A stretch of 64,000 nucleotides of DNA. It comes from Bryobacteraceae bacterium (GTDB lineage Bacteria > Acidobacteriota > Terriglobia > Bryobacterales > Bryobacteraceae). The number at the start of each line of letters is the position of its first letter. Position 1 is the stretch's first letter. The notes beneath the pieces were generated by a model. The model saw only the letters and a program-made list of their open reading frames with translations, was not told the DNA's origin and did no database searches. Below, piece by piece: positions 1-64,000 of this stretch. The position numbers were made by a program, and so were the translations under genes. The stretch is from the NCBI GenBank assembly GCA_025055455.1, contig JANWXD010000010.1, positions 1 to 64,000 on the forward strand. Reading direction: 5' to 3'.

Positions 1-1161
1 GATGACGTTGATGATCTGCGCCAGACACCCGACCCGCACCCGTTCGGCCTGCCGCAGCAGCGTATTGACGCAGCCACCCACCAGCAGAGCGTCCTCGAGG
101 TTGTAGATCTCTTCGAGCAGCCGCGGCGCGAACTGCCACTTGCCGTCCCCGCTGCGGGCGCGATACCACACGTTCCATTCGTCGAAGGACAACCACAGCC
201 GCTTTTGCGCCTTGCGCAGGCCGCGCACGTAATCGCACACGGCGATGATCTCCAGGATCTGACGCTCCATGTGCAGATTGAGGGCGACGAACCGGCTCGT
301 ATCTCCGTTGGTTTCGGTGGTGTTGTTGAAGTACCGGTGTAAGGAGATCGCATCCACAAGGTCGTAGCATTCCTCGAGCACCTCGCGATCCCACGTCAGA
401 TACGTGGGCATGAACGGGTTGCTCGAGCCGCAGGCGATCAGCTGGAGGTTGCGGTCAATACGCCGCATCTGCCGCGCGGTGTCGGCCGCTTTGCGGCCAT
501 ACTCGCGGGCGGGCATGTGCCCGATCTGCCAGGGCCCATCCATCTCGTTGCCCAGGCACCAGTAGCGCACGTTGTGAGGCTCGGCGTAGCCGTGCGCGCG
601 CCGCAGCTCGGCCCATCGGGTTCCCTTGTCCACGTTGCAGTACTCCAGCAGCGCAACGGCCTGCTCCGGCGTTCCCCAACCCAAGTTGACAGCCAGCATC
701 GGCTCGGTACCGATGATGCGGCACCACTCGATGAATTCATTGGTGCCGAATTGGTTGGTCTCGATGGAATTCCAAGCCAGCTCCCGCACCGTGGGCCGTT
801 TGTCTTTCGGGCCGACGCCGTCCAGCCAGTTGTAGCCGGACACGAAATTGCCGCCCGGGTACCGCATGATCGGCACCCCGAGCTCCTTCATTTCGGCGAT
901 CACGTCTTTGCGGAATCCTTTGGCGTCGGCCAGCTTCGAGCCCGGTTCGTACACGCCGCCGTAGATCGCGCGGCCCAAGTGCTCCAGAAACGCGCCGAGC
1001 AGCCTGCGGTCCATGTCCGCCCGCTTGCGCGCCAGATCGATGCCCACTCGGGCTGGCGCCCGCGTCTGGGCACGGACCACGCGGCCGAAACCCGCGATAC
1101 AGCTCAGCGTGACGCCGACCCAACCGAGCTGCCGGACGACGTCTCTCCTGCTCATCTGCAT
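1..1161 (-). CDS. GH51 alpha-L-arabinofuranosidase-like protein, C-terminus cut by window start
   Basis: Minus-strand reading frame from ATG near 1161/1155 (MSRRDVVRQLGWVGVTL...) running off position 1; contains GNEMDGPWQIGH (acid/base region) and SFDEWNVWY (nucleophile region), typical of GH51. Not listed in the ORF track because it is open at the edge. Confidence 0.85.
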   Translation of the reverse strand, partial: MQMSRRDVVRQLGWVGVTLSCIAGFGRVVRAQTRAPARVGIDLARKRADMDRRLLGAFLEHLGRAIYGGVYEPGSKLADAKGFRKDVIAEMKELGVPIMRYPGGNFVSGYNWLDGVGPKDKRPTVRELAWNSIETNQFGTNEFIEWCRIIGTEPMLAVNLGWGTPEQAVALLEYCNVDKGTRWAELRRAHGYAEPHNVRYWCLGNEMDGPWQIGHMPAREYGRKAADTARQMRRIDRNLQLIACGSSNPFMPTYLTWDREVLEECYDLVDAISLHRYFNNTTETNGDTSRFVALNLHMERQILEIIAVCDYVRGLRKAQKRLWLSFDEWNVWYRARSGDGKWQFAPRLLEEIYNLEDALLVGGCVNTLLRQAERVRVGCLAQIINVI

Positions 1162-1200
1162 GGCTGTCACACCTCCGCCACAACGTATCACAGGAAACAA

Positions 1201-1231
1201 GCGGGCTGCCGCGTTCTGGGCGCCAGCCCGC
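1201..1231 (-). terminator. Probable intrinsic terminator downstream of TonB-dependent receptor
   Basis: Inverted repeat GCGGGCT(1201-1207)/AGCCCGC(1225-1231), followed on the minus strand by TTGTTT. Confidence 0.45.
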
Positions 1232-1257
1232 TATTTTGCGATCGAAACGCCTCGGCC

Positions 1258-4200
1258 TCAGTATTCCAGCTTCATGCCAAGCTGGATCGAGCGCGGCTGG
1301 TTGCACTGCGTGCTGACCTGTCCGAACGCAGCGGCGCTCCAGTTCGTGTTCGGCTCGCAGAAGATCGTCCGGTTGAAGACGTTGCCGAACTGCACCTCGA
1401 AGCGGTGGCGGAAGCGCTCGCTAATGCGCGTTTCCTTGAACAGGCTGATGTCTTCAGTGGTTGCCGTCGCCAGACCGCGCACCGTTCCGTCCGTACGCGG
1501 CGCGTTGCCGAAGCGGAGCGGTCCGGGATCCGTCCAGGCGCTGCGGTCGAAGAGCCGGTCTTTGTTGGGATCGAACTTGTCGAAATCCAACCGGCCCTTG
1601 GCGCCTGCCACCCGGTCCGGCCGTTTCTGGTTGTTGAACAGGAACGGCGCCAAGTCATTGGTCATGGTAATGTTCAAAGGCCGCGGGCTTTCATAGCGCA
1701 GGATGCCGTTGAACGTCCAGCCCTGAAGGAGCTTACCCGCAAACCCGCTCTTGCCCTTCCCGATCGGCAGTTCCCACGTGTAAGCGACCACGAATACGTG
1801 CGGCACGTCGTCGAAGCTCAGACCGCGCTCGCCACGTTGCGTGTCGGCCGGATTTTGAATGCCCGTGCCGCCCCGCTGGGCGTTCTCGGCGCCGTCGTTG
1901 ATCAACTTCGACCACGTGTAGAAGAGGCGGAACTGGACGCCATTCGAGAACCGCTTGTCCAACTTGGCTTGCAGCGAATGGAAGATGCTCCAGCCGATGG
2001 GCAGCGCCCGGTAATCCAGGAACTGGTACTGCGGATACGGCCGCAGGGCTTGGGCGACGTTCCCAGTGAAACCCGGATATGGACGGGCGATGCCCGCATC
2101 TCGCGCCACCTGGGAGTCGATGCTGGCCGACAGCACCGCCGCCCCGTAGCGGAGCACATCCGGATGATTCATGTTGGCCGCCGTGCCGAGGAAGTTCGGG
2201 TGCTGCGGCAGGCGGGTGCCACGGTTGGCCACGTAGGAAATGTCCGCTAGCGTATTTTCGGTCACTTGGCGCTGGATCGTCAGCGACCAGTTCTGGTAGC
2301 GCGGCAGCTTGAGCTCGTCGGCCGGAATGGCTTGAATGGTCGTCCCGTTGGCGAAGGTGGGATCGATGAACGGCGGCCGCTCGACCAAATGGCGCGGGAA
2401 ACCGTCATCGAGGTAGAACGCGGGCGACAAGCCGGCCGTCAGGTTCGGCGCCTGTGGGTTGCCTTGGAATCCGCGGATCGGCTGCGGCCCCGAACCGAAC
2501 GGCTTGCTGTTGTAATAAATTCCGTAGCCGCCGCGGATCACGTTCCGGTCGCCGATCCGGTAGGCGAAGCCGAACCGCGGACCGAAGGCATCCACCGGAA
2601 TATCGAAGAAGTGCCGCAGTCCGGTGCGGCCGGGGCCCTGTCCGGCGAACACCAAGGCGCCGGGGCGCCCGCCCGCCCCAGGGTTGGGCGTTGTGGCCGA
2701 GAAATTGGACATTCGATCGTAACGCTCCGTCCACGGGTGCTGGTAGTCGAACCGCAGCCCGAGCGTCAACGTCAGCCGCGGCGTGACCTTGATGTCGTCA
2801 TTGATGAAGGCCGACGTCCAGTTGCCGTTGAACGTCACAAAGTTCGGGATCAGGAAGTTGGCCGTGTGCGTCTGGCCGAGCAGGAAGGAGGCAAATGGAT
2901 CGCCGGTGGCGGCCAAGCTGTTGCCTCGCGCGTCATAGCCGCCCGTACCCAAGCGATTGAAGTTGAAGAAACCGCCGGTGCCGTTGGCCCAGCCGCGGTA
3001 GTTGAACTGATGATGCCGGAACTCGTAGCCCACCTTCAGCGTGTGCTTGCCTTTCACCCAAGTCAGGTCGTTGGCGAACTGCCATCGGTTGATCGCTTCG
3101 AAGCCAAAGCCGATCCAGCCGATGCCCAGCTGGGTGTAGGGGATGTTTCCAGTGAAGGTGATATTGGGGAAGCCCGCTGTGTTGTCGAGCAATCCGCTTC
3201 GCTCCAGACTGCCCCACAGCTTGGTCGGCCAGCCCACACCGGCGGAAATCGGGATCCCTCCCATGAACCACCGGTCGTAGGCCACCAGGCCGTGGTGCAG
3301 CAGATTGTTGGTGATGATGGTGTCGAACTGCTGCGTGGCATGGTGCGTGGAGATGCGCTGGTAGAAGCCAATGCCAATGTAGTCGTCGTTCTTGTGCGAT
3401 TCCTTCTCCGGGTTGTAGCGGAAGTTGCAGCCCTGAATCTCGCCGCAGTTGCGAATCGCCGGCCGGTACGGCCAGAAGAAGGTGTGGCTGGTGCGGAACC
3501 GCGGGTTGAAATGGTGGTCGAAGCGGACGAGGGGCGTGCGGAAGTTCGCGATCCAAGTCTGATCGCCCGCCGGATTGCCTGCCACGTTGAACGACATCCC
3601 CGCGCGGTCCGGTCTTGGAATCAGGGGCACGATCTTGGCGGCCACCTGGCTGCGCAACGGGTGGTTGGCGGGAATGATGTTGCCCGGGAACGGGTCGCGC
3701 ACCGGAACGCCGTTGACGGTACGGGTGGTGCTCGGGTCAAAGATTTGACCCGAATAGACCGGGCGACCGAGTACGTCGGTGGAGATTTGGCCTCCCAGCA
3801 GCGCACTAAAGTCCCCGCGGCGGAACGGCTCAATGGGCACCGTGTTGCCGAATCCGGGCAGCACGCCGGAGCGGAACCGCAACCAGTCCATGTTGAAGAA
3901 AAAGAATGTCTTATTGTGGCCGTCGTAGACCTTCGGGATCACCACAGGACCACCGATGGTAAACCCGAAGGCGTTGCTGCGCTGCTTGGTGGCGCGGTCG
4001 GGGAAGAAGCCTCGCGCATTCAACTTGTCATTGGCGAAGTATTCATAAAAACTGCCGTGCAGCTCGTTGGTGCCCGACTTGGAGGTGTACTCCACGGTCC
4101 CCCCCGTGGTGTGCCCGTATTGGGCCGAGTACATCGTGTTGGTCACCTTCATTTCTTGGATCGCTTCGATGGAGGGAGCGCTCTCGTGGCTCTGCTGGTG

Positions 4201-4833
4201 GCCGGAGGCGTATCCGAACGCGGCGCCGTCGAAAAAGTTCTCCATCCCGAAGGTTTGGCCGCCGTTCATGCGGGAGGCGAACTGGCTGCCACGGAACATG
4301 GGATCGCCGTTGGGCTTCATCGGGAAATACCCCGGCTGGAGCAGCAGCATCGCCTCGGCCAGACGGATGTCCGCGCCCATCACCACCGGCAAGTTCTTGT
4401 AATAGGTCTGGTCGACGGTATTGGTGACCTCGGGCTGGGCAGTGTTGATCAGCTCCGCGGCCGCCGACACCTCGACCCGTTCCGTGACCGCGCCCAGCTC
4501 GAGCGTCGCGTCCTGCCGGTAGACCTGTCCGCCCACCAAGGTGATCCCGGACCGCACGAACGACTTGAACCCTTGATGCTCGACCGTGACCGAGTAGGTC
4601 CCCAACGTCAACAGCGGCGTCGTGTAGCTGCCGGCCTCGTTCGTGGTGAGGACCGTTTCCACTCCGGTTGCCTCATTGCGCACGATGACCTTGGCATTGG
4701 GAATCACGTTGCCGCTGGGGTCCATGACGATGCCGGTGATCGTGGCGCGGTCGGCCCGCTGCGCCAGCATCGTGATGCTGAACAGCGTGACCAGGGCCAA
4801 CAGACGACCGATTGCGACAGCGCTGCGTACCAT
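1258..4833 (-). CDS. TonB-dependent receptor (Oar-like, N-terminal carboxypeptidase-regulatory-like domain)
   Basis: 1191 aa; signal peptide, TITGIVMDPSGNVIPNAKVIVRNEATGVE carboxypeptidase-regulatory domain, plug (EAIQEMKVTNTMYSAQYGHTTGGTVEYTSKSGTNELHGSFYEYF) and beta-barrel; ends in aromatic-rich LGMKLEY. Confidence 0.92.
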   Translation of the reverse strand: MVRSAVAIGRLLALVTLFSITMLAQRADRATITGIVMDPSGNVIPNAKVIVRNEATGVETVLTTNEAGSYTTPLLTLGTYSVTVEHQGFKSFVRSGITLVGGQVYRQDATLELGAVTERVEVSAAAELINTAQPEVTNTVDQTYYKNLPVVMGADIRLAEAMLLLQPGYFPMKPNGDPMFRGSQFASRMNGGQTFGMENFFDGAAFGYASGHQQSHESAPSIEAIQEMKVTNTMYSAQYGHTTGGTVEYTSKSGTNELHGSFYEYFANDKLNARGFFPDRATKQRSNAFGFTIGGPVVIPKVYDGHNKTFFFFNMDWLRFRSGVLPGFGNTVPIEPFRRGDFSALLGGQISTDVLGRPVYSGQIFDPSTTRTVNGVPVRDPFPGNIIPANHPLRSQVAAKIVPLIPRPDRAGMSFNVAGNPAGDQTWIANFRTPLVRFDHHFNPRFRTSHTFFWPYRPAIRNCGEIQGCNFRYNPEKESHKNDDYIGIGFYQRISTHHATQQFDTIITNNLLHHGLVAYDRWFMGGIPISAGVGWPTKLWGSLERSGLLDNTAGFPNITFTGNIPYTQLGIGWIGFGFEAINRWQFANDLTWVKGKHTLKVGYEFRHHQFNYRGWANGTGGFFNFNRLGTGGYDARGNSLAATGDPFASFLLGQTHTANFLIPNFVTFNGNWTSAFINDDIKVTPRLTLTLGLRFDYQHPWTERYDRMSNFSATTPNPGAGGRPGALVFAGQGPGRTGLRHFFDIPVDAFGPRFGFAYRIGDRNVIRGGYGIYYNSKPFGSGPQPIRGFQGNPQAPNLTAGLSPAFYLDDGFPRHLVERPPFIDPTFANGTTIQAIPADELKLPRYQNWSLTIQRQVTENTLADISYVANRGTRLPQHPNFLGTAANMNHPDVLRYGAAVLSASIDSQVARDAGIARPYPGFTGNVAQALRPYPQYQFLDYRALPIGWSIFHSLQAKLDKRFSNGVQFRLFYTWSKLINDGAENAQRGGTGIQNPADTQRGERGLSFDDVPHVFVVAYTWELPIGKGKSGFAGKLLQGWTFNGILRYESPRPLNITMTNDLAPFLFNNQKRPDRVAGAKGRLDFDKFDPNKDRLFDRSAWTDPGPLRFGNAPRTDGTVRGLATATTEDISLFKETRISERFRHRFEVQFGNVFNRTIFCEPNTNWSAAAFGQVSTQCNQPRSIQLGMKLEY

Positions 4834-4896
4834 CTCTTCGACTCGCCTCCCTTAGCTTTTCCACCCCGCCAGACCATGCGCCGCTGACGAGGTTTG

Positions 4897-4910
4897 TGTA
4901 AACGCTCTCA
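4897..4910 (-). promoter_or_regulatory. LacI-family-type operator overlapping predicted +1
   Basis: Minus strand TGAGAGCGTTTACA, close to the TGWAANCGNTTNCA-type LacI/GalR palindrome with central CG; lies 3 nt after the -10 hexamer. Confidence 0.55.
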
Positions 4911-4913
4911 AAA

Positions 4914-4942
4914 TATATAGCCGTGTAACGGATGAAAGTCAA
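4914..4942 (-). promoter_or_regulatory. Sigma70-type promoter of the TonB-dependent receptor
   Basis: Minus strand TTGACT-17 nt-TATATA (-35 at 4942-4937, -10 at 4919-4914). Confidence 0.65.
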
Positions 4943-5051
4943 GCAAAAAAATTAACGGGAATGTGTTAGCGCCGCCCGCGCCGGGCGCATTCGTACCTCA
5001 AAAAACGAGCCCGAATCCAGCTCAGCGCTGGAAGGACCCTCCCCCGTCGAT

Positions 5052-5065
5052 TGTAAGCGCTATTT
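5052..5065. promoter_or_regulatory. Possible second LacI-type half-operator
   Basis: TGTAAGCGCTATTT; left half TGTAAGCG fits the LacI-family half-site, right half is degenerate. Confidence 0.3.
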
Positions 5066-5069
5066 TAGC

Positions 5070-7124
5070 TTATCTTGCAAGGAGTTCCGCCCGGGTGACG
5101 CTGGCGTGCGGAAATGTGTAGGAAAATTCTACGCCCGCAGGCACGAAGCTCTCGATCGGAACTACGGCCTCGGGGCGCATCTCGTTGTTGTGCTGGTAGA
5201 TGCTGGCCCCGGTGAGCGTCCAGATCCGCGCTTGTCCGGACGCGCGGAACCCGGTGAGCCGGATCCGCGCGGGCAGGTCGCGATAGAGGTGCCGGTTGAC
5301 GGCGAACACTGTCAGACGATCGCCCGCCTCGTTGAGCGCCGTCGTCACGTCCAAGTACGGGGTGTCAGGGATGTCCGGAATCCGGTTGTTGCCCTCCTTG
5401 ACGTCGTAGGCCGGGCCGGTGACGCGCGTCGCCACGGAGGTGGCGATGTCGGCGGTCGAATAGAGGCGAAAGGCGTAATAGGCCGGGGTTGCGTACACCC
5501 GGCTGCGCTTCTTCCAAATGCCGCCGAATTCGATCAGGCCGGTCATGTCCGCGATCGGCACGAAATCCGCGACGCGGATCAGCGTGTTGAGAAAGCCTGC
5601 GGCGCAAATGGCGCCCCCGAGGTTGTGGAACCGCGGCACGCGGTCATCCCGGCCCCAGAACAGCCACTCGGTGAAGGCGATTTGCACTCTGCCCCGGTGC
5701 GCGGCGTGTGCGTCGATCTGCGCCTTCATCTGGCGCAACAGCCGCTCGAGTCCTACCGGCAACGCGAAAGCCGCTTCCGCGACGAAATCCGGTGAGGCAT
5801 CCTGGCGGCGCACGTTGGCCGTGCCTACGACGAAATGGGTGGCCAGGTAGTCGAACGTTCCCGCAGGCAGCGCCAGAAGCCTCGCATTCCACTCCCGGAA
5901 GCGGTCCGGATCTTCGCCGGTGGCGATGAGCCGCGCCGCCGGGTCCACAGCCCGGACAGCGTCCCGGAACACTTGGGTCCGTTCGGCGGCCCGCTCGAGC
6001 GTGGGATAACCGATCTGGAACGTGCCCCAAAGCTCGTTGCCGAGCTCCCACAGCAGCCCGCCGCGACGGTCGCCCCAGCGCTCATTGACATAGCGGACCC
6101 ATTCGGCGGCCTCCTGCGGCGTGCCGCTTCCCAGATTGAGCGCGATCTGCGGCTCGGCGCCGATGAGGCGGCAAAAGCGCAGGAACTCGTCCGTGCCGAA
6201 GTGGTTGTACTCGGGGATGCCCCAGGCTTGGTTCAGCATCGAGACGCGGCGGTCCAGCGGTCCGACGCCGTCTTTCCAGTGGTAGCCGGAAGTGAAATTG
6301 CCTCCGAAACGCAGAAGCGGCGTGCGCAGGGCGCGCGACAGCTCGATCATTTCCGGCTCCATGCCGTCCACGTGATCGGCGGGAAACAGCAGGACTTGGT
6401 CCACGAAGGCGCGCCCTTCGTCGCGCAGCGCGATGACGAAGTCGGCCGGCTCGAGGGGCTCGATCTGCCCGCGTTGCAGCTCCAGTGCGAATTCGTAGCG
6501 CGCCCACTGCGTCCCGCTCAGGCGAACGGAAGCGCGGTGGAAGACGCTTCCAGGATCGTTCCGCCGTCGGATCGAGACTTCGAGTTCCGCCGGGCCGCTC
6601 ACGTGGCGCGCCCACAGGCTTCCGGTGTAGCGCAGAATCCGGTGCACCGGCAGATACACTCTCTGCCGCACGCCGGTTTCTTTGCCGGGCAGAGCCATGA
6701 TCAGCAGCGACCGGGAAGAGTTGGCGGCTTCGCCCCACCTGGGCTCGTAACGCCAGCCCTGGGCGTAGTCGAGCGGCTCCCAGGGAACCGGTAGGCCCAG
6801 GCCGGAGGCGCGCTCGAGGGCGGGGTTTTCTTCGATGAGTCGTTGGAGGTTCTGCACGCTCCAGAGCGCTTCTTCGAAGCTCGGGTTCTCGAGAACCTGC
6901 GCCCACAACCCGCCGTAAATGGCGCGCCCGATGGGTTCGAGGAACGTACCGAAGATCGTGCGCGGGATCCGGTAGGGGGCGCGTTGAGTGGCGTCAATCT
7001 CGACCAGCGCTTCCCACCGCTCACTGCGCACGAAGGTGTCGGCGGCCCAACCCGCCGTCGTCACCGTCAGCAGCAAACAGCTGTGCAAACGCTTTCTCAT
7101 TTCGCGCTCCGTTCCCCCAATCAT
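5070..7124 (-). CDS. GH51-like alpha-L-arabinofuranosidase (secreted)
   Basis: Likely start ATG near 7100 (MRKRLHSCLLLTVTTAGWAA signal peptide); GNELWGTFQIG and AFTEWLFWG motifs parallel the GH51 at 1-1161. Confidence 0.8.
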   Translation of the reverse strand: MIGGTEREMRKRLHSCLLLTVTTAGWAADTFVRSERWEALVEIDATQRAPYRIPRTIFGTFLEPIGRAIYGGLWAQVLENPSFEEALWSVQNLQRLIEENPALERASGLGLPVPWEPLDYAQGWRYEPRWGEAANSSRSLLIMALPGKETGVRQRVYLPVHRILRYTGSLWARHVSGPAELEVSIRRRNDPGSVFHRASVRLSGTQWARYEFALELQRGQIEPLEPADFVIALRDEGRAFVDQVLLFPADHVDGMEPEMIELSRALRTPLLRFGGNFTSGYHWKDGVGPLDRRVSMLNQAWGIPEYNHFGTDEFLRFCRLIGAEPQIALNLGSGTPQEAAEWVRYVNERWGDRRGGLLWELGNELWGTFQIGYPTLERAAERTQVFRDAVRAVDPAARLIATGEDPDRFREWNARLLALPAGTFDYLATHFVVGTANVRRQDASPDFVAEAAFALPVGLERLLRQMKAQIDAHAAHRGRVQIAFTEWLFWGRDDRVPRFHNLGGAICAAGFLNTLIRVADFVPIADMTGLIEFGGIWKKRSRVYATPAYYAFRLYSTADIATSVATRVTGPAYDVKEGNNRIPDIPDTPYLDVTTALNEAGDRLTVFAVNRHLYRDLPARIRLTGFRASGQARIWTLTGASIYQHNNEMRPEAVVPIESFVPAGVEFSYTFPHASVTRAELLAR

Positions 7125-7162
7125 GCCACGGGGCGAGGGCTGGCTATAATGGGCCTGTCGGC

Positions 7163-8833
7163 ATGAGGGGGTGGACGCTTACCGTTGTGGTCGCGGCGGC
7201 TCTGCTCCGCGCCGAGCTTCCCACCTTCTCGGACGTGACGGCCAGCTCGGGGCTGTCCTTCCGCAACCACGCGAGCCTGACGTCGGAAAAGTACCTGATC
7301 GAATCCATGACCGGCGGCGTGGCGCTGTTCGACTACGACGGTGACGGGCTGCTCGACGTGTTCCTCGTCAACGGGGCCGCCCTGGCGGACCCGATGCCTG
7401 CGGGCAAGCAGCCGGACAAATCCGATCCCCGGTACTGGAATCGGCTGTACCGCAACCTCGGCAACTTCCGGTTCGCCGACGTGACCGAGAAAGCGGGCGT
7501 TCGCGGCCACTCCTACGGCATGGGAGCGGCCGTCGGGGACTACGACAACGACGGGCGCCCGGATCTTTACGTGACCAACTTCGGGCGGAACATTCTCTAC
7601 CGCAACAACGGCGACGGCACATTCACCGACGTCACGGATAAGGCCGGCGTGGCGGCCTCCGGCTGGTCGGTGGGCGCCGTCTTCGTCGACTACGACCGGG
7701 ACGGCTTGCTCGACCTCTTCGTGGCGCGCTACCTGGACTGGGACTTTTCCAAGAACATTTACTGCGGCGAACGCAAGCCCGGCTACCGCGCCTATTGCCA
7801 TCCGGACCAGTTCGAGCCCATCCACCATCTGCTGTACCGCAACAATGGCGACGGCACGTTCACCAATGTCTCCGACCAGGCGGGAATCGCGGCGCACCCC
7901 GGCAAGGGACTCGGCGTCGCGATCGAAGACTTCGACCGCGACGGTTGGACCGACATCTTCGTGGCCAACGATTCCTTCCCCCAGCAGTTGTTCCGCAACA
8001 AAGGGGATGGAACCTTCGAGGAGACGGCGCTGCTTCTCGGCGCGGCCTACGACGAAGACGGGCGCACCTTCGCCGGCATGGGCGTGGATTTCGCCGATTA
8101 CGACAACGACGGCTGGCCGGACGTTTTCGTCAACGCTCTGGCCAATCAGAAGTACGCGCTGTTTCGCAACGCAAAAGGCTCCTTCGAATACGTTTCAGGA
8201 CCGAGCGGCGTGGCAGGCATCACGATGCTGCATTCCGGCTGGGGAACGCGCTTCCTCGACTATGACAACGACGGCTGGAAGGATCTGCTGGTCGGCCAAG
8301 GCCACGTCATGGATAACATCGAGCTGACGCAGCCCAACATCCGCTACCTGGAGCCGCTCTTGCTCATGCGGAACCGGGGAGGCAAGTTCGAGGACGTGTC
8401 CCGGCAAGCGGGCGCGCCGTTTCAAGTCCCGCTCGCCGCCCGCGGCATCGGCTTCGGCGACCTAAACAACGACGGCTTTGTCGATCTGGTGGTCAACTGC
8501 AACGACCGACCCGCGCTCGTGCTCCGTAACGATGGCGGCAACGGCAACCACTGGCTGCTCGTCAATGTCGTGGGGACGCGGAGCAACCGCGACGGCATCG
8601 GAGCAAGACTTCGGCTGGTCTCCGAATCCGGGCTGGAACAGCACGCCATCGTAACGACCGCCTCGAGCTACCTTTCGGCCAGCGACAAGCGGGTTCACTT
8701 CGGGTTGGGAAAAGATGCCCGGGTCAAGCTCCTGGAAATCACCTGGCCGAGCGGCGTGGTGCAGAAACTGGAACAGGTGGCCGGGGACCGGATTCTGACG
8801 GTGCGCGAGCCGGCCGACAGCGACGGATTATGA
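7163..8833 (+). CDS. CRTAC1-family VCBS/FG-GAP repeat protein with ASPIC/UnbV C-terminal domain
   Basis: Repeated DYDNDGxxDLxV motifs, LYRNNGDGTFTDVT repeats, C-terminal GIGARLRL...VHFGLGKDARVKLLEITWPSGVVQ. Confidence 0.88.
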   Translation: MRGWTLTVVVAAALLRAELPTFSDVTASSGLSFRNHASLTSEKYLIESMTGGVALFDYDGDGLLDVFLVNGAALADPMPAGKQPDKSDPRYWNRLYRNLGNFRFADVTEKAGVRGHSYGMGAAVGDYDNDGRPDLYVTNFGRNILYRNNGDGTFTDVTDKAGVAASGWSVGAVFVDYDRDGLLDLFVARYLDWDFSKNIYCGERKPGYRAYCHPDQFEPIHHLLYRNNGDGTFTNVSDQAGIAAHPGKGLGVAIEDFDRDGWTDIFVANDSFPQQLFRNKGDGTFEETALLLGAAYDEDGRTFAGMGVDFADYDNDGWPDVFVNALANQKYALFRNAKGSFEYVSGPSGVAGITMLHSGWGTRFLDYDNDGWKDLLVGQGHVMDNIELTQPNIRYLEPLLLMRNRGGKFEDVSRQAGAPFQVPLAARGIGFGDLNNDGFVDLVVNCNDRPALVLRNDGGNGNHWLLVNVVGTRSNRDGIGARLRLVSESGLEQHAIVTTASSYLSASDKRVHFGLGKDARVKLLEITWPSGVVQKLEQVAGDRILTVREPADSDGL

Positions 8834-10614
8834 AGCGCTGGCGCATCCTCCTGCTGGTCGTCGTGGCGGTCGCGGCGGGGGCTTTGCATCAAGCGCTTTC
8901 GCAGGGTATGGCCACGGCTTCCCGCACAGCCCGCCCGGCACGGCCCTTGCCGCCGGGCCTCCAGCCGCCGGAGGTGCGCTACGAAGACCTGGCCGAAGCT
9001 GCAGGACTGACCGCGGTGAATATCTCCGGCGCCGAGCGCAACAAGTCCTACATCGTCGAAACCACGGGCAATGGCGTCGCCATCCTCGACTACGACAACG
9101 ACGGGCTCCTGGACATCCTGCTGGTCAACGCCGACCGCTTCGAGAAGACAGGGCCGCGCCCATCTCATCACCTGTACCGGAATCTGGGCGGTTTGAAGTT
9201 CCAGGAGGTAACCGCGAAAGCCGGTCTGACCCACACCGGCTGGGCTCAGGGAGTTTGCGCGGGAGATATCGACAACGACGGCTGGGTGGACCTCTACATC
9301 ACGCACTGGGGCCAGGATGTGTTGTTTCGCAATCAAGGCAACGGCACGTTCCGGGACGAGACCGAGGCGCGGGGACTCAAGGCGCCGGCCCGGCGCTGGG
9401 GAACGGGCTGCTCATTTTTCGACTACGACCGCGACGGCGACCTGGACCTGTTCGTAGCACGCTACCTGGAATTCGATCCGGCGAAAACCCCCAAACCGGG
9501 CCAGAGCGCACATTGCCGCTGGAAGGGCTTCCCGGTCCTGTGCGGCCCCAGGGGGCTGCCGGGAGAGACCATGTCGCTGTACCGCAACGACGGCCGCGGC
9601 CACTTCACCGACGTTTCGCAGCCGGCCGGGGTCGCCGGGCCGAAACAGTACTACGGCTTCACAGCCCTGAGCGGGGACTTCGACAACGACGGCTGGCCGG
9701 ACATGTACGTGGCTTGCGACTCGACGCCGAGCCTGCTGTACCGCAACAAGCGCGACGGAACCTTCGAAGAGATCGGCCTGTACTCCGGCGCAGCATTGAG
9801 CGAAGACGGACAGGAGCAGGCTGGCATGGGCGCGGCGGCCGGGGACTTCGACCGCGACGGTGCGTTGGACATTTTCAAAACGAATTTTTCCAACGACACG
9901 CCGAACCTCTACCACAACGCCGGCGACGGCACATTCACCGAGGTGACCATGGCGGCGGGTCTGGCCGTCAACACCTTGTTTTTGGGCTGGGGCGCGGCGT
10001 TTGTGGATTTTGACCACGACGGCTGGAAGGACATCTTCGTCGCCAACGGGCACGTCTATCCGGAGGTAGACCAGTTGCCGGTGGGCGAGACCTACAGGCA
10101 GCAGCGGCTGCTGTACTGGAACCGCCGCGACGGGCAGTTCTATGACATCTCCCCGCACGCCGGTCCCGGCATCCTGACGCCGCACGCCTCTCGGGGCATC
10201 GCCATCGGGGATCTGGACAACGACGGTTCCGTGGAGATCGTCGTCGTCAACATGCACGAGCGGCCTTCGCTCTTGAAGAACTTCGGCACAAAAGGCAACT
10301 GGCTGCTGGTGCGGGCGCTGACGCGCACGGGGCGGGACGCCGTGGGAGCGCGGATCACCGTGGCCACCGAGGACGGCCGCCAGATCGACGAGGTCCGCAG
10401 CGGCGGCTATCACATCTCGCATGGCGATTTCCGCGTGCACTTCGGACTGGGCAAGGCCGAGGCCGCGACCGTGACGGTGCGCTGGCCGGAGGGAAAGACC
10501 GAGACGTTTGCAGCTGTGCCGGCCAATCGGCTGGTTGTGATTCAGGAAGGCAGGGGACTCGTCGAGCCCCGGGAAACGAACGGCCAGCACGAGAGGCGAA
10601 AGTCGCCGCGGTGA
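8830..10614 (+). CDS. CRTAC1-family VCBS/FG-GAP repeat protein with ASPIC/UnbV C-terminal domain (tandem paralogue)
   Basis: ATGA overlap with previous gene; same repeat and ASPIC/UnbV motifs (VHFGLGKAEAATVTVRWPEGK). Confidence 0.88.
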   Translation: MKRWRILLLVVVAVAAGALHQALSQGMATASRTARPARPLPPGLQPPEVRYEDLAEAAGLTAVNISGAERNKSYIVETTGNGVAILDYDNDGLLDILLVNADRFEKTGPRPSHHLYRNLGGLKFQEVTAKAGLTHTGWAQGVCAGDIDNDGWVDLYITHWGQDVLFRNQGNGTFRDETEARGLKAPARRWGTGCSFFDYDRDGDLDLFVARYLEFDPAKTPKPGQSAHCRWKGFPVLCGPRGLPGETMSLYRNDGRGHFTDVSQPAGVAGPKQYYGFTALSGDFDNDGWPDMYVACDSTPSLLYRNKRDGTFEEIGLYSGAALSEDGQEQAGMGAAAGDFDRDGALDIFKTNFSNDTPNLYHNAGDGTFTEVTMAAGLAVNTLFLGWGAAFVDFDHDGWKDIFVANGHVYPEVDQLPVGETYRQQRLLYWNRRDGQFYDISPHAGPGILTPHASRGIAIGDLDNDGSVEIVVVNMHERPSLLKNFGTKGNWLLVRALTRTGRDAVGARITVATEDGRQIDEVRSGGYHISHGDFRVHFGLGKAEAATVTVRWPEGKTETFAAVPANRLVVIQEGRGLVEPRETNGQHERRKSPR

Positions 10615-10643
10615 CGGCCATCCGCACGCGCGCCTAAGCACCG

Positions 10644-11858
10644 TCAGTACGGGCTAACAGCTTCCAGTTCTGGCGCCGGGGCGCGGCCGAGAATCTTTTC
10701 GACTTCGCGCTTCAACGGACCCACAGCGCGCGCATAGATCATCTTGTAGGCCGCACAAAAGTAATCGAGATCTTCGAACCGGCGGTGTGGCCCGTGGCGG
10801 AATTTCGGGCAGCCACCGTGGCAGATGGACTGATACTCGCACACCTGGCACTCCGGATGGGCGATCGTTTTCTTGGAAGCGAACTGATATCGTCGCTGGC
10901 GGCGCGCGATCTCCGGCCAGGAGTCCACCAGAATGTTGCCCAGCTTCCAGCCGCTCTCGACAAAGAAGTCGCACGGATAGACGTCCCCGTTGTATTCGAC
11001 CACCACGTAGCTATCGCAGGTCTCGTGCATGGTGCAGCTGCCGGGCTTGCGGCCCGCCAAGGCTTCGGCGATGTTGTCGAAGAACCGGATCCGCACCTTG
11101 CGCCGGTCGGGCCACCACACGTCGAAGGTTTCGCACAGGAAGCGGCCATACTGCTCGGGTGTGATGGTGAACGGCAGCGGGTTGCCGTCTCGGTCGAATT
11201 CGGCCAAGGGGATGTACTGGATGTATTGAATGCCGAGGCTGCGGAAAAAGCGGTAGAGCTCCCGGGGCTTTTCGACGTTGGCCTGGCTGAGAACGCAGAG
11301 CACATTGAACTCCACGCGGTTGCGCTGGAGCGTTTCGATCCCCCGGATGACCTGCCTCCAGGTGCCCCGGCCCGCCTTGTTGAACCGATAGGCGTCGTGC
11401 ACCTCTTCTGGGCCGTCAATCGAGATGCCCACCAGCCAGTTGTATTGCATAAACAGCGCGCACCAGGCATCGTCGAGCAGGATCCCGTTGGTTTGAATCG
11501 CGTTGCTCACGCTCTGGCCGTTGCGGCCGTAGTGCTGTTGAAACTCGACCAGCTTTTCGAAAAACGGCAAGCCGGCCAGCGTCGGTTCGCCGCCCTGGAA
11601 GGCGAAGATGCTGACCGGATACGAGTAGAACAGGTAGCCATCTACCAGCCGCTCCAGCGTTTCGAGCGTCATGCGCCGCCCCGGCAGCGACTTGTACGGG
11701 TCGGCCTCGCGGTCGAGGTAAAAGCAGTACACGCAATCCAGGTTGCAGACGGCCGAGACGGGCTTGATCAACAACGAGCTGATCCGGGGCGCTGCGCCCG
11801 GCTCTGTGCCCAGAATCGGGAAATGGGCTCCGTCGCCCATGCCGCCAGTGTAAGCCAT
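10644..11858 (-). CDS. Radical SAM/SPASM protein, anaerobic sulfatase-maturase (anSME)-like
   Basis: LLIKPVSAVCNLDCVYCFYL (CxxxCxxC), FQGGEPTLAG, SPASM-type Cys cluster CTMHETCDSYVVVEYNGDVYPCDFF and CQVCEYQSICHGGCPKFR. Likely start ATG at 11840. Confidence 0.85.
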   Translation of the reverse strand: MAYTGGMGDGAHFPILGTEPGAAPRISSLLIKPVSAVCNLDCVYCFYLDREADPYKSLPGRRMTLETLERLVDGYLFYSYPVSIFAFQGGEPTLAGLPFFEKLVEFQQHYGRNGQSVSNAIQTNGILLDDAWCALFMQYNWLVGISIDGPEEVHDAYRFNKAGRGTWRQVIRGIETLQRNRVEFNVLCVLSQANVEKPRELYRFFRSLGIQYIQYIPLAEFDRDGNPLPFTITPEQYGRFLCETFDVWWPDRRKVRIRFFDNIAEALAGRKPGSCTMHETCDSYVVVEYNGDVYPCDFFVESGWKLGNILVDSWPEIARRQRRYQFASKKTIAHPECQVCEYQSICHGGCPKFRHGPHRRFEDLDYFCAAYKMIYARAVGPLKREVEKILGRAPAPELEAVSPY

Positions 11859-11943
11859 CCGGCTCGGGACGTGTCGGCGTGCGAGCTCACCCGCGCCGCT
11901 GACGTGGCGGTCCTTCGCTGGGAGGATCGGGCGGCGAACCGAA

Positions 11944-12270
11944 TCAGCGGGACGCGAGCAACTCGTCCGTGGTGAACAACCGGCCGCGGAGCACCACGGC
12001 GCGGATCGCGCGCAAGTTCCTCACGTCCGCCGTCGGATTTGCGCCGACGATGACGAAGTCTGCGGCGGCTCCGGAAGCGAGGCGTCCCGAGGGCAGGCCG
12101 AGGGCACGGCCGGCGGCGCCGGTCGCTGCCCGGAGGGCGTCTGCGGGCTTGAGCCCTGCTCGGACGAGCGCCTCCAGCTCGTGTAACAGTCCCGGGCCGC
12201 GGTAGACATCCGGGTTGCCGGCGTCGGAACCGGCCAGGATCGGCACGCCGGCCGCCGCGAGTCGAGTCAA
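11944..12270 (-). pseudogene. C-terminal remnant of an amidohydrolase (imidazolonepropionase-like)
   Basis: About 108 aa matching only the amidohydrolase C-terminus (GVPILAGSDAGNP...LHELEALVRAGLKPADALRAATGAAGRALG...GAAADFVIVGANP...VVLRGRLF); in-frame TGA directly upstream and no N-terminal barrel. Confidence 0.6.
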
Positions 12271-12476
12271 TCATGGGGCGGCTCCACTCGCGCGTCCGCG
12301 CCGGATAACTTCCCTACTTAGTCGCTTGCGATTCTATGCATCAAAAACAGCTTGAAAAGGTGTCGCCGCTCCGGAGGGCCTCAGCTTCCGAGAAGGAATT
12401 TCCGAGCCGTCCCGCGGGGCAATTCGGGCGCGCCTGAGCTGTCCTTCCGCAAAACCCGGCATGCTATCGTGTCAGC

Positions 12477-14000
12477 GTGCAAGGGGCCAATCCGTTCCAC
12501 GACGGCGTGCGCTTCGGACGTCGTGCGCCTCCGTGCACACTCGTCATCTTCGGAGCTACCGGGGATCTGACGCGGCGCAAACTGCTGCCCGCCCTCTACC
12601 GCTTGGCGGCCGACCGCCGACTCCCGCCAAGCTTTGCCGTGCTCGGCGTCGCCCGCCGCCCCCTGAGCGATGAGCAATTTCGCGACGCCGCCCGCGAGGC
12701 TGTTTCGAAGTTTTCCGAAAACGGGCCGCGGTCGCAAGAGATCTGGAGCGAATTCGCCCGGGTGCTGCACTATGTGGCGGGCGACGTCGGGGATCCGGCG
12801 GCCTTCGAACGTCTGGCGGCGCGTTTGGCCGAAATCGAGGCGGCGCGGCACACCGGGGGCAACGTGGTCTTTTACCTGGCGACGCAGCCGGCCCAGTACG
12901 AGACCGCCGTCGAAGGCATCGCGGCCGCACGCCTGCATCAGGGCGCGGGATTCCGCCGCCTAGTGGTCGAAAAACCGTTCGGATGGAATCTGGAAAGCGC
13001 GCGCCGTCTCGACGCCCGCCTCCGCCAAGTGTTCCCCGAGGAGGCCATCTATCGCATCGACCATTACCTGGGCAAGGAGACGGTCCAAAACATCCTGGCT
13101 TTTCGCTTCGCCAACGGAATCTTCGAACCGCTGTGGAACCGCCGCTACGTTGACCACGTGCAGATCACCGCAGCCGAGACGGTGGGCGTAGAGGGCCGGG
13201 GTGGGTACTACCAGCAGGCGGGCGCGCTCCGCGACATGGTGCAGAACCACCTGCTTCAGGTGATGGCCACGATCGCCATGGAACCGCCCCCGGCGTTCGA
13301 ACCGGACGCCGTGCGCGACGAGCGCGCCAAGCTCCTGCGCTCGATCCGCATCTGGAAGCCGGAGGAAGTGGAAGCCAATGCGGTGGCCGGTCAGTACGGA
13401 CCGGCGCGCATCGGCGGAGAAGATCTGCCTGGGTTCCGCCAGGAGCCGGGTGTGGATCCCGACTCTCGAACCGAGACCTACGCCGCGCTGACCCTGCTTG
13501 TGGACAATTGGCGCTGGGCGGGAGTCCCTTTCTATCTGCGCACAGGGAAGCGTCTGCCCAAGCGCGTCACCGACGTGGCAGTGCAATTCCACCACGCGCC
13601 CTTGGCGTTGTTCGGCGACGGGGGCTCGTGGGGAACCGCGCCCAGTCTGCTCATCCTGCGCATCCAGCCCGACGAGGGCATTTCTCTCCGGTTCTTGTCC
13701 AAGCAGCCGGGAGCGGGCATGAAGCTGCGGCCAGTCTCCATGGACTTTCACTACGGCTCGAGCTTCGGCGCGCAACTGCCGTCAGCCTACGAGACCTTGC
13801 TCCTCGATGCCCTGGCGGGTGACAACACGCTGTTTATCCGGCAAGACATGGTGGAAGCGAGCTGGGCGGTGGTCGAACCGATCCTTCAGGTGTGGGCGGA
13901 ACGCAAGTTCGAATTCCCCAATTACCCCGCCGGATCCTGGGGGCCAGCCGAAGCCGACCGCATGCTCGCACGCCGCGGACACGTCTGGAGGAGACCCTGA
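12477..14000 (+). CDS. zwf: Glucose-6-phosphate 1-dehydrogenase
   Basis: [73 protein letters not shown] start. Confidence 0.95.
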
Positions 14001-14992
14001 TGGCGGCGCGCCCGGAGCGACTGATGGCCGAATTGGAGACGCTGTGGGAGCAACTGGCTCGCCGCGGAGAAGAAGGCGTACTACGCGCGTGCGCGCTAAC
14101 GCTGGTCGCGGTCACCGACGCAGGAGAGGATGTGGGCAGGGCCGGCGCAACCCTGGCGGAGCTCACCGAGCGTCATCCAGCCCGCGCGATTCTGCTCCGG
14201 CTCAGCGAAGGCGGTGCGGAACCGGAGGCGCGCGTCTTTGCGCACTGCTGGCTGCCGCGAGCAAGCCGGCGGCAGATCTGCTCGGAGCAGATCGAGATCA
14301 CGGCGGGCCGCGAGCGCCTCCGAGAGATAATCCCCGTGCTGCTGGCGCTGGCCGCCCCGGACCTGCCGGTGGCGATGTGGTGGCGCAACCCCGAGGTTCT
14401 ACTCGCGCCGGAGCAGGAGGAGCTTGCTGCGCTGGCTTCGCACGTCATCAGCGATGCCGGCGGCACACGCGAGGCCGCCCGCTTCCTCGCTCGCATGGCG
14501 GCTTGGCTGCGGCCGGATCGTACCGTGGGAGACCTGGCGTGGGCGCGGCTGACGCGCTGGCGCGAGGCTCTGGCCCAGGCTTTCGAATGCGCCGCCGGCC
14601 CGACCCGGAGCTGGGAAATTTCTGCCGCAGTGGTCGTCAGCCCGGGCGGATCGAAAACGGTCGCCGCCTGCTACATGGCGGCGTGGCTGGCCATGAGTCT
14701 GGGTTGGGCGCCGGACGATCGGCGGTTGCGAATCGAACACAGCCGCACGCCCGGACCAGGATCGCTCGAGGCAGTGCGGCTGTCGGGGTCGAGTTTTTCC
14801 GTGTCGTTAGAGCGGAGGGGTCCCGAGCTCGTCGAAGTGCGGCTGAACGGCGAGTTCCACCACAGATTCTTTCCACGCCAGGGGGAGGCAGAGCTGCTCG
14901 CCGAAGAGCTAACCGCAGGGCCACGCGACGAGATCTACCGCCGCTGCTTGGTCGCGGCGGCCGCACTCGCCCGGCGGCTGGAACAGCGATGA
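14000..14992 (+). CDS. opcA: OpcA-like glucose-6-phosphate dehydrogenase assembly protein
   Basis: ATG at 14000 overlaps the zwf stop (TGATG); OpcA features (AILLRLSEGG...HCWLPRASRRQICSEQIEITAG...LPVAMWWRNPEVL) and position between zwf and pgl. Confidence 0.75.
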   Translation: MAARPERLMAELETLWEQLARRGEEGVLRACALTLVAVTDAGEDVGRAGATLAELTERHPARAILLRLSEGGAEPEARVFAHCWLPRASRRQICSEQIEITAGRERLREIIPVLLALAAPDLPVAMWWRNPEVLLAPEQEELAALASHVISDAGGTREAARFLARMAAWLRPDRTVGDLAWARLTRWREALAQAFECAAGPTRSWEISAAVVVSPGGSKTVAACYMAAWLAMSLGWAPDDRRLRIEHSRTPGPGSLEAVRLSGSSFSVSLERRGPELVEVRLNGEFHHRFFPRQGEAELLAEELTAGPRDEIYRRCLVAAAALARRLEQR

Positions 14993-15714
14993 GCTTCCTC
15001 TGGCACGCGTATCCCTCGGCCCGCGCGGCGGGGGAGGCGTGCGCCGAGCACGTGGCCGGTCTCTTGCACCGCGCCGTGCTCGAACGCGACTGGGCGACGC
15101 TCGCCGTTTCCGGGGGCGCCACGGCGCGTCTGCTGTTCGAGCCGCTTGCCCGAGTGGCCTTGCCCTGGCCTCGCCTTCATCTGTTCTGGGTGGACGAACG
15201 CGCGGTTCCGCCTTCCGACCCGCAAAGCAATTCCCTGCTGGCGGAAGAAACCCTGGTTGCCCCGGCCCGCATTCCGAGGGGCAACGTGCATCGGATTCAC
15301 GGGGAGCTGGCGCCGGAGGCCGCAGCCCAGCGGTACGAAGAGGACATCCGCAACTTCTTCGGCCTGACTTCGGGCGAGCTGCCCCGCTTCGACGTTATTC
15401 ACTGCGGCCTCGGCGCTGACGGCCACATCGCCAGCCTATTTCCCGGAAGCCCATTGCTAGCTGACCGAACCGGCATCGTCGGCGTGGCCTGCGCGGCCCG
15501 CCTGGGCCAGAAGCGCGTCACCCTGCTGCCCGCTGTGCTGCGGAACGCCGCTCACGTGATTTTTCTCGTGACGGGGCCAGATAAAGCGGAGGCGGTGCGC
15601 GCGGCGATCGAAGAGGCAGAGAATCCCGACCGCTACCCGGCCCACCTCCTTCGGGGCCGGCAAGTCCGCTGGTTTCTCGACGAAGCGGCTGCGCGCTTGC
15701 TGAGGGCGCCATGA
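14989..15714 (+). CDS. pgl: 6-phosphogluconolactonase
   Basis: ATGA overlap with opcA; ATLAVSGGATARLLFEPLA, LFWVDERAVPPSDPQSN, GLGADGHIASLFPGSP. Confidence 0.9.
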   Translation: MSFLWHAYPSARAAGEACAEHVAGLLHRAVLERDWATLAVSGGATARLLFEPLARVALPWPRLHLFWVDERAVPPSDPQSNSLLAEETLVAPARIPRGNVHRIHGELAPEAAAQRYEEDIRNFFGLTSGELPRFDVIHCGLGADGHIASLFPGSPLLADRTGIVGVACAARLGQKRVTLLPAVLRNAAHVIFLVTGPDKAEAVRAAIEEAENPDRYPAHLLRGRQVRWFLDEAAARLLRAP

Positions 15715-16667
15715 GTCTGACGCGGCGGACGGTTCTCGGACTCGCGGGCCTGCTCGTCGCCGGGCGGGCGCATTGGACGCGGATCCTCCTCGGCGGCGAC
15801 GTGATGCTGGCGCGCTACATCGGCCGGCAGGCCCGTCTGCGCCGCGATCCGGCCTGGCCGTTTCGCGCCATCGCCACGATGCTCGAAGCGGCCGACATTG
15901 CCTTCGTTAATCTCGAGTCGCCGTTTACGGATCGCGCCCCTCCCACAGAAAGCGGCATGCTGTTTCGCGCCGCGCCGGAGATGATCGCCGGCCTGCGGCT
16001 GGCGGGCGTGGATGTCGTTTCGACCGCAAACAACCACGCGCGCGATGCCGGCGAGTACGGGATCGAGTTCACACTGAAATGGCTGGCGCGCCACGGAATC
16101 TATGCCGCTGGCACGGGTTTGACCGAGCAGGCCGCCCGCGAGGGCGCCGTGCTGGTGCGCAACGGCCTGCGCTTCGGGTTTCTGGCCTACACCTACGACC
16201 AGTTGAACGGCAACCGCACGCTGCCGGATCCCCGCGTCAACGGAATGGACATCGCCCGAATGCAGGAGGACGTGGCCGCCATGAGCCGGCGCGCCGACGT
16301 GACCCTCGTCTCCATGCACGCCGGCGAAGAATATCGGAGTCGCCCGAACCGGCAACAGGTGGCATTCGCCCGCGCCGCCGTGGACGCCGGCGCGTCGGTC
16401 GTCGTGGGGCACCACCCGCACGTGATCCAACCGACGGAACGGTATCGGGGCGCCGTCATTTTCTACTCGCTCGGAAATCTCGTCTTCGATCAGTTTCACC
16501 GCCGGGACACGCAGGAAGGTCTGCTCGCTGAAGTGGCGTTCGAGGGCACAGCGATCTGTGAAGTCAAACTCCACCGCGTCGCGATGGTCTCGGGCGCTCC
16601 TCATTTGGCGTCGCGCCAGTTGGGACCGATGCCGGTCTCGACGACCAGCGGCACCTCCAGCCGGTAG
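15711..16667 (+). CDS. CapA-family metallophosphatase-like protein
   Basis: LLGGDVMLARYIG, ADIAFVNLESPFTD, VDVVSTANNHARDAGEYG, VVVGHHPHVIQPTERYRGAVIFYSLGNLVFDQF. Confidence 0.88.
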   Translation: MSLTRRTVLGLAGLLVAGRAHWTRILLGGDVMLARYIGRQARLRRDPAWPFRAIATMLEAADIAFVNLESPFTDRAPPTESGMLFRAAPEMIAGLRLAGVDVVSTANNHARDAGEYGIEFTLKWLARHGIYAAGTGLTEQAAREGAVLVRNGLRFGFLAYTYDQLNGNRTLPDPRVNGMDIARMQEDVAAMSRRADVTLVSMHAGEEYRSRPNRQQVAFARAAVDAGASVVVGHHPHVIQPTERYRGAVIFYSLGNLVFDQFHRRDTQEGLLAEVAFEGTAICEVKLHRVAMVSGAPHLASRQLGPMPVSTTSGTSSR

Positions 16668-19171
16668 ACGTTTTCCATCTCATGCTTGACCATTGCGGCG
16701 GCTTCGTCGACTTCTTCGGGCGGCGACTCGAACAGCAGCTCGTCGTGGACCTGGAGCAGCATGGCGGTGCGCCACCGGCGAGCCTGAAGTTGGCGGTCAA
16801 TGCGGATCATGGCCAACTTGATCAGGTCTGCCGCGGTGCCTTGCAACGGCGTATTGACGGCGGTTCGTTCGGCGAAGCCCCGCGCATTGGGATTCCGGCT
16901 GTTGATGTCCGGGATGGGGCGCCGCCGGCCGAACAGCGTTCGCGTCTCCCCCGTGCGCCGCACTTCGGCGATGGTCTCGTCAATGAAACGCTTGACCCCG
17001 GCGTAGCGGGCGAAGTAATTGCGGATATACGTCTCGGCTTCTTCTCGGGAAATGCCGAGCTGCGCCGAGAGGCCAAAGGCGCTCAGCCCGTAAATGATGC
17101 CGAAGTTGACGGCCTTGGCGTTGCGCCGCAGCTCCGGCGTCACCATCAGCGGCGGCACGCCGAAGACTTCGGCCGCCGTCCGCGTGTGGATATCCTCGCC
17201 CTTGCGGAAGGCGGCGAGCAGCACCGGATCCCGCGACATGTGGGCCAGCAGGCGCAGCTCGATTTGCGAGTAATCGGCCACGAGCAGGCGCCAGCCCTCA
17301 CGTGGAATGAAGGCGGCCCGGATCTGGCGCCCCAATTCGGTCCGGATGGGAACGTTCTGGAGGTTCGGATTGGAACTCGACAGCCGTCCGGTCGCCGCGC
17401 CCGTCTGGTTGAAGGAGGTGTGGAGCCGGCCGGTCTTCGGGTTGATCAACTGGGGCAGTGCGTCCACGTAAGTGCCCTTCAGCTTGGCCAGCGCGCGGTA
17501 TTCGAGCACCTTGGCGGCGATCGGATGCTCCGCCGCGAGCTCCTCGAGCACGTCGGCGGCGGTCGAGAGGGTTTTGCCTTTGCCGTATTTGACCGGCGCG
17601 GGCAGCTTCAGTTCCTCGAAGAGCACTTTGCCGAGCTGTTGCGGCGAATTGATGTTGAAGGGCCGGCCCGCCATCTGCTGGATCTCCGCCGCCAGGCGCT
17701 GGATTTCGACTTCGAGTCGCTGCGACAATTCGCCGAGCGCCGCCGGATCGATGCGGATTCCGGTCCGTTCCATGCGGGCCAGCACGGGTACGAGCGGAAG
17801 GTCGATTTCGTCGTACACCTTCCGCAGCCCGCGGGCCTCGACCTCCGGCGCCAGCAAGCGCGCCAGCTCGAGAGTACAGTCGGCTCGTTCCTCGATCGCG
17901 CCGGTGAGCTTGCGGTCCAGGCGCCGCTGGGCGAGCTGCTCGAGCCCGCAGCCCGAAGGATCGGCGTCGAGCAGGAAGGCGTACAGCATCACGTCTTCGT
18001 GGAAGCCGCGCGGCTCGATGCCGGAATCGGCCAGCGCCAGGAGGATCCTCTTGACGTCGTGAGCGATCTTGGGACGGGCGTCGTCCTCGAGCAGGGGCCG
18101 AAGCTCATCCACCAGCGCGAGGCTGAACGATCGGGCTTCCCCGACGCGCCAGCAGACGGCGGCCATGCCCAGACACAGCTCGCCCTGCCCGCCCGGCTCG
18201 ACCGCCACGGCCATAGGGGCTTCGGCGGGAATGGCGGCCAGGTATTCCTTCAAGTCCGCCGTGGTTTCCAGGCGGCGGTAGTCGCGCTCGAGGGGAGGCT
18301 CCGGCTCGATTTCTTTGAGCAGGCTGTAGAACTCGAGCTCCTTGTAAATCCGGCGCAGCGCCGCCGCATCCGGTTCCTGAGCCCGCAATTGCTCGAGCTC
18401 GAACGGTACCGGCACGGTGGTGTCGATCGTCGCGAGCCGCTTGCTCAGCAGGATCTGGTCGCGATGGTTCTGGAGGCTTTCGCGGTAGGTCTTGCGTTCC
18501 ACTTCGGCCGCGTGTTCGATCGCGGCCTCGACGGAGCCGAAGCGCGCGATCAGCTCGCGAGCACCCTTGTCGCCGATGCCCGGCGCCCCCGGGATGTTGT
18601 CGATGGCGTCTCCTTTGAGCGCGAGCAAGTCTGGCACCTGCCAGGGCTTGACGCCGAGGAACTCCTCGACCTTGGCCGGGTCGTACCACTCGTCTTCTTT
18701 GACCGGATTGACCATAGCCGTGCGTTCGTCGACGAGTTGGAGCATGTCCTTGTCGCTCGAGACGATCACGACGTCCAGTCCGGCGTCCACGGCGCGCCGC
18801 GCCAGCGACCCGACCACGTCGTCGGCTTCGAAGCCGGCGTATTCGAGCACCGGGATGCGCAGGGCCTCGAGCAGCCGCCGGATGTACGGGATTTGCTCGG
18901 CCAAGTCGGGAGGCATCTCGGCCCGCGTGGCTTTGTACTCGGCGTAGGTTTGCTCGCGGAAGGTCGGACCGGCGCTCTCGAAAATGGCGGCGATGTACTC
19001 CGGGCGGTGGGAGGAGAGGAGCTTGCGCAGCATGTTGTGGAAGATGTAGACCGCCTCCGTGCTCAATCCGGTGCGGGTGCGCATGGGAGGAGCGCCGCTG
19101 CGGGCCCGGGCATGGTAGGCGCGAAAGATGAAGCCGAAAGCATCGATCAGAAACAGGCGCGGACGGCTCAT
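16601..19171 (-). CDS. polA: DNA polymerase I
   Basis: N-terminal 5'-3' exonuclease (PRLFLIDAFGFIFRAYHA), polymerase motifs (LLVADYSQIELRLLAHMS, RRNAKAVNFGIIYGLS, LLQVHDELLFE). Start at MSRPRL, 19171; the longer ORF to 19396 is an upstream extension. Confidence 0.95.
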   Translation of the reverse strand: MSRPRLFLIDAFGFIFRAYHARARSGAPPMRTRTGLSTEAVYIFHNMLRKLLSSHRPEYIAAIFESAGPTFREQTYAEYKATRAEMPPDLAEQIPYIRRLLEALRIPVLEYAGFEADDVVGSLARRAVDAGLDVVIVSSDKDMLQLVDERTAMVNPVKEDEWYDPAKVEEFLGVKPWQVPDLLALKGDAIDNIPGAPGIGDKGARELIARFGSVEAAIEHAAEVERKTYRESLQNHRDQILLSKRLATIDTTVPVPFELEQLRAQEPDAAALRRIYKELEFYSLLKEIEPEPPLERDYRRLETTADLKEYLAAIPAEAPMAVAVEPGGQGELCLGMAAVCWRVGEARSFSLALVDELRPLLEDDARPKIAHDVKRILLALADSGIEPRGFHEDVMLYAFLLDADPSGCGLEQLAQRRLDRKLTGAIEERADCTLELARLLAPEVEARGLRKVYDEIDLPLVPVLARMERTGIRIDPAALGELSQRLEVEIQRLAAEIQQMAGRPFNINSPQQLGKVLFEELKLPAPVKYGKGKTLSTAADVLEELAAEHPIAAKVLEYRALAKLKGTYVDALPQLINPKTGRLHTSFNQTGAATGRLSSSNPNLQNVPIRTELGRQIRAAFIPREGWRLLVADYSQIELRLLAHMSRDPVLLAAFRKGEDIHTRTAAEVFGVPPLMVTPELRRNAKAVNFGIIYGLSAFGLSAQLGISREEAETYIRNYFARYAGVKRFIDETIAEVRRTGETRTLFGRRRPIPDINSRNPNARGFAERTAVNTPLQGTAADLIKLAMIRIDRQLQARRWRTAMLLQVHDELLFESPPEEVDEAAAMVKHEMENVYRLEVPLVVETGIGPNWRDAK

Positions 19172-19314
19172 GCTCCCCCAATCATAGCCTACGGTGCCGG
19201 TTTGCCACGCCCGAGCGGCGAACTGTGGCAATTCTGCAACAGCGTGACCGCTGCAACCCACTGATCTAGCGCGGGATCGTAATTGGAGAGCGGATTGCTT
19301 GGTTTTAGCACCGC

Positions 19315-20220
19315 ATGCACCCCTTGAGCCTTCGCGTCGAGACCACGATCGGGCGGCCGGTGGAGGTCTCCGGCATCGGGTTGCACAGCGGCGCACCGGT
19401 TTGCTTGCGGTTGGCGCCGGCTCCGGCGGGCACGGGCATCGTGTTCGTGCGGACCGATCTGGACCGCTTCCAGGTTCCGGCCGACTGGCGTCATGTCGCG
19501 CGCGTCAGCTACGCCACAAGCCTGATGCGTCAAGGGGTCTTGATTTCGACGACCGAGCATGTGCTGAGTGTGCTCTACGGCATGGGCGTGGACAACGCCT
19601 TCGTCGAGATGGACAACCTCGAGGTGCCGATTCTCGACGGCAGCGGGCTGCCGTTCGTGCGCCTGCTGGAGGAGGCCGGGATCGTGCCGCTGCGGCGCCG
19701 CCGAAAATACCTCCGCGTGCGCCGTCCGGTTACGGTCGAAGATCACGGTCGGCGCATCTCGATTCTGCCGGCGAACAGCTTTCGTCTCACCTGCGACGTG
19801 TTTTTCGACCACCCTCTGGTCGGGCGCCAGGTGCTAGAATTCGAAGTCACGCCGCTGCGCTACGCCTCCGAAATCGCGCCGGCGCGCACGTTCGGGTTCG
19901 CCCATGAACTCGGCCGCATGCGGGACATGGGCCTGATTCGGGGCGCTTCTCTTGAGAACGCGGTCTGTTTTGAGCGTGACGGCGTGATGAATCCAGAAGG
20001 ACTGCGTTTCCGGGACGAATGCTGCCGGCACAAGGCGCTAGACCTCATCGGTGATCTGGCGCTCATCGGCCGTCCGCTGCTGGGCCACGTGGTGGCGGAG
20101 CGCGCTGGCCATGCCATGCACGTCGCTCTGGTGCGGCGCCTCATGTCGGATCCGTCGTTGTGGGAGCTGGTCAGCTTCGACCAGCTGGCCGCCCGAGTCG
20201 CCCACGCTTTGGTACCGTAG
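19315..20220 (+). CDS. lpxC: UDP-3-O-acyl-N-acetylglucosamine deacetylase
   Basis: VEVSGIGLHSGAPVCLRLAPA, TTEHVLSVLYGMGVDNAFVEMDNLEVPILDGSGLPFV, HKALDLIGDLALIGRPLLGHV. Confidence 0.95.
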   Translation: MHPLSLRVETTIGRPVEVSGIGLHSGAPVCLRLAPAPAGTGIVFVRTDLDRFQVPADWRHVARVSYATSLMRQGVLISTTEHVLSVLYGMGVDNAFVEMDNLEVPILDGSGLPFVRLLEEAGIVPLRRRRKYLRVRRPVTVEDHGRRISILPANSFRLTCDVFFDHPLVGRQVLEFEVTPLRYASEIAPARTFGFAHELGRMRDMGLIRGASLENAVCFERDGVMNPEGLRFRDECCRHKALDLIGDLALIGRPLLGHVVAERAGHAMHVALVRRLMSDPSLWELVSFDQLAARVAHALVP

Positions 20221-20240
20221 GTTCCAGAGCGAGCGAACCC

Positions 20241-20792
20241 TTGAACCTGCCGAACCTGCTGTCTGCGACACGTCTGGCTCTGGCGCCTCCGCTGGTTGCT
20301 TCGATCGCCTCGGGGGAGTACCGCCGTGCACTGGTTTTGCTCGCGCTGGCCGGCGTCACCGACAGCGCGGATGGCCTGCTGGCGCGCCGTTACGGGTGGC
20401 AGACGCGTCTGGGCGCGTACTTGGACCCGGTGGCCGACAAGGTGCTCTTGGTGGGGGTTTATCTCGCCTTGGGCGCCTCGGGGTTGCTGCCGTGGTGGTT
20501 GGTCGCGCTCGTGTTCGGCCGTGACGTGGCGATTCTCGCCGCCGCGGGCACCGTGCTGCTGCGCACTGAGTACCGGGACTTTCGTCCGTCGGTGTGGGGG
20601 AAGCTTTCGACCATTTTCCAGATCCTGGCGGCCCTGAGTGTGTTGAGCGCGCGAGCCTCGGAATTTTCGGCTCTCGGCGCGGCGGCGGATCTGCTGATTC
20701 CTGCCACGGGGGTCTTTACGGCCTGGAGCGGGCTGCACTACGCTTGGTGGCTGCGCAAGGAACTGTTGCAGTCGAGCGTCGCCCGGCGTTGA
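20241..20792 (+). CDS. CDP-alcohol phosphatidyltransferase family protein
   Basis: CDP-OH-P signature DSADGLLARRYGWQTRLGAYLDPVADK; start TTG at 20241 (MNLPNLLSATRL). Confidence 0.88.
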   Translation: MNLPNLLSATRLALAPPLVASIASGEYRRALVLLALAGVTDSADGLLARRYGWQTRLGAYLDPVADKVLLVGVYLALGASGLLPWWLVALVFGRDVAILAAAGTVLLRTEYRDFRPSVWGKLSTIFQILAALSVLSARASEFSALGAAADLLIPATGVFTAWSGLHYAWWLRKELLQSSVARR

Positions 20793-20835
20793 CGCGCGCG
20801 GCGCCCAGGGGTAGTCTTGGAAGTGGGAGCCTCCA

Positions 20836-21396
20836 ATGACGCGCTACCTTCCCTCCCGTCGCTACTTTTGGGCCGGATTGGTGGCCTGGGTTTTGGCGGC
20901 GCTGTCCGGATGGGTGGCGATGGATTGGACTCCGGCGGCCGCGGGGTTTGTCCTCTTCCTGCTGAGCTCGGCGGTGTTGGTTTTTTTGGCGCTGCGCCCG
21001 CCCATAGAGATCCGTGAGACCCATTTGCTGGTGGGCAACCGCGCGATCCCGTGGTCCGACATCCGCCGCGTGGACCGTACGGGGTGGTTGTCGCCGCTGA
21101 TCGTTCACCTGACGCTGTTCGACGACTCCCGGCTGACGATCGTCTACCCTGGAGATTTGGACACGGCGCACAGCCTGCTGCGGCAATTGCGGCGCCACGC
21201 CCGCGAGGCGCTCATTGACGGAGTGCCGTACCGGCAGTTCTGGGGCGACGCGCTGCCGGCGGCGAGCGAGCGCCGGCTGCCGTCGCCGCGCTACCGGCTG
21301 CTGCGTCCGGAGGACGAAGAAGAGGTCGAGCGCCTTTACCAGCGGCTGCGCACGGTGCGGCGATTGGATCCTGACGAATTCCGCGACGAGAAGTAG
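20836..21396 (+). CDS. Membrane protein with PH-like domain, hypothetical
   Basis: Two N-terminal TM segments followed by bPH-like stretch IEIRETHLLVGNRAIPWSDIRRVDRTGW. Confidence 0.55.
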   Translation: MTRYLPSRRYFWAGLVAWVLAALSGWVAMDWTPAAAGFVLFLLSSAVLVFLALRPPIEIRETHLLVGNRAIPWSDIRRVDRTGWLSPLIVHLTLFDDSRLTIVYPGDLDTAHSLLRQLRRHAREALIDGVPYRQFWGDALPAASERRLPSPRYRLLRPEDEEEVERLYQRLRTVRRLDPDEFRDEK

Positions 21397-21399
21397 CCC

Positions 21400-21996
21400 T
21401 TGCGCAGGTCCACCCTGGTCGCCGCGGGCGTCAGTTTTCTGCTCGTTGTCGCGGCCGCGGCCACGCATGTGCACTGGCTCGGGGCTCTGGGGCGATCGCT
21501 CGTCCAGGCGGAACCGCCGCAGCGCGCTGAACTCATCGTCGTTCTGGCTGGGGACTGGTGGGGTAACCGCATCCTCAAGGCGGGGGAGCTGGTGCGGCAA
21601 GGTTACGCGCCGCAGGCGCTGGTGAGCGGTCCGGACGGCGCGTACGGCTACCACGAGTGCGATCTGGCCATCCCCTTCGCGGTGCGGCACGGCTATCCCG
21701 AGAGCTGGTTCCTGCATCTTCACATCCGTGCCCGCTCCACGCGGGAAGAAGCCCAGGCGGTGTTGGCGGAGTTGCGCCGCCGACGCGTTCGTTCGGTCTT
21801 GATCGTCACCAGCGACTACCATACGCGCCGCGCGGGCGCCATCTACCGCTCCTTAGCGCCGGCGGAGCTCCAGATCCGCGTCGTCGCCGCCCCGGACGCG
21901 TTCTTCCGCCCGGACCGCTGGTGGCAGACCCGTGAAGGACGCAAACAATGGGTCCTCGAGTCGCTCAAGACCGTGAGCGATTGGTTCGGCTTGTGA
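21400..21996 (+). CDS. YdcF/ElyC/SanA family (DUF218) protein
   Basis: AELIVVLAGD...GNRILKAGELVRQGYAPQALVSG...RARSTREEAQAV...SVLIVTSDYHTRRAGAIYRSL. Confidence 0.8.
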   Translation: MRRSTLVAAGVSFLLVVAAAATHVHWLGALGRSLVQAEPPQRAELIVVLAGDWWGNRILKAGELVRQGYAPQALVSGPDGAYGYHECDLAIPFAVRHGYPESWFLHLHIRARSTREEAQAVLAELRRRRVRSVLIVTSDYHTRRAGAIYRSLAPAELQIRVVAAPDAFFRPDRWWQTREGRKQWVLESLKTVSDWFGL

Positions 21997-22000
21997 ACGG

Positions 22001-23743
22001 ATGAAAGAACATCTGCGCACGCTCTGGCCGTATCTGTGGCGCTACCGGCGTGGTCTGCTGGTCGGGCTGGCGGCGCTGGTGCTCAAGGACCTGGCGGCGG
22101 CGGTCCAGCCCTGGCTGATCGGCCGCGGCGTGGACGCTATCACGGCCGGGTTCCGCTGGGAGCTGGTGCTGGGGTTCGCGGGGGCGTTGATTGGGCTCTC
22201 GGCGGTAAAGGGCGTCTTTCAGTACTTCATGCGCGTCATCATCATCGGGATCTCGCGGGACATCGAATACGACCTGCGCAACGATCTGTTCGCGTCCCTG
22301 GTCCGCCTGTCGCCGGACTATTACCGCCGCATGCGCACCGGAGACCTGATGGCGCGGGCGACCAATGATCTCAACGCCGTACGGATGATGCTCGGCCCGG
22401 GCATCATGTACTGGACCGAGACGAGCCTCACCACCCTGTTCGTCATCAGCGTAATGCTTTGGGTGGACTGGCCGTTGACGCTCGCCGCCCTGCTGCCGGC
22501 GCCCCTGGTGAGCCTTTCGGTCTCCTATTTCGGACGCCGCATTCACCGCCGATTCGAACACATCCAGAAGATCTTTTCCGACATCACCAGCCGGGTGCAG
22601 GAGAACATCGCTGGCGTCCGGGTGATTCGGGCGTACGTGCAGGAGGAGTCGGAACTGCGCCGGTTCGAGCTGCTGAACCGGTCCTACATCAAGGAGAACC
22701 TGCGGCTGGCGCGCCTGTCGGGGCTGTTCACGCCCCTGCTGCAAACCCTGGTGGGCGTCATGCTGCTCATCGTGCTCTGGGTAGGAGGGGCGCGGCTGCT
22801 CGAAGGACGCATCAGCCTGGGCCACTTCGTCATGTTCAACACGTACATGGCGATGTTGGTTTGGCCGATGATCGCCTTCGGCTGGGTGGTGAACCTCATG
22901 CAGCGCGGCACGGCCTCGTTGGCGCGCATCAACGAGATTTTGCAAGAGCAGCCCACCATCGCCGCACCGGCAGTGCCGCGCCGTGTGCCCACGCCGCTGC
23001 GCGGCGAAATCCGGTTCGACAGCGTCACGGTGAGGTACGACGGACGCGTAGCTCTGGAGGGCGTGACCCTCACCATTCCCGCCGGAGCCACGGTGGCGGT
23101 CGTGGGGCACACGGGAAGCGGCAAGTCGACCCTGGTGCAGTTGATCCCGAGGTTGCTGGATCCGACGGCTGGCGCCGTCTTGGTGGACGGCGTGGACGTG
23201 CGGGAGTTCTCGCCCCAAGAACTGCGGCGGCAGATCGGCTTCGTGCCTCAGGAGACGTTTCTGTTCAGCGCCACGCTGGCTGAGAATATCGCCTTCGGAG
23301 CGCCGGATGCGTCAGAAGCGGACATCCGCCGAGCTGCTGAGATCGCGGGCCTGGGACCGGACGTGGCCGGCTTCCCCGACGGATATCGCACACTCGTGGG
23401 GGAGCGGGGCATTACGCTGTCCGGCGGCCAGAAGCAGCGCACTGCCCTCGCCCGGGCGATTCTGCGTAACCCGCGCATCTTGATTCTGGACGACGCGCTT
23501 TCCAGCGTCGACACGGAAACGGAAGCGCGCATCCTGGAACGGCTGGTCCACCTCATGCGAGAGCGCACGACGATTCTGATCTCTCACCGCGTTTCGACGG
23601 TACGCCACGCCGACCGCATCTTCGTGATCGAAAACGGCCGCCTGGCGGAGCAAGGCACGCACGCCGAGCTGCTGGCGCTGGGCGGTTACTACGCCGATCT
23701 GTACCAGCGTCAGCTCCTGGAAGAGGAACTGGAGGCGATTTGA
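22001..23743 (+). CDS. ABC transporter, permease-ATPase fusion (MsbA-like)
   Basis: TM domain plus Walker A GHTGSGKST, signature LSGGQKQRTALARAI, Walker B ILILDDALSSVD. Confidence 0.93.
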   Translation: MKEHLRTLWPYLWRYRRGLLVGLAALVLKDLAAAVQPWLIGRGVDAITAGFRWELVLGFAGALIGLSAVKGVFQYFMRVIIIGISRDIEYDLRNDLFASLVRLSPDYYRRMRTGDLMARATNDLNAVRMMLGPGIMYWTETSLTTLFVISVMLWVDWPLTLAALLPAPLVSLSVSYFGRRIHRRFEHIQKIFSDITSRVQENIAGVRVIRAYVQEESELRRFELLNRSYIKENLRLARLSGLFTPLLQTLVGVMLLIVLWVGGARLLEGRISLGHFVMFNTYMAMLVWPMIAFGWVVNLMQRGTASLARINEILQEQPTIAAPAVPRRVPTPLRGEIRFDSVTVRYDGRVALEGVTLTIPAGATVAVVGHTGSGKSTLVQLIPRLLDPTAGAVLVDGVDVREFSPQELRRQIGFVPQETFLFSATLAENIAFGAPDASEADIRRAAEIAGLGPDVAGFPDGYRTLVGERGITLSGGQKQRTALARAILRNPRILILDDALSSVDTETEARILERLVHLMRERTTILISHRVSTVRHADRIFVIENGRLAEQGTHAELLALGGYYADLYQRQLLEEELEAI

Positions 23744-23853
23744 GCCGGGGGGCAGCCACGGGCTTACGGGCCCGAGGCCCGGCACACAACCGCGCGCGCT
23801 CGAGCGGTATGATAGAGCCAACCAGAAAACAAGCTGAAGGCAGGAGGGCTCCC

Positions 23854-24684
23854 ATGCAATCCGTTTCGTCCCGCCGCACTTTTCTGAAGATGCCGGCCGC
23901 CTTGGCGGCTTCCGGACCGCTGGCGGCCCTGGCCGCAGCGGCCGAAGCTGAAGACCTCAAGCTCGGCGTGGCCACCTATTCGCTGCGGAAGTTTCCGCGC
24001 GCCCGCGCGATCGAAATGATCAAGGAGCTGGGTGTGCGCTACGTCAGCATCAAGTCGTTCCATCTGCCCTACGAACTGCCGCCCGCGGAGCTGGCAGCCG
24101 GGGCTAAGGAGTTTCGCGATGCCGGTTTGACGGTCTTGAGCGGCGGCAACATTGACCTGAAAAATCCGGCGGAACTGCGCCGCATGTTCGAGTATGCCAA
24201 AGCGGCCGGCATGCCGATGATCGTCTGTGCGCCCTCCCATGAGACCCTTCCGGAGGTGGAAAAGCTCGTCAAGGAGTATGACATCCGGGCCGCGATCCAC
24301 AACCACGGCCCAGAGGACAAATATTTCCCCACGCCGAAGAGCGTCCTCGACGCGGTACACGGGCGGGACCCGCGACTGGGTTTGTGCATCGACATTGGCC
24401 ACACGGCGCGCACGGGAGCTGACATTTTGGAATCCATCCGCGAGGCGGGCGCGCGGCTGTTCGACGTTCACGTGAAGGACCTGAAGGACACCTCGGCGCG
24501 AGCCGTGCAGGTCGCCGTGGGCGACGGCGTGCTGCCGATCGTGGGGATGCTCCGGCTCCTCAAGAAGATGAACTATCAGGGCGGCGTTATGCTCGAATAC
24601 GAGATTTACCCGGACAACCCCCTGCCGGGCATGCACCGATCCATCGGCTACATGCGCGGGGTGCTCGCGGGGATGCGCGGCTAA
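23854..24684 (+). CDS. Sugar phosphate isomerase/epimerase, xylose isomerase-like TIM barrel, exported
   Basis: SSRRTFLKMPAALAASG export signal; LKLGVATYSLRKFP, AAIHNHGPEDKYFPTP, LGLCIDIGHTARTG, DVHVKDLK; RBS AGGAGGG. Confidence 0.85.
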   Translation: MQSVSSRRTFLKMPAALAASGPLAALAAAAEAEDLKLGVATYSLRKFPRARAIEMIKELGVRYVSIKSFHLPYELPPAELAAGAKEFRDAGLTVLSGGNIDLKNPAELRRMFEYAKAAGMPMIVCAPSHETLPEVEKLVKEYDIRAAIHNHGPEDKYFPTPKSVLDAVHGRDPRLGLCIDIGHTARTGADILESIREAGARLFDVHVKDLKDTSARAVQVAVGDGVLPIVGMLRLLKKMNYQGGVMLEYEIYPDNPLPGMHRSIGYMRGVLAGMRG

Positions 24685-24908
24685 GCGGACACGCTCTAAG
24701 GTAGAACTGGCGTGTCGTGACGCGCGTGGGTGCGCGGCGCCCGGCGAGGCTACGCGGCCGCTTTCGAGTTTCCCCGGGCCGCGCGAACTCCCCACCGGCC
24801 GGTTTTGACGCCATCTGGAGCCGATCTCTGTCGGTAATCGGGCAGACTCCGGCTCATCTGGATGTGGGAAACGGAGGAAAGTGCGGCGGTGGGGGTCAAT
24901 TAGTCATG

Positions 24909-24914
24909 TATAAT
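24909..24914 (+). promoter_or_regulatory. -10 element of the rimP-nusA-infB operon
   Basis: TATAAT; no convincing -35 hexamer 17 nt upstream. Confidence 0.45.
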
Positions 24915-24930
24915 AAAGGGTGGAAGTGTC

Positions 24931-24970
24931 GAGCCAAAGGTGGGCGGAATGCCCACTTTTTTGTTGGCTC
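24931..24970 (+). promoter_or_regulatory. Nested hairpin/attenuator-like element in the rimP leader
   Basis: Outer stem GAGCCAA(24931-24937)/TTGGCTC(24964-24970); inner stem GTGGGC(24940-24945)-GGAAT-GCCCAC(24951-24956) followed by TTTTTT. Confidence 0.65.
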
Positions 24971-24982
24971 GCAGCAGTCATC

Positions 24983-25444
24983 ATGAACGAGGCGGTCATC
25001 GCCAGGGTGAAAGAAATCGCCGAGCGCGTCGGCCGGTCGGAGGGCGTCGAAATCGTGGACGTGGAGATGACCGGAGGCAGGAACCGGGTGCTGCGGATCT
25101 ACATTGACAAGCCCGCCGGCATTTCGCATGCTGACTGCGAGCGAGTTTCGGTGCAAGTGGGCACCATCCTGGACGTGGAAGATGTCGTTCCGGGGGGGCG
25201 TTACATCCTGGAGGTGAGCTCGCCCGGCATCGAACGCAAGCTGGTGAAGCCCCGCGATTTCGAAAGGTTCCTCGGCCGGAAGGCCCGCATCGTGCTGCGC
25301 GAGCCGCTCCAGCAGCGGCGGCACTGGGAGGGCGTGCTGGCCGGCTTTGCGGAAGGAATCATCACCCTGGAGCCCGCGCCAGGGCAGAAGATTTGCTTCC
25401 CCCTGGAACAGGTGGAGAGGGCAAATCTCAAATTCGAGTGGTAA
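24983..25444 (+). CDS. rimP: Ribosome maturation factor RimP
   Basis: VEIVDVEMTGGRNRVLRIYIDKPAGISHADCERVSVQVGTILDVEDVV..YILEVSSPGIERKL; ATG at 24983. Confidence 0.93.
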   Translation: MNEAVIARVKEIAERVGRSEGVEIVDVEMTGGRNRVLRIYIDKPAGISHADCERVSVQVGTILDVEDVVPGGRYILEVSSPGIERKLVKPRDFERFLGRKARIVLREPLQQRRHWEGVLAGFAEGIITLEPAPGQKICFPLEQVERANLKFEW

Positions 25445-25479
25445 TCTCCCCAAGGTAACGACGGCGAAGAGAGGGTCAG

Positions 25480-26961
25480 TTGGGAACGATCTATCAGTCC
25501 ATTGAGATCCTGAGCAAAGAAAAGGGCATCGACAAGCAGATCGTGCTCGACGCGGTGAAAGATGCCGTGTTGGCCGCGGCGCGCAAGCAGTTTCGCACCA
25601 ACGAAGAGTTGGGAGCGGATCTCGATCCGCAGACGGGAGCGATCCACATTTACGCAATTTACAAGGTGGTGGAGACGGTGAGCGATCCGGAGCGCGAGAT
25701 GAGCGTGGAGCAGGCGCGCCAGTACGATCCCGCGGCCGAGCCCGGCTCAGAGATCCGGCTTCCCCGCCCCACCGACGTGCTGGGGCGCATCTCCGCCCAA
25801 ACGGCGCGACAGGTGATCCTGCAAAAAGTGCGGGAAGCGGAGCGGGAAATCATCTACCAGGAGTATGTGGGCCGGATCGGGGAACTCGTGACCGGAACGG
25901 TCAAACGGATGGAAGGCCCCGACCTGATCGTGGACCTGGGCAAGACCGAGGCCCGGCTGCCGAAGAAGGAGCAATCCAAGCTGGACAACTACGCTGTCGG
26001 GGATCGCATCCGATGCGTGATCAAGGGCGTGGAAAAGTCCGGAAAGAACGCCGGCCTGACGGTTTCGCGCGCGGCGCCGGAGCTGGTGATGCGGCTGTTC
26101 GAACAGGAGGTGCCGGAGATTTACGACGGCACGGTCGTGATCAAAGCCTGCGCTCGAGAAGCAGGTGAGCGGACCAAGATCGCCGTATGGAGCCGGGACC
26201 GGGACGTGGACTGCGTGGGGGCGTGCGTGGGCATGAAGGGCATGCGCGTGCAGTCCATCATCCGCGAGCTGCGGGGAGAAAAGATCGACATCATCCAATA
26301 CTCGGACGATCCCGTAACTTTTGCCACGAATGCTCTCAGTCCGGCGAAGATTTCGCGCGTGACCATTCTCGATCCGGTCGAAAAGCACATGGAAGTCATC
26401 GTGGACGACTCCCAGCTCTCGCTGGCCATCGGCAAGAAGGGGCAGAATGTGCGGCTGTGCGCCAAGCTGCTGGGCTGGAAAATCGACATCAAGAGCGAAG
26501 AGGAGAAGCGGCAGGAGGTGGAGTCGGCGATGGCGGCGCTCGTGGTTCCAGGAGCCTCGGTGACGGCGCTGATCGAGCACGGCTTGAGCCAAGAATTGGC
26601 GGCGAGCCTCGAGGGGGCCGGCGTGACGACGGTGGAGCAGCTGGGTTCGATGACGCCGGAAGAGTTGGAAGCGATCCCGGGCATCGACCGGAAGGCGGTG
26701 GAAGAAATCCAGTTCGCCGTGAACGCCTACTACGCGCAATTTGAGGAAGCGCTGGGAGTGAGCAGCGACATCCACGGCGCCACGACGGCGGTCGTGGAGG
26801 CGGGCCTACTGCAAGCGGAGGAAGGGGCTCACTCCGAGCCGGAGGCGGCACAACCGACCGCACTAGAACCAGTCGGCCCGGAGGAGTCGCCGGCCGCTGG
26901 CGTGGCGGAGCCCGAAGTTCCTTCAAATTCCAGCGAATTTGGTACGATAGAGGAGCGCTGA
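25480..26961 (+). CDS. nusA: Transcription termination/antitermination factor NusA
   Basis: N-terminal domain, S1 (GELVTGTVKRME), KH domains (DVDCVGACVGMKGMRVQSIIRELRGEKIDII; DDSQLSLAIGKKGQNVRLCAKLLGWKIDI); TTG start. Confidence 0.95.
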   Translation: MGTIYQSIEILSKEKGIDKQIVLDAVKDAVLAAARKQFRTNEELGADLDPQTGAIHIYAIYKVVETVSDPEREMSVEQARQYDPAAEPGSEIRLPRPTDVLGRISAQTARQVILQKVREAEREIIYQEYVGRIGELVTGTVKRMEGPDLIVDLGKTEARLPKKEQSKLDNYAVGDRIRCVIKGVEKSGKNAGLTVSRAAPELVMRLFEQEVPEIYDGTVVIKACAREAGERTKIAVWSRDRDVDCVGACVGMKGMRVQSIIRELRGEKIDIIQYSDDPVTFATNALSPAKISRVTILDPVEKHMEVIVDDSQLSLAIGKKGQNVRLCAKLLGWKIDIKSEEEKRQEVESAMAALVVPGASVTALIEHGLSQELAASLEGAGVTTVEQLGSMTPEELEAIPGIDRKAVEEIQFAVNAYYAQFEEALGVSSDIHGATTAVVEAGLLQAEEGAHSEPEAAQPTALEPVGPEESPAAGVAEPEVPSNSSEFGTIEER

Positions 26962-27035
26962 ACCTTCGCGGGCGGTGAGGAGGCCGGCGAAGCCGGGGTC
27001 CCCGGAGGGCCGGTGAGTGGCACTGATCTCCGTTT

Positions 27036-29828
27036 ATGAGTAAGATCCGTATCAACGAGCTGGCGCGCGAACTCGAGGTCAAACCGAACAAGATCATAGA
27101 GCTGTTAACGGAGTTTGGCGTCACAGAAAAGAAGACGCACTCCAGTTCGATTGACGAAGAGATCGCCAACAAGGTGCGGGCCCATTTCGGCGTGGCACCG
27201 GTTGTGACGGTCGCGCCGCCGGCCGCTCCGGAGGAGCCGTCGCCGTCGGCGCCCACCATCGAGGAGGTCGTCGCGCCGCCGACCATGGCGGCGGCTCCGG
27301 AACCGGCGGCTCCGGAACCGGCGGCGACCGAGGCGCCGGTCAACCGCCCGACTCCCGCCTCACCCCCGAGCGCTCCGGTGGAGAAGGCGCCGCCGTTGCC
27401 CGTTCGTCCGGCCACACGGCCCTTGCGTCCGCCTTTGGCCACCAGTGCACGCGAGGCCGCACCCACTCCCCCGCCCGCTCCAGTCCCATCGCCACCCCCG
27501 CCGGCCACCCCGGAGCCACCGCCGGCCGTGATTGCGGCCAAACCGATTCCGGTGTCACCCAAACCGGGGCAGATCCTGGGCCCGCGCCAGCCGCTGCCGG
27601 TGCAAGGTCCGGTCATTGTGAGCCCCGAGTCGCTGCCCCGTCCCGTAGCGCCGGCGCCGCCGAAAGTCACACCGCCTCCCCGGGTTTCGGTGCCGCAACC
27701 GGCGCCGCGGCCGGTGGTTCCGCCTCGGCCTGACATCGTCGCGCGGTTGGCGCAGCAGCCGAGAGCCGTGCCGGGCCAGCCCGTGCGGCCGCCGCGACCG
27801 GCGGCGCCAGTTCCCGGGCAGCCCATTTACCGGGGCCCCATTCGGCCCGGCCAGCCCCTGGCCGCCAAAGCCGGAGCGCCCACCGCGCGAGTCCAGCGCC
27901 GGCCGGGGACGCATCCGACCGCGGCCGTCGTCGAAATCACGCCGACGGAAGCCGCACGCCGGCTTACGGAAAAGAGGGTCCGTCCACCCGTCAGGGACCG
28001 CGAGGCCGAGCTGGAGGAGAAACTACTCCGCCCCACGGTGCGGCGCGCCCCGGAAATGCCGGTGGCGGTCAACCGGGACATTACGATCTCGGAAGGCATC
28101 ACGGTCAAAGAGCTGTCGGAGAAGCTGGGGCTGAAGGCAAGTTATGTCATCAAGAAGCTGCTCGAGCGCAAGATCTTCGCCACCATCAATCAGACGCTGG
28201 ACGTCAAAGTTGCCGAAGAAGTGGCCCGAGACTTTGGTGCCACGGTGAGCACGACCACTTTCGAAGAAGAGACGGCGCAACGGATCGAACAAACGGGCGG
28301 CGACGAGGAGCTGGTGGAACGGCCGCCGGTAGTGACCGTGATGGGGCACGTGGATCACGGAAAGACCTCTTTGCTCGATGCCATTCGGGCCACTAACGTG
28401 GCGGCAAAGGAGGCCGGGGGCATCACCCAGCACATCGGGGCCTACTGCGTGGAAAAGGGCGGACGCAAGATCGTTTTCATCGACACGCCGGGCCACGAGG
28501 CGTTTACGCGGATGCGAGCACGGGGCGCCAAGGTGACGGACATCGTGATCTTGGTGGTAGCCGCCGATGACGGCGTGATGCCGCAGACGCTGGAGGCGAT
28601 CGATCACGCCAGGGCGGCGGGCGTGCCCATCATCGTGGCCATCAACAAGATCGACAAGCCGGAGGCTGCGCCGGAGCGCGTCAAGCAGCAACTGGCGGAT
28701 CGCGGCCTTATGCCGGAGGAGTGGGGCGGCGACGTGGTCATGGTGCCAGTATCGGCCAAGACGGGCCAGAATCTGGACCTGCTGCTGGAGATGGTGCTGC
28801 TGGTGGCGGACATGCAGCAGCTCCGGGCCAATCCGAACCGGCCCGCTACGGCGACGGTACTGGAGGCCAAGGTGGACCGAGGTCGCGGCCCAGTGGCCAC
28901 GGTCATTGTGCGGCAAGGAACGCTGCGTGTGGGCGACCATTTCCTGTGCGGCACGGTCCTCGGCAAGATCCGGGCCCTGTACAACGACCGGGGCGAGCCG
29001 GTGCGGGAAGCGGGTCCTTCGATTCCCGTGGAGGTCCTGGGTTTGGAAGCGCTGCCGGAGGTGGGCGACACGCTTCAGGTCATGACGGATACGGCCAAAG
29101 CCAAGCAGATCGTCATGTACCGGGAGAGCAAAGCCCGCGAGCAAGCCATGGCCCGTACGGCCCGCGTGTCGCTGTCGCAGCTTCACGAGCAAATCGCTGC
29201 GGGCGAGGTCAAGGACCTTCCGATCATCCTGAAGACCGACGTCAGCGGCACCGCGGAAGTGCTTTCCGAGACGCTGCAAAAGCTGTCCACCGAGAAAGTG
29301 CGCATCGTCATCCTCCACGCAGGGGTGGGGGCGATCAACGAAAACGACGTCATGCTGGCGTCGGCTTCGAACGCGATCATTGTGGGATTCAACGTGCGCC
29401 CGGAGCGAAGCGCCGCGCAACTGGCCGAGCAGGAGCGGGTGGACATCCGGCTTCACACGATCATTTACGAGCTGGTGGACGAGATCAAGCGGGCCATGAC
29501 TGGAATGCTCGAACCGGTCTACCGCGAGGTGTACAAAGGCCGGGCGGAAGTCCGGCAAGTGTTCCACATCAGCAAAGTGGGCAACGTGGCGGGTTGTGCG
29601 GTGTTGGACGGCGTGCTGAGCCGCGACAGCGAAGTGCGCCTGCTGCGGGACAACGTGGTGGTCTACACCGGACGCGTGGCTTCGCTGCGGCGCTTCAAGA
29701 ACGATGTCAGCGAAGTAAAGAGCGGGATGGAATGCGGCGTAGCCCTGGAGAATTTCGGCGACATCAAGCCGGGTGACATCATCGAGGCGTTCGTTACCGA
29801 GCGGGTAACCGCCGAAGCTCTGGTGTAG
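27036..29828 (+). CDS. infB: Translation initiation factor IF-2
   Basis: IF2_N motif, Pro-rich linker, GTPase motifs [41 protein letters not shown]. Confidence 0.97.
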
Positions 29829-29904
29829 CCGGCCAAGGGCCACAGCTCACCGAGGAAAAGAGACACAGCCGGGACCGCAGGCCAGTGCCCGGCGGGCGGT
29901 CGGT

Positions 29905-30192
29905 ATGGCGACGATTGGCGTGCTGACTCTGGAACTCCGCCTCAACCATTCGCAGTCGCTGAAAGACAAGCGCCACGTGGTGCAGGGGCTCAAGGACCGG
30001 CTGCGCCGGAAGTTCAATGTGGCGGTGGCCGAGATCGATTGCCAGGACCTGTGGCAACGCGCGGTCGTGGCGGCGGTGACCGTGTCCGGGGACCATAACC
30101 ATGCCGCTCAGGTGCTGCAACTGGTGGAACGCGAGGCGGCCATGCTTCTGGGCGGCGACCTGGTGGGCGCCACGGTGGAGTGGGTGGAGTAG
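29905..30192 (+). CDS. DUF503 (YlxP-like) family protein
   Basis: IGVLTLELRLNHSQSLKDKRHVVQGLKDRLRRKFNVAVAEID; between infB and rbfA. Confidence 0.88.
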   Translation: MATIGVLTLELRLNHSQSLKDKRHVVQGLKDRLRRKFNVAVAEIDCQDLWQRAVVAAVTVSGDHNHAAQVLQLVEREAAMLLGGDLVGATVEWVE

Positions 30193-30197
30193 CGGAC

Positions 30198-30554
30198 ATG
30201 GATCCGCACCGCACCGAGCGCATCTCGGAAGCTCTCCGTGCCGAATTGGACGAGCTGATCGGCTACGAGATGTCGGACCCGCGCGTGGAGGCGGTGAGCG
30301 TAGTGGAGGTAATCGTGACGTCCGACCTGCGCCGCGCCCGCGTGCGGGTGGCGGTTGCGGGCGGGGCCCCCGAGCAGCGGGCGGCCCTGATCGCGCTGGA
30401 AGGGGCCCGAGGCTATCTGCGGCGGGCCCTGGCGGCACGGCTGCGCCTGTTCCGCATCCCCGAGCTCCACTTTGAGGCGGGCCGTTACCCGGGCCCACCC
30501 GAGCTGCTTCCAAAGGTGGCCCCAGGAAGCGCCGCAGAATCTTCCCCCGAATGA
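30198..30554 (+). CDS. rbfA: Ribosome-binding factor A
   Basis: RISEALRAELDELIGYEMSDPRVEAVSVVEVIVTSDLRRARVRV..; ATG at 30198. Confidence 0.9.
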   Translation: MDPHRTERISEALRAELDELIGYEMSDPRVEAVSVVEVIVTSDLRRARVRVAVAGGAPEQRAALIALEGARGYLRRALAARLRLFRIPELHFEAGRYPGPPELLPKVAPGSAAESSPE

Positions 30555-31519
30555 AACAATTTGTGATATTTTTGCTAGTTGGCCTCGGCGGCCTGCGAGC
30601 GGGCGAACTGCTGCGCTTGGAGGACAGCGCCGAGGTCATGGGCACCACCTACACGCTGATCCTGTACGGCGAAGATCAGGAGAAACTGGAGGCCGCCGCG
30701 GGCGCAGCGTTCGACGAGGTCCGGCGGCTGGACCGCATGCTTTCCAATTATCGACAGGACAGCGAATGGAGCCGGGTGAACCGCGGCGCCGCCCACGGTC
30801 CCGTGAAGGTGTCGAGCGAGTTGTTCGCGCTGCTCGAGCAATGTCTCGACTACAGTCGGCAGAGCGAAGGAGCCTTCGACATCAGCGTCGGACCGCTGAT
30901 GCGCACCTGGGGGTTTTACAGGGGGACGGGCCGTCTGCCGTCGCGGGAGGAGATGGCTGAGGCATTGAAGGCGGTAGGGTACCGCAACATTGCTCTCGAT
31001 CCCAGGGAACAAACCGTGCGCTTCCTCCGATCCGGGGTGGAGCTGGACCCTGGAGGGGTGGGCAAAGGGTACGCGGTGGACCGGGTGGTGGCACTGCTGA
31101 AGGCTCACGGGATCCGGTCGGCGCTGGTTTCCGCAGGGAGCAGCAGCATTTACGGGCTGGGGCATCCGCCGGAGGAACCGGGGTGGCGCGTCGAGATTCG
31201 CCATCCCCGCGACTGGAGGCAGACCGCCGCAGAAGTGGTTCTCCGGGACGAGTCGCTGTCGACGTCGGGCGATTACGAGAAATTTTTCGAAGCGGGCGGG
31301 AGATTGTACAGCCACATTATGGATCCCCGCACGGGGTATCCGGCTTCGGCGGGTGTGGTGTCCGTGTCGGTGGTGGCGCCGACCACGCTGGCAAGCGAGG
31401 TCTGGACTAAGCCGTACTTCGTGTTGGGCCGCGCCTGGGCGGCCCGCCATAAGCCCAAAGAGTTTCGGGTGTTCCTCTGCGAAGAAAGAAGCGAAATCGA
31501 ATGCGCGTGGCTACAATAA
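30551..31519 (+). CDS. apbE: FAD:protein FMN transferase (ApbE family)
   Basis: VMGTTYTLILYGED, DRMLSNYRQDSEWSRVN, FDISVGPLMRTWGFYRG, LDPGGVGKGYAVDRVVALLK, SHIMDPRTGYPA; ATGA overlap with rbfA. Confidence 0.93.
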   Translation: MKQFVIFLLVGLGGLRAGELLRLEDSAEVMGTTYTLILYGEDQEKLEAAAGAAFDEVRRLDRMLSNYRQDSEWSRVNRGAAHGPVKVSSELFALLEQCLDYSRQSEGAFDISVGPLMRTWGFYRGTGRLPSREEMAEALKAVGYRNIALDPREQTVRFLRSGVELDPGGVGKGYAVDRVVALLKAHGIRSALVSAGSSSIYGLGHPPEEPGWRVEIRHPRDWRQTAAEVVLRDESLSTSGDYEKFFEAGGRLYSHIMDPRTGYPASAGVVSVSVVAPTTLASEVWTKPYFVLGRAWAARHKPKEFRVFLCEERSEIECAWLQ

Positions 31520-32541
31520 ACAACCGCTTTTTGGACGCCTGCCGGAGGCGGCCGACGGACGTCCGCCCAGTGTGGTTCATGCGGCAGGCAGGTCGCTACC
31601 TCAAGCCATATCGCGACCTGCGGGCCAAGCACACCATTCTCGAGATCTGCAAGCGGCCGGATCTGGCGGCCACGGTGACGCTGATGCCCGTCGAGATCCT
31701 GGACGTCGACGCGGCGATCATCTTCGCCGACTTGCTGCTGCCGCTCGAGCCGATGGGCTTGAAGCTGCACTTTGCCGCCGGCGAGGGTCCGGTGATCGAG
31801 AACCCGGTGCGGACGTCGCAGGACGTGGATACGCTCTCCATTTCCAACACCGATGACCTCGGCTACGTGGGCGAGGCGATCCAGATCGTCTGCAAAGCGC
31901 TGGGAGGACGCATTCCAGTCATCGGATTCGTCGGCGCGCCGTTCACCATGGCGAGCTACATGATCGAGGGCGGCATCTCGCGCACGTTCCTCCGCACTAA
32001 GCGCCTGATGTACAGCAACGAGACGCTGTGGCGGCGCCTGATGGGCAAACTGGTGGACGTGCTGGGGCCCTACGCGTTGATGCAGGTGGCCTCCGGCGCG
32101 CGGGCGATCCAGGTGTTCGACAGTTGGGTCGGGGCGCTGGGACCGGACGATTACGTGCGTTACGTGCAGCCGTACTCGCGGGCGTTGATCGACCGGATCC
32201 GCTCGAGCGGCGTGCCCGTGATCCACTTCGGCACGGGCATCGGAGGGTTTTTCCGGGAGCTGCACGCGGCCGGGGGCGACGTGTTGGGAATCGACTGGCG
32301 CATCAACATCGACCAGGCCTGGATGGACATCAGCTACCGCACGGCGATTCAGGGCAACCTGGACCCGGCAGCGCTGTTTGCCCCGCTGGCCGAATTGAAG
32401 ATGAAGGTGCACGAGCTGCTGAAGCGTACCGGATCCCGCCCGGGACATATCTTCAATCTCGGCCATGGTATTTTGCCCGAGACACCAGTCGAGAATGTGA
32501 AGGCCTGCGTGCAGTTCGTGCGCGAGTTTCGACTGCAGTGA
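31501..32541 (+). CDS. hemE: Uroporphyrinogen decarboxylase
   Basis: RPVWFMRQAGRYLKPYRDLRAKH, AAIIFADLLLPLEPMG, IGFVGAPFTMASYMIEGG, HFGTGIGGFF, FNLGHGILPETPVENV. Confidence 0.97.
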   Translation: MRVATINNRFLDACRRRPTDVRPVWFMRQAGRYLKPYRDLRAKHTILEICKRPDLAATVTLMPVEILDVDAAIIFADLLLPLEPMGLKLHFAAGEGPVIENPVRTSQDVDTLSISNTDDLGYVGEAIQIVCKALGGRIPVIGFVGAPFTMASYMIEGGISRTFLRTKRLMYSNETLWRRLMGKLVDVLGPYALMQVASGARAIQVFDSWVGALGPDDYVRYVQPYSRALIDRIRSSGVPVIHFGTGIGGFFRELHAAGGDVLGIDWRINIDQAWMDISYRTAIQGNLDPAALFAPLAELKMKVHELLKRTGSRPGHIFNLGHGILPETPVENVKACVQFVREFRLQ

Positions 32542-32700
32542 AGACCGCCGCCGGCGGCGCGCGAGCCCTGGGGATGGCTTAGGGTGGGGCGCTAGGGAGG
32601 TGGTCTTCGGGCGTGTGGCCGCCCCAGGACGGTTCGTTTCGGCAGCGGGCGGCTGGTTCGTGATTCCAGCCCGCTCTGGGCGCTGCTAGCATAGTTCCTT

Positions 32701-33072
32701 ATGCTGGAAAACTTCCGGCACTTCCGTGCGGGGCCGGATCCGTTCGGCCGCACCTGGCAGGTGGATTTTCTTTGGCTTCAGACCGCCATCGCAATTCGTC
32801 ACAGCGACACCGTAGACGTGAAATTCCTGCTATCCGACGGAGATACTCGCCTGGAGAAAGTCATCGCCCTTCCCCATGCCGAACTGGTGGCCTTGAGCCA
32901 AAAAGCCGGCCGCCCCCTCACGGATCCGTGGTGCGCGCGGTTGGCCGCACTGCATCTGGTTCATATGATCGAGACTGGCGAGGATTTCGAAAAGAACCTC
33001 GTGACGGTGTCCCCGCACGATCTGGAAAAATACCACGCCATCCTCGAGCAGGCAGCGGCCGCCCGAAAATAG
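32701..33072 (+). CDS. Conserved-looking hypothetical protein
   Basis: 123-aa ORF (MLENFRHFRAGPDPFGRTWQVDFLWLQTAIAIRHSDTVDVKFLLSDGD...) 16 bp upstream of the PduS-like gene. Confidence 0.65.
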   Translation: MLENFRHFRAGPDPFGRTWQVDFLWLQTAIAIRHSDTVDVKFLLSDGDTRLEKVIALPHAELVALSQKAGRPLTDPWCARLAALHLVHMIETGEDFEKNLVTVSPHDLEKYHAILEQAAAARK

Positions 33073-33088
33073 GGCCGAGCGGGGACTC

Positions 33089-34402
33089 ATGGATCTAGCG
33101 ACGAAGCTGCGCGAATGCGGCGTCGTGGGCGCCGGGGGCGCCGGGTTCCCCACCTACGTGAAAGCCTCGGCGCGCGTCGAGTTGCTAATTGCCAACGGCG
33201 CCGAGTGCGAGCCGCTGATTCACAAAGACGCCGAGCTGATGAAGCATTTCCCGGCAGAGATCGTCTCGGGGATGGAACTGATGCGCAAGGCCACGGGCGC
33301 GGGGCGGGCCCGGTTCGGAATCAAGAAAAAGAACGCCGAGGCGGTCGAGGCCATCCGCCCGCACCTGAACCCAGAGACAGCGGACTTCGTGTTTCTGGGC
33401 GATTTTTATCCGTCGGGCGATGAGTACGAGCTGGTCTACGAAGCGACGGGACGGCTCATTCCCCCGGCGGGCATTCCGCTTCAGGTCGGCTGCGTCGTCA
33501 ACAACGTCGAGACGCTCTACAACGTGCACTACGCGGCGCAGGGGGTCCCGGTGACGCGGAAGTTCGTCTCGGTGGCGGGAGCGGTGCGGGAGCCCAAAGC
33601 GTTCTGGGTTCCCGTAGGCACGCCGTTCCGCGACCTGATCGCGCTGGCCGGAGGAGCGACCACGTCGCGTGTAGGGGTGTTCGTCAGCGGCATCATGATG
33701 GGCACGCTGACTTTCGATCTGGACGAAGTCGTGACGCGCACGACGGCGGGACTGATCGTGCTGCCGGAGGATCACTACCTGATCATGCGCATGAACCGGC
33801 CGATCGCGGCCATGAACCACATCGGCAAGTCCGCCTGCGACCAATGCAGCTACTGCACCGAGTTTTGCCCGCGCTACCTGCTCGGATACGACGTCCAGCC
33901 GCACAAAGTGATGCGCAGCCTCGGCTTCAGCGCCACGGGCGCCGAGATTTGGAACCAGTGGGCGGAGCTATGCTGTGGCTGCGGCTTGTGCACGCTCTAT
34001 GCTTGTCCCGAGGATCTGTTTCCGAAGGAGGCCTGCGATCAGGCCAAATCCCACTTGCGCGCCGCCGGAATCAAGTTCCAGCAGGCGCGTCCGCCCATGG
34101 TTCACCCCATGAAAGCATACCGGCGGGTCCCGCTGCCGCTGCTGCGCAAGCGCCTGAAAGTGGAGGAGTACGAGAGCGAGACGCCGTACGCGCCCATCGA
34201 GCACCGGCCGGCATGGGTCCGTATCAAGTGGCGCCAGCACGCGGGGCGGCCGGCGCGTCCCGTAGTGAAGGAAGGCGACCGAGTAGAGCCCGGCGCGGTG
34301 GTCGGGCAGGTGGATCCGCCGGATCTGGGCGTGCCGGTGCATGCGAGCATTGGCGGCAGGGTGGCGCGCATTGCCGAGGAGTGGGTGGAAATTCAGTCGT
34401 GA
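33089..34402 (+). CDS. PduS-like/RnfC-family Fe-S flavoprotein (SLBB domain, two 4Fe-4S motifs)
   Basis: GVVGAGGAGFPTYVK, NGAECEPLIHKDAELM, VVNNVETLYNV, CDQCSYCTEFCP and CCGCGLCTLYACPEDL, C-terminal KWRQHAGRPARPVVKEGDRVEPGAVVGQV...HASIGGRV. Confidence 0.85.
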   Translation: MDLATKLRECGVVGAGGAGFPTYVKASARVELLIANGAECEPLIHKDAELMKHFPAEIVSGMELMRKATGAGRARFGIKKKNAEAVEAIRPHLNPETADFVFLGDFYPSGDEYELVYEATGRLIPPAGIPLQVGCVVNNVETLYNVHYAAQGVPVTRKFVSVAGAVREPKAFWVPVGTPFRDLIALAGGATTSRVGVFVSGIMMGTLTFDLDEVVTRTTAGLIVLPEDHYLIMRMNRPIAAMNHIGKSACDQCSYCTEFCPRYLLGYDVQPHKVMRSLGFSATGAEIWNQWAELCCGCGLCTLYACPEDLFPKEACDQAKSHLRAAGIKFQQARPPMVHPMKAYRRVPLPLLRKRLKVEEYESETPYAPIEHRPAWVRIKWRQHAGRPARPVVKEGDRVEPGAVVGQVDPPDLGVPVHASIGGRVARIAEEWVEIQS

Positions 34403-34411
34403 GGGCAGGAG

Positions 34412-34963
34412 ATGGCAAGGAACTCGATCGGGCTGATCGAACTCGGAAGCATCGCCGCGGGCTATGAGGTGACCGACGCGATGCTCAAAGCGGCGGACGT
34501 GGAGCTGCTGCTGGCGCGCTCGATCTGCTCGGGCAAGTACATGGTGATGGTGCGGGGGGACGTGGCAGCGGTAGAAGCCAGCGTGGAGGCGGGCAGCCGG
34601 GCGGGCAGTTTCTCGTTAGTGGATCGCTTCGTGATCCCGAACGTGCACGAGTCCATCTTTCCGGCGATCGCCGGCACCAGCAAGGTGGAGGCGCTGGAGG
34701 CGCTGGGCATCCTGGAGTCCTTTTCGGTGGCGTCGCTCATCGAGGGGGCCGACGCAGCGGCCAAGGCGGCCAACGTCCGGCTGATCGAAATCCGGCTGGC
34801 GATGGCGTTGGGAGGCAAGGCGTTCGCTACGCTGACGGGAAGCGTGGCGGCCGTGCGTAGCGCCGTGGAGGCGGGCGCTCAAGTGATCGGCCGCAAGGGG
34901 CTGCTCGTCAACAAAGTCGTGATTCCCCAGCCACGGCCGGAGCTGCTGTCGGAAATGATATAA
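34412..34963 (+). CDS. BMC-domain shell protein with two tandem BMC domains, PduT-like
   Basis: IGLIELGSIAAGYEVTDAMLKAADVELLLARSICSGKYMVMVRGDVAAVEASVEAG... and second domain ALGILESFSVASLIEGADAAAKAANVRLIEIRLAMALGGKAFATLTGSVAAVRSAVEAG; Cys39 (SICSGK) aligns with the PduT cluster Cys (TICPGK). Confidence 0.9.
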   Translation: MARNSIGLIELGSIAAGYEVTDAMLKAADVELLLARSICSGKYMVMVRGDVAAVEASVEAGSRAGSFSLVDRFVIPNVHESIFPAIAGTSKVEALEALGILESFSVASLIEGADAAAKAANVRLIEIRLAMALGGKAFATLTGSVAAVRSAVEAGAQVIGRKGLLVNKVVIPQPRPELLSEMI

Positions 34964-35049
34964 GGGCGTTGGTGTGCTGAGCCGCAGATGATGAAACAGC
35001 TGGCTGGGTCAGCAAAATCGTTCCGGCGGCGAGGAGGGCGGGCACCAAG

Positions 35050-35079
35050 TTTCGGGGTTGCTTAAACCTCTCCCCGAAA
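35050..35079. terminator. Inverted repeat between convergent BMC and folE genes, possible bidirectional terminator
   Basis: TTTCGGGG(35050-35057)/CCCCGAAA(35072-35079), 8-bp perfect stem. Confidence 0.4.
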
Positions 35080-35688
35080 TCAGAAGGCGTCGTGCGAGAT
35101 GAGGGAGAGAAACTCTTCTCGGGTTTCCTGGCGGTCGCGCAAAGCGCCCCGCATGGCGCTCGTCACCGCGCCGGAGTGCTGCTTTTCCACCCCGCGCATC
35201 ATCATGCACAAGTGCCGGGCCTGGCAAATCACGCCCACACCTAGCGGATCCACCGCTTTTTCGATCGTGTCGGCGATTTGCTGCGTCATGCGCTCCTGAA
35301 GCTGCAGCCGGCGGGCGTACATGTCCACGATGCGCGGAATCTTGCTCAGCCCGATCACCTTGCGGCGCGGCAGGTACGCCACGTGCACCTTGCCGAAAAA
35401 CGGCAACAGGTGGTGCTCACACAGGCTGAAAAACTCGATGTCCTTGACGATGACCATTTCGTCGTACTTGACGGTGAACAGGGCGCCGTTGAGGATCTCC
35501 TCGATCCGCATTTGGTAACCCGCCGTCAAGTACCGCAAGGCCTTCTCCGTGCGCACCGGCGTGCGGATGAGACCCTCGCGGGCCGGATCTTCTCCTAGCT
35601 CCGCCAGGATCTCGCGCACGCGCGCCGCGATTGGGCCCTCAGCGGGCTTCGGCGCCATCACTTCGACGAGCGCCTTGGGCTTTTTCAT
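35080..35688 (-). CDS. folE: GTP cyclohydrolase I
   Basis: [82 protein letters not shown]. Confidence 0.96.
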
Positions 35689-36110
35689 GACCGCTCCGCC
35701 AGTTCGAAGATGTTTCGCCGGGTTTCATACAGCCGAATGCCCGCCAAGCGCGTCCTGGCCAGCGTCTCGGGCCAGCGCGCGAGCAGGCGCTGGCGGATGA
35801 GCCGCAGCAGGTTTTCCGTCGTCGGCGGCGCATCGGAGAATTCGGCGACTTCGGCGTTGAGGTTGCGATGGTCCAGGCAAGCGAGCACTTCTTGGGCGAC
35901 GAGCCGATCCAGGACCGCCGGATTCGCCACTCGCCCGGTGGCCTCATCGAGCGGCCCGGCCACGCTCACCTCGAGCACGTAATCATGCCCGTGCCCGTGG
36001 GGATTGTTGCACTTGCCGTAGAGTTGCTGATTGGCCTCTTGGGAAAAAGCCGCGGCATGCAGCCGGTGGGCCGCTGCAAAGCGGTAGCGGCGCGTCAGAC
36101 GGAGGATCAT
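35685..36110 (-). CDS. 6-pyruvoyl-tetrahydropterin synthase family (QueD/PTPS), PTPS-II-like motif
   Basis: [40 protein letters not shown]; catalytic Cys in CNNPHGHGH present; overlaps folE start. Confidence 0.88.
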
Positions 36111-36520
36111 GCGCTCTCCCCGAAGTAGTCCGCCCAAAGATCCTCGGTCTCGTAGACGCGCACCGCATGCAGGCGCACGCGGCCGTTGAAATGCGGCGTG
36201 AGACGCCGCCAAATTTCCACCGCCAAATTCTCGGGCGTGGGCACGACGCGGTCGAATGGGGGAACCTCGGCGTTCAGGAAGCGATGGTCCATCGGCTCCA
36301 CCACCTCTTGCCGCAGGATCTCTTTGAGTTGCTTGAGGTCGAGCACCATGCCGGTGAGCGGGTCCGGCTCCCCTTCGAGCGTGACTTCCACCAGGAAGTT
36401 GTGGCCGTGGCCGTGCGGGTTGGCCGCGGGCCCGTAAAGCGCCCGGTTGGCCTCCTCGTCCAGATCCGGCCGGCGGCACACATGAGCCGCCGAGAACTCC
36501 ACTCGTCGCGTCACGAACAT
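36107..36520 (-). CDS. 6-pyruvoyl-tetrahydropterin synthase-like paralogue lacking the catalytic Cys
   Basis: VEFSAAHVCRRPDLDEEANRALYGPAANPHGHGHNFLVEV; the Cys of CNNPHGHGH is Ala here; ATGA overlap with downstream paralogue. Confidence 0.85.
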   Translation of the reverse strand: MFVTRRVEFSAAHVCRRPDLDEEANRALYGPAANPHGHGHNFLVEVTLEGEPDPLTGMVLDLKQLKEILRQEVVEPMDHRFLNAEVPPFDRVVPTPENLAVEIWRRLTPHFNGRVRLHAVRVYETEDLWADYFGESA

Positions 36521-36645
36521 GTCCAAATATTAAGATGCCCGAACAGCCCTGGCGATTCCAGGAGCGGCGGTCCAAAACACCGTAAGGAATGCTGGCTGAA
36601 GTTCGGAGGCTTGGTTCGTTACGCTTAGAATTATAAGAAGATTTC

Positions 36646-37167
36646 ATGGCGAGCGTCAAAACCGAGCGGCTTCTTCAAGCCATCATCGCTGTCTGTCTTG
36701 TCGGGCTGGGCTACGTCATCGCCGACGCGCTGCGGGAGAAAGTGGTGGGCGTCGGCGACACGGCCCCGGATTTTTCCATCATCACCGATAGCGGCCGGCG
36801 CATTTCCCGATCGGACTTCGGCGGCAAGCTGCTGGTGCTGAACTTCTGGGCGACGTGGTGTCCGCCGTGCGTCGAGGAGATGCCGTCGCTCGAGGAATTC
36901 CACAGGCGCTTGGCGCCGTCGGGGGTGGTCGTGTTGGGCATCAGCGTGGACCAGAACGAGCGAGCTTACCGGGCCTTCCTCGAACGCGCCCGCGTGACGT
37001 TCGCCACGGCGCGCGACCCGGAGGCGCGCATCAGCGCCGAGTACGGCACGTTCAAGTACCCGGAGACGTACATCATTGACCGAAGCGGCAAGGTCGTGAT
37101 CAAACATATCGGTCCGAGAGATTGGACGGACGAGCAAATCATCCGCAATGTCCGCGCCTTGCTCTGA
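36646..37167 (+). CDS. TlpA/ResA-like thioredoxin-fold protein
   Basis: N-terminal TM anchor, GDTAPDFSIITDSGRRISRSDFGGKLLVLNFWATWCPPCVEEMPSL. Confidence 0.9.
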   Translation: MASVKTERLLQAIIAVCLVGLGYVIADALREKVVGVGDTAPDFSIITDSGRRISRSDFGGKLLVLNFWATWCPPCVEEMPSLEEFHRRLAPSGVVVLGISVDQNERAYRAFLERARVTFATARDPEARISAEYGTFKYPETYIIDRSGKVVIKHIGPRDWTDEQIIRNVRALL

Positions 37168-37173
37168 GGCGGC

Positions 37174-38604
37174 ATGATTCCTGCTTCGGTCAAACGGCAA
37201 ATCGCCGCGATCGTCGGGCCACGGGGCCTGCTGGACCGCCCCGAGGACCTGATGCTCTACGAATACGACGGCAGTGTGGACAAGGCACGCCCGGAGCTGG
37301 TCGTTTTCCCCCGCACCACCGAGGAGGTCGCCGCGGTGGTCAGGATCGCCGCCGAGCACGGTATCCCGGTGGTGGGGCGCGGGGCCGGCACGGGCTTAAG
37401 CGGAGGCGCCATCCCCGTCGCCGGCGGCATCGTGCTTTCCTTCGCACGCATGGACCGCATCCTGGAAATCGACATTCCGAACGAACGCGCGGTGGTTCAG
37501 GCCGGGGTGGTGAACCTTGACATCAGCTTGGCGGCGCAGCCGTATGGCTATTTCTATGCGCCGGATCCCTCCAGCCAGAAAGCGTGCACCATCGGAGGCA
37601 ACGTAGCGGAAAACGCCGGTGGTCCCCACACGCTGGCCTATGGGGTCACGACCAACCATGTTCTGGGACTCGAAGCTGTGTTGGCGGACGGCACGGTGGT
37701 GTCGACCGGCGGCAAGGAGGTGGACCTGCCCGGCTACGACCTGACGGGTTTCTTTACCGGCTCCGAAGGGACGCTGGCGCTAGTGACCAAGGTCATCGTG
37801 CGGCTCGTGCGAATGCCGGAGACGATCAAGACGGCGCTAGCGATTTATGACTCCACGGAAGGCGCGGGTCGAACCGTCAGCGAACTGACGGCACGGGCCA
37901 TCATTCCGGTGGCGCTGGAAATGCTGGACGGGGTGATGCTTCGTATGGTCGAGGAGGCGACGCACGCTGGCTACCCCAAGGACGCGGCTGCGGTCCTGTT
38001 GATCGAGCTGGAAGGCTTGCGGGAAGCCGTCGAGGAGCAGATCGAGCACGTGCGAGAGGTGTGCCTGGCCTGCGGGGCGCGGGAGTTCCGCATCGCCCGG
38101 TCTGCCCAAGAGCGCGAATTGCTGTGGAAAGGGCGGAAGAACGCTTTCGGCGCGGTGGGACGTGTCAGTCCGTTTTACTACGTGCAGGACGGCGTCGTGC
38201 CCCGCACGCAGATCGCCCCGACGCTGCGCTTTATCGGGCAGGTGGCGGAAAAGTACGGCCTGGAAATTAGCAATATTTTTCACGCCGGCGACGGTAATCT
38301 GCATCCGATCATCCTGTTCGATGCGCGCAAGCCCGGAGATCTGGACAAGGCGCGCGCCGCGGGGGAGGAGATCCTCGAGTATTGCATCGCCGCGGGTGGC
38401 TCGATCACGGGCGAGCATGGCGTGGGGATGGAGAAGAAAGAGCTGATGCCGAAGCTTTTCAGCGACGATACGCTGGAGACGATCCGCGATTTGAAGAAGC
38501 TGTTCGATCCTGCCTGCCTGCTCAACCCGGGCAAGCTGCTGCCGACCGGGAAAGGCTGCCTGGAGATTCGCCATCCGGCGCTGGGCCGGGATCTGGTCTT
38601 CTGA
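37174..38604 (+). CDS. glcD: FAD-linked oxidase, GlcD-like (glycolate/D-lactate dehydrogenase family)
   Basis: VVGRGAGTGLSGGAIPVAGGIVLSFARMDRIL, GGNVAENAGGPHTLAYGVTTNHVLGLEAVL, ITGEHGVGMEKK, FDPACLLNPGKLLP. Confidence 0.88.
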   Translation: MIPASVKRQIAAIVGPRGLLDRPEDLMLYEYDGSVDKARPELVVFPRTTEEVAAVVRIAAEHGIPVVGRGAGTGLSGGAIPVAGGIVLSFARMDRILEIDIPNERAVVQAGVVNLDISLAAQPYGYFYAPDPSSQKACTIGGNVAENAGGPHTLAYGVTTNHVLGLEAVLADGTVVSTGGKEVDLPGYDLTGFFTGSEGTLALVTKVIVRLVRMPETIKTALAIYDSTEGAGRTVSELTARAIIPVALEMLDGVMLRMVEEATHAGYPKDAAAVLLIELEGLREAVEEQIEHVREVCLACGAREFRIARSAQERELLWKGRKNAFGAVGRVSPFYYVQDGVVPRTQIAPTLRFIGQVAEKYGLEISNIFHAGDGNLHPIILFDARKPGDLDKARAAGEEILEYCIAAGGSITGEHGVGMEKKELMPKLFSDDTLETIRDLKKLFDPACLLNPGKLLPTGKGCLEIRHPALGRDLVF

Positions 38605-38676
38605 AACGAAACACGCCGGCGACGCTCCGCGGCGCCGAAAGCCCGACGCGTAGGGGCCCGGCGCCGCCGTCGTACG

Positions 38677-40200
38677 CTACCGGGCCGTAGGCGCGCGGGC
38701 GGCCCGGTTGGTTGCCTGCAAGGCCAGCATCTGGGCCTGGCGGGCGTAATCGAGGGCCTCGTTGAGCTCTCTGAAGACCTCCTCCGGGTTGTGGAAGCCC
38801 ATGCTATTTTCGGAAACCGCCAGGTTCTCCCAACGCACATGCGCCCACTGGTGCAGTTGGACCGCACGTTGGAGGAGCGCGCCATCCACGGGCGTGCCTT
38901 GCTGAGAGGCTTGTTTTGCAGCGGCGATGGCGTCAATACTCTCGCTCAGCGCTTGCTGCACCCGCTGTTGCGCAGCATTGACGTGCTGCTGCACGCGCAA
39001 CACCTGGGCCCTCAGAACCTCCGGCGTCACCGTGTGGCACTGAGCGCACGGAAAGGCGCCGAGTGACTGCTGATTGAGGTGCCGGTCAATATAGCGCAGC
39101 GGCGAGACCAGCCAGTGCGAGGTTACCTGGCGCCCGTTGAAAGTCACCTTGGGCATGTGACAAGTGACGCAGGACGCCCCGGCGCGCTCGTACTTGCTCT
39201 CCCAAAACAGCTCCGTCTCCGGATGCTGGCTCTTGATCAGCGGTTCGTTGAGGAGGCTGTGGACCCAGTCCTGCTGGTAGTTGAACGCCTTCCGGTAATA
39301 GTCATCGAGGTCTCGAACTTTGCGCCAGCTAAAGACAAAGCGCACCTGTTTGTCTGCGCCGGGGCCGCACACGTATTCCACGTGGCACTGGGCGCAGACG
39401 AGAATCGCCTTCTGCTGGCTGTCGGCGTCCTCGAAGCGACGCGCGTTCTTCTCCGGCCAGTAGGGGTTCACGCCGCGCTCCGCGATGGCCGCCTCCAGCC
39501 CCTTGTTGATGACGCGGAGACGCGCGCCGTGAGGATCATGGCACTGCGTGCAAGAGGCGCCGTAGTCGAGCATCTCTTTGGGAATCCGCGCTATGACGTC
39601 CTCCCACTTGGCGGACTCGACCAATGTGACACCCTTCCACTGCCGGCCCCAGTAGTACGCCACCGGCGTGGCCTTGCAGTTCAAACAGGCGGCGTTTTTC
39701 GGGCGCTTCACGTCAATGTGGTCCCGAAGAATGAACTTGTGCGAGCGGTCCTCGTTGTACTCCTTGGTGAAGCCGTGGCCAGCGACGATCTTGTTGTAGA
39801 GGGGAAAATCCTTTGTCTTGGGGTGTGCCTGTGGATCTGCGGGCGTGCCCCCGAATTGGCCGGGCGTACCCGCTTCGCTCATGAAATAGGTCTCATACTG
39901 AAACCGGTGGCAAACCCCGCAGCTTTCCGCACGGAAGTCCACGACGGGCAGCACCTTGGAAGGATCCTGCGCCTTACGGTGCTCGTCGGCTCGCGCGTGG
40001 CATAGCGAGCAACTCAGGCCGCGGTGCGCGCTCTCGGCGTGGGACTCGGCAAAGTCCGAGTGACAAGGGCTGCAGGTCTCCCGTTCCGCGCCCACACCCG
40101 GATTGTCAAGCGCCGGGCCTTGAGCTTGCCAGGCGGACCAAGCCAAGAAGCCGAAGAGGGGGACGAAAAGCATGAGGCACAACGTGGAGCATCGCGGCAT
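38677..40200 (-). CDS. Octaheme c-type cytochrome, octaheme nitrite reductase (ONR/TvNiR)-like
   Basis: Heme motifs in order CSPCH, CSLCH, CGVCH, CLNCK, CTQCH, CAQCH, CVTCH, CAQCH; NrfA-type active site CHVEY...KSQHPE; RBS GGGAGG before ATG 40200. Confidence 0.88.
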   Translation of the reverse strand: MPRCSTLCLMLFVPLFGFLAWSAWQAQGPALDNPGVGAERETCSPCHSDFAESHAESAHRGLSCSLCHARADEHRKAQDPSKVLPVVDFRAESCGVCHRFQYETYFMSEAGTPGQFGGTPADPQAHPKTKDFPLYNKIVAGHGFTKEYNEDRSHKFILRDHIDVKRPKNAACLNCKATPVAYYWGRQWKGVTLVESAKWEDVIARIPKEMLDYGASCTQCHDPHGARLRVINKGLEAAIAERGVNPYWPEKNARRFEDADSQQKAILVCAQCHVEYVCGPGADKQVRFVFSWRKVRDLDDYYRKAFNYQQDWVHSLLNEPLIKSQHPETELFWESKYERAGASCVTCHMPKVTFNGRQVTSHWLVSPLRYIDRHLNQQSLGAFPCAQCHTVTPEVLRAQVLRVQQHVNAAQQRVQQALSESIDAIAAAKQASQQGTPVDGALLQRAVQLHQWAHVRWENLAVSENSMGFHNPEEVFRELNEALDYARQAQMLALQATNRAARAPTAR

Positions 40201-40554
40201 CTGACACCTCCCTGTATTGCTCAGCTCGGCACCCGGAACCCGCGCCGTCACAGGCGCTGCCAGTCACGCTTTGCCGGCAAACACCGGATATTTCGGATCC
40301 GCGGCTATTATATGACGGTCCTCGGATCGCGCTGACGAAGCTCTCGCCTAGTCCGGCCAGTGCGACATCGCACCAGCCGCTTGGCCTTCGCTGCAGCGCG
40401 AGCTGAGGCCACGCCCTGCAAGCCGAACAGGGGTCACGGTCGACTCACTTTTGCGTAGCGAACCTCTTGGTTCTCGTGGGTAAAGGTGCGGGCTCAAATG
40501 GTCGTCTCGCGGCGCGCGGTCCCGCTGGCGGGTGTCCCCATGCCCGTGCCGCCC

Positions 40555-41169
40555 TCACATCGCGGTTCCCATTCCGTCGTCTACGATCCTTCCTTCAAAC
40601 AGGCGCACGGTGCGGCTGGCGTAGTCGGCGTAGCGCGGGTCATGGGTGACCATGCAGATGATCGAGCCCGCGCGGGGCAGCTCGCGCAGCAGCGCCACCA
40701 CGGCCTCGCCGGTGCGGGAGTCCAGGTTCCCGGTCGGCTCGTCGGCCAGCGGGAGGGACGGCCGCCCCACGATGGCGCGGGCCACGGCCACCCGCTGCTG
40801 CTCGCCGCCGGAAAGCTGCATGGGATAGTGCCGGACGCGTGGGACACGCCTACCTGCGCCAGCGCCTCCAGAACGCGGGCTTTCCGCTCCTTGCGCGGCA
40901 TGCCACGGCAAGTCCGGGGCAGCTCCACGTTTTTCGTACACCGTCAAGTCGCCGATGAGGTTGAAGGCCTGGAAGATGAACCCAATTTCGCGATTACGCA
41001 GCCGCGCGCGTTCGGCCGCCTTGAGTCCCTCCACGGCCCGGCCCTTCAGGTAAGACGGTCCGCGCGTGGGTCCATCCAGCAGCCCGAGGATCGAAAGCAG
41101 CGTGGATTTACTCGATCCGGAAGGTCCGGCCACCGAGACAAACTCGTGTTCGTAAATTGCCAGATTCAC
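40555..41169 (-). pseudogene. MacB/LolD-type ABC transporter ATPase, frameshifted
   Basis: Walker A altered to [26 protein letters not shown] and [10 protein letters not shown] present; middle segment (VELPRTCRGMPRKERKARVLEALAQVGVSH) lies in another frame (ORF 40581-40928), implying two frameshifts. Confidence 0.75.
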
Positions 41170-41277
41170 GTCGGAGAGTGCATGGGTCTCCAGTTCCTCG
41201 GTCTGGTTGACTTTGGTGACGCCCTCCAGACGGATCAGCGCCTCCTGGGGCGGCCTGGCCGGCGTTGCGTTGCCGGT

Positions 41278-41921
41278 TCACTCAAGACGGACACGGTCGT
41301 AGGCCTCCCACTGCGACATCTCGGAAACGATCACGCTCTGGCCCGCCTCCAAGCCGTTCAGCACCTCGATGGTGGTGACGGAAGTGCGCCCCAACCGCGC
41401 CTGTACGCGGCTGGCTTGCCGTCCGGCTCGAGGCGAAACAGACTGACCACGCCGCCGGGCTGGCCGAAGACGGGCCGTTCGACGTAGAGGATATCGCGGA
41501 TGTTTTTGACCTCGATGATGCCGTCGACGCTGAGATCGGGCCGCGCCCCGGGCGGCAGAGCGCCCTCGAGGCGCACCTCCACCGTAACGGCGCCCTCGCG
41601 CACCGGCGGGTCTACGCGCACCACGCGGCCAGGGATGGTGCCGTTTCGGGCATCCACGATCACCCGCTGCCCGACCTGGATGTCTTTAGCCTGCGTCTCC
41701 GGAACCTTGAGCTCTGCCTTGAGCTGCGCGGGCTGCGCCACCTTGGCGAGCACCGTTCCGGCGGCCACTCGCTGCCCCACCGGGACGGCAACCTCTCGAA
41801 GCACGCCCAAACTTCCGGCGCGCACGTGCAGAGCCGCCACCTGATCCTGCTTCAAGCCCGCCAGCACCTGCAGTCTCTGAATTTGCGCCTGCTGTACCCC
41901 CAACGGGGCGCGCTGCTCCAA
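41278..41921 (-). pseudogene. MacA/HlyD-type periplasmic adaptor, N-truncated and frameshifted
   Basis: LREVAVPVGQRVAAGTVLAKVAQPAQLKAELKVPETQAKDIQVGQRVIVDARNGTIPGRVVRVDPPVREGAVTVEV...; the C-terminus RVQARLGRTSVTTIEVLNGLEAGQSVIVSEMSQWEAYDRVRLE* continues in a different frame to 41278. Confidence 0.75.
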
Positions 41922-42546
41922 TCACGCCCCCAGCTCGCGCCCGGGAAAGCGCCACTGGCACTGCGTGCTGGTGCCGGACTCGGCGAGCGCGGCGGAACGG
42001 CGGTGGTTTGTGAGCATGGAGACATTGCTGGCTCGGCTGGCTACGGAGCTGGGCCTGCCTCTTGCCCCGAACGCGGAAGCGGTGGGCGCGGAGGCATACT
42101 GCACTCCAGCCCGCGGAGGTACTGGCCCAGATGCGTCGCCTGCTCGTCCAGCCGCAATCGTAGCCACAGCGGGAAACTTCGTCCATGCAACTCCCGCAGC
42201 ACTCCGTGGAGCTGGCCCCCGTTCTGCCTCGCCGGCGGATACCGGTAAACTCCCGTAGCCGGATCGCGCATTCCCGCCAACCAGACCAGACGCGCAACTG
42301 GATTGGGCTGCTCGCGAACGGTCTCACGCACTACGGCCTAAAGCCTCTCGCGGACCGCCCCTTACTGGCAGAACCTCGGTCGCCAGGGGACCGGCAACTC
42401 CTCTGCCAGACGCCTACGAGCCTGAGTGCTTCAATAATCTATGGACATCGGGATCCCGGCTACGCCTGCGGAGTGTCCGGCTGCGGGATTTCAGTCTTCG
42501 CCAGCGGACACGCGCTTGCGCGCCTCACACGCGCCGGAGGGGCTTG

Positions 42547-43143
42547 TCACCTCGCTGCGTAGGCGCGGAGCAACGCGAAGATGATGCCCGACAGCACCGC
42601 GATATGACCCACCCAGAAGGCGAAGGACCATTTCAGCAGGTCGACTTTGACGCTGTGGATCTCGCTCCGTAAGGCCTGTTCCGTGCGGTGAAGGTCGTCC
42701 TTGAAGCGCCCCTCCAACTGACGAATCTCTTCCCGAAGCTCGGTCTCTACCCGCCCGATCTCTTTCCGAAGCTCGGTCTCTACGCGCCCGATCTCCTCCC
42801 GAAGCTCGGTCTGCACTCGTCCGATCTGCTCCCGGAGCTCGGTCTCCACCCGCCCGATCTCTTCCTGAAGCTCGGTCTGCACGCGCCCGATCTCTGCCTG
42901 AAGCTCGGTCTGCACGCGCTCGATCTCTTCCCGAAGCTTGGTCTCCACCTCACGGATCTCTTCCCGCAGCTCCGCCTCCGCCCGTCGTAGGTCTTCCTTC
43001 AGCGCCAGTTCGGTCCGCTGCAAATCCTCTTTAGTTGCGGCCCGGTGCTCGACGCTGGTTTCGATAAATTCCAATAGCGAGCGGGCCTCCTCTTCACCCA
43101 GCTTCGGCCTCAGCTTTTCGTAGACCTCCAGGACCGTGGGCAT
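42547..43143 (-). CDS. Coiled-coil protein with C-terminal TM helix, DUF1640/CCDC90 (MCUR1)-like
   Basis: MPTVLEVYEKLRPKLGEEEARSLLEFIETSVEHRAATKEDLQRTELALKEDL, 11-residue repeats (ELREEIGRVET), C-terminal LLKWSFAFWVGHIAVLSGIIFALLRAY. The longer ORF to 43941 is an extension. Confidence 0.75.
   Translation of the reverse strand: MPTVLEVYEKLRPKLGEEEARSLLEFIETSVEHRAATKEDLQRTELALKEDLRRAEAELREEIREVETKLREEIERVQTELQAEIGRVQTELQEEIGRVETELREQIGRVQTELREEIGRVETELRKEIGRVETELREEIRQLEGRFKDDLHRTEQALRSEIHSVKVDLLKWSFAFWVGHIAVLSGIIFALLRAYAAR
42739..42969. repeat. In-frame 33-bp tandem repeat, about 7 degenerate copies
   Basis: Consensus CTCGGTCTCTACCCGCCCGATCTCTTCCCGAAG, encoding an 11-residue coiled-coil repeat on the minus strand. 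Confidence 0.85.
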
Positions 43144-43278
43144 TGGTTCACCGAACAGTATATCGTGGCGCCCGCACCAGCCGGGCGCCGAAGGTTCGAT
43201 CGCGCTCCCAAGGCGACGCGAACCGGCAGCGCCAGAGGCGTGCTTCGCCCGCGGCGACAGCAGGGTATATTCATACCG

Positions 43279-46200
43279 ATGCGTCGAAAACTTCTGCTGG
43301 GCTGCCTGTGCGCGCTGGCGGCTTGGTACGCGCCGGCGCAACCCCCCGACCTGAAGCCGCTCGAAGGGCTTGCGTGGCGCTTTATCGGCCCGGCCATCAT
43401 GGGAGGGCGCGTCACGGACGTGGAAGGTGTGCCGGGTGACCCTGCCGTGATCTACGCCGGATTCGCGAGCGGCGGCCTCTGGAAAAGCACCAACGGGGGC
43501 CATTCCTGGACGCCGATTTTCGAGGACCAAGGGACGTACTCGATCGGAGATATCGCCCTGGAGCCCGGCAATCCGGAGGTGGTCTGGGTCGGCACCGGGG
43601 AATCCAACACGCGCAACAGCGTCAGCTTCGGTGACGGGGTGTACAAATCCACCGACGGCGGCAAGACTTGGCGCCACCTCGGGCTCAAGGAGACGGAACG
43701 TATCTCGCGGGTGCTGGTGCACCCCAGTGATCCGGATACGGTCTGGGTCGGCGCCTTGGGCCATGCCTTCGGCCCGCACCCGGAGCGCGGCGTCTTCCTC
43801 ACCCGCGACGGCGGCCGCACATGGCACAAGACGCTCCACATCGACGAACATCACGGCGTGTCCGACATGGACGTGGATCCGCGGAACCCGAATATCGTCT
43901 TCGCCGCGATGTGGAAGTTCGAGCGCAAACCCTGGACCCACACCTCAGGCAGCGAGCAGGGCGGCGTCTTCCGCTCACACGACGGCGGCCAGACGTGGAA
44001 GAAGCTCGAAAAGGGCCTGCCCAAGCTGATGGGACGCATCGGCGTCAAGGTGGCGCCCAGCAACCCGCGAGTGGTGTACGTCATCGCGGAAAGCAAAGAC
44101 GGGACACTGTTTCGCTCCGACGACGGCGGCGACAGTTTCCGCAAGGTCAGCGACGATCGGGAGATTGTTTCGCGCGGATTCTACTACGCGGACCTGCGCG
44201 TGGATCCCTCCAACGAGAACCGCCTGTACGCTCTGGCGACGCGCCTCTTCCTCTCCGTGGACGGCGGCAAGACGTGGAAGTCCATCACCGGCGGCACGCA
44301 CGTGGATTATCACGCTCTCTGGATCGATCCCGTCAACCCGAAGCGCCTCTGGCAGGGCAACGACGGGGGGCTGGCCGTTTCCCACGACGGCGGCGAGACC
44401 TGGCAGGCAGTCTACAACATCGCGCTCGGGCAGTTTTATCAGATCCACGCGGACAACCGCCAGCCGTTCTATTACGTCATGGGTGGGCTTCAGGACAACG
44501 GAAGTTGGACCGGCCCATCGCGCACGCGCGAGCCCGCGGGCATCCTCAACGACGACTGGCGCCTGGTTTCCTTCGGCGACGGATTTTATATCTTCAACCA
44601 CCCGGATGAGCCCGATTTGTATCTGAGCGAATCGCAAGGGGGCCGGGTGGTGCGTACCGACCTGCGCACGCGGGAGCAGCAGTCGGTGGCCGTCGAAGCG
44701 GTCGGCACGGCAGGCGGCGGCGCGGCCGAGGCCCGGTACCGATTCAACTGGAATGCGCCTCTGGTGCCGTCTCCGCACGACAAGAACACGGTCTACACGG
44801 CAGGCAACGTCGTGTTCCGATCCACGGATTTTGGCAGGACCTGGCGGGCCATCAGCCCGGATCTCACCACCGATGACAAAGAGAAGCAGAAACCGGCGGG
44901 AGGCCCGGTCTGGTTCGACAACTCCACGGCGGAATACCACTGCACTGTGCTGAGCCTAGCCGAATCGCCGGTGAAGCCTGGCATGATCTGGGCGGGCACC
45001 GACGACGGGAATCTGCAATTGACCACCGACGGCGGCAAGAGTTGGCGGAACCTCATCGGCAACGTGCCCGGCATTCCGCCCCACTCGCCGGTGTCTCACA
45101 TCGAACCCTCGTGGACCTCGCCGGAGGTGGCTTACGTGGCCTTCGACCGGCACATGTTCGATGACTTCCGCCCGTATATCTTCAAGACGGAAGACGGCGG
45201 GCGAACCTGGACGCGCATTTCGGGCGATCTGCCCGCGAAAGCCTATGTGCACATCGTGCGCGAGGACCCGAGGAACCCCAAATTGCTGTACGCCGGCACC
45301 GAGTTGGGCCTTTACGCCAGCTACGACGGCGGCAAGCATTGGCGTTTCCTGAAATTGAAGAACCTTCCGCCGGTGCCGGTGCACGACATCCTGGTGCATC
45401 CGCGGGAGAACGATTTGATTCTCGGCACGCATGGACGGAGCATCGTGATTCTGGACGACGCGACGCCGGTGCAACAGTGGAGTCCGGACCTAGCCAGCCG
45501 GGAGGCGCACTTGTTTCCGGTGCGGCCTGCGCTTCGCTTTGCCACGCGAATGAGCCGCTACGGGCTGGGCGGCGCGCAGTTCAAGGGACCGAACCCACCC
45601 TACGGGGCGCTGATCACGTTCTATCTCAAAGAGGACGCCCCGGAAAAAAATCCTCCGAAGATCGAGATTCTGGACGCCGCCGGCAAAGTCATCCGGACAC
45701 TGGACGAAGTCCCGCGCGGAAAAGGCGTCCACCGCGTGGCATGGGACTTGCGCATGGATCCACCCGCCAGGCGGCGACCGCCCGAAGACGACGAAGAAGA
45801 CTTCGGCGCGGGTCTCCAGGGCGTGCACGTGCTGCCGGGAACCTACACGGTTCGTTTGCGCGTCGCGGGCCGCGCGGTGGAAGAAAAGGTCGAGGTCCGC
45901 ATGGATCCGACCGTGCGCGTCACTCGCGCCGAGCTCGAAGAGCGATTCGAACTTGCGGCCAAGCTGCGGGAGATGGTGCACGAAGGCAATCGCAGCTTGA
46001 AGGCGCTCGACAGTCTCAAGCACCAGCTCGAGCAGACGGCGAAACTGTTGCAGGAGCAGGCACCAGAAAAAGCGCGGCAGATGGGGAAGACATTCGAGGA
46101 CTACCAGAAGGAGATCGCTCGAGTCACGGAGACCATCGGGCGCCCGCCAGGCGCCTCGACATTGGAGTACGGCCCGCGGGTGGTCGAGAAGCTGGTGGCG

Positions 46201-46413
46201 CTCTACCAAGCGGTGGAGGGGCCGAACGCGGCACCTACCGACCGCCAGAAGGAGGCCGCCGAGGAACTGTCCTTGGAGTTCGCCCGGCGCATCGAGGCCG
46301 TCCGTGAATTCTTCCGCCGCACGGTGGCGGACTGGAACCGCGCTCTGGCCGCGGCCGGGGTGCCGCAATTGTTTGTGGCGGAGTTGGAATCGACGGAACG
46401 GAGGTCAAGATGA
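43279..46413 (+). CDS. Sortilin/BNR (VPS10-like) beta-propeller protein, often annotated glycosyl hydrolase
   Basis: Signal peptide; repeats GLWKSTNGGHSWTPI, GVYKSTDGGKTWRHLG, GVFLTRDGGRTW, LFRSDDGGDSFRKV; start at 43279. Confidence 0.85.
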   Translation: MRRKLLLGCLCALAAWYAPAQPPDLKPLEGLAWRFIGPAIMGGRVTDVEGVPGDPAVIYAGFASGGLWKSTNGGHSWTPIFEDQGTYSIGDIALEPGNPEVVWVGTGESNTRNSVSFGDGVYKSTDGGKTWRHLGLKETERISRVLVHPSDPDTVWVGALGHAFGPHPERGVFLTRDGGRTWHKTLHIDEHHGVSDMDVDPRNPNIVFAAMWKFERKPWTHTSGSEQGGVFRSHDGGQTWKKLEKGLPKLMGRIGVKVAPSNPRVVYVIAESKDGTLFRSDDGGDSFRKVSDDREIVSRGFYYADLRVDPSNENRLYALATRLFLSVDGGKTWKSITGGTHVDYHALWIDPVNPKRLWQGNDGGLAVSHDGGETWQAVYNIALGQFYQIHADNRQPFYYVMGGLQDNGSWTGPSRTREPAGILNDDWRLVSFGDGFYIFNHPDEPDLYLSESQGGRVVRTDLRTREQQSVAVEAVGTAGGGAAEARYRFNWNAPLVPSPHDKNTVYTAGNVVFRSTDFGRTWRAISPDLTTDDKEKQKPAGGPVWFDNSTAEYHCTVLSLAESPVKPGMIWAGTDDGNLQLTTDGGKSWRNLIGNVPGIPPHSPVSHIEPSWTSPEVAYVAFDRHMFDDFRPYIFKTEDGGRTWTRISGDLPAKAYVHIVREDPRNPKLLYAGTELGLYASYDGGKHWRFLKLKNLPPVPVHDILVHPRENDLILGTHGRSIVILDDATPVQQWSPDLASREAHLFPVRPALRFATRMSRYGLGGAQFKGPNPPYGALITFYLKEDAPEKNPPKIEILDAAGKVIRTLDEVPRGKGVHRVAWDLRMDPPARRRPPEDDEEDFGAGLQGVHVLPGTYTVRLRVAGRAVEEKVEVRMDPTVRVTRAELEERFELAAKLREMVHEGNRSLKALDSLKHQLEQTAKLLQEQAPEKARQMGKTFEDYQKEIARVTETIGRPPGASTLEYGPRVVEKLVALYQAVEGPNAAPTDRQKEAAEELSLEFARRIEAVREFFRRTVADWNRALAAAGVPQLFVAELESTERRSR

Positions 46414-48431
46414 GACGCGCAATCGGGGCCCTCGCTGGAGCGGTGCTGGTGGGCTGCGGGTTGGGTGGCGAAAAGACCGCGCGAATCGAAAGCTCGGGAA
46501 TTCGGATCGAGTTCAACGACCGCATGCACACCCGAATCACGGCACGGACCGACGGCCGAGAGACGCCGCTCGGCGCGTTTCAGCCCTCCGAATCCGTGAG
46601 CCTGGCCTCGGGCGACGTCAAGGATTTCGTGCTACGCCGCGTGCGATCGGAGAAAATCCGCGACCGCATCGGGCCCGGCACACGCTACACGCTCACCGGC
46701 GACGCCGCGTCGTTGCGGAAGACGGTGCTGGTGACGCTGTACGATTCGTTTCCCACCATGGCGGTTTTCCAGGTTTCTTACGAGAACACAGGACAAGGCG
46801 ACGTTACCGTGACGGGTTGGACCAACCATGCGCTCGCGGTGGAGGCGCAGGCCGCCCAGGAGCCAGCTTTCTGGTCCCTCCAAGCCGGCTCCTACGCCAA
46901 ACGCCCTGATTGGGTGCTGCCGCTTCAGGTCGGATTCCGCCAGGAAAATTTCCTCGGCATGAACGCCACCGATTACGGCGGCGGCACGCCGGTCGTCGAC
47001 GTCTGGCGGCGGGACGCGGGTCTGGCGGTGGGCCACTTGGAGCTCGCGCCGAAGCTGGTTTCGCTTCCTGTGGCCCGGCCGGAGCCGGGCTATGCCACGG
47101 TAGCCGTGGCGGCGCGCGTTCACCGGGTGCTCAAGCCGGGCGAGCAGTTCCGCACCCTACGGACATTTGTCGCCGTGCACCGGGGAGACTATTTCGAGAC
47201 CCTTGTGCAATACCGGCGGTTCATGACCGCGCAGGGGGTCCGCTTCGGCCAGCCCCCGGAGGTGGCTTTCGAACCCATCTGGTGCGCCTGGGGTTTCGGG
47301 CGGAAGTTCCTCCCGGCGCAAATCGAGCGCGCCTTGCCGATGGTCAAGAGGCTCGGCTTCGGTTGGGTTGTAGTGGACGACGGCTGGCAGGAAGCGGAAG
47401 GAGACTGGCGGCCTGTTCGCTCCAAATTCCCGCGGGGCGACGACGACATGCGCGCGCTGGTGGACCGCATCCACGCGGCAGGCTTCCGGGCGCAGTTGTG
47501 GTGGGCGCCGCTTGCGGCGGATCCGGGAACTGAACTGTTGCGCCGCCGCCCGGACGTGGTTCTCCAGACCGCGGACGGGGGCACGCAAAAGATCACGTGG
47601 TGGGATTCTGTCTACTTGTGTCCGGCCTACGACAAAGTCTGGCAGGACGCGCGAGAGTTCGTCGTGCGCGCCCTCCGGGAGTGGGACTACGACGGACTCA
47701 AGATTGACGGCCAACATCTCAACGCGGCGCCGCCTTGTTACAACCCGCGCCACGGGCACCGCAGCCCGGAGGAGGCTTACGAGGGCCTTCCGGGATTCTT
47801 CCAGGTCATCTACGAGGCCGCGCGGAGCGTCAAGCCAGACGCTCTCGTGGAGATCTGCCCCTGCGGAACCTCCTACTCCTTCTTCACGCTTCCCTACCTC
47901 AACATGGCCGTGGCTTCGGATCCGACCAGTTCCTGGCAAATTCGAACGAAAGGCAAGACGCTCCGGGCGCTGCTGGGACCAGCGGCGGTGTATTTCGGGG
48001 ACCACGTGGAGCTGAGTGATGACGGGACGGATTTCGCATCCACATTGGGCGTCGGAGGCGTGATCGGCACGAACTTCGTTTGGCCGCCGGCGGGCCGCAG
48101 GCGAGTGGATTTGACGCCCGAGCGGGAGCAGCTTTTTGCACGCTGGGTGGAGATCTACCGCCGATTGATGCTACCAAAGGGCGAGTACTTGGGCGCACTG
48201 TACGACATCGGCTTTGACCGCCCCGAGGCGCACGCCATCCGCAAGGATGGTCGCATGTATTATGCCTTTTTCGCCCCTTCGTGGCACGGACCGGTGGTGC
48301 TTCGGGGCCTCGAGCCTCGGCCCTATCGGGTCACAGATTACACGCGAGGCATCGATTACGGCACAGTCAAAGGCCCCCAGGCGACGCTCAAGGTGCGCTT
48401 CGAACGACACTTATTGCTCGAGGCGCGTTGA
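46410..48431 (+). CDS. Alpha-galactosidase-like (GH36/melibiase family)
   Basis: WCAWGFGRKFLPAQIERALPMVKRLGFGWVVVDDGWQEAEGDW, DYDGLKIDGQHLNAAPPC, VEICPCGTSYSFFTLPY; lipobox-like GAVLVGCG; ATGA overlap with upstream gene. Confidence 0.85.
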   Translation: MRRAIGALAGAVLVGCGLGGEKTARIESSGIRIEFNDRMHTRITARTDGRETPLGAFQPSESVSLASGDVKDFVLRRVRSEKIRDRIGPGTRYTLTGDAASLRKTVLVTLYDSFPTMAVFQVSYENTGQGDVTVTGWTNHALAVEAQAAQEPAFWSLQAGSYAKRPDWVLPLQVGFRQENFLGMNATDYGGGTPVVDVWRRDAGLAVGHLELAPKLVSLPVARPEPGYATVAVAARVHRVLKPGEQFRTLRTFVAVHRGDYFETLVQYRRFMTAQGVRFGQPPEVAFEPIWCAWGFGRKFLPAQIERALPMVKRLGFGWVVVDDGWQEAEGDWRPVRSKFPRGDDDMRALVDRIHAAGFRAQLWWAPLAADPGTELLRRRPDVVLQTADGGTQKITWWDSVYLCPAYDKVWQDAREFVVRALREWDYDGLKIDGQHLNAAPPCYNPRHGHRSPEEAYEGLPGFFQVIYEAARSVKPDALVEICPCGTSYSFFTLPYLNMAVASDPTSSWQIRTKGKTLRALLGPAAVYFGDHVELSDDGTDFASTLGVGGVIGTNFVWPPAGRRRVDLTPEREQLFARWVEIYRRLMLPKGEYLGALYDIGFDRPEAHAIRKDGRMYYAFFAPSWHGPVVLRGLEPRPYRVTDYTRGIDYGTVKGPQATLKVRFERHLLLEAR

Positions 48432-48506
48432 TGCCCTGGACGTACGCCCCGATTCCCGGCACGGACGCCTGGGGGTGGCCCGTCTGCAACCTCACCCCAT
48501 CCTCGG

Positions 48507-50264
48507 TCATAGCACGGGGACGCTCTTGAAGATCTCCCAGGCGTATGCGAAGACACCCGGCGCCACGCCCTCCGAGACCAAGGGCGCGGAAAAACGACCA
48601 AACTGGCGGCCATCGTTGGTGGCGATGAGCCCCAGCATGCCGACGCTGCCGTCGGAGCCGCTGGCCGATGCCGGGGGCAACACGGCAGTGGCCTGAGGGG
48701 GGACGGTGAACGTCCGGGCTCCGGCTGGGGCAGTGCAATAAAAGATCCCCAAGTCGAAAATGGGATCGGCGTCCGTCCCACCGACGCGCCCGCCGCTCAT
48801 GCCGACGATGGCGACGATTGCGCCCGACTCGGTCCCGCCGCCGGTCCAAGTGACGGTCAATGGCTGACCGCGTGCGATGCTGGCGATAGAGTCCCGATTG
48901 GTCCATGCAAAGGCGGAGGGGAACTGGGTCGAAGCCGTGAAAGCCCGTACGTCGGCGCCGCCAGGTGCGGACAGAGTGTACGTTCCGGCCGCCAAGGTGG
49001 GGCTGCCGGTCCCCCCCACGCCGCCGAAACTCGACTGGTATAGCAGAAGATTGTAGACATTTCCGGCTGCTTTCGGCACCGCCCGATTGGCGGCATTGGG
49101 CCCGTTGAGGATCAGTTGCGGACCCGCATCGAGGGCTGCCGGAAGCGGCGTTACAGAATCCAAGTCGGCCCGCCCTCGGTGCCGGCGGTAGTAGCAGGTT
49201 CCGGTCTCGATCACGAGGCCGGCCGGCATGCCATCCATTTGGTCCGCCCGGAAGCGAAAGATTCCTCCGCCGACGTCCTCCGTGGCCATCTCCACATTTC
49301 CAAGGCCCGGCAGGGTGACGTGCGAGGTTGCCTTCGTCAACAAGAAAGAGCCCACCGTGACCGTGCCTCCCGCATCCAGAGCACGAACCTGGTCCGCGGC
49401 CAGGAAGGGATGGCTGCAGACATCGACGCCACCCGGAGCAATGGCCAGTGTGCCGAGATTGCTGAGCCGGCCCCCCGCACGCACTTGGACCGGTACCGCG
49501 CATCCCTCCGGGGTATTTAGGGGAAGCGTGAAATTGATCTGGTCCAGACCGGGCGAGCCGGGGGAGCGGCCGGCATAGGTCGGCGTTATCTCCAAGCCCC
49601 CGACGATCACGCGCACTTGCGCCGCGTCCTTCATGTCGCCGGAGCTTCCGCCAGTGACATCGGAGGCGGGATCCGGTCCCAATCCCGTGCCCCAAAGCAC
49701 CAGCGACTCGCCTCGACGTGCGGGACGAAATTGCCAGGTCCGACCCTGATAATTCAGGCTGCCGCTGGTCATCCGAACCAGACTGACTCCGTTGTTCAAA
49801 TTGCTGTTGGTCACCTGCGCCGGCCCGTAACCTGCCGCATTAGCCGTGGCAAAACCGAAGTGGCGGTCGACCACCTTCACGCGCACCGGAGCGCTCGCCA
49901 CGCCGTTGTAGATCACCCGGACGTCGTAGTCGCCGGCCGGCGTCGTGGAGGGCAGCAGGGCGGCGAGCTGCGTCGCCATGGTGTACCACAGCCGGCATTC
50001 GACAGCTGCTCCCCCAGCTGCAGGCGTGAAAGTTACCCTTGAGCCGGCCAGCTCCGTCGGAAACGGCACGCTGCTCGCCACGGTCAAACTGGAGGGCCCG
50101 AGTCCCGTACCGAAGACCACGAACCAGCTCCCTCGGGCAATGTCCGGCAAGTAGGAACTCGCATGGACAACTCCGGTGCCGTCACTACGAATTACCGGCT
50201 GGCCCGGGGCGCTTACACTCAAGACGAGCACCAGTGAGAAGGCATGGGAAACGCGCGATTTCAT
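48507..50264 (-). CDS. TIGR03437-type secreted protein
   Basis: VVHASSYLPDIARGSWFVVFGTGLGPSSLTVASSVPFPTELAGSRVTFTPAAGG...MATQLAALLPSTTPAGDYDVRVIYNG...LVLWGTGLGPDP. Confidence 0.82.
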   Translation of the reverse strand: MKSRVSHAFSLVLVLSVSAPGQPVIRSDGTGVVHASSYLPDIARGSWFVVFGTGLGPSSLTVASSVPFPTELAGSRVTFTPAAGGAAVECRLWYTMATQLAALLPSTTPAGDYDVRVIYNGVASAPVRVKVVDRHFGFATANAAGYGPAQVTNSNLNNGVSLVRMTSGSLNYQGRTWQFRPARRGESLVLWGTGLGPDPASDVTGGSSGDMKDAAQVRVIVGGLEITPTYAGRSPGSPGLDQINFTLPLNTPEGCAVPVQVRAGGRLSNLGTLAIAPGGVDVCSHPFLAADQVRALDAGGTVTVGSFLLTKATSHVTLPGLGNVEMATEDVGGGIFRFRADQMDGMPAGLVIETGTCYYRRHRGRADLDSVTPLPAALDAGPQLILNGPNAANRAVPKAAGNVYNLLLYQSSFGGVGGTGSPTLAAGTYTLSAPGGADVRAFTASTQFPSAFAWTNRDSIASIARGQPLTVTWTGGGTESGAIVAIVGMSGGRVGGTDADPIFDLGIFYCTAPAGARTFTVPPQATAVLPPASASGSDGSVGMLGLIATNDGRQFGRFSAPLVSEGVAPGVFAYAWEIFKSVPVL

Positions 50265-50317
50265 TTCTCAGCCCTGTCCTCCTTATCCTCGTGTAGCGTC
50301 CTGAGAAAGCAGATCCC

Positions 50318-51090
50318 TCAAAACCCCTCCGCGCGGCCCCAGAAGCGCTCCCCCAGATCCCGCCGGAGGGAACCTCTTCAAGATCGTCGTACTTGCCTTG
50401 GCACTTTAGGTTCAGCCCGTTGGTGACAGCCGTCATCAGCTCGAAACCAATAAAGTCGCGACTTCGGGGCGCGTAGACCACGGCTACGCAATACTTAGGT
50501 CCGTAGCCGACGGAAATTTTCCGCCGCACGCCTTGCACCCCGAACTCGGCCTGTCCGCGCTGGTCGCGGACCAAATCGCCGAAGATACTATCCAGAGCCA
50601 GGTCCTGGGTGGTGGTATGGGCGAGCGGAAATTGCGCCATCCGCTTCGGGTGCCACCAGAATTCGCGGCGGCGAGCGAGCACCGCGGCCTTGTCGTCGGC
50701 CTCCAAGCGGGCGATCCGCCGATGGGACGAAAAGGCGAGCAAGCCGTGGATGGGCTTACCGTTCGAATTGCGGCGCAGGTTCCCGAGACTCGGATTCAGA
50801 ACGAATGTCCGGCCATTGGCGTACAAGGTGTCCTGATCGAGACGGTTGGCCCGGGGCGCCAGCTGAGAATCGCCGCACCGCACGGGCTTGCGGGCCAACC
50901 CGCTCAACTGCTCGAACGGAACCCAGAAAATATTGCGGCCGTTGACGGTGAATTCGTAAGCGTTATGGCCGATCGAGGGCGCCACGGAGACCCCCGCGTT
51001 TCGCGCGGTGTCTACCAGCCGAACAATCTCGATTCCGTCGGAAATCGTTCGCGCCGCTTTGTAGGGTTCCGCCACGGAGCCAACCGCCAT
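50318..51090 (-). pseudogene. Aldose 1-epimerase with internal deletion and 3' frameshift
   Basis: N-part VAPSIGHNAYEFTVNGRNIFWVPFE...LGNLRRNSNGKPIHGLL...HPKRMAQFPLAHT joins directly to C-part FGDLVRDQRGQAEFGVQGVRRKISVGYGPKYCVAVVYAPRSRDFIGFELMTAVTN; ancestral end GGIWGERFWGRAEGF* is in the +1 frame after a G5 run (plus-strand C5, 50350-50354). Confidence 0.75.
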
Positions 51091-51112
51091 TAGACAACCC
51101 AGACCGCGAGTC

Positions 51113-51523
51113 TCATTGATCCCTGTGCTCTTGAAGGTCGAGCGTCATCTCCTCGCGGCAGCACATACACAACCCAGGCCGGTAGACGCGAATGGCGCAC
51201 GTCTCGCACCAATAGGTGATCAGATAGCGCTTTTCGTTCTTGCGGACGAACATAGCCTTGGTGTGAATCGGGCCTACGAGGAAGCGACGCGGCCCTACGA
51301 AGCGCCCCACTACCTCCAGGTCCGCCCCCGTCAACCGCTGGTCGTTCAGGACCGCCACCGTCGACTCGTCCCCGTCAAGCTCGATCGTGCCGTGTTGTTC
51401 GGTGTCGAGGGCAGGCGGCTGGCCGGGAATTTGCACCAGCCGACCGCGAATCGCAACTTGCTCGGCCACTGCCTCCGACACTAGGGCGGCGGCAGCGAGG
51501 AACAGGAACTCACGGCGCAACAT
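51113..51523 (-). CDS. Secreted hypothetical protein with Cys-rich C-terminus
   Basis: MLRREFLFLAAAALVSEAVA signal; YLITYWCETCAIRVYRPGLCMCCREEMTLDL. Confidence 0.65.
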   Translation of the reverse strand: MLRREFLFLAAAALVSEAVAEQVAIRGRLVQIPGQPPALDTEQHGTIELDGDESTVAVLNDQRLTGADLEVVGRFVGPRRFLVGPIHTKAMFVRKNEKRYLITYWCETCAIRVYRPGLCMCCREEMTLDLQEHRDQ

Positions 51524-51599
51524 TATCCTTATTGTATGATGCGGCGCACGAACGACACTCCGGCCGTGGAGTCGCCAATTAGCAAAGCCCGTGACGCCG

Positions 51600-52334
51600 T
51601 CAGGACGGCGATGAAACGGCTTGCTCGCGCAAGCGCGTCTTCCAATCCTCGAGGATCTTGACGGTCGCTGTGGCTCCGAACCGGTCGGCACCCGCTTCGT
51701 ACGCCGCCAGGGCCATATCCAACGTACGGACGCCTCCAGCGGCCTTGATGCGCACGTTCGGCCCCGCATAGCGGCGCATCAGCCGAAGGTCTTCGAGCGT
51801 GGCGCCCGAGGGGGCGAACCCCGTCGAGGTTTTCACGAAGTCTACACCCGCACGTGTGGCGATCTTACAGGCAATGATCTTGAGTTCGTCGGTAAGGTAG
51901 GCATTTTCGAAAATGACCTTGAGCAGAACGCCGGATTCGTGACAGGCATCCGCGATCTGGCGCAATTCCGTCTCCACATATTGGAAGCAGCGGGAGACCA
52001 GCTTGCCGATGTTTAGCACCATGTCGACCTCGCGGGCGCCGCGGCGGATCAGATCGCGGACCTCGTACAGCTTGGCCGCCGTCGTCGAGGAGCCGTGGGG
52101 AAAGCCCGCCACCGAACCTACCGCCACATCCGTCCCGCGCAGCCACTCGACAGCCAAATCCACGTCGGACGGACGCACCGAAACGCTGGCGACGCCATAC
52201 GCGCGTGCGATGCGACATCCTTCCTCGACTTGTTCCTCGGTCAGCTCGGGACGGAGCAATGAGTGGTCGATCATGCGCGCCAAGCTTTCGTAGCTAGTAA
52301 GTGGGGGCCGGCTCAGTTCGTGGATTGGATCCAT
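51600..52334 (-). CDS. deoC: Deoxyribose-phosphate aldolase
   Basis: MIDHSLLRPELTEEQVEEGC, SVAGFPHGSSTTAAKLYE, GAREVDMVLNIGKL, VDFVKTSTGFAPSGATLEDLRLMR, KAAGGVRTLDMALA. Confidence 0.95.
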   Translation of the reverse strand: MDPIHELSRPPLTSYESLARMIDHSLLRPELTEEQVEEGCRIARAYGVASVSVRPSDVDLAVEWLRGTDVAVGSVAGFPHGSSTTAAKLYEVRDLIRRGAREVDMVLNIGKLVSRCFQYVETELRQIADACHESGVLLKVIFENAYLTDELKIIACKIATRAGVDFVKTSTGFAPSGATLEDLRLMRRYAGPNVRIKAAGGVRTLDMALAAYEAGADRFGATATVKILEDWKTRLREQAVSSPS

Positions 52335-52340
52335 CGTGAA

Positions 52341-53201
52341 TTATTTCGTTTTTCGCCGCGAGGGCGAAAGACCGAGGGCTTTCAGCTGAGCTTTCGCTTT
52401 TGCCGCCAGTTCGTGGTTCGGAAAGCGTTCAATCAAATTGTAAAATTCGTCCCGAGCCTGGTTGCGCCGCCCCACCTTGAGCAGCGCCATCCCTTTCATG
52501 TAGTGGGCGTCGGGCGTCTTATTATTGTCCGGGTATTTCTCCAGGACCAAGTCGAAGGCGCGGATGGCCTGGTCCATTTCTCCGCGCAAGTAATAGATCT
52601 CGCCGATGTAGAACTGGGCGTTCGGCGCTAGTTCCGTATTGCCGAAGTATTGCAGGTAATCAGTGAACTCTTTGAGGGCGAGTTCCAGATTTCCCCCATT
52701 CTTGTCGCGCAAAGCGTTTTGGTAGAGGCTTTCGGCGGAAAGACCGGGCGGGGGACCGCCGGCGCCCGGAGGCGGCGCCGGCGGGGCCTGCAAGGTGCGG
52801 ACGGCCGTGGAGATGTCCACGATCTGCAACTCGAGCCGGCCCATGCGGCGGTTCAGCTCCGCGACGGATTCCCGCAGGGCCTGAAACTCCCCAGCCAGTT
52901 GATCCACTTTGGTGCCGATGGCCGTGACCGGTCGGCCGACGTTGGCTTCCTGTTCCCGCAGACTCTGGCGGAGGTCGTTGTCGAGCGACGCTACGGCCGT
53001 GTTGGTCCTCGCGGCGGCGTCAACGGCCTGTTGCACCAGCAGATTGAGCCGGTTGAATTGTTCGTCCATCGCGCTCTTGAGCCCGCGGATTTGTTCTCCA
53101 AGAAGGGCGATTTCTCTCTGGAGCTCGACATACTCTTTGCGCTGTGCCGGACAGAGGCACGCTGTGGCCACCAGCGCGAGGGCGGCCCGCCGTGTCGACA
53201 T
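52341..53201 (-). CDS. cpoB: Cell division coordinator CpoB/YbgF-like tol-pal protein
   Basis: Signal peptide, coiled coil, TPR C-terminus (SLYQNALRDKNGGNLELALKEFTDYLQYFGNTELAPNAQFYIGEIYY); next to pal. Confidence 0.85.
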   Translation of the reverse strand: MSTRRAALALVATACLCPAQRKEYVELQREIALLGEQIRGLKSAMDEQFNRLNLLVQQAVDAAARTNTAVASLDNDLRQSLREQEANVGRPVTAIGTKVDQLAGEFQALRESVAELNRRMGRLELQIVDISTAVRTLQAPPAPPPGAGGPPPGLSAESLYQNALRDKNGGNLELALKEFTDYLQYFGNTELAPNAQFYIGEIYYLRGEMDQAIRAFDLVLEKYPDNNKTPDAHYMKGMALLKVGRRNQARDEFYNLIERFPNHELAAKAKAQLKALGLSPSRRKTK

Positions 53202-53279
53202 GTTTTCCTCCAGCGAAACTGGCGCCGGGCGGGGCATATAGCCGGACCCGGCGCCAGTGGTTCTACGGCCTCGTGTGAC

Positions 53280-54056
53280 CTACTGGCCCGCCACGAAATG
53301 CACCCGCCGGTTGAGCTGCCAGCACTCCTCGTTGCTTTCCGTGCACTGGGGCCGCTCCTTGCCGTAGCTGATGGTCTTGAGCCTGTCGGCCGGAACACCC
53401 AACTGCACGAGAAACTCCTTGGCGGCAGTGGCCCGGCGGTCACCCAGGCCCAGGTTGTACTCGGCGGAGCCCCGTTCGTCGCAGTGGCCTTCGATGACGA
53501 TGGTGGCCTGCGGGTACTCGCGGAAAATCTCCTTGAGCGCATCCGCGTTGCGCGTCAGGGTCACGCGCGCGTCCTCACGGATGTCGTATTTGTCGAAGTC
53601 AAAATACGCATCCTGGACGCGTTTCTCGAGCATCTCACTGAGCGTCACCTTCGGCGCGGGCGGGGGAGGCGGCGGAGGCGGCGGAGGCACAGTGACCGTC
53701 ACCGTGACCGAGCGGCGGTCCTCTCCGCCCGGACCCTTGGCCGTCAGGGTGTAGGTGGTCGTGTCGTTGGGGAAGACCTGACGGCTGCCGCGCGCCGGCA
53801 CGGGGCCAATGCCCTGGTTGATCGAGATGTCGGTGGCGTTGCTCACGTCCCAGCGCAACGTGGCGGACTGTCCCCGCTGAATCGTCGAGGGCTCCGCCGT
53901 GAACTCACTGATGGTCGGCTTGGGGGGCGGCGGAGGAGGCGGCTCTTCCTTCGGAGGCGGCGGGGGCGGCGGAGGCGCGACTTTTTTCCGGCAACCGCCG
54001 GCCGCGAGCAACAGCGAGAATCCCAAGAGTACGATGCTGATCTTGCGCATGTTCAT
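53280..54056 (-). CDS. pal: Peptidoglycan-associated lipoprotein Pal with an extra Ig-like domain
   Basis: Lipobox LLLAAGGC; C-terminal OmpA domain VYFDFDKYDIREDARVTLTRNADALKE...VIEGHCDERGSAEYNLGLGDRRATAAKEFLVQLGV. Confidence 0.92.
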   Translation of the reverse strand: MNMRKISIVLLGFSLLLAAGGCRKKVAPPPPPPPPKEEPPPPPPPKPTISEFTAEPSTIQRGQSATLRWDVSNATDISINQGIGPVPARGSRQVFPNDTTTYTLTAKGPGGEDRRSVTVTVTVPPPPPPPPPPAPKVTLSEMLEKRVQDAYFDFDKYDIREDARVTLTRNADALKEIFREYPQATIVIEGHCDERGSAEYNLGLGDRRATAAKEFLVQLGVPADRLKTISYGKERPQCTESNEECWQLNRRVHFVAGQ

Positions 54057-54106
54057 CTTGACCTCGGCGTATTGAAATTCCAAACCATCCTATCCCACGC
54101 GGCGTC

Positions 54107-55492
54107 TCACTTCCATACCGGCCGCATGTTGCGGCCCTCGGTGGTGAGCTGCCGCAATTGTGTGCCGTCCGCCAGCATAGTCCAGATTTGGGTGCTGCCG
54201 GAGCGGTCGGAGGAAAAGGCCAAATGCCGCCCGTCGGGCGCCCACACCGGATTTTCGTTCCGGCCGGCGCCGTGCGTGAGCTGGACGAACTCGCGTGTAG
54301 CGACATCCATGACGAAAATGTTGAAGTTTCCCGGAGCGTAACCCCGCGTCCAAGCAAACGCGATATGCTGCCCGTCAGGGTGCCAGGATGGGTTGACAGC
54401 GTCGCCTTCCCCGGGCGTGAGCCGCACGACGTCAGCGCCGTCGATATTCATTTTATAGATCTGGGGCGTCCCGGAACGGCCCGAAACGAAGACGATTTCG
54501 GCGCCGGTTTTGGGATTCACTTTCGGCTCCACGTCAATGGAGTTGGAAAACGTGAGGCGCCGCAACCCGCTGCCGTCCAAATTGGCGATGTAAATCTGGG
54601 CGAAGCGGCCGCCGGCCGTCGAGGAAAACACGATCTGTTTGCCGTCGGGAGTGAAATCCGGCGTGGCGTTCATTGAAGCGTCCTGGTTATAAAAGCTGAG
54701 CCGCGCCCCGGTCAGCAGCGAATGGAGCAGGATCATGGGCCGACCCCGTGCGTAGCTGGTGAACGCCAGCAGCGTGCCGTCCGGGGAGACGGCAGGCATG
54801 AAGCTCAACGAATTGTAGAATGTCAGCCGCTTCTGGTTCGATCCGTCCGGATCCATGGACCAGATCTCGCGCGTGCCCCGGCCGGTGCGGTCCGAATCGA
54901 AGTAAATCTTGGTGCCGAACAGGCTCTTGTAGCCGAACTGGCCCAGGATGTCGGCAGCGAATTCATGAGCGACTTTGCGCGCGCCTTCTTCGTCGAGCGA
55001 CCCGAAGTACAGCTTACCGAGGATCTGTGCGTTGGCCAGATCCGACTGGTTGACGTTGTAGAGCCATGCGAACACAACCAAGCGGTCGCCCTGCACGGCC
55101 GAATACCCGAAGGCGAGGTAGTTCGCGCTCACGGGCGGGTCGGACCAGTCGGTCAGCCACGGGCCCCGTTTCACGATCTCGGGGCGCCCGCCACGCGACG
55201 CAGGTTTGACCATCGGCTCGCGGAAATCCTGCGGGCGCTGCGGGGTCTCCAACGGATACATGCTCTTGGGGACCATGCGGAACAGGCCGGAGGATTCCAG
55301 GTCGCGGAACAGAGTCTCGTTGAAGACTGCCATGTAGCGCTGGGCCTCGCCCGTTCCGCGGAAATCCGGCACGGCGATGGCAGCCCGCTCGCCCTTGACG
55401 ATCTTGATGATGATGTCGCTTTGCTGCTGGGCCGCCACGAGCAAGACAACGGCAGCCACCGAGACGACGGCCTTGGTCAGGGTTATGTTCAT
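54107..55492 (-). CDS. tolB: TolB beta-propeller protein
   Basis: TKIYFDSDRTGRGTREIWSMDPDGSNQKRLTF, PAVSPDGTLLAFTSYARGRP, IYIANLDGSGLRRLT repeats. Confidence 0.92.
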   Translation of the reverse strand: MNITLTKAVVSVAAVVLLVAAQQQSDIIIKIVKGERAAIAVPDFRGTGEAQRYMAVFNETLFRDLESSGLFRMVPKSMYPLETPQRPQDFREPMVKPASRGGRPEIVKRGPWLTDWSDPPVSANYLAFGYSAVQGDRLVVFAWLYNVNQSDLANAQILGKLYFGSLDEEGARKVAHEFAADILGQFGYKSLFGTKIYFDSDRTGRGTREIWSMDPDGSNQKRLTFYNSLSFMPAVSPDGTLLAFTSYARGRPMILLHSLLTGARLSFYNQDASMNATPDFTPDGKQIVFSSTAGGRFAQIYIANLDGSGLRRLTFSNSIDVEPKVNPKTGAEIVFVSGRSGTPQIYKMNIDGADVVRLTPGEGDAVNPSWHPDGQHIAFAWTRGYAPGNFNIFVMDVATREFVQLTHGAGRNENPVWAPDGRHLAFSSDRSGSTQIWTMLADGTQLRQLTTEGRNMRPVWK

Positions 55493-56298
55493 CGCTGCAA
55501 CTGGAACCAGATTTCGATACGCGCCTCGTCGCGTTCGTAGCCGGCTGGCAGCGGCGGGAAGGGGCTGGCGTCGTAAACGGCGCGCAGGGCCGAGTAATCG
55601 AGCGCCTTGTTGCCGCTGGACTGTTCGATCCGGACGTCGGAAGTCCTTCCATTCCGGTGAATCACGAAGGTCACGATCACCGGCGGCGCGCTTCGCAGAT
55701 GGGGATCCACCTGATCCGTGCGCCACTTCTGCGCAATGATCTGCTCGAGTAGGTCGCGGTACCATCCGAAGCGCGTGCCGAACGCGCCGCGGCCGCCGAT
55801 GCCGACGCCTCCCCGGCCGACTTGACCCACCAGCGGAGACGAGAGGGCTCGACCCGCATCGCTGTAGAGCTGACCAGGCGTCTGCTGGGTTTGCGCCGGC
55901 GCCGTGGCAGGACGGGCCGGCCGCGATCGCACGGGGCTTTCAGCAGGACCGCGCAAAGGGATGGCATCGGGTTCGAGCTGGGATTGCAGCCGGGTCTCGC
56001 GCTTCGGCGCCGCCGCCTGGGGGACCGAGGATTCCGTGTCGTTGGCCAACGGATTGGGAAGTCCGCCGCGGGACGGCAAGGGGATCTGGCGGACCGGAGT
56101 GATGCCGACGCTGGAACCGCCAAGCGAGTTGGGATCACCCCAAGTGTCCACGGGACGGCGCTGCACAAGCGTCTGAAACGCCAGCGCGGCGATCACCGCG
56201 GCATGGAGCCCCATCGAGGCCAAGAAAGGCTTTTTGAGGCCTTCGCGCGTGTCCAGGATGTTGGTATGTGTCGCCATCCCGTTCGCCCATGTCTTCAT
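55489..56298 (-). CDS. TolA/TonB-family energy transducer
   Basis: N-terminal TM (FLASMGLHAAVIAALAF), Pro/Arg linker, C-terminal TonB domain (VIVTFVIHRNGRTSDVRIEQSSGNKALDYSALRAVYDASPFPPLPAGY). Confidence 0.85.
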   Translation of the reverse strand: MKTWANGMATHTNILDTREGLKKPFLASMGLHAAVIAALAFQTLVQRRPVDTWGDPNSLGGSSVGITPVRQIPLPSRGGLPNPLANDTESSVPQAAAPKRETRLQSQLEPDAIPLRGPAESPVRSRPARPATAPAQTQQTPGQLYSDAGRALSSPLVGQVGRGGVGIGGRGAFGTRFGWYRDLLEQIIAQKWRTDQVDPHLRSAPPVIVTFVIHRNGRTSDVRIEQSSGNKALDYSALRAVYDASPFPPLPAGYERDEARIEIWFQLQR

Positions 56299-56328
56299 TC
56301 TAGCCCGAGGGTTGAGGTGTCGGGCAAC

Positions 56329-56778
56329 CTATCGTCGCCGGCGCGCGGCCTCGTCCAGCGGCTGCGTCACCAGGCGTACTTCGATCTTGGCCTCGGCCAG
56401 CTCGCTGACCACTTGCGCGATCGGGTCGTAGATGGTGGCCTTGTCGGCCCGTAGGTAGACGGCCTTCCCGGGGCCGAAGCGCCGGACGACCGCCGCTCCG
56501 AGCTCGTTGATGTTGACCGGTTGTTCGTTCAGGAACAAGCGCCCGTCGCGGGTGATGGTGACGACCGGCAGCTCCTCGGCGCTGTCGCGCACTTGACGCA
56601 CCCTGGGGACTTCCACTTCCAAGCCAAACTCCATGACGTGCGCCGTGAGCATAAAGATGATCAGCAGCACCAGGACCACATCTACCAGAGGGACAACGTT
56701 GATGTCAGAAAGAGACAAGGTGCGGCGGAAGCGGCCGCGGCCGGTCAGCGGTCCACCGGAGTTGGCGGCGAAGGCCAT
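56329..56778 (-). CDS. tolR: TolR/ExbD family protein
   Basis: LSDINVVPLVDVVLVLLIIFMLTAHVMEFGLEVEVPRV, LRADKATIYDPIAQVVSELAEAKIEVRLVTQP. Confidence 0.92.
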   Translation of the reverse strand: MAFAANSGGPLTGRGRFRRTLSLSDINVVPLVDVVLVLLIIFMLTAHVMEFGLEVEVPRVRQVRDSAEELPVVTITRDGRLFLNEQPVNINELGAAVVRRFGPGKAVYLRADKATIYDPIAQVVSELAEAKIEVRLVTQPLDEAARRRR

Positions 56779-57464
56779 TATCCCTCCTCGAACTGCCGCT
56801 CCGCCACGTTAAGGAACTCCAGCGCAAAGTCCTCCATGCGCGCGGCAAATTCCCGGATCACGTGACCGAAGTGATTGTAAAAAATGGCGGCGGGAATCGC
56901 GGCGGCCAAGCCCGCCGCGGTGGCCACGAGCGCCTCGGAAATCCCGGGCGCCACCGCCCGCAAGCTGGTGCTGCCAGCCTGGCCCAGGGCGTGGAACGCG
57001 TCGATGATGCCCAGCACCGTGCCGAACAATCCGATGAAGGGCGAGACGGAGGCCGTGGTGGCCAGCCAGTTCATGTGCCGCTCCTGGCGGGCCAGCTCCT
57101 CACTGATGCCCAGCTGCAGGGCTCGCTCGAGCGCCAGTTTGTTGGCCAGCGTGCCGCGGCTCTTCACCTGGCGTTCCACCTCTTCGTATCCGAATTCGAA
57201 AACGCCGGCAAGGGGAGAGGCGCGGAACTGTTCCGTGGCCAGCGCGACCTGCTCGAGCCCGTTGGCCTTGCGGAACGCCCGCAGGAACTGGGCGCTGGAC
57301 AGCCGCGCCTTGCGAAATGCGTTCCATTTGGCGAAGATGATCGCCCAGGAAACCACGGAGAAGGCGAGCAGGATCACGAGCACGCCGATGCCAACGGGTG
57401 AGGCGCGACGGATGAGCTCCCACAGACTGATTTGAAGCCACAACGAGGGCGCAAGCGCGGTCAA
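56778..57464 (-). CDS. tolQ: TolQ/ExbB family protein
   Basis: VSPFIGLFGTVLGIIDAFHALGQAGSTSLRAVAPGISEALVATAAGLAAAIPAAIFYNHF; TTG start at 57464 with GGAGAG upstream; ORF extends to 57524. Confidence 0.92.
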   Translation of the reverse strand: MTALAPSLWLQISLWELIRRASPVGIGVLVILLAFSVVSWAIIFAKWNAFRKARLSSAQFLRAFRKANGLEQVALATEQFRASPLAGVFEFGYEEVERQVKSRGTLANKLALERALQLGISEELARQERHMNWLATTASVSPFIGLFGTVLGIIDAFHALGQAGSTSLRAVAPGISEALVATAAGLAAAIPAAIFYNHFGHVIREFAARMEDFALEFLNVAERQFEEG

Positions 57465-57566
57465 CGATTCTCCTCTCCTCACACCATGATAGTGCACCCC
57501 GGCGGGCTGACGGGACGAAAACAAACCGTAACGGTTGTGTTTGATTCAGCGCGCAGCGGCGCGCCG

Positions 57567-57572
57567 TATAAT
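57567..57572 (+). promoter_or_regulatory. -10 hexamer 8 nt before the recN start codon (leaderless candidate)
   Basis: TATAAT-GCCCTCGA-ATG. Confidence 0.5.
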
Positions 57573-57580
57573 GCCCTCGA

Positions 57581-59269
57581 ATGCTGGCCGAGCTCGTGAT
57601 CGAGAACTACGCCGTCATCGAGCGGATTCGCGTGCGCTTCCCTGCCGGGTTGAATGTGCTGACGGGGGAAACCGGAAGCGGCAAGTCCATCGTGGTGGAC
57701 GCGCTGGGCCTGCTGTTGGGGGGCCGGGCTTCGCCCGACATGGTCCGCACGGGCGCCGCCGCCGCCCGCGTCTCGGGCATTTTCGAAATTGGCAAGCGGG
57801 ATCCGGCGCGACGGCTGCTCGAATCGGCGGGCTTCGAAATCGAAGAGGACGAAGTGTTGATCGAGCGGGAGATCCAGGTGGGCGGCAAGTCGCGCGCATT
57901 TCTGGCCAGCCGGCCGGTGACCGTGACGTTGCTGCGCGAGCTGGCCCCCCATCTGGCGGACATTCATGGCCAGCACGACCAACAGGAGTTGTTCGTCCCC
58001 GCGGCCCAGCGCCAGATGCTCGATGCCTTCGCCGGCGCCGGGCTCCTGCGGGAGCAAGTCGCCGCAGCTTGGCAACAATGGCGCGCCTGCCAGGCCGAGC
58101 TCGAGGAGCTCGAGCGGCTGGAGCAGGACAAGTTGCGAATGACAGATCTGTGGAGTTTCCAGCGGCGCGAGATCGAGGAAGCGGCGCCCAAGCCCGGAGA
58201 AGATGCCGCCCTGGAGGCGGAGCGGCGACGGTTACGCAACGTGGCACGGCTCCAAGAAGCCGCCACGGCAGCCTATGAAGCGTTGTACGAATCGCCGGAC
58301 TCGGCGCTGGCGCGGCTGCGGTCCGCGGGTCGGAGGATCGAGGAGCTGGCACGCGTGGAGCCCGAGCTCGCTTCGCTGGCCGACGGACTGCGCGCTGCGG
58401 AGCTTGCGGCCGAAGAGACCGCGCTGGCGCTGCGGGACTACCTGTCGCGGCTGGAGGCAAGTCCGGAGCGCCTGGAAGAAGTGGAGGCGCGTCTGGCCCT
58501 GCTCGACAAATTGAAACGCAAGTACGGAGCGACGCTGGAGCATGTGCTGGCGTATTTGGAGGAGATTCGCCAGCAACTGGAGGCCGCGGAAAACGCCGAG
58601 GCGCGCCGGGCCGGCCTGCGGCGGCAACTGGAGCGGTTGGCCGGCACTTACGAAGAAGCGGCAAACCGGCTCTCGGCGCGGCGTCGCCAAGCCGCCGGGG
58701 AGCTGGAGGCCTGCCTGCAGCAAGAGCTCGCGGCGCTCGCGATGGAGGGAACGGTCTTTCGCGTGGAGCTATCTTCGGGACCGTGGACACCGGCGGGGAC
58801 GGACGAGATCCGGTTTTTGGTTTCGCCCAACCTGGGGGAGGCGCCACGACCGCTGGAACAGGTGGCCTCCGGAGGCGAACTCTCGCGCATCGCGCTGGCG
58901 CTGAAGACCTGCGTGCAGTCCCGCGGCGAACAAGCTCTCGGGGGCCCGCCGCGGACCCTCGTGTTCGACGAAGTGGATGCCGGTATCGGCGGGCGGACAG
59001 CCGAGGCGGTGGGGCGACGGCTGAAGCGGCTGGCCTCGACCCATCAGGTGCTCTGCGTGACGCACCTGCCGCAGATCGCCTGCTTCGCCGATCATCACTA
59101 TTTTGTGAACAAGCGGGAGATCCACGGGCGCACGGCGGCCACGGTGGAGGAGCTGCACGGAGAAGAGCGAATCCGGGAAATCGGGCGCATGCTCAGCGGG
59201 AAGACACTGACTCCGGAAGCGCTGCGACACGCCGAGCGGCTGCTCGAGATGAGTGCTCGAGCGCGCTGA
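57581..59269 (+). CDS. recN: DNA repair protein RecN
   Basis: MLAELVIENYAVIERIRVRFPAGLNVLTGETGSGKSIVVDALGLLLGGRA, VASGGELSRIALALKTC, LVFDEVDAGIGGRTAEAVGRRL, QVLCVTHLPQIACFAD. Confidence 0.96.
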   Translation: MLAELVIENYAVIERIRVRFPAGLNVLTGETGSGKSIVVDALGLLLGGRASPDMVRTGAAAARVSGIFEIGKRDPARRLLESAGFEIEEDEVLIEREIQVGGKSRAFLASRPVTVTLLRELAPHLADIHGQHDQQELFVPAAQRQMLDAFAGAGLLREQVAAAWQQWRACQAELEELERLEQDKLRMTDLWSFQRREIEEAAPKPGEDAALEAERRRLRNVARLQEAATAAYEALYESPDSALARLRSAGRRIEELARVEPELASLADGLRAAELAAEETALALRDYLSRLEASPERLEEVEARLALLDKLKRKYGATLEHVLAYLEEIRQQLEAAENAEARRAGLRRQLERLAGTYEEAANRLSARRRQAAGELEACLQQELAALAMEGTVFRVELSSGPWTPAGTDEIRFLVSPNLGEAPRPLEQVASGGELSRIALALKTCVQSRGEQALGGPPRTLVFDEVDAGIGGRTAEAVGRRLKRLASTHQVLCVTHLPQIACFADHHYFVNKREIHGRTAATVEELHGEERIREIGRMLSGKTLTPEALRHAERLLEMSARAR

Positions 59270-59291
59270 CGGGATAGGACTCGCCAGCAGG

Positions 59292-59367
59292 TGGTGGGCC
59301 CTGCAGGATTCGAACCTGCGACCGACGGATTATGAGTCCGCTGCTCTGACCGCTGAGCTAAGGGCCC
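59292..59367 (-). tRNA. tRNA with CAU anticodon, most likely tRNA-Ile2 (lysidine-modified)
   Basis: GGGCCCTTAGCTCAGCGGTCAGAGCAGCGGACTCATAATCCGTCGGTCGCAGGTTCGAATCCTGCAGGGCCCACCA; cloverleaf with encoded CCA; body matches Ile2 (CCCTTAGCTCAG, GACTCATAATC, TTGGTCGC-like) rather than elongator Met. Confidence 0.85.
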
Positions 59368-59465
59368 TTGGAAACAGCTACCTGCCGAAGAAAGTCTAGC
59401 ACGAGACCGCACCGGGCGGGACGGGCCCGGTTGACACGCCGCCCGGTCTTCCCTACCTTGTAGCC

Positions 59466-60344
59466 ATGCCCACACCCTTGAGGCTGGCGTTCTTGTGTGT
59501 CGTGGCGGGTTTGTTCAGCCGCCGAGTCCAAAGCCGACTCCAGGCGTGGGTGGGCGGCGGCCCCCGGCGGGTTTGGACGGTTCCCGTCGGGCTGGCGTCA
59601 TTGTTGTGGCTCACGCTCTGGCTCGCGGACGCCTGGGGATTTTCGATCGCTGTGGTCGCCGCGGCCCACCTGCTCGTTCCGGCGGCGGTGGTAGTTGCCA
59701 ACCGCCGGCGCTCGGCTGCGCTCGACTTTTGCGCGATTCTGATCCTGTGGCTGCCCATCGAATTCGCTGGGGCGGCGCGCGCGTTGCTGCCAGCCGAGGC
59801 GCAAGGTCTGATCTACGAGATGGCCGAAGCGGCGGCGGTGGTGCTGGCCCTGTTTCTGTTTCTCATCTACCGTCACCTGTCAGGTATGAAGTACAACTTG
59901 CCCGGCACGCTTGGAGACTTCGTCAACCCGTTGCTCGGCTTCCTGGCAGCCGCTTCGATCCTCATCCCGCTCGGCCGCGCCCTTTGCTTTCTCGGGCCGT
60001 TCGGCCTTCCAGAGGCCTTCAGCCCCGTGCATTTCGTCGGAACCTTCGCCGTGATTCTGGCGGGCGTGGCTTTGCCGGAGGAGCTGCTATTCCGCTCGCT
60101 GATTCAAAACCGGCTCATGCAGTGTTGGGGCGAGTCCAACCGAACGCTTCTCGTCGCCGCCCTGATCTTCGGTGCCGCCCACCTCAACAACGGCCCGCAG
60201 CCTCTGCCGAACTGGCGTTACATGATCTTGGCCACGATCGCGGGCTTCCTTTACGGCAAAGTCTTCCAGAGGTCCTCGAGCGTGATGTCTTCCGCTTTGC
60301 TACACGCGCTGGTCAATACAGTTCGCCGGATTTTCTTTCTGTAA
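59466..60344 (+). CDS. CPBP-family intramembrane glutamic endopeptidase
   Basis: PEELLFRSLIQNRLM (EExxxR), ALIFGAAHLNN (FxxxH), SALLHALVNTV (HxxxN). Confidence 0.88.
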   Translation: MPTPLRLAFLCVVAGLFSRRVQSRLQAWVGGGPRRVWTVPVGLASLLWLTLWLADAWGFSIAVVAAAHLLVPAAVVVANRRRSAALDFCAILILWLPIEFAGAARALLPAEAQGLIYEMAEAAAVVLALFLFLIYRHLSGMKYNLPGTLGDFVNPLLGFLAAASILIPLGRALCFLGPFGLPEAFSPVHFVGTFAVILAGVALPEELLFRSLIQNRLMQCWGESNRTLLVAALIFGAAHLNNGPQPLPNWRYMILATIAGFLYGKVFQRSSSVMSSALLHALVNTVRRIFFL

Positions 60345-60378
60345 CGGCCCGAAGGACGCGGCACTACAATGAAGGTGT

Positions 60379-61158
60379 ATGCAAGACACGCCGTTTGTCA
60401 TTGCCGGGCGGCAATTTCGGTCTCGCCTCATCGTCGGGACCGGCAAGTACCGAAGCTATCAGGAGATGGCGCGCTGCCACGAGGCTTCTGGCGCCGAGAT
60501 GGTCACGGTGGCGGTGCGGCGCGTCAACTTGACCGATCGCTCCAAGGAGTCGCTACTCGACTACATTGACCGTTCCCAGTACTTCATCCTGCCGAATACG
60601 GCGGGCTGCTACACGGCCGAGGAAGCGATCCGCACGGCGCGCCTGGCCCGCGAGGTGGGCCTGTCGAACTGGATCAAGCTCGAGGTGATCGGCGACGAAA
60701 AAACCCTCTTTCCGGACAACGAGGGGCTTCTCGAGGCCACGCGCGTGCTGGTCAAGGAGGGCTTTGTCGTCTTGCCGTACACCAACGACGACTTGGTCTT
60801 CGCACGAAAGCTGATCGACGCCGGGGCCGCCGCGGTGATGCCTCTCGCGGCGCCCATTGGCTCGGGCATGGGGGTGCAAAATCCGGCGAATCTGCGCATT
60901 CTCAGGGAGATGATCACCGAGGTGCCGCTGATCGTGGATGCCGGAGTCGGCACGGCTTCCGACGCCACCATCGCCATGGAGCTCGGCGCGGATGGCGTGT
61001 TGATGAATACCGCCATCGCCTGCGCCGACGAGCCGGTGCTCATGGCACGGGCGATGAAGCTGGCGGTGGAGGCGGGGCGGCTGGCTTACCTGGCGGGACG
61101 CATTCCGAAAAAACTTTACGCCTCGGCGAGCAGCCCGCTCGAGGGAGTTGTCCGGTAG
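60379..61158 (+). CDS. thiG: Thiazole synthase ThiG
   Basis: [99 protein letters not shown]. Confidence 0.95.
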
Positions 61159-61165
61159 AAGACCC

Positions 61166-61200
61166 AAAAAGGGACGGGCGGCACACAGGCAGCCCGTCCC
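61166..61200 (-). terminator. Intrinsic terminator of the downstream TonB receptor gene
   Basis: GGGACGGGC(61171-61179)/GCCCGTCCC(61192-61200), followed on the minus strand by TTTTT. Confidence 0.7.
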
Positions 61201-61212
61201 TGTGACCTCCGA

Positions 61213-64000
<2,788 letters not shown>

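Follow-up and report, generated by a model that had tools for sequence, protein, structure and literature searches.

We found that a PduS-like flavoprotein and a PduT-like BMC-T shell protein, encoded side by side in a genome of the Bryobacterales group (Acidobacteriota), form a satellite of an ACI-type bacterial microcompartment (BMC) rather than a module that functions without a shell. We think it likely that the pair is dedicated to this compartment and exports the electrons of luminal NADH through a cluster in the shell pore. The stretch of DNA that we analyzed (the window) is 64,000 nucleotides long and is part of contig C11 (103,628 bp, or 104 kb). The genome comprises 3.95 Mb in 145 contigs and is 98.75% complete. 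We recovered the details that the original prediction gave for this locus: the coordinates of the two genes, the lengths of the proteins (437 and 183 aa), the 9-bp gap between the genes, the two cysteine motifs of the flavoprotein, the codon for Cys39 (34526-34528), and the 16-bp gap to an upstream ORF of 123 aa. The features of the locus are as follows.

32701-33072, + strand: 123-aa ORF, 16 bp upstream of the pair
33089..34402, + strand: gene for the PduS-like flavoprotein (437 aa), assigned by Pfam, alignment, tree, and fold
33128..33151, + strand: GAGGAGFP motif of the FMN-binding domain (aa 14-21), conserved in the PduS references and similar in RsxC
33836..33871, + strand: first [4Fe-4S] motif, CDQCSYCTEFCP (aa 250-261), all cysteines invariant in 16 homologs
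33971..34006, + strand: second [4Fe-4S] motif, CCGCGLCTLYAC (aa 295-306), all cysteines invariant in 16 homologs
34196..34384, + strand: RnfC_N domain (barrel-sandwich hybrid, aa 370-432), C-terminal as in the PduS references
34412..34963, + strand: gene for the PduT-like BMC-T shell protein (183 aa), with two PF00936 domains
34523..34537, + strand: pore loop ICSGK, including Cys39, a predicted [4Fe-4S] ligand on the trimer axis

The domains of the 437-aa protein, as identified by Pfam, are the FMN-binding Complex1_51K (E = 1.9e-41), SLBB, the dicluster ferredoxin Fer4_17, and a C-terminal RnfC_N, which matches the order described for PduS (PMC6325248). RnfC_N is also C-terminal in the PduS references, whereas it is N-terminal in RnfC. 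Similarly, the spacing of the second cluster motif is that of PduS and is one residue longer than in RsxC. The protein is colinear with PduS from Salmonella (38% identity over 95% of its length) and less similar to RsxC from E. coli (29% over 76%). In a tree with 21 rows, it and all of the PduS references are split from RsxC with 100/100 support. The predicted structure is confident outside the cluster region, where pLDDT is under 50 (residues 243-252 and 275-316). We conclude that the protein is PduS-like, and its conserved motifs predict that it carries FMN and two [4Fe-4S] clusters.

The 183-aa protein has a double PF00936 domain (E = 2.7e-48 in Pfam), and its model (pLDDT of 92) matches 3nwg (TM 0.93, rmsd 1.0) and the PduT structure 3pac (TM 0.90). 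We call it PduT-like, not PduT, because it scores 126.9 bits against TIGR02526, the NCBIfam equivalog model for PduT, which has a cut-off of 250.3. Cys39 aligns with Cys38 of PduT, which is the cluster cysteine, and is invariant in 27 homologs that were collected by similarity; the 80 named homologs were collected with a pattern that contains the pore motif and hence provide no independent evidence for it. The pore loop is CSGK here and CPGK in PduT from Pdu, and it fits the motif C-P/S/A-G-K for BMC-T proteins with a [4Fe-4S] cluster in the pore (PMC6325248). Four tandem BMC proteins that lack the pore cysteine, from PVM-like loci, branch far from the 183-aa protein. The order of the domains, the trees, the folds, and the invariance of Cys39 all argue for the original reading of the two proteins as a PduS-like/PduT-like redox pair.

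The pairing of the two proteins is more than chance and is nearly obligate: we surveyed 200 genomes from the order, and every one of the 74 that encode the BMC-T encodes the flavoprotein too. Four further genomes of the order have the flavoprotein but no detected close BMC-T; in at least one of these (G198), the flavoprotein gene is at a contig end. The two genes are within 200 bp of each other in 75 of 80 named genomes, and adjacent pairs span the Bryobacterales and relatives, Blastocatellia, Ignavibacteria, Melioribacteraceae, an Armatimonadetes MAG, and others. One carrier is a named strain, Stygiobacter electus 09-Me. In G064, G120, G178, and L106, the two genes are on separate contigs, so they may not need to be adjacent. 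We also noticed that the BMC-T of L100 (Ignavibacteria bacterium SKW60) is 83% identical to the window's, though the genome is labeled as another phylum; this may reflect either a recent transfer or a mis-binned contig.

The original prediction reported no other BMC genes around the pair. This is true of the window and also of all 103,628 bp of contig C11, where a search for PF00936 and PF03319 identified just the pair's BMC-T. In particular, the contig runs 40 kb further than the window and contains no more BMC genes, which argues against a complete BMC locus just outside. Genome wide, however, both families are present on contig C101, and PF00936 is present on contig C57. The main operon, on C101, encodes the following proteins.

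L008:9253-10026: class II aldolase, with a C-terminal helix (ERFELTRSELIALVSEAMKARA) after a linker
L008:10076-10366: BMC-H
L008, up to 11238: three BMC-P

On C57, another BMC-H lies beside a CoA-acylating aldehyde dehydrogenase (AldDH) of 617 aa, whose top score is to acetylating acetaldehyde dehydrogenase. We had considered the main locus to be shell-only and FRAG-like, but we dropped this when a search for PF00596 found the aldolase there, which makes the locus ACI-like; the aldolase gene runs antisense to a spuriously extended ORF, and GC content at the third codon position had guided the first choice of genes. The order aldolase, BMC-H, and three BMC-P recurs in 17 of 20 other genomes that we inspected, and the remaining three have the shell genes with no aldolase recognized alongside. 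Across 13 loci, the tail of the aldolase is conserved after a variable linker, which is the pattern expected of an encapsulation peptide, and we consider the C-terminal helix to be a putative encapsulation-like peptide.

A satellite locus contains only PF00936 or PF03319, with the main BMC locus elsewhere (Axen 2014; Sutter 2021). This describes our pair, whose main BMC locus is on another contig. The ACI type comprises an aldolase with a C-terminal EP, a BMC-P triplet, a BMC-H, and an AldDH on a satellite, and was placed mainly in subdivisions 4 and 6 of the Acidobacteria (Sutter et al. 2021, PMC8217296). The genome studied here, also from the Acidobacteriota, has a class II aldolase with an encapsulation-like helix, a BMC-H, a BMC-P triplet, and an AldDH satellite, which carries its own BMC-H. 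The main locus of the ACI type also carries a hydroxyacid dehydrogenase (PF00389 or PF02826); none was recognized beside the main operon here, among the genes around 165 kb of C101. The missing neighbors are not an artifact of the assembly, as two relatives whose genomes are single contigs likewise have the parts scattered over three sites, at distances of about 0.5 to 3.2 Mb: the pair, the main operon, and the AldDH are at about 0.83, 2.34, and 2.82 Mb in G039 and at 3.42, 0.17, and 1.11 Mb in G049. Because the gene content of C101 and C57 fits the ACI type, we conclude that the pair belongs, as a satellite, to a shell whose genes are at other sites, which is one of the two possibilities that the original prediction had raised. 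The FRAG types (Sutter et al. 2021) also have a BMC-P triplet and shell genes at several places in the genome, but the main operon here includes a signature-type aldolase. The same pair is common in Ignavibacteria and Melioribacteraceae, where FRAG has been reported, and in the Ignavibacteria this two-gene redox satellite is probably attached to a FRAG-type compartment.

How might the pair be used? The enzymes that usually recycle NAD+ and CoA in the lumen of BMCs are Fe-ADH and PduL. A search of the genome for Fe-ADH, one of several dehydrogenases that could recycle NAD+ (2-hydroxyacid dehydrogenases and zinc-ADH are others), found none (the control was found in 13 of 14), and the genome contains no PduL (PTAC) either, so both of the usual recycling enzymes are missing. 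Given this, electron export is probably the simplest use of the pair. In the mechanism that we propose, the BMC-T trimer would sit in a facet of the shell, with its three Cys39 residues holding one [4Fe-4S] cluster on the three-fold axis, and the PduS-like protein would dock on the luminal face of the trimer. As the cargo genes suggest, the class II aldolase would release an aldehyde, which the encapsulated CoA-acylating AldDH would convert to acyl-CoA while forming NADH. The PduS-like protein would oxidize this luminal NADH and pass the electrons from FMN via its two [4Fe-4S] clusters to the cluster in the pore, which would hand them to a cytosolic acceptor. Luminal NAD+ would thereby be regenerated without an encapsulated alcohol dehydrogenase, with the pair replacing Fe-ADH. 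Known PduS binds FMN and two Fe-S clusters, oxidizes NADH, and interacts with PduT, whose cluster, at +99 mV, can take electrons from NADH (PMC6325248).

Electrons might instead be imported: a reduced carrier outside the shell would donate to the pore cluster, and the PduS-like protein would supply a luminal reductase or a radical or cobalamin enzyme. Corrin reduction in Pdu and glycyl-radical activation in GRM compartments have been proposed as such cases; a role as corrin reductase has been ascribed to PduS (PMC2982820), and GRM loci often encode PduS/PduT (PMC6325248). However, we did not recognize a cobalamin-dependent or glycyl-radical enzyme in the main locus or in the AldDH satellite, and the reported potential of PduT favors taking electrons from NADH. 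Import therefore seems unlikely, and we prefer export.

The original prediction suggested that the 123-aa ORF could be a third component. It is a real gene, on the same strand as the pair, and homologs with 62-71% identity likewise precede the pair in G053, G164, and G195. However, it adjoins the pair in just four lineages and is missing upstream of the pair in the other loci examined, including 79 of the 80 named loci; also, it matches no model in Pfam or NCBIfam. A role as a functional partner of the pair is thus quite improbable. More broadly, the neighbors of the pair are unrelated genes in each lineage. When we clustered the flanking genes of the 80 loci, no family besides the pair was found in more than 15 of them, though the gene caller under-calls low-GC genomes, and these flanks contained no further BMC domain, no recurrent partner, and no recurring gene for a dedicated electron acceptor. 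DeoC (51600-52334) was considered as an SPU signature and dropped, as it is 17 kb away and is not near the pair in the relatives' loci. A multihaem nitrite-reductase-like protein is encoded a few genes downstream of the pair (38677-40251, - strand), and its score for the c552 family is far under the equivalog cut-off.

The other possibility raised by the original prediction was a shell-less module, with the trimer and the flavoprotein cooperating in electron transfer in the cytosol. Nothing else of a BMC is encoded in the window or the contig, and 6 of the 78 flavoprotein carriers in the order have no match to BMC-P. However, genes for BMC-H, three BMC-P, and cargo are present in this same genome, and within the set of 200 genomes from the order, 72 of the 78 carriers encode BMC-P, versus 53 of the 122 other genomes (Fisher p of about 3e-13, from counts that ignore shared ancestry). 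All 21 of the sampled carriers labeled as outside the Bryobacterales have BMC-P, with at least three each. As for the six exceptions, completeness is less than 93% for five (the other one, G125, is listed at 99%), and four still have the BMC AldDH. We therefore strongly disfavor a shell-less module. The complete PVM-like BMC loci of G038, G065, and G110 include a more distant pair (about 44% and 50-57% identity), along with PduL, AckA, AldDH, a class II aldolase, and BMC-P, so such pairs are tied directly to microcompartments. The satellite seems to be accessory or replaceable, as 53 of the 125 genomes in the order with BMC-P lack the pair; in the loci of these genomes that we inspected, neither the main operon nor the AldDH had a recognizable substitute dehydrogenase nearby.

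Finally, the idea that the 437-aa protein is the RnfC of a membrane Rnf complex, beside a BMC gene by chance, can be dismissed: its best match in NCBIfam is rnfC (223.7 bits, under the cut-off of 245.95) and its predicted structure matches RnfC structures, but the genome has no match to RnfD/RnfE (PF03116), the weak matches in the order that are likely to be true RnfC score far lower, and the position of RnfC_N, the second-cluster spacing, and the tree are all of the PduS type.

While examining the cargo, we noticed that the BMC AldDH of at least 16 relatives (homologs of G000:C57:62057-63907) has one in-frame TGA, which is always followed by CTG (loci L079-L084, L097, L098, L187-L191, and L193-L195). 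The TGA is just after an encapsulation-like helix, and the residues before it are usually Gly-Tyr/Phe-(Gly/Ser/Thr). The 63-81 codons 3' of the TGA keep a conserved C-terminal domain, and the differences by codon position (820/683/2199) indicate that these codons are under selection at the protein level. The 16 genes form a single clade from diverged genomes, and the window's genome has no stop there. We favor programmed readthrough of the stop, which would yield short and long forms of AldDH. Selenocysteine seems less likely: SelB was present in all 26 genomes tested, but we saw no shared downstream hairpin by eye in single-sequence folds. An Rfam scan of three of these loci gave no matches. 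By eye, a module with the pattern (I/L)xTPxAxD recurs on AldDH, class II aldolase, EutT-like, and PduL-like cargo; Pfam shows no domain at the module of AldDH and aldolase. The module sites are as follows.

L009:10057-11907: C-terminus
L058:4898-6016: N-terminus
L182:4122-4886 and 4904-5806

PduS and PduT are a known kind of protein. The Pdu versions (Salmonella, Citrobacter) share with our pair the domain order, the FMN and two-cluster motifs, the gene order PduS-PduT, the pore cysteine, and the folds. However, the pair is just 38% and 42% identical to them, is under the NCBIfam cut-off for PduT, and lacks a neighboring diol dehydratase, PduO, or any other BMC gene. The two-gene pair is also known from GRM, Eut-type, and PVM-like loci, where it accompanies several unrelated BMC pathways (PMC6325248; Acetoanaerobium; G038/G065/G110), but there the pair is inside the BMC locus, whereas here it stands alone, with unrelated neighbors in each lineage. 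The main text of PMC8217296 does not mention a PduS/PduT satellite of ACI, but its supplementary tables may already list the pair; we did not find a dedicated two-gene redox satellite of ACI in the papers that we consulted.

PMC6325248 raises the question of which function PduS/PduT serve outside of B12 and glycyl-radical compartments. The ACI-type system described here is a stripped-down case: it consists of a five-gene operon for the shell and aldolase plus two satellites, one for AldDH and one for the two redox genes, and its genome encodes neither Fe-ADH nor PduL. Since the known loci contain few other redox parts, electron export across a BMC shell should be directly testable. More tentatively, the shell of these Acidobacteriota and Ignavibacteriota compartments may itself be the device that regenerates NAD+, with the conduit wholly replacing a luminal alcohol dehydrogenase and coupling the organelle's NADH to a cytosolic or respiratory acceptor. 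If so, this would be an oxidative, non-fermentative metabolosome.
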